This document shows positions 1 to 36,473 of a stretch of DNA of 36,473 bases, piece after piece; position 1 is the first letter of the stretch; each line of letters starts with the position of its first letter. Made by a program: the position numbers and the translations under genes. The DNA comes from Lachnospiraceae bacterium (GTDB lineage: Bacteria > Bacillota > Clostridia > Lachnospirales > Lachnospiraceae), in NCBI GenBank assembly GCA_021771755.1, contig JAETOL010000024.1, forward strand, positions 1 through 36,473. The letters are read 5' to 3'. The notes under the pieces are model-generated. The model was not told the origin of the DNA and did no database searches. It was given only the letters and a program-made list of their open reading frames with translations.

Positions 1-79
1 AAGAAAGCTGTTTATATGGTATCATAGGTATCAGAATAACTCCTTTCTTGGATTGTGGATTTTAGTTTTTGGCAACTCT

Positions 80-88
80 ATTATACCA
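80..88 (-). promoter_or_regulatory. extended -10 promoter reading off the left edge
   Basis: On the minus strand this reads TGGTATAAT, a perfect extended -10 (TGn followed by TATAAT). No good -35 is visible, as is common for extended -10 promoters. Downstream on the minus strand lies AAAGGAG (46 to 40) and an ATG at 25, so a gene probably starts here and leaves the window to the left. The 14-base gap between the Shine-Dalgarno and that ATG is long, so the start is uncertain. Confidence 0.45.
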
Positions 89-148
89 TATCCGGTGAGG
101 AGTTATTTGTTTTTAGTAACAAAAAAATGCCGTATTTAAGCGGCTCGT

Positions 149-165
149 GGCGTTTTACAAACGCC
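149..165. repeat. short perfect hairpin upstream of the HIT gene
   Basis: GGCGTTT and AAACGCC form a perfect 7-bp stem around a 3-base loop (TAC). It lies about 30 bases before the HIT gene start. There is no T-run after it, so it is not a clear terminator. It could be a leader hairpin or part of a promoter/operator region. Confidence 0.4.
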
Positions 166-197
166 TAAATGTTTTATAAAACAAGGAGGAGAACAGA

Positions 198-599
198 ATG
201 GAAGACTGTATTTTTTGTAAAATCGCTAATGGAGAGATTCCTTCAGCTACTTTATATGAGGATGAAGATTTTCGGGTGATCCTGGATCTGGGACCGGCAA
301 GTAAAGGACATGCCCTGATTCTGCCAAAGGTTCATTCAGCTAATATTTATGAACTTCCTGATGAAACAGCAGGAAAGGCAATGATCCTTGCAAAACATAT
401 GGCTTCTAAGCTGACTGAGGCGCTGGGATGTGATGGATTTAATATTGTTCAAAATAATGGAGAAATTGCCGGGCAGACAGTTTTTCATTTTCACATGCAT
501 CTGATTCCCAGATATAAAGGAGATAAGGTTGGGCTGACCTGGACTCCGGGAAAACTTACTGATGAGATGAAAGAAGAGATTCTGGCAAAGATAAAATAA
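198..599 (+). CDS. HIT family (histidine triad) nucleotide hydrolase
   Basis: A 133-residue protein of the HINT branch of the HIT superfamily. These cytoplasmic enzymes hydrolyse nucleoside phosphoramidates or AMP-linked substrates. The catalytic histidine triad is visible as HFHMH at residues 97-101, followed by LIPRY. The N-terminus has the CIFCKI motif (Cys4, Cys7) of zinc-binding HINT proteins, and QNNGEIAGQ before the triad is typical. Length matches the family (110-140). A strong AAGGAGGA lies 7 bases before the ATG. A sigma-factor gene follows after 21 bases in the same direction, so the two may be co-transcribed. Family is certain; the physiological substrate is not. Confidence 0.95.
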   Translation: MEDCIFCKIANGEIPSATLYEDEDFRVILDLGPASKGHALILPKVHSANIYELPDETAGKAMILAKHMASKLTEALGCDGFNIVQNNGEIAGQTVFHFHMHLIPRYKGDKVGLTWTPGKLTDEMKEEILAKIK

Positions 600-620
600 G
601 GATCGGGAATTGTACAGAAG

Positions 621-1151
621 ATGAGAAACGGGAATTTTAATGATATTTATCAGAAATACCATAGATTTTCTGTGAATTCTGCCAGGAAGATTGTAAAGGA
701 TGAGATGTTGGCGGAGGATATCAGTCAGGAAGTTTTCTATCATCTTTATGAGATCAGAGGCAGGCTGGATTTAACAAATGAAAGAATGATCAAATCATTG
801 ATATTTATGGCCAGTGTGAATAAGGCAAAGGATTATGTCAAAAAGCCCTGGAAACAACATGAATATTGTATATCGGAAGAAGAGAATTCTGTTCATTTTT
901 CGGAAGAAAATACGAGTCTGGAAAATATGATGATCCGTAAAGAAGAAAACGAGTATAAAAAGTATGTATTGGATAAACTGCGCCGCAAAAATCCTATGAA
1001 TTATGAAATATTGATAAAGATTGTGTATTTTGGAATGTCTCCAGATTCTGTCGCGGAGGAGTATGGTATCACAAGAAATAATGTGAATAACAGAATCCTT
1101 CGGACGAGAAAATGGATGAAGAAAGAACTGGAAAAACTTTGGAAATTATAA
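621..1151 (+). CDS. small sigma-70 family RNA polymerase sigma factor
   Basis: A 176-residue protein with the layout of an ECF-type or other small sigma factor. Residues about 8-45 (YQKYHRFSVNSARKIV ... DISQEVFYHLY) look like region 2, which binds core polymerase and the -10 element. Residues about 125-170 (NYEILIKIVYFGMSPDSVAEEYGI then NNVNNRILRTRKW) look like region 4, a helix-turn-helix for the -35 element. The middle is acidic and linker-like. The Shine-Dalgarno is weak (AGAAG), consistent with coupling to the HIT gene just upstream. It converges on murG. The DUF4367-like membrane protein at 2535 may be its partner, judging from gene pairings known in related bacteria; that is inference. 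Confidence 0.8.
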   Translation: MRNGNFNDIYQKYHRFSVNSARKIVKDEMLAEDISQEVFYHLYEIRGRLDLTNERMIKSLIFMASVNKAKDYVKKPWKQHEYCISEEENSVHFSEENTSLENMMIRKEENEYKKYVLDKLRRKNPMNYEILIKIVYFGMSPDSVAEEYGITRNNVNNRILRTRKWMKKELEKLWKL

Positions 1152-1156
1152 AGTGC

Positions 1157-1177
1157 AATGATCCTGAAAGGATTATT
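1157..1177. terminator. weak bidirectional hairpin between sigma factor and murG
   Basis: AATGATCCT and AGGATTATT form a 9-bp stem with one G-T pair around a GAA loop, in the 21-base gap between two convergent genes and overlapping the murG stop. The following T-run is only four bases on the plus strand, so termination is plausible but weak. Confidence 0.4.
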
Positions 1178-2237
1178 TTGCAGCCTCCTGGATCAATGAA
1201 AGAATATGATGGATAGAATCCATTTGTTTTCCCTCGCCCATTGCTTTTTCGTAAGAATGACGGTTGGAGTATAAGTTTCGGATAGAATCCAGAAGCTTTT
1301 TATCCGTGATTTCTTCCTCTTCCAGTACCATACTGAAGCCCTGGCGTTCAAAAGAACGGGCATTGAGAATCTGGTCACCTCTGCTTGCATTAGCAGACAG
1401 CGGAATCAGAAGATTAGGTTTGTGAAGGGCGCTGATCTCACAGATAGCATTTGCTCCGGCTCTGGAAATGACAATGTCAGAAAGTGCAAACAGATCGGCC
1501 AGTTCATTTTTTATATATTCATATTGAACATAGCCTTCTGTACCGGTGAGAGTCTCATCGGTTTTGCCTTTTCCACAAAGATGTACTACCTGAAACTCTT
1601 TCAGGAGTTCTGGAAGGATACTTCGAATGTGTTCATTTACAGAGGCTGCCCCAAGACTTCCTCCAATTACCATGAGAACCGGTTTGTCAGATGAGAAGCC
1701 ACAGAAACGACGCCCTGCTTCTTTATCTCCGCTGAGGAGCTCTTTACGGATAGGCGTACCAGTAAGGACTGCTTTTTCCGCTGGAAGACTTTTAACAGTT
1801 TCCGGGAAATTGCAGCATACCTTTACTGCAGAGGGAATACATAGTTTATTGGCTAATCCAGGTGTCATATCGGATTCATGGATAATCGCGGGAATTTTGC
1901 ATTTTTTTGCTGCGATTACTACGGGAACAGTAACAAAACCGCCTTTTGAAAAAATAATATCTGGTTTTAGCTGTTTCAACAGTTTCTTTGCTTCGTGAAA
2001 TCCTTTTAATACACGAAAAGGATCTGTGAAATTCTTAACATCAAAATAACGTCTTAATTTACCGGATGAGATTCCATAATAAGGGATATCCAGTTCTTCG
2101 ATCAGTTTTTTCTCGATTCCGTCATAAGAACCGATATAGGAAATTTTGTATCCAGCTTCTCGGAGAGCAGGAATCATGGCGATGTTTGGAGTGACATGTC
2201 CGGCAGTACCGCCGCCGGTAAGCACAATATGTTTCAT
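1173..2237 (-). CDS. murG: MurG, lipid II-forming GlcNAc transferase
   Basis: Transfers N-acetylglucosamine from UDP-GlcNAc to undecaprenyl-PP-MurNAc-pentapeptide (lipid I), making lipid II at the inner face of the membrane for peptidoglycan synthesis. 354 residues, the usual length. Visible motifs are the N-terminal glycine loop GGGTAGH (residues 8-14), the second-domain loop GGSLGAASVN (from about 192), and the donor-binding stretch SRAGANAICEISALHKP (from about 258). I chose the ATG at 2237 because AGGAGGAA sits just upstream and the protein then begins MKHIVLTGG. A longer frame starting at 2303 adds 22 unlikely residues. The gene stands alone, away from a dcw cluster, and is convergent with the sigma factor. 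Confidence 0.97.
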   Translation of the reverse strand: MKHIVLTGGGTAGHVTPNIAMIPALREAGYKISYIGSYDGIEKKLIEELDIPYYGISSGKLRRYFDVKNFTDPFRVLKGFHEAKKLLKQLKPDIIFSKGGFVTVPVVIAAKKCKIPAIIHESDMTPGLANKLCIPSAVKVCCNFPETVKSLPAEKAVLTGTPIRKELLSGDKEAGRRFCGFSSDKPVLMVIGGSLGAASVNEHIRSILPELLKEFQVVHLCGKGKTDETLTGTEGYVQYEYIKNELADLFALSDIVISRAGANAICEISALHKPNLLIPLSANASRGDQILNARSFERQGFSMVLEEEEITDKKLLDSIRNLYSNRHSYEKAMGEGKQMDSIHHILSLIQEAAK

Positions 2238-2341
2238 AGGGAATTCCTCCTGAAAAATCTTTTTGTTACAAATAAATATGAACCAACAAGGCAGAATTGT
2301 CAAGGAAAGATAATGGTTGAAAAATGAAAATTAAAAACAGA

Positions 2342-2489
2342 AGTTACTGTTCACACGGCATTATTCCGCGAGGTGTTTTGGCATGGGTATGCCGAAAGCC
2401 CGAGACATACAAGCCAAAATTCCATTGCCGCAGGCAAGTTGGAATGAATTTTGGCTTGTTGCTGTGAACGGAGTGGACAGTACAGTAAC
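2342..2489. repeat. structured intergenic element with nested inverted repeats
   Basis: No ORF here looks real. Instead there are nested complementary arms: GTTACTGT (2342-2349) with ACAGTAAC (2482-2489); GTTCAC (2348-2353) with GTGAAC (2464-2469); CGGCAT (2355-2360) with ATGCCG (2388-2393); a perfect 14-bp arm 2409-2422 with 2446-2459; and inside it TTGCC (2425-2429) with GGCAA (2433-2437). Together they make a closed multi-branched fold filling most of the gap between murG and the next gene. It could be an intergenic repeat or MITE-like element, or a structured RNA. I cannot assign it to a known family. Confidence 0.6.
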
Positions 2490-2534
2490 GAATAGAAATA
2501 TAAATGTCAGAGGATAGATCATTGGGAGAAAACA

Positions 2535-3392
2535 ATGAGAGAAGAATTCAGAAAAACAGAAAAACAGAAAAATAATCAGGCATCTGACAAAAAACAGAAA
2601 AATAGTTCATTCTGGGATGAACAGTATATAAAAAAGGCCGAAGAGATGGAGCGGGAGCTTTTTGCAGATGGAGATACGGATGCATATGACTCCACGGATG
2701 AAGAGGAGGCCCGCTCTTATCAGGAATTGATAAATCGCTTAAAAGCGGATGGTATATATCAGGAAGATGAAACAGAGCCTGATACCAAAAGGAAAATCAT
2801 TCCCCTGCATAGAAAAATCCACTTCGGAAAAGTGGCCGGTGTGGCAATTTTGTGCTGTGCATGTATATTTGCTGCCAGTATGACAAGTGAGGCGAATAGG
2901 AATTATCTGATAAATAATATACGTGTGTGGAGCGGGAAAGATACTAGAACAGTAATTGATAATAATGAAAAAAATGAAACTGTTAATATGAAAGAATATG
3001 AAGCAATTGAAGAAATAGAAGATAAGCTTGATATTGAAATGCCGGAGTTTTATTATCGACCATATGAACTTGAATTTGTGAGATTTGAATTGGATAATAC
3101 AGCAGATATTGCCAAGCTAGAATATACGTATAAAGGCAATATAATTGTATTAATTGTCGATAAGCAGTCAGAAGATACAGCAAGTAAAATAATGAGTGCA
3201 CAGGGGAATAAAAAAGAAAACGTTATCGTCGGGCAAGAGGGAATTCCTGTTATTGTAGAAAAAATTCAAGAAGAACAAGATATTGTACCAAGTTATACAG
3301 CATTTTGGGAAAAAGATAATGTCATTTATTGTATGTCTGGAAAATTGGAAGAAGAGGAAATTAAAAAAATTTTTGAGGATATGGTATTTTGA
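2535..3392 (+). CDS. DUF4367-like single-pass membrane protein
   Basis: 285 residues. Residues 1-95 are charged and cytoplasmic in character. A single hydrophobic segment lies at about 98-116 (GKVAGVAILCCACIFAASM), and the rest is predicted to be outside the membrane. The C-terminal half (GQEGIPVIVEKIQ, then an ending rich in Glu and Lys) resembles DUF4367 domains, which in Lachnospiraceae often sit on membrane proteins encoded near small sigma factors. An anti-sigma or signal-sensing role is therefore plausible but unproven; there is no clear zinc-binding anti-sigma motif. ATG 2535 follows GGGAGA at a suitable distance. The secreted protein gene at 3456 follows in the same direction. Confidence 0.7.
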   Translation: MREEFRKTEKQKNNQASDKKQKNSSFWDEQYIKKAEEMERELFADGDTDAYDSTDEEEARSYQELINRLKADGIYQEDETEPDTKRKIIPLHRKIHFGKVAGVAILCCACIFAASMTSEANRNYLINNIRVWSGKDTRTVIDNNEKNETVNMKEYEAIEEIEDKLDIEMPEFYYRPYELEFVRFELDNTADIAKLEYTYKGNIIVLIVDKQSEDTASKIMSAQGNKKENVIVGQEGIPVIVEKIQEEQDIVPSYTAFWEKDNVIYCMSGKLEEEEIKKIFEDMVF

Positions 3393-3455
3393 GAGTGATT
3401 TTTGCTGGATAATATCGTATTAAGTATGTAATGGTAGTTTACAAATGGAAGGGAA

Positions 3456-3947
3456 GTGAGAGAAATTAGTAGTTGGAGACGAATGATAAAAACAGGTTTG
3501 ACTGCAGGTGTTGTAGCCATAATGATCAGCATTTCTTCTGCGCCAGTTCATGCATCAAGTATTTTGGATGAGGTAACTCCAGAAGAAACTATAGAAGATT
3601 ATGCGGAAGACACGAATTATAGTATTCTTCGAGGGAATAATCTGAACTTTGGAACAGTAAAAGTTCAGAGAATGTCCAGTAATGAAATTGCTATTTATGG
3701 ATTGACACAATGTCATCATGTTTGCGATGAGGTATATTTGTATTTATATCTGGAGCGCAAAGTAAATGGAAGCTATGGAACATATAAGATATGGAGATTT
3801 ACAGCAAATAACGTTACCAGTCTCAGCAGAGGCCTGAACGTTGCAGTTCCAAGCGGTACCTATTACCGTGTTCGTGGTTATCATGCAGCCAAGGACGGTT
3901 CCAAGGAGTCAACGTCAACATTGACAAGCGGTATCCTGATCAATTAA
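3456..3947 (+). CDS. small secreted protein, DUF6147-like
   Basis: 163 residues with a clear export signal: a basic start, a hydrophobic core (TAGVVAIMISISSAPV) and likely cleavage after VHA. The mature part (about 130 residues) carries a YAEDTNYSILRGNNLNFG block, two cysteines in CHHVC, and an aromatic beta-rich C-terminus. It resembles the small secreted proteins grouped as DUF6147 in gut Clostridia; I recall this only as similarity. Function unknown. The start is uncertain: GTG 3456 has GGAAGGG too close, while the in-frame ATG at 3483 has GGAG four bases upstream and still leaves a complete signal peptide. It lies 63 bases after the DUF4367-like gene, so the two may share a transcript. 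Confidence 0.75.
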   Translation: MREISSWRRMIKTGLTAGVVAIMISISSAPVHASSILDEVTPEETIEDYAEDTNYSILRGNNLNFGTVKVQRMSSNEIAIYGLTQCHHVCDEVYLYLYLERKVNGSYGTYKIWRFTANNVTSLSRGLNVAVPSGTYYRVRGYHAAKDGSKESTSTLTSGILIN

Positions 3948-4199
3948 CCCCTTACCCGTTCCTGCGTATTTCAGGGACGCTATGCGCGGGAAACGGCAGG
4001 TGGTGAGGAGCAGGAATGCCTGTTTACAACTGAATAGCGAAACATGGAGACGGACTGCAGGATGAAATCATGAAAAAATAATTGTAAACACCGTTACCTT
4101 CCTGACAGCGTAAAATGTTTGCAAAAAAACTCGCATAAGGCAAGATGCGAAAAAAGAATATTCGGCACACAACTTAATTTGAAACTAGTAAACAAAAAA
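3948..4199. other. gene-free region with paired inverted repeats
   Basis: Part of a 420-base gap without a credible gene. It holds two structures: an imperfect hairpin at about 3957-3998 (CCGTT with AACGG, inner GCGT with ACGC), and an interrupted long stem made of CAGGAA (4011-4016) with TTCCTG (4099-4104) plus TGTTTACAA (4021-4029) with TTGTAAACA (4082-4090). A small hairpin CGCAT/ATGCG (4132-4149) is flanked by A-runs. None has a T-run on the plus strand, so they are not standard terminators for the secreted-protein gene. Confidence 0.5.
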
Positions 4200-4224
4200 T
4201 TATACGACAGAATTCCAGCGAAGA

Positions 4225-4270
4225 GGCAGGGCTTTTATAGCTCTGCCTTGCGTTGTTTTATTTTCCCTTT
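4225..4270 (+). terminator. intrinsic terminator upstream of the beta-CASP nuclease
   Basis: GGCAGGGCT (4225-4233) pairs with AGCTCTGCC (4239-4247), nine pairs including one G-T, around a 5-base loop. A T-rich tract follows (TTTTATTTTCCCTTTTTT). It probably ends transcription from the secreted-protein side. Confidence 0.6.
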
Positions 4271-4306
4271 TTTGAAAAAAAACTATTAAAATCAAAAGAT
4301 ATCGTG

Positions 4307-4312
4307 TATAAT
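4307..4312 (+). promoter_or_regulatory. candidate -10 box for the beta-CASP nuclease gene
   Basis: A perfect TATAAT lies 56 bases before the ATG, in an AT-rich stretch. The region 17 bases upstream (TATTAA) is a poor -35, so only the -10 is supported. Confidence 0.45.
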
Positions 4313-4367
4313 AATTACAAAATATATCATATATGAAAAGAATGTCTGACAAAAAGGGGGCTTTCAT

Positions 4368-5984
4368 ATGAAAATTACATTTATTGGCGCGACACATGAG
4401 GTCACTGGAAGCTGTTATTATCTGGAGGCTGCCGGTCGGAAGTTTCTGGTAGACTGTGGTATGGAGCAGGGACCTAATTATTATGAGAATAAAGAAATCC
4501 CCATAAGTCCGGGAGATCTGGACTTTGTGCTTCTGACCCATGCACATATGGATCATTCTGGAAATCTTCCTGCAATTTATGCCAAGGGATTTCAGGGATC
4601 GGTCTATGCCACAGAGGCCACCTGTCATTTGTGTGATATCATGCTCCGTGACAGTGCCCATATCCAGATGTTCGAGGCGGAATGGAGAAACCGTAAGGGC
4701 CGCCGTCAGGGAAAACTGGAATTTATACCTGCCTATACTATGGAAGATGCCATGGGAGTGCTCCGAAACTTTGTACCCTGTCCTTATGAAAAAACCGTAG
4801 TTCCGGCAGAGGGGATTTCCGTGCGATTTGTAGATGCGGGTCATCTGTTGGGGTCTGCCAGTATCGAAATTACGATCATGGAAGATGGAGAAGAAAGAAA
4901 GATCGTTTTTTCAGGAGATATCGGAAACAAAGCGCAGCCTCTGATCAAAGATCCCACTTATCTGCATGAGGCGGATTATGTGATCATGGAGTCCACCTAT
5001 GGAGACAGAAGTCATGGAGACAGACCGGATTATATTGGGATTTTGAGCGATGTGATCCAGCGCACTTTCGACAGGGGCGGAAATTTGGTAATCCCTTCCT
5101 TTGCAGTAGGACGTACACAGGAAATGCTTTATTTTATAAGGCAGATTAAAGAAGAGGGAAGAGTAACCGGTCACGGGAATTTCAAAGTGTATGTAGACAG
5201 CCCTCTGGCAAATGAGGCCACAACTATTTTTGGAGAACACCGTTATGACTGCTTTGATGAAGAGGCAATATCTCTGATTCGAAAAGGCGTCAATCCTTTA
5301 AGCTTTCCGGGATTAAAAATTTCTGTAACAAGCGATGACTCCCGGGCGATTAATTTTGACGAAGAACGCAAGGTGATTATTTCTGCCAGTGGTATGTGTG
5401 ATGCCGGACGTATCAAACATCATTTGAAACATAATCTTTGGAATAAAAATAATACCATTCTTTTTGTAGGATATCAGGCTGTGGGAACTCTTGGAAGATC
5501 TTTGCTTGAAGGCGCAAAAGAAGTAAAGCTTTTTGGTGAGGATGTGCATGTGGCAGCAGAAATCTGTCAGATGCCAGGAATCAGCGGACACGCAGATGTG
5601 AATGGTCTGCTTGATTGGATCGGAGCATTTGAGAAAAAGCCACAAAGGGTTTTTGTAACACATGGTGAGGATACGGTAACAGATCTTTTTGCAGAAAGAC
5701 TTCGTAAAGAAAAGGAACTGGATGCGGTAGCGCCCTTCAGTGGTACTGTATATGATCTGAAAGAAAATGTATGTATTTTTGAAACGACAGGTGTGAAGCT
5801 TGAAAAAACACATCTTTCCCCAAAGAGTACCAAGGCTGCACGGGCATTCCAGAAGCTGGTTGCTATGGGACAGAGGCTTATGTCTGTAATTCGAAAGAAT
5901 GAAGGATGTGCCAATAAGGATCTGGAACGTTTTTCCAGAGAGATACAATCCTTATGTGATAAATGGGACCGAAGTGACAGATAA
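4368..5984 (+). CDS. MBL-fold beta-CASP/RMMBL ribonuclease-like protein
   Basis: 538 residues. The metallo-beta-lactamase core is complete: H58-A-H60-M-D62-H63, then His159 in GHLLGSA and Asp184 in FSGDIGN. This is followed by a beta-CASP insertion (IPSFAVGRTQE, VYVDSPLA, ISASGMCDAGRIKHH) and an RMMBL ending (GISGHAD, VTHGE). This order is that of CPSF-73/Ysh1-like RNA-processing nucleases, so RNA cleavage is the likely activity. It is not RNase J, which has a different C-terminal domain. The last 60 or so residues are a lysine-rich extension. A GGGGG-type Shine-Dalgarno precedes the ATG. It stands alone and converges on the TSCPD gene across a long hairpin. Confidence 0.9.
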   Translation: MKITFIGATHEVTGSCYYLEAAGRKFLVDCGMEQGPNYYENKEIPISPGDLDFVLLTHAHMDHSGNLPAIYAKGFQGSVYATEATCHLCDIMLRDSAHIQMFEAEWRNRKGRRQGKLEFIPAYTMEDAMGVLRNFVPCPYEKTVVPAEGISVRFVDAGHLLGSASIEITIMEDGEERKIVFSGDIGNKAQPLIKDPTYLHEADYVIMESTYGDRSHGDRPDYIGILSDVIQRTFDRGGNLVIPSFAVGRTQEMLYFIRQIKEEGRVTGHGNFKVYVDSPLANEATTIFGEHRYDCFDEEAISLIRKGVNPLSFPGLKISVTSDDSRAINFDEERKVIISASGMCDAGRIKHHLKHNLWNKNNTILFVGYQAVGTLGRSLLEGAKEVKLFGEDVHVAAEICQMPGISGHADVNGLLDWIGAFEKKPQRVFVTHGEDTVTDLFAERLRKEKELDAVAPFSGTVYDLKENVCIFETTGVKLEKTHLSPKSTKAARAFQKLVAMGQRLMSVIRKNEGCANKDLERFSREIQSLCDKWDRSDR

Positions 5985-6026
5985 AAGCAGAATATGACTG
6001 CCTGTGGCAGTCTGCATCTGGCGCAT

Positions 6027-6126
6027 AAAGCGGAACAAGTTCTACATTCCATTGCGGTCGGTGCTAAACGGACATCTGCAAGATGTCCAGCACGCCTCAA
6101 CGATTGTAGAACTTGTTCCGCTTTTT
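6027..6126. terminator. long-stem bidirectional terminator-like element
   Basis: A perfect 20-bp inverted repeat (6027-6046 with 6105-6124) closes a 58-base loop that contains further stems: GTGCT (6061-6065) with AGCAC (6089-6093), and GGACATCT (6070-6077) with AGATGTCC (6081-6088). The right arm runs into a T-run (TTTTTTAT). It sits between two convergent genes and would serve both. The stem and branched loop are much larger than an ordinary terminator, so a repeat element used as a terminator is also possible. Confidence 0.7.
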
Positions 6127-6134
6127 TATACGGA

Positions 6135-6377
6135 TTACTGAAGCGCTTCTTTGATTGCCTGAGATAACTGGTCCGGACATGAGGTTGGACGATGACCGCA
6201 GCGGATACCATCCAGACGACGGATCACTTCTTCTGCATCCATTCCTTCTACAAGTTTGGCAACTCCCTGAGTGTTTCCAGAGCAGCCTCCCTGGAATTTT
6301 ACATTGTGAATCTTTTTTTCGTCATCCAGTTCAAATGAAATGGCACTGGAACAAACACCTTTTGTCTTGAAAATCAT
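6135..6377 (-). CDS. TSCPD domain protein (TIGR03905 type)
   Basis: 80 residues, a full-length single-domain protein. The domain's name comes from the motif seen here as PTSCPDQL near residue 65. Cysteines at CSS, GGCSG and RCGH could bind metal. Small TSCPD proteins of this kind are widespread in anaerobic Firmicutes and uncharacterised; the domain also occurs at the end of B12-dependent ribonucleotide reductases. AAAGGAGGAAAAA precedes the ATG at 6377. It is the only gene of its unit here. Confidence 0.9.
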   Translation of the reverse strand: MIFKTKGVCSSAISFELDDEKKIHNVKFQGGCSGNTQGVAKLVEGMDAEEVIRRLDGIRCGHRPTSCPDQLSQAIKEALQ

Positions 6378-6498
6378 CTATTTTTCCTCCTTTGAATGAT
6401 CTGAACATAGAAACAGCAAGATTTTGGTGCACAGGGATTGTAACACCGTAAGACATTATAACAGAATTGAAAAAAAGTTTCCATATAAACGGAACTTT

Positions 6499-6507
6499 TG
6501 TTATAAT
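6499..6507 (+). promoter_or_regulatory. extended -10 promoter for the MTA/SAH nucleosidase
   Basis: TGTTATAAT is a perfect extended -10 element, 87 bases before the start codon. No good -35 is present. The region between it and the gene is AT-rich, with no clear hairpin or riboswitch. Confidence 0.6.
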
Positions 6508-6593
6508 ACATATGTGAAAAGGGTAATTCTGTCCTTTTTCATGAAAAAATAAAAAAATAACAGGGTATTTTGTCTGTAAAGGAGATTTTTATA

Positions 6594-7298
6594 ATGAGAC
6601 GTATTGGAATTATTGGGGCAATGGCTGATGAAGTTGCAGGACTGAAAGAGCTGATGCAGGACATAGAGATCACACGGAAAGCTTCTATGGAGTTCTATGC
6701 TGGAACTCTGGAAGGAAAGAATGTGGTAGTAGTACAGTCTGGAATAGGTAAAGTAAATGCAGCTGTGTGTACACAGATTCTGGCAGATGATTTTCAGGCA
6801 GAAGTTGTGATCAATACTGGAATTGCAGGAAGTCTGAACAATGACATTAATATTGGAGATATCGTGATTTCTACAGATCTTGTTCATCATGATATGAATG
6901 CAGTGGCGTTCGGATACAAAAAAGGACAGATTCCGCAGATGGAACAGTTTTCTTTCCAGAGTGATGAGGCTCTGCGTCATCTTGCAGCAGAAGCCTGCAG
7001 AGAGGTAAATCCAGATATTCATGTGTTTGAAGGAAGAATTGCTTCCGGAGACCAGTTTGTAGCAGACCAGACAGTGAAGGATTTTATTGTGGATGAATTT
7101 GGAGCTTATGCAGTAGAGATGGAAGGAGCGGCGATTGCACAGGCTGCAGTTTTGAATCATATTCCATTTCTGGTGATTCGTGCCATTTCAGATAAGGCAG
7201 ATGGAAGCGCTCATGTGGATTATCCTGCATTTGAAAAATTGGCAATTCAGCACAGTGTGAAGCTTACGAGAAGAATCTTAAGAGACATTCAGGGATAA
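6594..7298 (+). CDS. mtnN: 5'-methylthioadenosine/S-adenosylhomocysteine nucleosidase
   Basis: Removes adenine from methylthioadenosine and S-adenosylhomocysteine in the activated methyl cycle, and is involved in AI-2 precursor formation. 234 residues, the usual size. The catalytic residues known for the family are visible: Glu13 in MADEV, Glu177 in EMEGAA and Asp200 in RAISDKADG. GIAGSLN is the ribose/phosphate loop. ATG 6594 is preferred because AAGGAG lies 10 bases upstream; a TTG at 6570 would add eight unsupported residues. A SAM-dependent methyltransferase lies two genes downstream, whose by-product this enzyme would clear. Confidence 0.96.
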   Translation: MRRIGIIGAMADEVAGLKELMQDIEITRKASMEFYAGTLEGKNVVVVQSGIGKVNAAVCTQILADDFQAEVVINTGIAGSLNNDINIGDIVISTDLVHHDMNAVAFGYKKGQIPQMEQFSFQSDEALRHLAAEACREVNPDIHVFEGRIASGDQFVADQTVKDFIVDEFGAYAVEMEGAAIAQAAVLNHIPFLVIRAISDKADGSAHVDYPAFEKLAIQHSVKLTRRILRDIQG

Positions 7299-7311
7299 TA
7301 ACAAAAGATCG

Positions 7312-7746
7312 ATGGGAACGGTGAGAAATTCATCAGGAACCTTTTTACGGCATCTGCATAGTCTAAAAGAAGAAGTAAGAAAGGGAGGAAAACTGCAGTT
7401 TATGTATCATGATGAATTTTTTCCGTTTTATGCAGTATATGCAGATCCGGAAGTTTATGACAGAGAGAGGCGTCAGGAACGGGAATTGCAGCTGATGAAT
7501 TCCTGGTATCCGCAAAATGCCAGAGAACTTCGGGATCACATCCGGGAGGAATGCGATCTTCTGGATTACCAGGGCAGCAGGATCTATGACGAATATCCAG
7601 ATCCATGGATGCTCAGAAGAGACTATCAACGGGTCAGAGATGCGCTGCAGGAAAGAAAAGAAGTGCCGGAGGAACTGTTCCAAGTACTTTTTTGGCAGGA
7701 GATTTCAGAAAGGCGCTGCAGGAGACAACGCTGCCAGGGCTATTGA
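7312..7746 (+). CDS. conserved hypothetical protein, arginine/glutamate rich
   Basis: 144 residues, no transmembrane segment, highly charged. Recognisable blocks are FMYHDEFFPFYAVYADPEVYDR (two halves of that stretch are the most conserved-looking), YDEYPDPWML, and a C-terminus ending RRCRRQRC. Similar small proteins occur in Lachnospiraceae by my recollection, but I know no function. The ribosome binding site is weak, so the start at 7312 is uncertain. It lies 13 bases after mtnN and ahead of the methyltransferase, probably in one operon. The basic Cys-containing tail could bind nucleic acid or metal; that is a guess. Confidence 0.65.
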   Translation: MGTVRNSSGTFLRHLHSLKEEVRKGGKLQFMYHDEFFPFYAVYADPEVYDRERRQERELQLMNSWYPQNARELRDHIREECDLLDYQGSRIYDEYPDPWMLRRDYQRVRDALQERKEVPEELFQVLFWQEISERRCRRQRCQGY

Positions 7747-7823
7747 AATACAGACGCAGAGTCCTGAACGGCAGCTATTACAATGGATCTAAAGACACAG
7801 TGAGTACAGAAAGAGTTAACAGA

Positions 7824-8978
7824 ATGAAAACAATACAGGAATTTTTGGAGAATCAGATCAGTGAAGACCTGATTCTTGCAGTACTTAGCGGGAGCAGAAA
7901 AAAGGATATTCCCACAAGAGTGCGGATTCGCCCTGTGGAACTGAAGGGCCGGATCCTTTATCAGGCATCTTCTACCGTGGGACAGAAGGTTCTTCACAGC
8001 AATTATACCAGAGAGGAACTTCTTTCTTATATGGAACAGTGCCTTTCCGGAGATTATTCTCAGCTTCAGGTTCAGGGCCGCTGCTCGGATGGGAGCGTGC
8101 TGGTCAGCAAAAAAGGGAAGCAGACAATAAAAATAAAACCTCATGAAGCGAAGGAAAACGTAAAAATCCTTTCTCATAACCGGGTAAAACAGTACATTCT
8201 GCCAGAAGGAACTCCGGTGCCGTTTCTGGTAGATCTGGGGGTTATGAGCCCGGAAGGAAAGGTACATATGTCGTCTTATGACAAATACAAACAGATCAAT
8301 CGTTTTCTGGAGTTTATTGAAGATATCCTTCCAAAGCTTGCAAAAGACAGAGAAATCACCATTGTGGATTTTGGCTGCGGAAAATCTTACCTGACTTTTG
8401 CCATGTATTATTTTCTCAGGGAGCTTCGAGGCTATGATGTAAATATCATCGGGCTTGACCTGAAGGAAGATGTGATCGAAAATTGCAGCCGTCTGGCAAA
8501 AAGTTACGGATATGACAAGCTTCATTTTCTCCAGGGAGATATTGCAGGCTATCAGGGGCTTCAGAAAGTAGATATGGTAGTGACGCTCCACGCCTGTGAC
8601 AAGGCTACGGACTATGCTTTGGCAAAGGCTGTGCAGTGGGGAGCGGAAGTGATCTTTTCAGTACCATGCTGTCAGCATGAACTGAATGCAAAGATCAGCA
8701 GCGAGCTTTTAGAACCGGTTCTGAAATATGGCATACTGAAAGAGCGTCTGTCTGCTCTTATTACAGATGGTATACGGGCGAATCTTCTGGAATCAAAAGG
8801 CTACACGACACAGATCCTTGAGTTTATTGATATGGAGCATACACCCAAAAATCTTCTGATTCGTGCAGTAAAGGGAGGAAAGGCACAGGAAATGGAAGCT
8901 CTCAGGAAAATGACGGAGGCCATTCATGGAGATCTGACCCTCGAGAAGCTTTTGTATCCTCAGAAGGGAGATGTATAA
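7824..8978 (+). CDS. class I SAM-dependent methyltransferase (Methyltransf_32-like)
   Basis: 384 residues. The SAM-binding motif I is VDFGCGKSYLT at residues 181-191, followed by motif II around IIGLDLKED and a VVTLHACDKATDYAL stretch. SVPCCQHEL, with paired cysteines, is typical of the Methyltransf_32 group. The N-terminal 170 residues form a separate domain that may bind the substrate, perhaps RNA. The open frame extends back to 7605, but that part overlaps the upstream gene in another frame. The ATG at 7824 starts the recognisable domain, although its ribosome binding site is weak. Substrate unknown. Confidence 0.8.
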   Translation: MKTIQEFLENQISEDLILAVLSGSRKKDIPTRVRIRPVELKGRILYQASSTVGQKVLHSNYTREELLSYMEQCLSGDYSQLQVQGRCSDGSVLVSKKGKQTIKIKPHEAKENVKILSHNRVKQYILPEGTPVPFLVDLGVMSPEGKVHMSSYDKYKQINRFLEFIEDILPKLAKDREITIVDFGCGKSYLTFAMYYFLRELRGYDVNIIGLDLKEDVIENCSRLAKSYGYDKLHFLQGDIAGYQGLQKVDMVVTLHACDKATDYALAKAVQWGAEVIFSVPCCQHELNAKISSELLEPVLKYGILKERLSALITDGIRANLLESKGYTTQILEFIDMEHTPKNLLIRAVKGGKAQEMEALRKMTEAIHGDLTLEKLLYPQKGDV

Positions 8979-8984
8979 AACAAA

Positions 8985-11432
8985 ATGAAAAAATTTTTCC
9001 GCAGGTTTGGAGTGCTGTTCCTGGTATTTGTCCTTGGAGTAGCCGGAACTGCGATATTGATGAACAGCCGGTCTACAGATGACCGTTCAGATATGAATAA
9101 TCCTGTTTTGCCGGAGGTTATGGTGGACTTTGGCGGAACATTGGCCAATCTTATGCATGGATATCGGGAGCCTATGCAGGCAGATTTTGTCCGGGAATGT
9201 GTAACTCCTCTGGATACTACCAAAAAGCTTGATCTGGTGATCGCCCCCCATGAGTCAGAGGTAAAAAGTCTTGCTTATGAAATACGAAGCTCTGACGGAA
9301 GAAAAGTGATTGAAAACCGAAAGATCAATGCGCTGGAAGAAGCGGATGGATATCTGCGGACATCCGTGGAAATCAGTTCGGGACTTCTGATGAATCAGGA
9401 ATATTCTATGCAGATCACTTTGGATACTGATACCGGAGAGGTCTGTTATTATACGAGAGTCGTGTCCCGCTCAGCGACAAAGGCAGCAGAATATGTGGCT
9501 TTTGCAAAAGAGTTTGCCCGAAAATGTATGGACAAGACTTTGGCGGATGAACTGTCTGTTTACCTGGAAGTTTCAGAGTCCGGAGCCAGAAATTTTAATC
9601 ATGTAACGATTTCCTCTACGCTGGCAGATGTAAGCTGGGGAAATCTTCTTCCGCAGATATCGCGGGAGGGAATTCCGGTGATCAAGGACATTAATGAGAC
9701 TACGGCAAGTATCCAGATGGAATATGAAATTACTGCCAATAATGATGAGGGAAAAGCAGAATATTATAATGTGACAGACTTTTTCCGAATGCGGTTTACA
9801 GAATCCAGGATCATGCTGCTGGATTTTGAACGTTCCGCGTCCCAGATCTTTGATCCTGAGCTTCCTGTGATCAGTGACAGAGGCCTGCTTCTGGGCGTTG
9901 GAGACAAAGAAGTCTCTTATATGACAAATGAAGAAGCTGCTGTGGCGGCGTTTGTCCGCGAAGGAGAGCTTTGGATCTATGTGCCGGAAAATGGAAAATT
10001 TGTAGAGGTATTCAGTTTTCGAAAACAGGAAAACAGTGATGCCCGGGATGCTTCCACCGATCACGGAATCAAGCTTCTCAGTGTAGAAGATGATGGAGAT
10101 GTAAACTTTATGGTCTATGGCTATATGAGCCGTGGAATTCATGAAGGCTATAGTGGTGTCGGCGTTTATCACTACAGCAATGACCAGAATATGGTGGAGG
10201 AGAAAGTCTTTATTCCAAGTACAGAGTCTTACGAGTTTCTGAAGGATGATCTGGGAATTCTTTCTTACGTAAACAAAAAAAATCAACTGTTCCTGGTTCT
10301 GGCAAAGGATCTTTATCAGATCAATATCGACGAGAGCAGCTATGAGATACTGGCCGAGGGGATCAACAGTGATAACTTTGTGGTTTCGGATACAAATGCA
10401 CATGCGGCCTGGATCGTAGCGGAAGGAGAACATGCCGGACAGATCGAGATGATGGACTTTGATTCTCAGGAAACAAGGATGATCGCCCCGGCAGAATCGC
10501 AGGAACTTCGGACACTTGGCTTCATGAATGAAGATATTATTTATGGTATCCTGCAGAGCGGAGATATCATCATTGATGAAAATGGACATTCCAAAGAGGG
10601 TCTGACATCCTTTAAGATTGAAAATTTTAAGGGAAAACTGAAAAAGGAGTACCATCAGGATGGTCTTTATATCATTGATGTGACAGTAGGGCAGACTTTG
10701 ATGGAATTTCAGCTTGCTGCGAAAACCGAAAAAGGCTACTCTGTGCAAAAAAAAGATAATATCATGAATAATGGAAATACCACTGCGAAACTGGTATCGG
10801 TAGAGCAGACCAGTTCAGACAGACAGGGAACGATGACCAGACTGGCTTTTGAAGACAGTCCGGAATCAGATAAACCTCTGATCCTTCATGCCAAAATGCG
10901 CAGTGTGGAGGAACATGTGGTAAAACTTCAGGTGGAAACTCCGGAAGAAGAATTGTATTATGTATATGGAAAGGGAGGTCTGGACAGTACATGGACCAAT
11001 CCGGCATCTGCGGTACAGAGGGCGGACACACTTACCGGTGTAGTTCTGAACCGTGCCCAGCAGTATGTGTGGGAGAGAGGAAATGTCAAAACACAGATTA
11101 CCTTAAATACAGAAGATATTCCGGATATCATAAAGACAGGATCCTGGGATAAAAAAGTTCTTCAGGAAGGCCTGGGAGATGCGGGAACGATCATAGATCT
11201 TTCCGGCTGCAGTCTGGAAAATATCCTTTATGAAATCAGTGCCCAGAGAGCAGTGATCGTCAAGACGGGAGAAAATTCCAGCAGAGTGATCGTAGGATAC
11301 GATGAATACAATACCTGGCTTCTGGATCCTGCGACAGGTGAAGTGAAGCCTTATGGTCTGAATGACAGTACAGAACTGTTCCAGAAGGCTGGAAATATTT
11401 TTATCACATATCTGGAGGCTGTGAAATATTAA
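8985..11432 (+). CDS. large membrane-anchored extracytoplasmic protein, function unknown
   Basis: 815 residues. One N-terminal hydrophobic segment (residues about 9-27, after MKKFFRRF) anchors the protein or acts as an uncleaved signal. The rest is predicted extracytoplasmic and beta-rich. The middle (about 300-560) has repeated patterns resembling a beta-propeller. The last 80 residues (GCSLENILYEIS ... VIVGYDEYN ... LLDPATG) resemble the C-terminal half of C39/papain-like peptidase folds, but the expected His before VIVGYD is replaced by SSR. No clear catalytic Cys is visible, so it is probably inactive. GGGAG lies 14 bases before the ATG, and a five-codon ORF (8971) fills that gap. It follows the methyltransferase by six bases and precedes galK. 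Confidence 0.7.
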   Translation: MKKFFRRFGVLFLVFVLGVAGTAILMNSRSTDDRSDMNNPVLPEVMVDFGGTLANLMHGYREPMQADFVRECVTPLDTTKKLDLVIAPHESEVKSLAYEIRSSDGRKVIENRKINALEEADGYLRTSVEISSGLLMNQEYSMQITLDTDTGEVCYYTRVVSRSATKAAEYVAFAKEFARKCMDKTLADELSVYLEVSESGARNFNHVTISSTLADVSWGNLLPQISREGIPVIKDINETTASIQMEYEITANNDEGKAEYYNVTDFFRMRFTESRIMLLDFERSASQIFDPELPVISDRGLLLGVGDKEVSYMTNEEAAVAAFVREGELWIYVPENGKFVEVFSFRKQENSDARDASTDHGIKLLSVEDDGDVNFMVYGYMSRGIHEGYSGVGVYHYSNDQNMVEEKVFIPSTESYEFLKDDLGILSYVNKKNQLFLVLAKDLYQINIDESSYEILAEGINSDNFVVSDTNAHAAWIVAEGEHAGQIEMMDFDSQETRMIAPAESQELRTLGFMNEDIIYGILQSGDIIIDENGHSKEGLTSFKIENFKGKLKKEYHQDGLYIIDVTVGQTLMEFQLAAKTEKGYSVQKKDNIMNNGNTTAKLVSVEQTSSDRQGTMTRLAFEDSPESDKPLILHAKMRSVEEHVVKLQVETPEEELYYVYGKGGLDSTWTNPASAVQRADTLTGVVLNRAQQYVWERGNVKTQITLNTEDIPDIIKTGSWDKKVLQEGLGDAGTIIDLSGCSLENILYEISAQRAVIVKTGENSSRVIVGYDEYNTWLLDPATGEVKPYGLNDSTELFQKAGNIFITYLEAVKY

Positions 11433-11493
11433 ACACAGAGCTCCTGAAAATAAAAAATGAAGAAGAGATTCTTCGGAAATGGGAGGCAGCAAT

Positions 11494-12663
11494 ATGCAGA
11501 AAGAGCTGATGGCAAAATTCAAGGAAGTTTACGGCGAGGGGGGAGAAATTCGGGAGTATTTTGCACCGGGCCGTGTAAATCTTATTGGAGAGCATACGGA
11601 TTACAATGGAGGTCATGTATTTCCATGCGCTCTGACTCTTGGAACCTACGGACTTGCCCGCAAAAGAGAGGATCGAAAACTCCGTTTTTATTCAGCAAAC
11701 TTTACCAAGCTGGGTGTGATCGAGACATCTCTGGATGATCTGATTCCGTCAGATGAGGCAGGCTGGACAAACTACCCGAAGGGGGTTATGTGGGCATTTG
11801 AAAAAAGAGGCGTTAAGTTTGATACCGGTGTGGATTTCCTGATCTACGGAAATATTCCCAATGGTTCCGGACTTTCTTCTTCTGCGTCTCTGGAGGTCCT
11901 GACCGGGCTGATGCTGAAGGACATGTTTGGAGTAGAACAGTTTTCCATGCAGGATCTTGCCCTGATCGGACAGTATTCCGAAAACAATTTCAACGGAATG
12001 AACTGTGGTATTATGGATCAGTTTGCAAGCGCAATGGGCAAAAAAGACTGTGCGATCTTCCTGGATACCAGCACACTGAATTATGAGTATGCGCCGGTGG
12101 TACTGAAGGATGCAAGGATCGTGATCACAAACAGTAAGGTGAAACACAGCCTGGTAGGCTCTGCTTATAATGACAGAAGAAACGAATGTGAAACAGCACT
12201 TGAGGAACTGAAAAAGGTTGTTGATATCAACACTCTTGGAGATCTTTCCGAGGAAGAGTTTGAGGCACATAAGGATGCCATTACAAGTGACATCTGCCGC
12301 AAACGTGCGAAACATGCTGTTTATGAGAATCAGCGTACCATTAAAGCAGTAAAAGCACTGAAAGAGGATAATGTAGAAGAGTTTGGACGTCTTATGAATG
12401 CGTCTCATGTATCTCTTCGTGATGATTATGAGGTTTCCTGTGAGGAGATCGATATTCTGGTAGATCTTGCATGGAAGATCCCGGGTGTGATCGGCTCCCG
12501 TATTACCGGAGGCGGATTCGGCGGCTGTACAGTGAGCATTGTGAAAAATGATGCTGTAGATACCTTTATCGATACCATTGGTAAACAGTACAAAGAAAAG
12601 GTTGGTCATGAAGCTGAGTTCTATGTAGTAGATATCGGTGACGGAGCTCATGTGATCGCATAA
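11494..12663 (+). CDS. galK: galactokinase
   Basis: Phosphorylates alpha-D-galactose to galactose-1-phosphate with ATP, the first committed step of the Leloir pathway. 389 residues, normal length. The galactokinase signature GRVNLIGEHTDYNGG is at residues 26-40, the GHMP ATP-binding loop PNGSGLSSSAS at 122-132, and the C-terminal GGGFGGC motif is present. ATG 11494 has GGGAGG seven bases upstream. An earlier in-frame ATG at 11479 has only weak support. galT follows after 19 bases, so the two form an operon. No dedicated regulator or galactose transporter is in view. Confidence 0.96.
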   Translation: MQKELMAKFKEVYGEGGEIREYFAPGRVNLIGEHTDYNGGHVFPCALTLGTYGLARKREDRKLRFYSANFTKLGVIETSLDDLIPSDEAGWTNYPKGVMWAFEKRGVKFDTGVDFLIYGNIPNGSGLSSSASLEVLTGLMLKDMFGVEQFSMQDLALIGQYSENNFNGMNCGIMDQFASAMGKKDCAIFLDTSTLNYEYAPVVLKDARIVITNSKVKHSLVGSAYNDRRNECETALEELKKVVDINTLGDLSEEEFEAHKDAITSDICRKRAKHAVYENQRTIKAVKALKEDNVEEFGRLMNASHVSLRDDYEVSCEEIDILVDLAWKIPGVIGSRITGGGFGGCTVSIVKNDAVDTFIDTIGKQYKEKVGHEAEFYVVDIGDGAHVIA

Positions 12664-12682
12664 AGAACAGGGGGACAGGCAC

Positions 12683-14173
12683 ATGTTAAGTAAGAGCATC
12701 AGAAAACTGGTACAGTATGGAATGGACACAGGACTGATACCGGAATGTGAAAAAAATTATACGATCAATCTTCTTCTGGATGTATTCCATGAAGAAGAAT
12801 ATCAGGAGCCGGAAGAAACTTTTACAGAAGTGGATCTTGAGGAGACCCTGGGAGAACTTCTGGATGAAGCAGTAAAAAGAGGAATCATTGAAGACAGCGT
12901 AGTTTACCGGGATCTTTTTGACACCCGTCTTATGAACTGTCTGATGCCAAGACCCGCCCAGGTTCAGAAGGAATTCTGGGACAGATATGAAAAGAGTCCG
13001 GAGGAGGCAACGGATTATTTCTATAAATTAAGCCAGGACAGCGACTACATTCGCCGCTATCGTGTGAAAAAAGACCAGAAATGGTCCGTGGAAAGTCCGT
13101 ATGGAGATATTGACATTACCATCAATCTTTCCAAACCGGAAAAAGATCCAAAGGCCATCGCAGCAGCCAAGAATGCGAAGGCAAGCAGCTATCCCAAATG
13201 CCTGCTCTGTGTGGAAAACGAAGGCTACGCAGGCCGTGTGAACCATCCGGCCAGAGAGAATCACAGGATTATTCCGATTACGGTCAATGACAGTCCATGG
13301 GGCTTCCAGTATTCCCCTTATGTATATTACAATGAGCATTGTATCGTATTTAATGGACAGCACACTCCTATGAAGATCGAGAGAAATGCTTTTATCAAGC
13401 TTTTCGATTTCGTGAAGCTGTTTCCGCATTATTTCCTGGGATCCAATGCAGACCTTCCTATCGTAGGAGGCTCTATTTTAAGCCACGATCATTTCCAGGG
13501 CGGACATTATACCTTTGCTATGGCAAAAGCGCCTATTGAGAAGCATGTAACAATTCCGGGATATGAGGATGTAGAGGCAGGTATTGTCAAATGGCCTCTT
13601 TCCGTTCTGCGTATCCGTCATAAAGATGAGAAGCGCCTGATCGATCTGGCTTCTCATGTACTGGAAGTATGGAGAGGGTATACAGATGAAGCTGCCTTCA
13701 TCTATGCAGAGACAGATGGCGAGCCTCACAATACCATTACTCCGATTGCCCGTAAGGTGGGAGAAATGTTTGAGCTGGATCTGACTTTGAGAAACAATAT
13801 CACCACAGAAGAGCATCCTCTTGGTGTTTACCATCCTCATGCAGAATACCATCACATCAAAAAAGAAAATATTGGTCTGATCGAGGTTATGGGACTTGCC
13901 GTGCTTCCGGCACGTCTGAAGGAAGAGCTGGAGCTTCTGGAGGAATATATCCTGGAAGGAAAGGACGTTGCTTCCAATGAAAAAATTGAAAAGCATGCAG
14001 ACTGGGTACAGGAATTCCTTCCGAAATATACCGATATAAACAAAGACAATATCCATGAAATCCTGCAGAAGGAAGTAGGAAATGTATTTGTTCATGTACT
14101 GGAAGACGCAGGTGTTTATAAATGCACCGAAGAAGGCAGAGCTGCTTTTATGCGTTTCATAGAAAAACTCTGA
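12683..14173 (+). CDS. galT: galactose-1-phosphate uridylyltransferase, class II
   Basis: Exchanges UMP between UDP-glucose and galactose-1-phosphate, the second Leloir step. 496 residues places it in the Firmicute class II GalT family, longer than the roughly 350-residue class I enzymes. The active-site region is SHDHFQGG at about residues 267-274, where a histidine carries UMP. A second conserved region is EHPLGVYHPHAEYHHIK. GGGGACAGG precedes the ATG. UDP-galactose epimerase (galE) is absent from this window and must lie elsewhere. Confidence 0.96.
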   Translation: MLSKSIRKLVQYGMDTGLIPECEKNYTINLLLDVFHEEEYQEPEETFTEVDLEETLGELLDEAVKRGIIEDSVVYRDLFDTRLMNCLMPRPAQVQKEFWDRYEKSPEEATDYFYKLSQDSDYIRRYRVKKDQKWSVESPYGDIDITINLSKPEKDPKAIAAAKNAKASSYPKCLLCVENEGYAGRVNHPARENHRIIPITVNDSPWGFQYSPYVYYNEHCIVFNGQHTPMKIERNAFIKLFDFVKLFPHYFLGSNADLPIVGGSILSHDHFQGGHYTFAMAKAPIEKHVTIPGYEDVEAGIVKWPLSVLRIRHKDEKRLIDLASHVLEVWRGYTDEAAFIYAETDGEPHNTITPIARKVGEMFELDLTLRNNITTEEHPLGVYHPHAEYHHIKKENIGLIEVMGLAVLPARLKEELELLEEYILEGKDVASNEKIEKHADWVQEFLPKYTDINKDNIHEILQKEVGNVFVHVLEDAGVYKCTEEGRAAFMRFIEKL

Positions 14174-14242
14174 TATTTTCTGCAGGAGCGGTTTCTGCTT
14201 GAAAAACCGGGAGGATTTCCGCAAAACTCCTGTATTTATACC

Positions 14243-14271
14243 TTGCAGGAACCCAGTGAATGGGATATACT
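14243..14271 (+). promoter_or_regulatory. candidate promoter for asnS
   Basis: TTGCAG (14243-14248), a 17-base spacer, then TATACT (14266-14271). The -35 matches consensus at only three positions. It lies immediately upstream of a strong terminator-like hairpin, which would fall at the very start of the transcript. Confidence 0.4.
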
Positions 14272-14274
14272 AGA

Positions 14275-14312
14275 AAGCGAAACGGACGCCTGGGCGTCTG
14301 CTTCGCTTTTTA
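14275..14312 (+). terminator. intrinsic terminator after galT / in front of asnS
   Basis: AGCGAA (14276-14281) pairs with TTCGCT (14302-14307), and GACGCC (14285-14290) with GGCGTC (14293-14298), followed by TTTTTAT. This most simply ends the galKT operon. Because it lies only 34 bases before asnS, it may also act on asnS transcription. Confidence 0.75.
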
Positions 14313-14345
14313 TGATTTTTATGAAACAGAGAGAGGAAATAGATT

Positions 14346-15737
14346 ATGAAACTTACAACAGTAAAAGACATTTACACAGACCGCCAGACTTTTCTGGACA
14401 AGGAAGTCACAGTAGGCGGATGGGTCCGCAGTGTCCGCGGTTCCAAAGCATTTGGATTTATCGTTCTTCATGACGGCTCCTGCTTTGATACTCTGCAGGT
14501 GGTATATCATGATACTATGGAGAATTTTGCAGAGATCAGCAAGCTGAACGTAGGCGCTGCCATTATCGTAAAAGGAACTCTGGTTGCCACACCAGACGCG
14601 AAACAGCCGTTTGAGATCCAGGCATCCGAGGTAACCGTAGAGGGCGCTTCTGCTCCGGATTATCCGCTTCAGAAAAAACGTCATACCATGGAATACTTAA
14701 GAACCATGACTCACTTAAGACCAAGAACCAATACTTTTCAGGCGGTATTCCGCGTTCGTTCCCTGTGTGCGTATGCCATCCATAAATTCTTCCAGGAGAG
14801 AGGCTTTGTTTATGTGCATACTCCTCTGATCACCGGAAGCGACTGCGAGGGCGCAGGAGAGATGTTCCGCGTAACAACACTGGATCCGCAGAATCTTCCT
14901 CTGGATGATAAGGGAAATGTGGATTATTCCCAGGATTTCTTTGGCAAAGAGACCAATCTTACTGTAAGCGGTCAGCTGAACGGTGAGACTTATGCCCAGG
15001 CATTCCGTAATATCTATACGTTCGGACCAACCTTCCGTGCAGAAAACTCCAACACTACCCGTCATGCGGCAGAGTTCTGGATGATCGAGCCGGAGTGTGC
15101 GTTTGCAGATCTTAACGACAATATGGACCTTGCGGAGGATATGCTGAAATATGTGATTCGCTATGTGCTGGAGAACGCTCCGCAGGAAATGAACTTCTTT
15201 AACTCTTTTGTAGATAAGGGACTGCTTGACCGTCTGAACCATGTAATTGATTCTGAATTTGGCCATGTGACTTATACAGAAGCGATTGAACTGCTGGAAA
15301 AGAACAACGACAAGTTTGACTATAAGGTATTCTGGGGATGCGACCTTCAGACAGAGCATGAAAGATACCTGACAGAGCAGATCTTTAAGAAACCGGTATT
15401 TGTTACCGATTATCCGAAGGAGATCAAAGCTTTCTACATGAAACAGAACGAGGATGGTAAAACGGTTGCAGCTATGGACTGTCTGGTTCCGGGAATCGGT
15501 GAGATCATCGGAGGAAGCCAGAGAGAGGACGATTATGATAAGCTGAAGGCACGTATGGAAGAGCTTGGACTGAAGGAAGAGGACTATGGTTTCTACATGG
15601 ATCTTCGTAAATACGGTTCCACACGTCATTCCGGCTTTGGTCTTGGCTTTGAGCGCTGCGTGATGTATCTGACAGGAATGGGCAATATCCGTGACGTGAT
15701 CCCGTTCCCGAGAACAGTAAACAACTGTGATCTATAA
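14346..15737 (+). CDS. asnS: asparaginyl-tRNA synthetase
   Basis: Charges tRNA-Asn with asparagine in the cytoplasm. 463 residues, full length. An N-terminal OB-fold anticodon-binding domain ([18 protein letters not shown]) precedes a class II catalytic core with motif 2 ([21 protein letters not shown], shortened here to its key FRAE and RHAAEF) and motif 3 ([15 protein letters not shown]). AGAGGAAA precedes the ATG. The leader is short and carries no T-box signature, so T-box control is not indicated. The YhaO-like gene follows after 10 bases. Confidence 0.97.
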
Positions 15738-15747
15738 GGAGTAATGA

Positions 15748-16812
15748 ATGATAAGATTTATTCATCTTGCAGATGTACATCTGGGAGCAGTCCCCGACAG
15801 GGGCTGTCCCTGGAGCCATGAGCGGGAGGAAGAGATCTGGGAGACTTTCCGCCGGGTCATTGCGTCTGTACGCAGAGATCCGGTGGATTTCTTGTTTATA
15901 GCAGGAGATCTTTTTCACCGGCAGCCCCTTCTTAAGGAATTAAAGGAGGTCAATTACCTTTTTTCCACCATTCCTGAAACAAGGATTTTCCTTATGGCAG
16001 GGAATCATGATTATATAAAAAAAGATTCGTTTTACAAAGGCTTTTTATGGGAACCCAATGTAACTTTTTTTGATCAGGAGATGCGCTCCTGTGTGGTGAT
16101 CCCTGAGCTTGATACATTTGTATATGGTATGAGTTATCAGCATCAGGAGATCAGAGATCCCCTTTATGATGCCTGGAAACCAGAGGAAAAACCTGGATTT
16201 CATGTGCTTCTCGCCCATGGAGGTGACGGGAATCATATCCCTATGGATATGAAACGGCTGATCGGTGCCGGTTTTTCTTATCTGGCTCTGGGACATATCC
16301 ATAAGCCTCAGGCGGTGATCCGGGGAAAAGCATTGTATCCGGGCGCGCTGGAGCCGATAGACCGTAACGATACCGGAGAGCACGGATATATCCTCGGCAG
16401 TTACGAGGAAGGCCGGATACGCTTGAAATTTATCCCGTTTGCATCCAGAAGCTATCAGAATCTTCTTTTGACTATGAAGGAGACCACCACCCAGTTTTCC
16501 CTTGAGGAAATGGTGAAAAATGAGATTTTTAAACGAGGCGGGAAAAACATCTACCGGATCATTTTAAGGGGATGGAGATCTCCGGAACTGATCCTTCTTA
16601 CAGAACGTCTGAAAAAACTGGGAAATATTGTGGAGATTCTGGATGAATCAAAGCCAGCCTATGATCTGGAGGAATTATACCGTAAATATACAGGCACTCT
16701 CATTGGAGACTATGTTGGCTGCTTTATGGGAAGAGAGCTGACTGTAGTGGAGGAGAAGGCCTTGTATCATGGACTGCAGGCTTTGCTTGAAACAAGTATA
16801 CTGAATCAATAA
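15748..16812 (+). CDS. YhaO/SbcD-like metallophosphoesterase (DNA repair exonuclease)
   Basis: 354 residues. Calcineurin-like phosphoesterase motifs are in order: DVHLG (residues 9-13), GDLFH, GNHD, then a histidine pair region AHGG and GHIH. This arrangement is typical of SbcD/Mre11-type nucleases that act with an SMC-like ATPase, and the partner is the next gene. AAGGAG overlaps the end of asnS and sits well before ATG 15748. YhaO of Bacillus is the closest named relative I recognise. The C-terminal 120 residues should be the capping/ATPase-contact region. Confidence 0.88.
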   Translation: MIRFIHLADVHLGAVPDRGCPWSHEREEEIWETFRRVIASVRRDPVDFLFIAGDLFHRQPLLKELKEVNYLFSTIPETRIFLMAGNHDYIKKDSFYKGFLWEPNVTFFDQEMRSCVVIPELDTFVYGMSYQHQEIRDPLYDAWKPEEKPGFHVLLAHGGDGNHIPMDMKRLIGAGFSYLALGHIHKPQAVIRGKALYPGALEPIDRNDTGEHGYILGSYEEGRIRLKFIPFASRSYQNLLLTMKETTTQFSLEEMVKNEIFKRGGKNIYRIILRGWRSPELILLTERLKKLGNIVEILDESKPAYDLEELYRKYTGTLIGDYVGCFMGRELTVVEEKALYHGLQALLETSILNQ

Positions 16813-16824
16813 CAGGAAAATATC

Positions 16825-18357
16825 ATGATCATAAAACGTATTACTGTAAAAAATTTTGGCAGACTCCGCAACAGGACTATGGAATTTTCACCGGGGATCA
16901 ATGTACTCTGGGGAGAAAATGAAAGCGGGAAGACTACGACACATACTTTTGTAAAAAGTATGCTTTACGGAATCCATAGACAAAGAGGAAGAGCCGCGAA
17001 AAAAGATGCGTATTCGCTGTATCTTCCCTGGGAAAATGCCGCAGACTACGGCGGAGTTCTGTGGTTTGAAAATGGAGGAAAGAATTTCCGTCTTACCAGA
17101 AATTTTTATAAAGAAAACCAGATGGCAGAACTTTTCTGCGAAGATGATGGAGAACGGATGGATGTGGCGGCAGGCGACCTGGATGCAGTCCTTGGCGGGA
17201 TCAGTGAAACTGTTTATGAAAATACAGTTTCTATTGCCCAGCTGAAAAGCACCACGGGGGTGGAGCTTGTCCGGGAGGTCCAGAATTACATGGCCAGCTA
17301 TCAGGGAGCGGGAGACAGCTCAGTGGATCTGGGACGTACCATGCAGATGCTGAAAATGTCCCGAAAGGGCTATCAGGTTCAGGCTGATAAAAAGAAAAAA
17401 GAAACGGAGCTGGAAAAAGAAAAGCTGCTTTCCGGTATGGAGTATCTGAAAAAGGAACTGGATAACCTGGATGTAAAGGAGCAGGAGCTGGCAGGACAGT
17501 ATGAAAAGGAAGAGGAGAGAGGTATCAGCGCACTGGAAGAAAGCCTTTCTGCTCTTTCAGCCAGAAAGAAACAAATGGAGATGCTGATGCTCGGGGCTTT
17601 GTTCCTGGGCGTGGGAGGTGCTCTTGCAGTGGCCGGATTACTGAAAAGCATCTTTCTGGCTATGTTCATCGGTACAGCCGGTATCCTGGCTGCGGCCGGA
17701 TGTTATGTCCTGCGTCTCCGTATAGCAGAAAAGCTTCAGAATAAAGAACGCCAGAAAAGCCGCTTTGCAGCAAAACAGGAAAAACTGGAATGGAGCAGGG
17801 ACAGCCTGAAAGAAACACGGAAAGAAAAAGAGACGGCACTTGCCAATATCATGGCAGAATATCAGGAGACAGAGGAACATGCTTATCATCCGCTTGCAGA
17901 AGAAATGGAGATTGAAGCCCTGAACCTTGCCATGACGGTAATCGATAAGCTGTCAAAAGATATCCACCGTCAGGTGGGCTGGAAGCTCAGGCGAAGAATC
18001 TCTCAGATTCTGGGAGAAATCACAGGAGGAAAATATACGGAGATCCTGATCGATGCGGATCTTCATATTTCGGTCAACACAGGAGAGCGTACAGTAGCTC
18101 TGGAAAATCTCAGCAGGGGTACTGTGGAACAGATCTACTTCTCTCTGAGAATGGCCGCAGGAGAGCTTCTATGCGGCTCAGAACAGCTTCCGGTATTTCT
18201 GGACGAAGTATTTGGCATGTATGATGAGGAACGTCTTACATCCGTGCTGAAGTGGCTTGCGAAAGAGAAACGTCAGGTGATCATCTGCAGCTGCAGACAG
18301 CGGGAAATGGAAATTCTGGAAAAGAATGGGATATCATATAATAAGATAGCTTTATAA
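16825..18357 (+). CDS. YhaN/SbcC-like SMC-type ATPase with membrane-spanning middle
   Basis: 510 residues, short for the SbcC/YhaN family (often near 1000). Walker A is GENESGKT at residues 30-37. A coiled coil (about 180-245) follows, then two hydrophobic segments (about 253-275 and 278-298), then a second coiled coil (300-380). The ABC signature is LSRGTVEQIYFSLR and Walker B is VFLDEVFG. The hydrophobic pair sits where the hinge or zinc hook of SMC-like proteins would be, so the arms may be anchored in the membrane. It lies 12 bases after the YhaO-like gene, making a nuclease-ATPase pair probably acting on DNA ends. Confidence 0.85.
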   Translation: MIIKRITVKNFGRLRNRTMEFSPGINVLWGENESGKTTTHTFVKSMLYGIHRQRGRAAKKDAYSLYLPWENAADYGGVLWFENGGKNFRLTRNFYKENQMAELFCEDDGERMDVAAGDLDAVLGGISETVYENTVSIAQLKSTTGVELVREVQNYMASYQGAGDSSVDLGRTMQMLKMSRKGYQVQADKKKKETELEKEKLLSGMEYLKKELDNLDVKEQELAGQYEKEEERGISALEESLSALSARKKQMEMLMLGALFLGVGGALAVAGLLKSIFLAMFIGTAGILAAAGCYVLRLRIAEKLQNKERQKSRFAAKQEKLEWSRDSLKETRKEKETALANIMAEYQETEEHAYHPLAEEMEIEALNLAMTVIDKLSKDIHRQVGWKLRRRISQILGEITGGKYTEILIDADLHISVNTGERTVALENLSRGTVEQIYFSLRMAAGELLCGSEQLPVFLDEVFGMYDEERLTSVLKWLAKEKRQVIICSCRQREMEILEKNGISYNKIAL

Positions 18358-18363
18358 AGACGT

Positions 18364-18390
18364 GATCCGGCAGATACAGAAAACCGGATC
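18364..18390. repeat. small hairpin after the YhaN-like gene
   Basis: GATCCGG and CCGGATC form a perfect 7-bp stem just after the stop codon. No T-run follows. It is probably an auxiliary structure before the main terminator. Confidence 0.45.
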
Positions 18391-18408
18391 ATACAGACAG
18401 AGAAAAAG

Positions 18409-18465
18409 AAAAGACTGATGACCTGCAGAGTTCAGAAAGAATCTGAAGGTCATCAGTCTTTTTAT
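18409..18465. terminator. strong bidirectional terminator between yhaN-like gene and prs
   Basis: AAAAGACTGATGACCT (18409-18424) is perfectly complementary to 18447-18462, with an inner TTCAG/CTGAA stem. A-run on one side and T-run on the other make it functional on both strands, as fits its place between convergent genes. Confidence 0.9.
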
Positions 18466-18498
18466 GGGTGGCGCAGGAGCTTTTATAACAAAAGCTGG

Positions 18499-19680
18499 TT
18501 ATTTGTTCTGCTCCATATAGTTGTTTACACAGCGTTTGATACGATCCACAGGATTCAGCAGGTGGCTGATGGACATATCATGATTCAGGGTATCCACGAT
18601 AAGAGCGATGTATTTACTCATATCACAGGAGATATAATATGGTTTTTCCAGAAGCTCCGGTGTCTGATATACCAGGTTGGTGGTAAGGAGCTTATCGAAA
18701 TAGCCCTTCTTAAATCCTTCGTCAAATTTTTCCAGACCGTCTGTAAAGAAGCCGAAAGTAGAACAGATATAGATCTTTCCGGCACCTCTTTCTTTCAGAA
18801 GAGAGGCAATCTTAAGGATGGTATTACCGGAAGAGATCATATCATCGATAAGAATCATGTCCTTGCCTGCCAGCTTCGGTCCAAGGAATTCGTAAGCGGC
18901 AATCGGATGGCGTCCGTTGATACGTTTAGAGTAGTCCAGACGTTTGTAATACATACCCATATCCACACCCAGCACGTTTGCAAGGTAGATAGCGCGGTTC
19001 ATACTTCCCTCATCCGGACTGATGATCATAAAATGCTCGTTGTCGATCTGAAGCCCTTTTTCGTGTTTCAGAAGTGCTTTTATGAACTGATAAGAAGGTT
19101 TTACAGTTTCAAAGCCGTGGAGAGGAGTTGCATTCTGGACACGGGCGTCATGGGCATCAAAAGTAATGATGTTTTCTACACCCATAGATGTCAGCTCCTG
19201 AAGAGCAGTTGCGCAGTCCAGGGATTCACGGCCTACACGTTTGTTCTGTCTGCTTTCATAAAGATAAGGCATGATAACATTGATCCTGCGGGCTTTGCCT
19301 CCGATTGCGCCGATTGCACGCTTCAGATCCTGAAAATGATCATCCGGGGACATAAGGTTGGTAAAACCTCCCATACGATAAGTCAGACTGTAGTTGCACA
19401 CATCAACCATCAGATAAACATCATCACCGCGGACAGATTCTGTGATCACGGATTTGCCCTCACCAGAGCCGAAACGGGGATTCTGGACATTGATGATATA
19501 GGAATCTCTCTGATAGCCCTCAAAAGCAAAGGAACTCATTTCCTGATGATCCCTTTCGCGTCTCCATTTCGCAAGCCAGTCGTTGACTTTTGCTCCAAGT
19601 GACTGGCAGCTTTCCAGCGGGATCAGTCCCAGTCTTCCTACAGGGAGTGTTGTCAGATCTTTGGTGCTTAACTGTGCCAT
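18499..19680 (-). CDS. prs: ribose-phosphate pyrophosphokinase (PRPP synthetase)
   Basis: Makes PRPP from ribose-5-phosphate and ATP for nucleotide, His and Trp synthesis. 393 residues, longer than the usual 310-320 form because of an N-terminal extension and insertions such as GFGSGEGKS. The PRPP-binding loop IDDMISSGNT and the flag-like region around YLYESRQNKR are present. It begins four bases after the dnaC stop, with AGGAGGA inside the dnaC end, so translation is coupled. Longer PRPP synthetases of this type occur in Clostridia. The link of prs to primosome genes suggests one transcript from the dnaD promoter. Confidence 0.93.
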   Translation of the reverse strand: MAQLSTKDLTTLPVGRLGLIPLESCQSLGAKVNDWLAKWRRERDHQEMSSFAFEGYQRDSYIINVQNPRFGSGEGKSVITESVRGDDVYLMVDVCNYSLTYRMGGFTNLMSPDDHFQDLKRAIGAIGGKARRINVIMPYLYESRQNKRVGRESLDCATALQELTSMGVENIITFDAHDARVQNATPLHGFETVKPSYQFIKALLKHEKGLQIDNEHFMIISPDEGSMNRAIYLANVLGVDMGMYYKRLDYSKRINGRHPIAAYEFLGPKLAGKDMILIDDMISSGNTILKIASLLKERGAGKIYICSTFGFFTDGLEKFDEGFKKGYFDKLLTTNLVYQTPELLEKPYYISCDMSKYIALIVDTLNHDMSISHLLNPVDRIKRCVNNYMEQNK

Positions 19681-19683
19681 TCT

Positions 19684-20673
19684 TTATTTTCCTCCTAAAA
19701 AAATTTTCTGTATACGGATATCCTTTCCGATGAGTTTGATCATCTGGAAATTGCTGGCGATCCGGGAGAAGGTTCTCTCGGAATAAGTTGCGGAAAAATC
19801 TTCCAGCTTCAGGTTGGTGGAGATGATCGTAGACCGCCTGCGGGCGATACGTTCATTGATGCACAAAAAAAGCTGCGAAGATACAAAGCTGTTGGTAAGC
19901 TCTGTTCCAAGGTCGTCAATGATCAGAAGATCACAGTCATAAATGAAATCCTCTCCCGGATCATGTTCCGACCTTTTATGAAAGGTATTCTGCGCCATTT
20001 TATCAAAAAGATCAAAGGCTGAAAAATACAATACGCAGTGAGCCGTCTTCAAAAGCTCATGGGCAATACAGTGAGAAAGAAAGGTCTTGCCCACTCCGGT
20101 GCTGCCGTACAGGAACAGGTTCTGACAACGGGTGTCAAAGTCCTGAACAAAACTTCTGGCGGCTTCATAGGCACGCAGGGCAGTTTCCCGGGCAGTCAAT
20201 CCGGTTGCCTCATTTTTTATTGTATCAGAATACCAATCAAAAGAAAAGTGCTCAAAATTTTCTTTTTCCAGGATTTCTGCCAGGTTGGACTGGGTATATA
20301 AAAGCTCTATCTCTGCTTTTTTGAAGCAGGAGCATTTCTGGCTGCCTATATATCCGGTGTCCTGACAGTGGGGACAGATATAATGCGGTTCCAGATAATT
20401 TTCCGGAAACCCTTCTGTTTTTAGAAGTGTACGCCGTTCCTGCGCCAGCGCAGCCACTTCTTTTTTCAGATCTTCCACAGAACCGTTTCCTCCGCTTAGC
20501 AGGGAACGAGCCTTCTGAGCGCTTAAAGAAGCCACTTCCTGGTCGATCTGGGAAAGGCGGGGGATTTTGGCAAAGGCATTTCTGCGCCGTTCCTCCAGGT
20601 CATGCTGTACATGAGCCTGATGCCGGTTGTATTCTCTCATGATCACATCGTACTGAAAATTCTGCAGTGCCAC
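19684..20673 (-). CDS. DnaC/DnaI-type helicase loader ATPase
   Basis: 329 residues. The N-terminal half has a helical region and a likely zinc site (Cys100, Cys103, Cys114, Cys116) as in DnaI. The AAA+ core follows: Walker A GSTGVGKT (190-197), Walker B LLIIDDLG (about 250), sensor 1 region IISTNL, and an arginine-finger region SERTFSRI. It should load the replicative helicase onto DNA with the DnaD-like partner encoded just upstream. The start is GTG 20673 with GGAGGG five bases ahead. IstB-type transposon ATPases are related, but there is no adjacent istA and the zinc domain favours DnaI. Confidence 0.9.
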   Translation of the reverse strand: MALQNFQYDVIMREYNRHQAHVQHDLEERRRNAFAKIPRLSQIDQEVASLSAQKARSLLSGGNGSVEDLKKEVAALAQERRTLLKTEGFPENYLEPHYICPHCQDTGYIGSQKCSCFKKAEIELLYTQSNLAEILEKENFEHFSFDWYSDTIKNEATGLTARETALRAYEAARSFVQDFDTRCQNLFLYGSTGVGKTFLSHCIAHELLKTAHCVLYFSAFDLFDKMAQNTFHKRSEHDPGEDFIYDCDLLIIDDLGTELTNSFVSSQLFLCINERIARRRSTIISTNLKLEDFSATYSERTFSRIASNFQMIKLIGKDIRIQKIFLGGK

Positions 20674-20697
20674 CTTATCCCTCCTGTCTCAAAATGT

Positions 20698-21732
20698 TTA
20701 CTGGTTCAGCAGACGCTTCTCGTATTCGTCAAAGTTATACTCACGCTGCTGGAAATTGTTGAATTTGTTGCCGGAAGCCGGAGCTGCCGGAGCTTTCGCC
20801 TGCTTTTTTTCCTGTTTGCGTTTTTTGTATTCTGCATCCAGGGCCTGAATGTCTTCCAGACTTTTGACCTGCTTCTTTTTCCATCCTTCCAGGATCTTGT
20901 CTGCGTACTGGAAGCTTGCCTGTCCGGTCTGCAGGACAGTCCTTGTACAGGCTTCCTGAATAACGGCCAGGGAAAAACCGTAGGTCTTGAGCCAGGTATC
21001 CATAAGAGTGACTTCTGTTTCTACCGGGCTTCTGTTGGTGATGCCCAGTGCCTTGAGGATAGAGTAGTAATCCTTACTGTACCGGGCGTTTGTTTTTTTG
21101 GCCTCTGCTACTGTGGAGATTCCCTCCTGCGCCCATGCCAAAGCAACTGTTTCCATATACCGGATGCTCTTGTGGCTGCGGCTGACGCAGTACTCCAGAA
21201 GATATTCGATCAGATCTGTGGAAAAGCCCAGGCCATCGTAAAAGAAAAGAAGCTTCTGGATCTCTGACGGGGAGAGGGTTTTGCCAAGATACTGTTCTGC
21301 AATATAAAGGAGCTGGATGATCTCTTCATTTTGCTTCAGTTCCCTGACTCTGTCAGGGGTAAGAGGAGCCGTCCGTGCCGGAGCCGGCTGTTTCGGAACA
21401 GAGGAACCGGCAGTTTCCGATGCAGGAGCCTTGGATCTGGGAGGCAGAAGCGCAATTGCACGCAGGGATTTGTCATCTGTAAAATCCAGCGCAAGAAGCT
21501 CCTGGCGCGCCCAGTATTTCAGAGCACGCAAAATATCCCGCTCTGTACAGAGCAGGTGGTCTGCCATTTCTTCCAGACTAAAAGAAACCGGAGTAGTGGA
21601 CAGCGCACGTAAAAGATAAATATAAACTTTTACAAACTCACCATTGGCCTCCGGCATGTAGTCGTCTATAAATATATTGGACAGAAGCGTAACCTCTGAC
21701 TGGGAGGGCTTCTGAAGTGTGATCATACCCAT
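20698..21732 (-). CDS. DnaD-domain primosome protein
   Basis: 344 residues. An N-terminal winged-helix domain (about 10-90, with FIDDYMPEANGEFVKVYIYLLR) is followed by a low-complexity linker rich in Ala, Pro and Ser (about 100-130), then two DnaD/DnaB_2-type helical domains (IIQLLYIAEQYLGKTLSPSEIQK, and a later EACTRTVLQTGQASFQYADKILEGW region). This is the DnaD/DnaB family that helps DnaI load helicase at origins and stalled forks. I chose ATG 21732, seven bases after GGGAG, over 21783. A DnaA-box-rich region lies directly upstream. Confidence 0.88.
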   Translation of the reverse strand: MGMITLQKPSQSEVTLLSNIFIDDYMPEANGEFVKVYIYLLRALSTTPVSFSLEEMADHLLCTERDILRALKYWARQELLALDFTDDKSLRAIALLPPRSKAPASETAGSSVPKQPAPARTAPLTPDRVRELKQNEEIIQLLYIAEQYLGKTLSPSEIQKLLFFYDGLGFSTDLIEYLLEYCVSRSHKSIRYMETVALAWAQEGISTVAEAKKTNARYSKDYYSILKALGITNRSPVETEVTLMDTWLKTYGFSLAVIQEACTRTVLQTGQASFQYADKILEGWKKKQVKSLEDIQALDAEYKKRKQEKKQAKAPAAPASGNKFNNFQQREYNFDEYEKRLLNQ

Positions 21733-21771
21733 GAACGATCTCCCGCTTTCTATATCTTTCGAGTCAACTGC

Positions 21772-21780
21772 ATTATAGCA
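21772..21780 (-). promoter_or_regulatory. extended -10 promoter of the dnaD-dnaC-prs operon
   Basis: On the minus strand this reads TGCTATAAT, a perfect extended -10, 40 bases before the dnaD start. No good -35 is present. The nearest DnaA-box cluster lies about 55 bases upstream, in a position where DnaA could repress or activate. Confidence 0.65.
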
Positions 21781-21835
21781 CAAGATTTTTCAAATGAGAA
21801 TAGGGTATTTTGGACTTTAACTTTCCACACAAAAA

Positions 21836-21862
21836 TGTGGAAAATGTGGATAATGTGGACAA
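21836..21862. promoter_or_regulatory. DnaA-box cluster 1 (three abutting 9-mers)
   Basis: Three 9-mers sit end to end: TGTGGAAAA, TGTGGATAA (21845-21853, exact complement of the consensus box TTATCCACA) and TGTGGACAA. The outer two have one mismatch each. The probable dnaD promoter is just beyond. Confidence 0.75.
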
Positions 21863-22000
21863 CGAATTTTGGCGGAAATTGTCTGTAAATTCTGCAACCC
21901 CTGTATTTTGTAACATTTTGGTGGATTATGCAGGAAAAAAATGTGGAATTATGTCGGTCTATAAAAGCAAAAAAAATCCACATGTCAGGCACGGGGGAAA

Positions 22001-22030
22001 TGTGTATAAACATGTGGATAATGTGGATAA
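22001..22030. promoter_or_regulatory. DnaA-box cluster 2 (two exact boxes plus one near match)
   Basis: TGTGTATAA (22001-22009, one mismatch), then two exact, abutting TGTGGATAA boxes (22013-22021 and 22022-22030). The last one touches the murC stop codon at 22031. All are in the same orientation as cluster 1. The 138 bases between the clusters are AT-rich, hold only weaker matches (for example 21920-21928 and 21974-21982), and no gene. Confidence 0.78.
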
Positions 22031-23410
22031 CTATTGTCCGAGAAGTTGTTCTCCTATATTTACAACGTCTCCGGCCCCCATAGTTATCAACAGGTCACCC
22101 TGTGTACAATTTTCAAGTAAAAAATTTTCGATCTCGTCAAAAGTCGGGAAATATTCGCAGGGAGTTCCCAGTTCCACTATTTTTTTGCAGAGATCTTCTG
22201 AGGAGATACCAAGGGTATCGGTTTCCCTTGCAGCGTAGATATCAGCCAGTACCACATGATCGGCCAGGGAAAGGGCCTGCGCAAACTCCGGAAGGAGCGC
22301 TTTGGTACGTGTGTATGTATGAGGCTGGAATACACACCAGGTTTTTTTGTGAGGATAGTTTTGGGCTGCATGGAGTGTTGCCTCGATCTCTGTTGGATGA
22401 TGTGCATAATCATCAATGATGGTCACTCCGCCTACCTGCCCTTTATACTGGAACCGGCGGTCGGTTCCGGTAAAACTGTTCAGACCTTCTGCGATCACAT
22501 CCCAGGAAAGATCCAGGAGCTGTGCCGCTGCCACTGCAGAAAGGGCGTTGGACACATTGTGGATTCCGGGAACCTGAAGGGTACAGGTGCCAAGAGGTTG
22601 TCCCTGGAAGGATACGGTAAAGGAACCATGTCCAAATTCATCATAAGTGATATCGGAAGCTGTATAATCGGCATCGTGTTCCAGACTGTAGGTGATCACG
22701 CGGCAGGAAAGACCTTTGGTGATCTGCTGATATTCCGGTGTGTCAGCATTGATGATAAGCGCGCCGTCTTCCGGAAGAAGTTCTGCAAATTTACGGAAGG
22801 ACCGGCGGATATCTTCAATATCCTTAAAGAAATCCAGATGATCGGCATCAATGTTCAGGATGATGCTGATCTTAGGGAAAAAGCTAAGGAAGCTGTTGGT
22901 ATACTCGCAGGCTTCCGTCAGGAAGGTTTCTGACTGACCTACACGGATATTTCCTCCAATGGCCGGGAGAATACCGCCTACACTGATCGTAGGGTCACAA
23001 TTTCCTTTCAGAAGGACATGAGAAAGCATGGAGGTGGTGGTTGTTTTTCCGTGAGTGCCGGAGACGGCGATGGGAGTGTCGTAATTTTTCATGATCTGTC
23101 CCAGAAGCTCAGCTCTTGTGAGCATAGGAAGATTTAATTCCTTTGCTCTGGCAAATTCCGGATTATCCGGATGGATAGCGGCTGTGTAAACCACTACCTG
23201 TATCCCGGGCTCGATATTGGAGCCGCGCTGTCCATAGAAAATTTTTGCTCCTTTTTCTTCCAGAAGCTTTGTGAGGCTGCTCTCTTTCGCGTCAGAACCG
23301 GAAACAGTAAATCCCTCTTCCAGAAGGATTTCTGCCAGTCCGCTCATACTGATGCCTCCAATTCCGATAAAGTGAATGGAAAGCGGTTTATGGAAGTCTA
23401 TCTGATACAT
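22031..23410 (-). CDS. murC: UDP-N-acetylmuramate--L-alanine ligase
   Basis: Adds L-alanine to UDP-MurNAc with ATP, the first amino-acid step in peptidoglycan precursor synthesis, in the cytoplasm. 459 residues, normal. The Rossmann-type N-terminal domain begins FIGIGGISMSGLA, the Mur ligase ATP loop is GTHGKTTTT (118-126), and later conserved regions include IDADHLD, PGIHNVSNALSA and DDYAHHPTEI. AGGAG precedes ATG 23410. No terminator is evident after its TAG stop; the DnaA-box region begins at once. Confidence 0.97.
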   Translation of the reverse strand: MYQIDFHKPLSIHFIGIGGISMSGLAEILLEEGFTVSGSDAKESSLTKLLEEKGAKIFYGQRGSNIEPGIQVVVYTAAIHPDNPEFARAKELNLPMLTRAELLGQIMKNYDTPIAVSGTHGKTTTTSMLSHVLLKGNCDPTISVGGILPAIGGNIRVGQSETFLTEACEYTNSFLSFFPKISIILNIDADHLDFFKDIEDIRRSFRKFAELLPEDGALIINADTPEYQQITKGLSCRVITYSLEHDADYTASDITYDEFGHGSFTVSFQGQPLGTCTLQVPGIHNVSNALSAVAAAQLLDLSWDVIAEGLNSFTGTDRRFQYKGQVGGVTIIDDYAHHPTEIEATLHAAQNYPHKKTWCVFQPHTYTRTKALLPEFAQALSLADHVVLADIYAARETDTLGISSEDLCKKIVELGTPCEYFPTFDEIENFLLENCTQGDLLITMGAGDVVNIGEQLLGQ

Positions 23411-23452
23411 AATATTATTCTCCTGTTCATTTTCATTTATGAATCTGTTCCT

Positions 23453-23458
23453 ATTATA
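23453..23458 (-). promoter_or_regulatory. candidate -10 box of murC
   Basis: TATAAT on the minus strand, about 43 bases before the murC start. The -35 region is not recognisable, so this is tentative. Confidence 0.4.
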
Positions 23459-23615
23459 ACCCTATCCGTGTAAAATGAAAAGTCTTTCTTAAAGTAAAGG
23501 GGAGAAGAGAGAAGCGATTGAAGTTAAAACATAGTAAAAACATGTGCAATTACTCCAAAAAAAATAAAAATAAAGCTAAATTATTGTAAAAAATGTTCAC
23601 TAATATGGTGAAGTA

Positions 23616-23624
23616 TGGTATAAT
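23616..23624 (+). promoter_or_regulatory. extended -10 promoter of glgCD
   Basis: TGGTATAAT, a perfect extended -10, 30 bases before the glgC start. TTCACT at the -35 position is a weak match. The upstream 90 bases are AT-rich and could act as an UP-like region. Confidence 0.65.
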
Positions 23625-23654
23625 GGAAAATCATAACATACAAGGGGTGAATGC

Positions 23655-24935
23655 ATGATGATGAAAAAAGAAATGATTGCCATGCTTCTGGCTGGCGGTC
23701 AGGGCAGCAGACTTGGTGTGTTGACAGAGAAGGTTGCTAAACCGGCTGTCGCTTTTGGCGGAAAGTACCGGATTATCGATTTTCCGCTGAGCAACTGCAT
23801 CAATTCTGGCATTGATACAGTTGGTGTTCTGACCCAGTATCAGCCTTTGCGCCTGAATACCCACATAGGGATCGGTATTCCGTGGGATCTGGACCGGAAC
23901 GAAGGCGGTGTGACGGTACTTCCTCCTTATGAGAAAAGTACGAACAGCGAATGGTATACGGGAACGGCAAATGCTATTTTTCAGAATCTTGATTATATGG
24001 AACAGTATAATCCGGATTATGTCCTGATTCTTTCAGGAGATCATATCTATAAGATGGATTATGAGGTGATGCTGGATTTCCATAAGGCAAATAAGGCAGA
24101 TATTACCATCGCATGTATGCCTGTACCGATTGAGGAGGCAAGCCGTTTTGGTATCATGGTTACCGACGAGACAGGACGGGTAACAGAATTTGAAGAAAAA
24201 CCGGAGAAGCCAAGCAGCAACCTGGCATCTATGGGTATTTATATTTTCAGCTGGCCGGTTTTGAAAGAGGCTCTTATTTCATTAAAAGATCAGAGCAGCT
24301 GTGATTTTGGAAAACATATCCTTCCATACTGCAAGGAAAAAGGGCAGCGGCTTTTTGCATATGAGTATAATGGCTACTGGAAAGACGTAGGAACGCTTGG
24401 TTCTTATTGGGAAGCCAATATGGAGCTGATCGATATCATACCGGAATTTAATCTTTATGAAGAATTCTGGAAAATTTATACAAGAGGCGACATCATCCCG
24501 CCGCAGTATGTGTCTGCAGATGCAGTAACAGACAGATGCCTCATTGGAGAAGGGGCAGAGATCTATGGAGAAGTACACCGCTCTGTGATCGGACCGAATG
24601 TCATCATTGGCAAAGACTGTGTGATTCGGGATTCTATCATAATGAGAAATTCAGTGATAGGTGAAGGCACAGTAATGGACAAAGCGATCATTGCAGAGGA
24701 TGTTGTCATAGGCAGGAATGTAACTTTGGGCTGCGGTGAAGAGGCTCCGAATGTGCTGAAGCCATCCGTATATGCTTTTGGCATTGCGACAGTCGGTGAA
24801 CGCAGTGTGATTCCGGACAATGTAAAGATTGGTAAAAATACCGCCATCTCAGGAGTGACTGTACCGGAAGACTATCCGGAAGGAATGCTGAAAAGCGGAC
24901 AGAATATTAAGGCGAAGGATGGTGATAAGGCATGA
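23655..24935 (+). CDS. glgC: glucose-1-phosphate adenylyltransferase, catalytic subunit
   Basis: Makes ADP-glucose from glucose-1-phosphate and ATP, the committed step of bacterial glycogen synthesis. 426 residues. The nucleotidyltransferase core carries [19 protein letters not shown] near the N-terminus, with the Lys-Pro pair, then [19 protein letters not shown] and the metal-site region [10 protein letters not shown]. The C-terminal third is a left-handed beta-helix (hexapeptide pattern such as [15 protein letters not shown]). Three ATG codons stand in a row at 23655; the first has AAGGGGTGA upstream at a suitable distance. It overlaps glgD by four bases. Confidence 0.96.
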
Positions 24936-26053
24936 GAGCACTTGGAATTATTCTGGCAGGCGGAAATAACAACCGCATGAGAGAGCTGTCTAATAAAAGA
25001 GCGATCGCAGCTATGCCTGTGGCAGGAAGCTACCGTGCCATTGATTTTGCACTGAGTAATATGGCAAATTCCCATATTCAGAAAGTGGCTGTTCTGACTC
25101 AGTATAATGCAAGATCGCTGAATGAACATCTGAGTTCCTCTAAATGGTGGGACTTCGGCAGAAAGCAGGGCGGACTGTTCGTATTCACTCCGACCATTAC
25201 CAAGGAGAACAGTCTGTGGTATCAGGGAACGGCAGATGCGATTTATCAGAACATCACATTTTTGAAAAACAGTCATGAACCGTATGTAGTCATTGCCTCC
25301 GGCGACGGTATCTATAAATTGGATTACAATAAAGTTCTGGAGTTCCATATTGCCAAACGGGCAGATATCACCGTAGTCTGTACAGAGTGTAAAGATCAAA
25401 GCGAGGTGGAGCGCTTTGGTGTGCTGCGCATGAATGATGACTGCCGGATTGAGGAGTTCGAAGAGAAACCGATCGTGTCCTCTTATAATACAGTGTCCAC
25501 AGGTATTTATGTGATCCGCAGAAGACAGCTGATCGAGCTTCTTGAAAGAACGGCACAGGAAGGCAGACATGATTTTGTTAACGATATCCTGATCCGTTAT
25601 AAAAATCTGAAGCGAATTTACGGATATAAGATCGATTCTTATTGGAGTAATATTTCCACAGCAGATGCTTATTACAGAACCAATATGGCATTCCTGGATC
25701 CGGAGATCCGCAATTATTTCTTCCGGCAGGAACCTGCTGTAAAAACAAAGATCGATGATCTTCCTCCTGCAAAATATAATGCAGGGGCAGTCGTAAAGAA
25801 CAGTCTTGTTGCCAGTGGCTGCATCATCAACGGAACAGTGGAAAATTCAGTGCTGTTCAAGGATGTTTTTGTAGGCAACAACTGTGTGATCAAAAATTCT
25901 GTGATTCTCAATGACGTATACCTGGGAGACAATACCCATATTGAAAATTGTATTGTAGAAAGCAGGGATACGATCCGGGCAGGTTCTAATTACTGTGCCA
26001 ATGACGGAGAAGTGAAGATCGTAGTAGAGAAAAACGAACGCTACGTGATTTGA
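24932..26053 (+). CDS. glgD: GlgD, non-catalytic ADP-glucose pyrophosphorylase subunit
   Basis: 373 residues, homologous to GlgC along its length but with an altered N-terminal loop: [21 protein letters not shown] lacks the Lys-Pro of the catalytic subunit. In Firmicutes GlgD forms a mixed tetramer with GlgC and raises its activity. The C-terminal hexapeptide beta-helix is present ([15 protein letters not shown]). The ATGA overlap with glgC means translational coupling and one-to-one production. glgA, glgB and glgP are not in this window. Confidence 0.95.
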
Positions 26054-26101
26054 GAGTTTTTAGATCGTAATACATATGTAAAATGAAAGGGGCAGAAAAA
26101 G

Positions 26102-26392
26102 ATGAATATTACGGATGTACGCGTGAGAAAGGTTGCAAAGGAAGGAAAAATGAAGGCGGTAGTTTCGATTACTATTGATGATGAATTTGTAGTTCATGAT
26201 ATCAAAGTGATCGAAGGAGAAAAGGGGCTGTTTATCGCCATGCCCAGCCGTAAGGCAGCAGATGGAGAATACCGTGACATTGCACATCCGATCAACTCAG
26301 CTACAAGAGACAGGATTCAGACACTGATCCTGGATAAATATCAGGAAGTTATGAGCGAGACGGACGAACAGGAAGAGGCAGCAGCAGAATAA
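26102..26392 (+). CDS. spoVG: septation regulator SpoVG
   Basis: 96 residues. The family signature is complete: [11 protein letters not shown], then [42 protein letters not shown]. SpoVG is a small DNA/RNA-binding regulator, involved in sporulation septation in Bacillus and in global regulation elsewhere. The C-terminus has an acidic tail ([12 protein letters not shown]), typical of the variable end. A GAAAGGGG Shine-Dalgarno precedes the ATG. It follows glgD by 48 bases and ends at a strong terminator, so it may be read from the glg promoter. Confidence 0.97.
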
Positions 26393-26428
26393 CACCGGAT
26401 ATCTGTAATAAAAACGCAAAGTTTTAGT

Positions 26429-26491
26429 AAAAGAGATATTCTAAACCGGGTGAAAATCGTGATCAACTGGTTTTAGGATATCTCTTTTTTT
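26429..26491 (+). terminator. intrinsic terminator after spoVG
   Basis: AAAAGAGATAT (26429-26439) pairs with ATATCTCTTTT (26478-26488); CTAAACC with GGTTTTAG extends the stem with one bulge. A run of T follows. Confidence 0.9.
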
Positions 26492-26542
26492 GCGGTTTCC
26501 ATTCAAATATTACATAGTTGTTACAAAAATAAAATAAAAGTA

Positions 26543-26571
26543 TTGATTTTTCTTCGAGATATTGTTATACT
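26543..26571 (+). promoter_or_regulatory. promoter of the coiled-coil/3D protein gene
   Basis: TTGATT (26543-26548), an exact 17-base spacer, and TATACT (26566-26571), with a TG one base before the -10 (extended). This is a good housekeeping-type promoter 32 bases before the start codon. Confidence 0.75.
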
Positions 26572-26602
26572 TGTCCTACGAAAAAAATGATGAGGTGTTT
26601 AT

Positions 26603-27859
26603 ATGAGTATGAAGAGAGTTCTTTCACTGCTGTTAACCGGAGCCCTGATCATCTCTATGGGGACAGGCGTTTTTGCTTCCACAGAAGACCAGATTGCAGA
26701 GGCTCAGGCTCAGAAACAGGAAGCTCAGGCAGGACTTGCTCAGGCGCAGGCGAATATCAGCAGCCTTGAGAGTAAGAAACAGGAACTGGAATCCTATATG
26801 GCAGAACTTGACGCACAATATAATGAACTGACAAACAGTATTTCTCAGCTTAGCATAGAAGCTGCGGAGAAAGAAGATGAACTGAAGAAGATTCAGCTGG
26901 AACTGACAAAAGCGAAGAAAAGAGCAGAAGATCAGTATGAAGCAATGAAGCTTCGTATTGTGTATATGTATGAAAAAGGCGGAAGCTCCATGCTGGAGAC
27001 GCTTCTGGCATCAGAGAGTATTGCAGACTTTTTGAACCAGGCAAATAATATTTCCATGATGTCCGAATATGATCGGAACATGTTGAAAGAATACGAGGCC
27101 ACACAGAAAAATATCCAGCAGCATGAGGAAAAGGCCGTAGAAGAGGCCAAATCCATCACAGCGCTCCTGACAGAGAAAAATGCCAGACAGCAGGAGGTGC
27201 AGGCTCTGGTTTCAGAAACAAGCAGCAGTATTGATTCTTATATTAACCAGATCAGTGCAAGCCAGGAAGAGGCAAATATCCTTATGGCTCAGGTAAACAG
27301 TGCAGACAACAGTATTTCTTCACTGATGGCTCAGGCTGCAGCAGAGCAGGCGGCAGCGGAAGAAGCAGCGGCTCAAGAACAGGAAGCATCAGCGGAAAGT
27401 GCAGAGCAGCAGCCGGAATTTGATCCGGAAACCGATACAATGGATTCCGAGAGCAGTTCTTCAAGCAGTAATGTGATAGTGGAAGAAGAGGCTCCGGAAG
27501 GGGATGCAGGCGTATCGGAAGATACATCTGAAAATGCAGGAAGTTCCGACACTTCTTCTGATTCCTCAAATTCCGGACAGGGTACGTACCTTGGAAACTT
27601 TACACTTACCGCATATTGTAACTGTGCTCAGTGCTGCGGAACAGCAGGAAATGCAACCGCAAGCGGTGCTATGCCAACATCAGGACATACAGTAGCTATG
27701 GCAGGTGTTCCGTTTGGAACACAGCTTCTGATCAACGGAACAGTATATACGGTAGAGGATTTAGGAACACCGTATGGTCATGTGGATATTTACTTTGACA
27801 GCCATGCAGAGGCTCTGAGTTTTGGGCTTCAGTATGCAGATGTGTATCAGTTAAACTAA
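26603..27859 (+). CDS. secreted PcsB-like coiled-coil protein with C-terminal 3D domain
   Basis: 418 residues. A signal peptide (1-25, cleaved near VFAS) is followed by a long coiled coil (about 26-245, rich in Gln, Glu and Ala) like that of PcsB/CwlO proteins, including the KLRIVYMYEKGGSS region typical of them. A low-complexity Ser/Glu/Ala linker spans about 245-325. The C-terminus (about 328-418) is a 3D domain: LTAYCNCAQCCG at its start and GHVDIYFDSHAEA at its end, with the aspartates expected of the MltA/Sps-type double-psi barrel. Likely a cell-wall lytic or remodelling enzyme. GAGGTG precedes ATG 26603. It forms a single-gene unit with its own promoter and terminator. Confidence 0.9.
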   Translation: MSMKRVLSLLLTGALIISMGTGVFASTEDQIAEAQAQKQEAQAGLAQAQANISSLESKKQELESYMAELDAQYNELTNSISQLSIEAAEKEDELKKIQLELTKAKKRAEDQYEAMKLRIVYMYEKGGSSMLETLLASESIADFLNQANNISMMSEYDRNMLKEYEATQKNIQQHEEKAVEEAKSITALLTEKNARQQEVQALVSETSSSIDSYINQISASQEEANILMAQVNSADNSISSLMAQAAAEQAAAEEAAAQEQEASAESAEQQPEFDPETDTMDSESSSSSSNVIVEEEAPEGDAGVSEDTSENAGSSDTSSDSSNSGQGTYLGNFTLTAYCNCAQCCGTAGNATASGAMPTSGHTVAMAGVPFGTQLLINGTVYTVEDLGTPYGHVDIYFDSHAEALSFGLQYADVYQLN

Positions 27860-27874
27860 ATAGTATAAAAAAGA

Positions 27875-27919
27875 AAAAGGGTATGTGAAAATGGAAGATC
27901 ATTTTTCACATACCCTTTT
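27875..27919. terminator. bidirectional terminator, 17-bp perfect stem
   Basis: AAAAGGGTATGTGAAAA (27875-27891) is perfectly complementary to 27903-27919 around an 11-base loop. A-rich and T-rich ends serve the two convergent genes. Confidence 0.92.
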
Positions 27920-28017
27920 GTGTATAGTTTTGGCCTGTTCAGAACCACAGTGCATGAAGCAGGCGCTTTTACGTGTCTAGAAAACACAGGAGTACAATTA
28001 TACTTTCACAGTATATT

Positions 28018-28731
28018 TTACAGATAAGGCGTTCCCGGAATCTGAGGATAGCTTCCCATTCCGATCAGAAGCTCCAGGCCAATCTGGCGGGCTTCCAGGA
28101 CGGCTTCTTTTACTGCACTGGCATCTCCGGAAAGAGCAAGGATCACCTCATTGGAATGGCTGGTTCCGATATCCGGCGTCATATAGCTGATGATCTTTAC
28201 GGCAGAAGCCTTCATGGCTGTGTCTGCCATTACAAGGCCGATAGCGGCAGGAGAGCCTGCCATAAAACCAAAAGCTTCCCCGGGTTCTGCATGAAAGGCT
28301 TTCTGGAGAGCCGGTCCTGCACTTGCGGAAAAAGCAAATTCCAGATGACCGGATTCGCTGATATAAAGTTCCCCGGCGTATTTTCCGGTGAGCTCCAGAG
28401 CAAGCTCGACAGCATGACGTACATCGGAGACATCATTTCCTCCAAGGACGATATAGTTTCCGTGGCCGCCCCAGCCCTTGGTATCTCTGGGAAGTTCAAT
28501 GGAGAGAACCTCTGTATTTGTGGCCTTTACGGCATCGTCAATGGCAGTGATCTGTCCGGCTGCTCCGGTACGGGAACTAAAAAGTCCAAGTGTATGATAA
28601 CGTGTGCCGATATTCATTTTTTGAAGAAGTGTATCATCAATGCCGGAAATCACCAGTCCAATGGTGTCCAGAACTGCAGTTCCTACAAATTCTGTCCGGG
28701 TACAGTGTGTGCTGATGCTTTTTATATCCAT
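28018..28731 (-). CDS. pduB: PduB-type bacterial microcompartment shell protein (BMC-T)
   Basis: 237 residues with two BMC domains in tandem (about 12-120 and 130-228), the trimeric shell-tile architecture. Strong PduB matches include TEFVGTA, KATNTEVLSIELPRDTKG, GHGNYIVLGGNDVSDV, an AGHIE-like SGHLEF, TSHSNEVILALSGD, and an end close to the family's GTPYI. The start lacks the roughly 37-residue N-terminal extension of long PduB, known in Salmonella for tethering the enzyme core, so it corresponds to the short PduB' form. GAGGT precedes the ATG. No other microcompartment gene is nearby, so it is an orphan here. Confidence 0.9.
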   Translation of the reverse strand: MDIKSISTHCTRTEFVGTAVLDTIGLVISGIDDTLLQKMNIGTRYHTLGLFSSRTGAAGQITAIDDAVKATNTEVLSIELPRDTKGWGGHGNYIVLGGNDVSDVRHAVELALELTGKYAGELYISESGHLEFAFSASAGPALQKAFHAEPGEAFGFMAGSPAAIGLVMADTAMKASAVKIISYMTPDIGTSHSNEVILALSGDASAVKEAVLEARQIGLELLIGMGSYPQIPGTPYL

Positions 28732-28763
28732 AAAAATTACCTCTTTTTTGGTATTGTGATTTT

Positions 28764-28792
28764 AATATAGCTTAAAAGGACTGGGATTTCAA
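28764..28792 (-). promoter_or_regulatory. promoter of the orphan pduB gene
   Basis: On the minus strand: TTGAAA (28792 to 28787), an exact 17-base spacer, TATATT (28769 to 28764), 33 bases before the start codon. A good constitutive-type match. Confidence 0.7.
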
Positions 28793-28883
28793 CGGATTTT
28801 GCTGTATTTGCAGGTGTTTTTGCTTTTTTTGGAGCAGCTAGATTGTTTTCTGGATATTTTTTAAAACTTTTTTGAAAAAAGTG

Positions 28884-28912
28884 TTGACAAATACCACTAA
28901 AATGAATATAAT
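28884..28912 (+). promoter_or_regulatory. perfect consensus promoter of tRNA-Pro
   Basis: TTGACA (28884-28889), 17 bases, TATAAT (28907-28912). Both hexamers are perfect, as expected for a stable RNA gene. A small hairpin CAGTCG/CGACTG (28921-28939) lies in the leader. Confidence 0.9.
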
Positions 28913-28953
28913 AATTTTTGCAGTCGCGAGTTACGACTGATAAATGAAAAAAT

Positions 28954-29027
28954 CGAAGCGTGGCTCAGTTTGGTAGAGCGCTGCGTTCGGGACGCAGAGG
29001 CCGCAGGTTCAAATCCTGTCGCTTCGA
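28954..29027 (+). tRNA. tRNA-Pro, anticodon CGG
   Basis: 74 bases. The acceptor arms CGAAGCG and CGCTTCG pair fully, with discriminator A. The D-arm region is GGCTCAGTTTGGTAGAGC. The anticodon stem CTGCG/CGCAG holds loop TTCGGGA, giving anticodon CGG (28988-28990), which reads CCG. The T-arm CAGG-TTCAAAT-CCTG is canonical. The 3' CCA is not encoded (ACTA follows). It is a lone tRNA gene with its own promoter and terminator. Confidence 0.96.
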
Positions 29028-29037
29028 CTATATGATG

Positions 29038-29070
29038 AAGAATCTCTTTTTAAGAGGTTCTTTTCTTTTT
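29038..29070 (+). terminator. terminator of tRNA-Pro
   Basis: AAGAATCTC (29038-29046) pairs with GAGGTTCTT (29054-29062), one G-T pair, followed by TTCTTTTT. Confidence 0.75.
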
Positions 29071-29111
29071 GTAAAAAAAGCATGAGAATGTCTGAAATAT
29101 CTTTATTTCAT

Positions 29112-29146
29112 ATTGTTACCAGATTGTAATCTCCCTTTGTTATGAT
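29112..29146 (+). promoter_or_regulatory. regulated promoter with 11-bp phased direct repeat
   Basis: ATTGTTAC (29112-29119) and ATTGTAAT (29123-29130) are direct repeats 11 bases apart, covering the place of the -35. They are followed by the extended -10 TGTTATGAT (29138-29146). A missing -35 with one-helical-turn direct repeats is the layout of promoters activated by OmpR-type response regulators, one of which is encoded in this operon. Confidence 0.55.
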
Positions 29147-29177
29147 AAACTCAACATAATGAAGGGAGACATTTTTT

Positions 29178-29867
29178 ATGAAAATATTAGAAACAAAGCA
29201 TCTGAAAAAATATTATGGTCAGGGCAGCAGTCTGGTAAAGGCCGTGGATGATATCAGCATCTCAGTGGAAAAAGGAGAGTTTGTTGCAATCGTGGGGACC
29301 AGCGGATCCGGAAAGACTTCTCTTTTAAATTTACTGGGCGGTTTGGACTATGCGGACAGCGGCGAGGTGATCATCGGCGGACAGTCTCTTTTGAATATGA
29401 AAGATGAGGAACGGACTGTATTTCGCAGAAGAAACATTGGATTTGTCTTTCAGAATTATAATCTGGTATCTATGCTGGATGTGTATAAAAATGTGATTCT
29501 CCCAATACGCCTGGATGGAAACAAACCGGATGAGGAATTTATCGGAAAGATTCTGAGCCTTCTGGGACTGACAGAAAAAGTCAGGAACAGACCGAATCAG
29601 CTTTCCGGCGGACAGCAGCAGAGAGTGGCCATTGCAAGGGCACTGGCTTCCAAGCCAAAGATTGTTCTGGCTGACGAGCCGACCGGTAATCTTGATTCCC
29701 GTACAAGCGCAGAGGTTATGGGGCTTTTGCAGATGACCAGCCGGGAGTTTAACCAGACAATCATTATGATTACCCATAATGAAGAAATTGCCCAGCTGGC
29801 AGACCGCATCATCCATCTGGAGGATGGAAGAGTAGTGGGAGGTGACATCCATGTTTCGGAATTCTGA
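29178..29867 (+). CDS. ABC transporter ATP-binding protein, MacB/BceA type
   Basis: 229 residues. Walker A is GTSGSGKT (40-47), the Q-loop is FVFQNYNL, the signature LSGGQQQR (142-149), Walker B IVLADEPTGNLD and the switch His is in MITHNEE. The sequence class is that of ATPases partnered with FtsX-type permeases (MacB, LolD, BceA), which export or remove antimicrobial peptides and lipids rather than import solutes. AAGGGAG precedes the ATG. The permease start overlaps its end by 17 bases, so they are coupled. Confidence 0.93.
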   Translation: MKILETKHLKKYYGQGSSLVKAVDDISISVEKGEFVAIVGTSGSGKTSLLNLLGGLDYADSGEVIIGGQSLLNMKDEERTVFRRRNIGFVFQNYNLVSMLDVYKNVILPIRLDGNKPDEEFIGKILSLLGLTEKVRNRPNQLSGGQQQRVAIARALASKPKIVLADEPTGNLDSRTSAEVMGLLQMTSREFNQTIIMITHNEEIAQLADRIIHLEDGRVVGGDIHVSEF

Positions 29868-32373
29868 TAAGGAAGTATTAAAGGAGCTGGCAAGGGATAA
29901 TTATTCCTCTCATAAAAGCAGAAACCGAATTGCCATTCTTGCCATTGCTCTGACCACGCTTTTGATCACAGCGGTGTGGACAGTAGGAATCAGTATGATT
30001 TCGACCATCAGTAATTACGGGGAATCTGCTCCAGGTCCGGGCTGTGAAGGAAATATTAACGGCACAGAAGAAACCCGGCAGAGGCTAGAGGAACTGCCTA
30101 AGATCCAATGGGCAGATATGGCCAGGGAATGCAGTGGGGCAGGACTTCACAACCGGGAGTTTGCCGGCATGGACGTGCGGCTGCTGGCTCCGGATAAAGG
30201 TTACTTCGGACATAATTTTGTGGAACTGATCGAAGGCAGATTTGCACAGAGCGCGGATGAAATTGTGATTTCTGATACTATGGCGGAACGTCTGGGGCTT
30301 GAAACAGTGGTTGGCAGTCAGCTGGAGCTTCTGGTGATGATCGGCGCAGATGAAAAAATGGTGGAAACGCCCATGACCTTTACCATTACCGGATATTATA
30401 AAAATCCCCTGATCAATATCAGCAAGGTTTATGATGAGATATATACGGTACCTGAATTTATTACACAGTATAATCCCGCTATGGGTCAGCGGCCGCAAAA
30501 GATTTATGTGAAGCTGAATAATCTGAATCCTCTCCTGATGAAAACAGATGTAATGAATAAACTGCAGGAAGCCAACGATCTGGCAGGAGGTACCGGAACC
30601 GGAACAAAAAATACCAGCAGTATGGGGAACATGCTTTTAAGTGTAGGACCGGCGATTCTGTTTGTGCTGTTTATTGGTATGAGCGGTTATTTTCTGATCT
30701 ATAATGTGTTTTATATTTCTGTATCCTCTGATATCCGCTGGTTTGGCATGATGAAAACCATCGGTACCACAGCAAGACAGCTGAATGCTGTGCTGATGCA
30801 GCAGATTCGCCGTCTGGCAGTTATTGGTATACTGATCGGAATCGTACTGGGGTATCTTGTGGGAAATCTGATCGGACCGGGAGTGATGCGGCAGACTATG
30901 TATGGCATGTTTTACAAAACTCCAAACGTTTTGGTGGTGTTCCTTCTGGGAGCCGGATTTTCCTGGTTTACCGCATACATCAGTGCATTGAAATCTCTGA
31001 AGCTGGCCTGTCATATTTCTCCGGTGGAGGCAGCCAGATTTGCACCCAAAAAGAAGAAGAATCTGTTTACGATCCTTTCCTTTGCATTAAGCGGAATGAT
31101 TTTTCTGGTTTCCTGTAATGCGGCTCTGGGATTTTCCATAGATCATATGGTGGAACGCTACAACATGAAGGATGCCAGGATTTTTCATAAAGGTTTCTCC
31201 TGGTCGCTGGAAGAGCCTTACCAGCCTGTCTCTGCAGAATTGCCGGAGAAAATATCTGCACTGCCTTTTGTGACCAATGTGGATGTGGCATATCAGGCAA
31301 GGCTGATGCCGGATTATGAGGAAACGACAATGGGAAGAATTTACTGGCCTTCTCTGGCTCAGGTGTCTCTGGACGGCGCGTTAAAAAAGGAAATGGAATT
31401 TTTTGCAGGCAGTGAAGAATTTATGAGTACTTATGGTGACACAGGTCTTCGGGATCAGGCAGAAAACAACCGGTGGAAGCTGGGAGTAAAGGGAATCCCT
31501 GCAGATTTGATCCAGCAGGAGCTTGCCTGTGAGGGCTTTTTTGAGGGAACTTTGGATCTGGAGAAGTTTGAGGCAGGAGAAGGGATTGTATGGGCGTCTC
31601 CGGACAGTCAGGAAATTCTGAGAAGAGATTTTGAGGGCAGCGTACATTCTGGAGATAAAACAACAATCGGTTTTTATGATGCTCAGGGGAACTGTATAGA
31701 AAAAGAGGTAACCATTCTGGCGGTACGGGCGAAATCTGAAATATATGGATCCGGTGATTTTGGCGTTGGGAACATTATTTTGTCCGATACTCTGTTTAAG
31801 GAGCTGTACCCGGATTATAAACAACGGATCAGCAACATTCAGATCGACACAGAGGAAGAGATCACAGAGGAACAGCATCAGCAGATTAACAGTCTTATGG
31901 CTGAGGAGTACAATAGTCAGCTTCAGCTGGACTCCCGTTATTACACCAGATCCGAAATGGGTGCTCAGAAGCAGACTTTCCAGCTGATCGGTTTTCTTCT
32001 GGCAGGACTTCTGGGAATCATTGGGATTTCCAATCTGGTCAATACGATTACTTCGGATGTATTTTCCCGAAAGATTGAGCTGGCGGCAATGCAGTCCATT
32101 GGAATGACAAGGAAGCAGCTGTGGGCAATGCTTTTGAAAGATACCCTGAAGTTTATGAGTGTGTCTGTGGTGCTTATGCTGATATCCGGAGGCATTATGT
32201 CTTATCTTGTGACTCAGCATCCTCTGTTTACCGGATTTAATGCAGGGCTGTTTCTGGTATCGGCAGCTGCTCTGCTGCTGGTGGTGACTGGTATCTGTAT
32301 TTTTATGACCTGGCTTCTGGTAAAAGTTCTGAACAAAAAAACGATTGTTGAAAGACTGCGGGAAATTGAGTAA
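29851..32373 (+). CDS. FtsX-family ABC transporter permease
   Basis: 840 residues. A first membrane helix lies at about 28-50, followed by an extracytoplasmic domain (to about 260). Three helices lie at about 265-380 (an FtsX core), with a further helix near 405. A second large outside domain (about 430-700) precedes three C-terminal helices, so the FtsX unit is duplicated. This matches exporters in Firmicutes linked to two-component systems that respond to cell-envelope-active peptides. ATG 29851 is supported by GGGAGGTGA five bases upstream; a GTG at 29842 is less likely. The substrate cannot be told from sequence. Confidence 0.9.
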   Translation: MFRNSDKEVLKELARDNYSSHKSRNRIAILAIALTTLLITAVWTVGISMISTISNYGESAPGPGCEGNINGTEETRQRLEELPKIQWADMARECSGAGLHNREFAGMDVRLLAPDKGYFGHNFVELIEGRFAQSADEIVISDTMAERLGLETVVGSQLELLVMIGADEKMVETPMTFTITGYYKNPLINISKVYDEIYTVPEFITQYNPAMGQRPQKIYVKLNNLNPLLMKTDVMNKLQEANDLAGGTGTGTKNTSSMGNMLLSVGPAILFVLFIGMSGYFLIYNVFYISVSSDIRWFGMMKTIGTTARQLNAVLMQQIRRLAVIGILIGIVLGYLVGNLIGPGVMRQTMYGMFYKTPNVLVVFLLGAGFSWFTAYISALKSLKLACHISPVEAARFAPKKKKNLFTILSFALSGMIFLVSCNAALGFSIDHMVERYNMKDARIFHKGFSWSLEEPYQPVSAELPEKISALPFVTNVDVAYQARLMPDYEETTMGRIYWPSLAQVSLDGALKKEMEFFAGSEEFMSTYGDTGLRDQAENNRWKLGVKGIPADLIQQELACEGFFEGTLDLEKFEAGEGIVWASPDSQEILRRDFEGSVHSGDKTTIGFYDAQGNCIEKEVTILAVRAKSEIYGSGDFGVGNIILSDTLFKELYPDYKQRISNIQIDTEEEITEEQHQQINSLMAEEYNSQLQLDSRYYTRSEMGAQKQTFQLIGFLLAGLLGIIGISNLVNTITSDVFSRKIELAAMQSIGMTRKQLWAMLLKDTLKFMSVSVVLMLISGGIMSYLVTQHPLFTGFNAGLFLVSAAALLLVVTGICIFMTWLLVKVLNKKTIVERLREIE

Positions 32374-32444
32374 GATAAACACAGTGCAGCCAGGGCTGCG
32401 TGGAAAAAGCGGAGATCTTCGGACTCTCCGGACTGGAGAAAATA

Positions 32445-33125
32445 ATGGATACAAAAATTCTTCTGCTTGAAGACGATATAATGTTAAATGAAGGCATTGC
32501 CTATGCCCTGCGAAAAAAAGGATACCTGGTGTACTGTGCAGAAAACATAAAGGAAGCGTCGGAATATCTGGATAAGCGTGTAAATCTTATGATACTGGAT
32601 ATCAACCTGCCGGATGGAGACGGAAGAACGTTTTTGAAAGACGTTCGACAGAATGATCCGGTTCCGGCATTGTTTCTGACTGCCCGGGATACAGAAGCAG
32701 ATATGCTGAAAGGATTTGACTCAGGCTGCGACGATTATGTGACAAAGCCGTTTTCTATGGCGGTTCTGCTTCGGAGGATCGAAGCGCTGCTGAAGCGTTC
32801 AGAAAATACAGACAGCCGATTTTATCATTGTGGTGAGCTGGTATATGATTTTGATGGAAAACAGCTGAAAAAGCAGGGACGGGAGGTAAAGCTGACTGCC
32901 ACGGAAATCCGTCTTCTGGAAGCCTTTTTGACCCACCGGAACCAGGTGCTGACAAGAGAACAGCTGCTGGATATGGTGTGGGATACTTATGAGAACTATG
33001 TGGATGAAAAAACCCTGAACGTAAATGTGGGAAGGTTACGGGGGAAAATACAGGAGGATTCCCGGGACCAGGGATATATCAGGACGATTTTTGGAATTGG
33101 CTACAAATGGAGTGACAGGGTATGA
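32445..33125 (+). CDS. OmpR-family DNA-binding response regulator
   Basis: 226 residues. The receiver domain has acidic pocket Asp10/Asp11, the phosphoacceptor Asp52 in LDINLPDGDG, Thr79 and Lys101 in KPF. The C-terminal winged helix (about 130-225) carries LTATEIRLLEAFLTHRNQVLTREQLLDMVW and ends GIGYKW. ATG 32445 follows GGAGAA; an in-frame GTG at 32400 adds a poor N-terminus. It lies 71 bases after the permease and overlaps the kinase start by ATGA. It probably controls the transporter promoter at 29112, which has matching 11-base direct repeats. Its own cognate kinase is broken. Confidence 0.93.
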   Translation: MDTKILLLEDDIMLNEGIAYALRKKGYLVYCAENIKEASEYLDKRVNLMILDINLPDGDGRTFLKDVRQNDPVPALFLTARDTEADMLKGFDSGCDDYVTKPFSMAVLLRRIEALLKRSENTDSRFYHCGELVYDFDGKQLKKQGREVKLTATEIRLLEAFLTHRNQVLTREQLLDMVWDTYENYVDEKTLNVNVGRLRGKIQEDSRDQGYIRTIFGIGYKWSDRV

Positions 33126-33854
33126 GCCGCGGGATAATGATATTGCTGGTGGCAGTGATTCTTATACTGGCAGTTGTGCTTGCTCTGGTTTTGCTCCGAT
33201 ATAAAAAAATGGAGAAATTTGCCGACAGAGCCATGATACAGGCGAATGATATAATGGAGCAGCTGATTCTGGGACGGGAAGTAAAATACTTTTCAGAGAA
33301 TGAAGATTCTCTGCTTGGCAAATTTCAGGCCCGGGCAGGGCGGCTCTATGATATCCACAGTGCCCAGGAGCAGAGAGAAAAGGAACTGCGGGATCATCTC
33401 CCTGAAGCCGAAACTGCAGCCGGTACTTCCGGTGGTTTTATCTGCTGTCGATCAGGTATCGTTAAAGGCAGAACAGCACGGAAACGATATTTGTCTGGAA
33501 GGGCGGCAGGATCTGAAAGCCTGTCTGGATAGAAAATGGACAGAAGAGGTGTTTTTTAATCTGCTGGATAATGCAGTGAAATACAGTGCCCCGGAAAGCA
33601 GGATCCTTGTAGAGCTTCTGGAATATGAAATGTATATCCGGATCAATGTATGCAGTCAGGGAACAAAGGTGGAACGGGAAGAATTTGCCAGAGTCTTTCA
33701 GAGATTTTACCGGGGAAGGAACGCTGAAGAGCAGGAAGGCGTAGGACTTGGTCTGTATCTTGCCCGTGAAATCGTGAATGGCCAGAGGGGATATATGAAA
33801 GGGGAATATGAGCTGGAGAAAGGTAATGTATTCAGCGTGTTTTTACGCAGGTGA
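33122..33854 (+). pseudogene. sensor histidine kinase, broken by internal deletion and frameshift
   Basis: The first frame (33122 to about 33400) encodes a membrane helix (residues 6-25) and a linker ending EQREKELRDH at residues 83-92, the point where the helix carrying the phosphoacceptor His should begin. The second frame, shifted by one base, resumes at about 33402 with LKPKLQPVLP and encodes the ATPase domain: N-box FFNLLDNAVKY and G2 box GVGLGLYLAREI. The His-containing dimerisation region, roughly 60-70 residues by family comparison, is missing. The shift implies loss of 3k+2 bases. The G1-box Asp also seems lost (SQGTKV). Each half is probably inactive. A sequencing or assembly error is possible. 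Confidence 0.8.
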
Positions 33855-33890
33855 AGCTTTTTGAAGCGGAATAACCCGCGGTAAATCAGG

Positions 33891-33952
33891 AAAACCAGGG
33901 CTGATGCAAAGGCAGACAGATTATCTGCCGGAGCATCAGCTCTGGTTTTTTA
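33891..33952 (+). terminator. strong intrinsic terminator after the kinase remnant
   Basis: AACCAGGGCTGATGC (33893-33907) pairs with GCATCAGCTCTGGTT (33933-33947), with an inner GGCAGA/TCTGCC stem, followed by a T-run. Confidence 0.92.
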
Positions 33953-33962
33953 TTTATCAGTA

Positions 33963-33991
33963 TTGACAAATAACAACATTGGTGATATGGT
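33963..33991 (+). promoter_or_regulatory. promoter of the GntR-ABC operon
   Basis: A perfect TTGACA (33963-33968), a 17-base spacer, and TATGGT (33986-33991). The -10 overlaps the likely operator. Confidence 0.7.
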
Positions 33992-34025
33992 TAATTACAC
34001 AAGTAATGAACTGGATAAGTAACCA
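33988..34025. promoter_or_regulatory. nested palindrome, likely operator of the GntR regulator
   Basis: ATTAC (33994-33998) and GTAAT (34003-34007) form a perfect palindrome with a 4-base centre. It is nested within TGGTTA (33988-33993) and TAACCA (34020-34025). It overlaps the -10 and transcription start, fitting autorepression by the gene that follows. Confidence 0.6.
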
Positions 34026-34051
34026 CATAAACAGAAGGGATGTGAGAATGC

Positions 34052-34426
34052 GTGAATGAAATCCTGACACAGGAGAAGTCAATTTATATTCAGATCAAGG
34101 AAATGATCGAGAACGATATTCTGCGGAATATTCTTTTGGAGGAGGAGAGGGTACCCAGCACCAATGAACTTGCGAAGCTTTATGCCATCAATCCTGCTAC
34201 AGCAGCCAAGGGAGTCAATATTCTGGTAGACGAGGGGATTTTGTATAAGAAGAGAGGCATTGGAATGTTTGTAGCAACAGGAGCAAAGAAGCAGATCATG
34301 GAGAAGCGGAAAAAGAACTTTTATAACGATTATGTAAAAAGCCTCATGGCTGAGGCAGACAGTCTCGGAATCAGCAGACAGGAGCTGATTGCCATGATCC
34401 AGGAAGCAGAGAACGAAAAGAAGTAA
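34052..34426 (+). CDS. GntR family regulator, YtrA subfamily
   Basis: 124 residues, the short YtrA form: an N-terminal winged helix (residues about 8-75, with VPSTNELAKLYAINPATAAKGVNILVDEGILYKKRGIGMFV-type core; the recognition helix is near PATAAKGV) and a short helical C-terminus (78-124) for dimerisation, without an effector domain. YtrA-type regulators usually repress the ABC operon they head, as here. The start is GTG 34052, with AAGGGA about ten bases upstream. The ATPase gene follows after 28 bases. Confidence 0.92.
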   Translation: MNEILTQEKSIYIQIKEMIENDILRNILLEEERVPSTNELAKLYAINPATAAKGVNILVDEGILYKKRGIGMFVATGAKKQIMEKRKKNFYNDYVKSLMAEADSLGISRQELIAMIQEAENEKK

Positions 34427-34454
34427 TGTTTTTCAGAAAGCAGAGGGCGCATAT

Positions 34455-35324
34455 ATGAGTGAATTAAAAGCAAAGGGAATTACTAAGAAATACGGAACAA
34501 AGGAAGTGCTGCACGGTATTGACCTGACACTGGAAAAAGGGAAGATCTATGGTCTGATCGGTCGTAACGGAGCGGGCAAAACCACGCTTTTATCCATATT
34601 GACTTCTCAGAATCCGGCAACAGAGGGAAGTGTGACCTTTGATGAAATGCAGGTATGGGAAAATCCGGAGGCATTGAAGCATCTCTGTTTTTCCAGGGAG
34701 CTGAACCAGCTTCAGGGCGGCAATGCCAATGCAATGAAAGTAAAAGAATATCTCTGGGCAGCAGCTACCTTTTTTCCTTATTGGGATAAGGAAATGGCAC
34801 AGAAGCTGGTGGATATTTTTAAGCTGGACGTGAAACAGAAAATTTCAAAGCTTTCCAAGGGAATGTGTTCCATGGTAACGATTATTGTAGGACTGGCAAG
34901 TAAAGCGGAGTTTACGATTTTTGACGAGCCGGTGGCAGGACTTGATGTGGTTGCCAGAGAGAAGTTTTATGAGATTCTTGTGGAAGAATTTATGGAAACC
35001 GGACGGACCTTTGTAGTATCTACTCACATTATTGAGGAAGCGTCAGATATTTTTGAAGAAGTGATCCTTCTGGATCAGGGCAGGATACTTTTGAAAGAAA
35101 ATACACAGAACCTTTTGGAAAGAGCCTTTCACGTCAGCGGCCATGAGGAGGAAGTGGCGCGTGCTGTGGAAGGACTGACTGTCCACCACGAGGAACGTCT
35201 GGGAAGAAGCCGCGGTGTGACAGTGCTTCTGGAGCCGGGACAGCGCATTGGTACAGAATATGATGTAAGCGTACAGCGTGTAAGCCTTCAGAAATTATTT
35301 GTGGCGCTTTGTGGGGAGGAATGA
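34455..35324 (+). CDS. ABC transporter ATP-binding protein (YtrB-like)
   Basis: 289 residues. Walker A is GRNGAGKT (36-43), the signature is LSKGMCSMV (a divergent form of LSGGQ common in this group), Walker B is FTIFDEPVAGLD, and the switch His is in STHIIEE. About 75 residues after the core form an accessory C-terminal domain. It belongs to the GntR-linked ABC group of Firmicutes thought to respond to envelope stress. It overlaps the next gene's upstream ATG, but the better permease start is three bases beyond its stop. Confidence 0.92.
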   Translation: MSELKAKGITKKYGTKEVLHGIDLTLEKGKIYGLIGRNGAGKTTLLSILTSQNPATEGSVTFDEMQVWENPEALKHLCFSRELNQLQGGNANAMKVKEYLWAAATFFPYWDKEMAQKLVDIFKLDVKQKISKLSKGMCSMVTIIVGLASKAEFTIFDEPVAGLDVVAREKFYEILVEEFMETGRTFVVSTHIIEEASDIFEEVILLDQGRILLKENTQNLLERAFHVSGHEEEVARAVEGLTVHHEERLGRSRGVTVLLEPGQRIGTEYDVSVQRVSLQKLFVALCGEE

Positions 35325-35326
35325 GT

Positions 35327-35992
35327 ATGAGACTTAAAAGTCATTTAAAATACTGGGGCAGGAACGCTTTTGTCTGGACGGGAATCTCCCTTGTCTGTGT
35401 TCTGGGATTTTGGATCATGAATGAACTAAGCAGCGCAAAATATATACAGGGCATTGGTCTGGCATCTACATTTCTGGTGTATCTTACAGTGGTGGGAGCG
35501 TTTGTTTCTATGATCGCGGTAATTTCTACATTCCAGACAGAAATTCCCCGGCTGGTGTCTATGAATGTTACCCGGAAGGCAGCTGTATGGGGACTGACGG
35601 CAGGTCACGCAGCAACTGCGCTTCTGCATATGCTTTTAGGTATCCTGATATGGTGTATCTTTGGCATCGGGGAAGCAGAAATGGTGGTTTTTATTGCATC
35701 TTTGATCACAAGTGTGATGCTGGGCTTTGGTGGCTTTGGCATGCTGCTTGGGGCGTCAGTGCTTCGCTGGGGTAAAATTGGAACAATTATCATGGCAGCT
35801 GCAATTATGGTGATAACGATTGGCATTTCCGCTTTTATAGCCATGGGAGGAAAAGATTCTTTTCGGGGATTCAGTATGGAAACAGTGGCGGAACTTAATT
35901 TCTGGCCTCTGGCTCTGGCTATGGCGGCTTTCTATCTGCTTGCAGGAGCAGCTGGGTTTATGCTTACAAGAAAGATCGAAGTACGGGTATAG
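35327..35992 (+). CDS. ABC transporter permease, six-helix membrane protein
   Basis: 221 residues, nearly all hydrophobic, with about six membrane helices (first at 13-30, last near 195-213). No family motif beyond ABC-2-like permease character. ATG 35327 is preferred because GGGGAGG lies seven bases upstream; ATG 35321 overlaps the ATPase stop but is only one base from the Shine-Dalgarno. It should form the membrane part of the transporter with the ATPase upstream and the related protein downstream. Confidence 0.85.
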   Translation: MRLKSHLKYWGRNAFVWTGISLVCVLGFWIMNELSSAKYIQGIGLASTFLVYLTVVGAFVSMIAVISTFQTEIPRLVSMNVTRKAAVWGLTAGHAATALLHMLLGILIWCIFGIGEAEMVVFIASLITSVMLGFGGFGMLLGASVLRWGKIGTIIMAAAIMVITIGISAFIAMGGKDSFRGFSMETVAELNFWPLALAMAAFYLLAGAAGFMLTRKIEVRV

Positions 35993-36002
35993 GGAGGGGA
36001 CA

Positions 36003-36434
36003 ATGATGTTGGATATGATACGAAAACAGTTCCTGATACAAAAAGATGATTTGATCGCCAGCGTATTGATCGCGGCTGGAGCAGGGATTTTTGGAGTTTT
36101 GCTTCTTCAGGTCATTTATTACCTGAAGCCGGATGCGGCAGCGGAGTATGTGCCTCTGGGAACGATCCTGTCAGGCGGATTTGCCACGTTTTTTGCAATA
36201 GCGTTTATTATGGTTCAGCTTTCTGTGTATTTTCGCCTGGCGATATCCATGGGAGGCGTGCGGAAATACTTTTTCTGGGCGTTTCTTGCAGTGACTCTGA
36301 TACAGAACCTTGCGATTTATGGAATTGTACTCCTGGTTCATATGGGGGACCAGTTCCTGAACCAATGGTATTTAGATAATAACTTCAATTTAATATCAGT
36401 AGGGTCTAACAAAAAATTTATATATAACACTTGA
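36003..36434 (+). CDS. ABC permease-like membrane protein, C-terminus probably replaced at a junction
   Basis: 143 residues as read. Three clear membrane helices: about 19-38, 55-78 and 90-112. GGGAGGGG precedes ATG 36003. The natural protein should continue with more helices, as its neighbour does, but after residue about 120 (near 36365) the sequence turns AT-rich and polar (DNNFNLISVGSNKKFIYNT) and stops. The change coincides with a likely sequence junction, so the last 20 or so residues are probably not native. Best treated as partial. Confidence 0.6.
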   Translation: MMLDMIRKQFLIQKDDLIASVLIAAGAGIFGVLLLQVIYYLKPDAAAEYVPLGTILSGGFATFFAIAFIMVQLSVYFRLAISMGGVRKYFFWAFLAVTLIQNLAIYGIVLLVHMGDQFLNQWYLDNNFNLISVGSNKKFIYNT

Positions 36435-36473
36435 CATATAAGCCAAAATATGCGGCCGCTCTCGCTACAGATC
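36366..36473. other. AT-rich tail with NotI octamer, possible cloning or assembly junction
   Basis: The last 108 bases differ in composition from the preceding gene: first strongly AT-rich, then GCGGCCGC (36452-36459) and an ending in GATC. It holds no gene. Vector, adapter or chimeric sequence is the simplest reading, but I do not recognise the vector. Confidence 0.5.

Follow-up and report, generated by a model that had tools for sequence, protein, structure and literature searches.

The window, that is, the whole 36,473-nucleotide stretch of DNA analysed here, corresponds to contig C5 in a genome of 3.70 Mb (G000). Profile matches bear out the gene order that had been read in a first-pass annotation of the sequence, with murC followed by dnaD, a dnaC-type helicase loader and prs (Table 1). 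The murC–dnaD gap is 298 bp long and contains six predicted DnaA boxes in one direction, of which three are exact. On the + strand they begin at 21836 (TGTGGAAAA), 21845 (exact), 21854 (TGTGGACAA), 22001 (TGTGTATAA), and 22013 and 22022 (both exact), each with no more than one mismatch, as the annotation had reported together with the contact between the last box and the murC stop codon. Read on the gene strand, the boxes are TTATCCACA and point toward dnaD. They form a distal cluster beside murC and a proximal cluster nearer dnaD, separated in the window by 168 bp from first base to first base.

Table 1 Features of the murC–dnaD locus, in coordinates of the window.
Feature	Position	Strand	Remarks
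prs-like PRPP synthetase	18499..19680	-	PRK06827 over cut-off
dnaC-type helicase-loader ATPase	19684..20673	-	PRK06835 over cut-off
dnaD, DnaD-domain protein, 344 aa	20698..21732	-	TIGR01446; first gene of the proposed operon
Predicted dnaD promoter	21772..21800	-	-35 TTCTCA, 17 bp, extended -10 TGCTATAAT (TATAAT with TG); consensus scan
Proximal cluster, three abutting predicted boxes	21836..21862	-	TTGTCCACA-TTATCCACA-TTTTCCACA
murC intrinsic-terminator-like hairpin, then T run	21969..22019	-	Arms 22010-22019 and 21976-21985 (ATCCACATGT / ACATGTGGAT)
Third distal box	22001..22009	-	TTATACACA; 3 bp past the distal pair
Distal cluster, two abutting exact boxes	22013..22030	-	TTATCCACA x2; immediately after the murC stop codon
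murC	22031..23410	-	TIGR01082 over cut-off; stop codon 22031-22033 adjoins the box ending at 22030

The extended -10 promoter that had been placed beyond the boxes was recovered by a consensus scan, with the proximal cluster starting 85 bp before its -10. Since 1.6 such matches are expected by chance in this stretch, support for the promoter comes from its conservation across relatives, described below.

When one mismatch is allowed, the window contains 25 matches, compared with 9.7 ± 3.0 in shuffled sequences (0 of 100 shuffles reach 25), and the exact 9-mer occurs 84 times in the genome against 17 times for a reversed-letter control. The exact abutting pair is found at two places only, in the murC–dnaD gap and at C91:90507. 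A box-rich region lies upstream of dnaA on another contig and includes exact copies of the same 9-mer. In the 2.5 kb that we searched around oriC and dnaA, no two boxes abut in the same direction even when two mismatches are allowed; a looser pair with one base between the boxes, TTATACACA-T-TTTTCCACA, is present in this stretch. A chance cluster is rejected by the shuffles, the genome-wide counts and the conservation.

Exact single boxes are one-stranded on some contigs (C148 8/8, C8 4/4, C11 3/3), while other contigs, such as C24, C120 and C132, carry them on both strands. A strand preference of single boxes along the replichores is conceivable. At one further locus (L011, G000:C120:76450-76593) three exact boxes on the same strand lie beside a reading frame resembling a secreted repeat protein. 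The second site with an exact pair (L003, G000:C91:90507) is itself conserved (L045, L046, L049, L053, L066, L067, L069, L070 and L071). In most copies TTATCCACA precedes the pair by approximately 44 bp, a TTATACACCAA-like stretch adjoins the pair on its near side, just ahead of it, and approximately 50–60 bp after the pair comes a GTTTTGT-like element, which we take to be LexA-like. An hpf-like gene lies within 1.5 kb of this second site in 7/9 family loci, on the opposite side in L067, and none was found in 19 kb around the copy in the window's own genome (L009).

Occurrence of the paired boxes among relatives

The comparison covers 178 regions upstream of dnaD, taken from the genus and the GTDB family to which the window belongs. 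Thirty come from a search of the genus (those given a locus among 38 genomes, the window's own included) and 148 from a family sample of about one genome per genus, one of which belongs to the window's genus. The family sample comprises the best 150 of 237 family genomes with a DnaD match, minus the window itself and G087, in which the start of the gene coincides with the end of a contig; DnaD genes with weak matches are therefore under-sampled. In 177/178 regions murC lies upstream of dnaD on the same strand. An abutting (TTATCCACA)x2 pair (up to two mismatches in 18) is present in 148/178, so that conservation in related genomes, the test named in the first-pass annotation, turned out in favour of the boxes. 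Two clusters were found in 106 regions, one in 42 and none in 30, with dnaD present in all. The same search gave 0/178 for a pair in the opposite direction and 0/178 for letter-reversed controls. Among the 148 regions with a pair, the first pair begins 0–2 nt past the stop codon of murC in 115, and 62 of these 115 have a box with up to two mismatches at the offset of the third distal box.

Searches with the exact 18-mer pair gave a similar picture. The pair occurs in 226/396 family genomes (the reversed-letter control is zero among the matches listed), and several carry two exact pairs on one strand, often approximately 145–190 bp apart. Twenty of the 30 exact-pair loci returned by the family search, the window's own included, lie in the murC–dnaD gap. 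Among named genomes, which may overlap the other genome sets, 71/80 have at least one cluster and 59/80 have two. Judged by DnaD, the nearest relative with a name is a Blautia (77%), in a search from which the records nearest the window's genome may be left out.

Beyond the family, we took 50 genomes picked by hand among the matches listed for 161 non-family genomes. In other families of the order the pair is present in 28 of the 35 sampled murC-linked gaps, with two clusters in 15. There is no pair at 14/15 outgroup dnaD genes without a detected upstream murC, and any control by the boxes is therefore dispensable for dnaD. Behind murC in 14 unlinked genomes we found one full two-cluster element and one single cluster, and the gene downstream of these two elements, read by eye, is a different or a convergent one. 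Boxes kept beside murC without dnaD fit poorly with a role in dnaD control alone. The element may have had an older, murC-linked role, or may act in titration, with dnaD control added or lost. We regard the element as a real regulatory element that is conserved over much of the order.

Across the class, the exact pair was found in 22/146 genomes, 3 of them in the window's family. Seventeen of the other 19 had a locus, and tblastn detected murC or dnaD at 0/17 of these non-family loci. At five loci from other families of the class (L406, L413, L415, L416 and L417) the exact pair lies approximately 35–340 bp past the 3′ end of a gene taken by eye to encode a DnaB-type replicative helicase, and in four of the five a FAD-dependent oxidoreductase-like gene follows the pair.

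Spacing of the clusters and the promoter

The spacing between the clusters ranges from 77 to 189 bp in 80 two-cluster family genomes, with peaks near 88, 98, 121, 131, 142, 155, 166 and 176. These spacings are phased (R = 0.71 at 11.3 bp), with 0/500 jitter sets as high, and counting each distinct spacing once gives R = 0.59 at 11.2 bp, with 0/2000 random sets as high. We built the jitter and shuffle controls for the phasing and trio tests ourselves. Relatedness was controlled for with disjoint pairs on a MurC tree containing 111 of the 121 two-cluster genomes. Of 55 such pairs, 27 differ in cluster spacing by at least 5 bp, and their mean cosine is 0.52 at 11.2 bp (p = 0.0002). The effect is confined to periods near 11–11.5 bp, the same tree-pair test being non-significant at 10.5 bp (p = 0.12) and at 9 bp (p = 0.66). 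Growth of the arrays by 9-bp units is disfavoured as the source of this phasing, with R = 0.32 and a pair cosine of -0.05 at 9 bp. The spacings thus tend to fall at multiples of a helical repeat of approximately 11.2 bp, as DNA looping would produce. In vivo, DNA loops have been described, in the available portions of the sources, with a helical repeat of approximately 11 bp (PMC8501960) and approximately 10.9 (PMC1831498). Because the period matches that of loops in vivo, we propose looping between the clusters.

The proximal cluster is also phased relative to the promoter. A -10 match was found in 101 two-cluster genomes, and in 73 of these the cluster lies 76, 86–87 or 96–97 bp from the extended -10; for the 75 that belong to the family sample, R is 0.88 at 10.4 bp. 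When the promoter was sought across the whole gap regardless of the boxes, R was 0.85 at 10.1 bp, and for the 16 tree pairs that differ in this distance the mean cosine was 0.80 for a period of 10 bp and 0.72 for one of 10.5 bp. As controls, we measured how far the -10, the proximal cluster, the distal cluster and the murC stop codon lie from the dnaD start codon, and these distances were unphased. Growth of the array by 9 bp could mimic part of the promoter phasing; at 9 bp R is 0.70, compared with 0.87–0.88 at 10–10.5 bp, and the pair cosine is 0.36, compared with 0.80 at 10 bp. Fifteen one-cluster genomes have gaps no longer than 155 bp. In 11 of them the cluster stands 84–86 bp before the -10 (in the others at 64, 64, 98 and 109), and these 11 agreeing genomes may be close relatives. 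Off-value distances exist, for example 137–166, and one promoter call falls upstream of the cluster.

Consensus DnaA boxes lie next to a predicted promoter, and boxes and promoter are conserved together, the pair being absent in 30 of the 178 regions. The region from -35 to +1 of the best promoter in the gap is overlapped by paired boxes in 0/142 cases, and the promoter is downstream of the boxes in 141/142. Paired boxes that stay off the promoter in all 142 regions fit a regulator that touches RNA polymerase from one face, in the manner of class I activation or of a loop of the ara type.

A hairpin behind murC

The distal cluster overlaps an inverted repeat that resembles an intrinsic terminator for murC. 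The 5′ arm of the hairpin combines some bases of the second distal DnaA box with those that follow the box, and the 3′ arm is an inverted box. An inverted TGTGGAT with a T-rich tail stands behind the distal pair in 74/101 family genomes, and in these the stem and T run are accompanied by covariation. The extension pairs beside the box core interchange between A-T, T-A, G-C and C-G, and fail to pair in 3, 6, 6 and 18 of the 74. A generic terminator scan, restricted to loops of up to 8 nt, detected none at the hairpin site.

The first distal box lies outside the stem, matches the second box in conservation, and is 87–100% conserved per column in 116 genomes that were selected for resemblance to the pair. 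As this box is unpaired and yet just as conserved, the distal array probably serves both DnaA and murC termination. A single short sequence would then be both a predicted initiator site and a terminator stem. The view that the array is a terminator only is rejected, since neither box 1 nor the proximal array belongs to the stem.

Proposed control of dnaD by DnaA

We propose, with a probability of about 0.7, that the murC–dnaD gap is a DnaA-controlled promoter region with two looped arrays, in which DnaA acts from one helix face. The boxes with their conservation and single orientation, both phasings and the conserved promoter match are observations, from which we infer that DnaA occupies the boxes, that the DNA loops, that the genes form an operon and that their transcription is affected. 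DnaA would bind the proximal array of two to three abutting boxes, approximately 60–110 bp before the point where dnaD transcription probably starts, and the distal array of two to three boxes right after murC, 77–189 bp (mostly 153–168) further upstream. DnaA at the two arrays would meet by looping out the intervening DNA. Given such a looped contact, occupancy would be cooperative and sensitive to the amount of DnaA, perhaps also to its ATP state. From its fixed helix face at the proximal array, DnaA would act on RNA polymerase at the weak -35/extended -10 promoter, and expression of dnaD-dnaC-prs set in this way would couple the supply of helicase loader to the initiator. Whether DnaA would activate or repress is close to an even guess. 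We lean slightly to activation, since the arrays keep to the upstream side of the promoter and do not cover it. The two predicted, helically phased box groups that Blautia and its relatives carry upstream of the helicase-loader genes suggest direct control by DnaA over how much of its own loading machinery is available.

Several alternatives were weighed against DnaA control of the dnaD promoter. The locus might be an origin-proximal sink that titrates DnaA, or a datA/DARS-like site that alters its nucleotide state, with the dnaD promoter as a bystander. Consistent with this, the site lies approximately 0.2–0.7 Mb from dnaA in 11 genomes with both on one contig, worked out by hand (for example 353 kb in G036, 333 kb in G008, 225 kb in G362 and 208 kb in G408); boxes remain behind murC in some genomes without dnaD linkage; and removal of six DnaA-box clusters is described, in the available part of the source, to cause early initiation in Bacillus. 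A sink, however, would work without a fixed helix face with respect to the dnaD -10 and without a spacing that is kept in one-cluster short gaps, and we consider it unlikely. That the distal repeats are mainly a murC transcription terminator, with their resemblance to DnaA boxes secondary, draws on the covarying hairpin and T-rich tail that use the second distal box. It leaves the conservation of box 1, the proximal cluster and both phasings unexplained, and we judge it very improbable.

A separate regulator with a similar motif would account for the lack of abutting pairs in the oriC stretch of the window's genome, but the motif is the DnaA consensus letter for letter and exact copies of the 9-mer stand upstream of dnaA, leaving this reading a slim chance. 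The locus could instead be a secondary origin or another site at which DnaA unwinds the DNA, to which the clusters of strong boxes, the adjoining primosome genes and the AT-rich DNA between the clusters (0.68, compared with 0.54 in the first 600 bp of the regions, mostly murC) would be suited. Trio-like repeats, however, are found near 3/254 clusters, compared with 14 in one set of shuffled flanks, so there is no DnaA-trio enrichment; the locus shows neither a GC-skew switch nor a dnaA neighbourhood; and the box-rich region upstream of dnaA is elsewhere in the genome. All 18 bins of the window have a positive GC skew, and the check for a nearby origin that the first-pass annotation had suggested therefore revealed no change of sign. 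We reject a second origin on the trios, the skew and the box region at dnaA, and give it next to no credence.

The first-pass annotation had offered three roles for the boxes. Control of the primosome operon by DnaA is the best of these, favoured by the conservation and by the helical phasing to the dnaD promoter; titration is possible, and the secondary unwinding site is disfavoured for the reasons given above. The phasing, the presence across relatives and the overlap with the terminator-like hairpin had been overlooked. DnaA binding near dnaB-dnaI in Bacillus, which the annotation had mentioned, was neither borne out nor contradicted by the passages of the literature consulted. A broader version of DnaA control, which we put forward tentatively and think somewhat doubtful, is an order-wide switch in which DnaA at two looped arrays, origin-like but without unwinding, would sense its own state and gate helicase-loader production. 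The distal array would double as the terminator, so that read-through from murC could reset the switch.

DnaA is already known as a regulator of transcription and as a protein that loops DNA; the unusual features here are the abutting boxes, the double phasing and the target. At araCBAD two sites lie upstream of the promoter, the nearer beside RNA polymerase and the farther joined to it by a phased loop. The murC–dnaD arrangement resembles this in having two sites upstream of a promoter and a loop of comparable length, whereas its regulator would be the replication initiator. The incC unwinding region of B. subtilis likewise has its DnaA boxes in two groups, with a distal box that acts with helical phasing and a proposed DNA loop that would raise local DnaA; its target, according to the portion of the source available, is unwinding at DnaA-trios inside oriC (PMC6669920). 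In contrast, the murC–dnaD site shows no trio enrichment, is far from oriC and has a promoter as its phased partner. The DnaA-box clusters outside oriC in B. subtilis also lie away from the origin, but the available part of PMC5295017 discusses them for their effect on free DnaA and describes no phased two-cluster promoter layout. The same partial source presents datA and DARS of E. coli as DnaA-box loci outside oriC (PMC5295017); the murC–dnaD boxes are phased to a promoter. In a search of an open-access collection, we found no paper that mentions both DnaA boxes and Lachnospiraceae. For gut Clostridia the locus yields a precise and testable claim, that DnaA would control dnaD-dnaC through a phased loop. 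Its dozens of naturally occurring spacings also allow a helical repeat of approximately 11.2 bp to be derived purely from evolutionary comparison.

The orientation of the genes relative to replication can also be compared. The murC-dnaD-dnaC-prs genes (18499-23410) are on the - strand, and the GC skew and long neighbouring reading frames suggest that + is the leading strand. By hand, we compared 11 relatives with dnaA and the murC–dnaD site on one contig, four of whose assemblies have more than one contig. The operon seems to be head-on to replication in ten of them and co-directional in G148.
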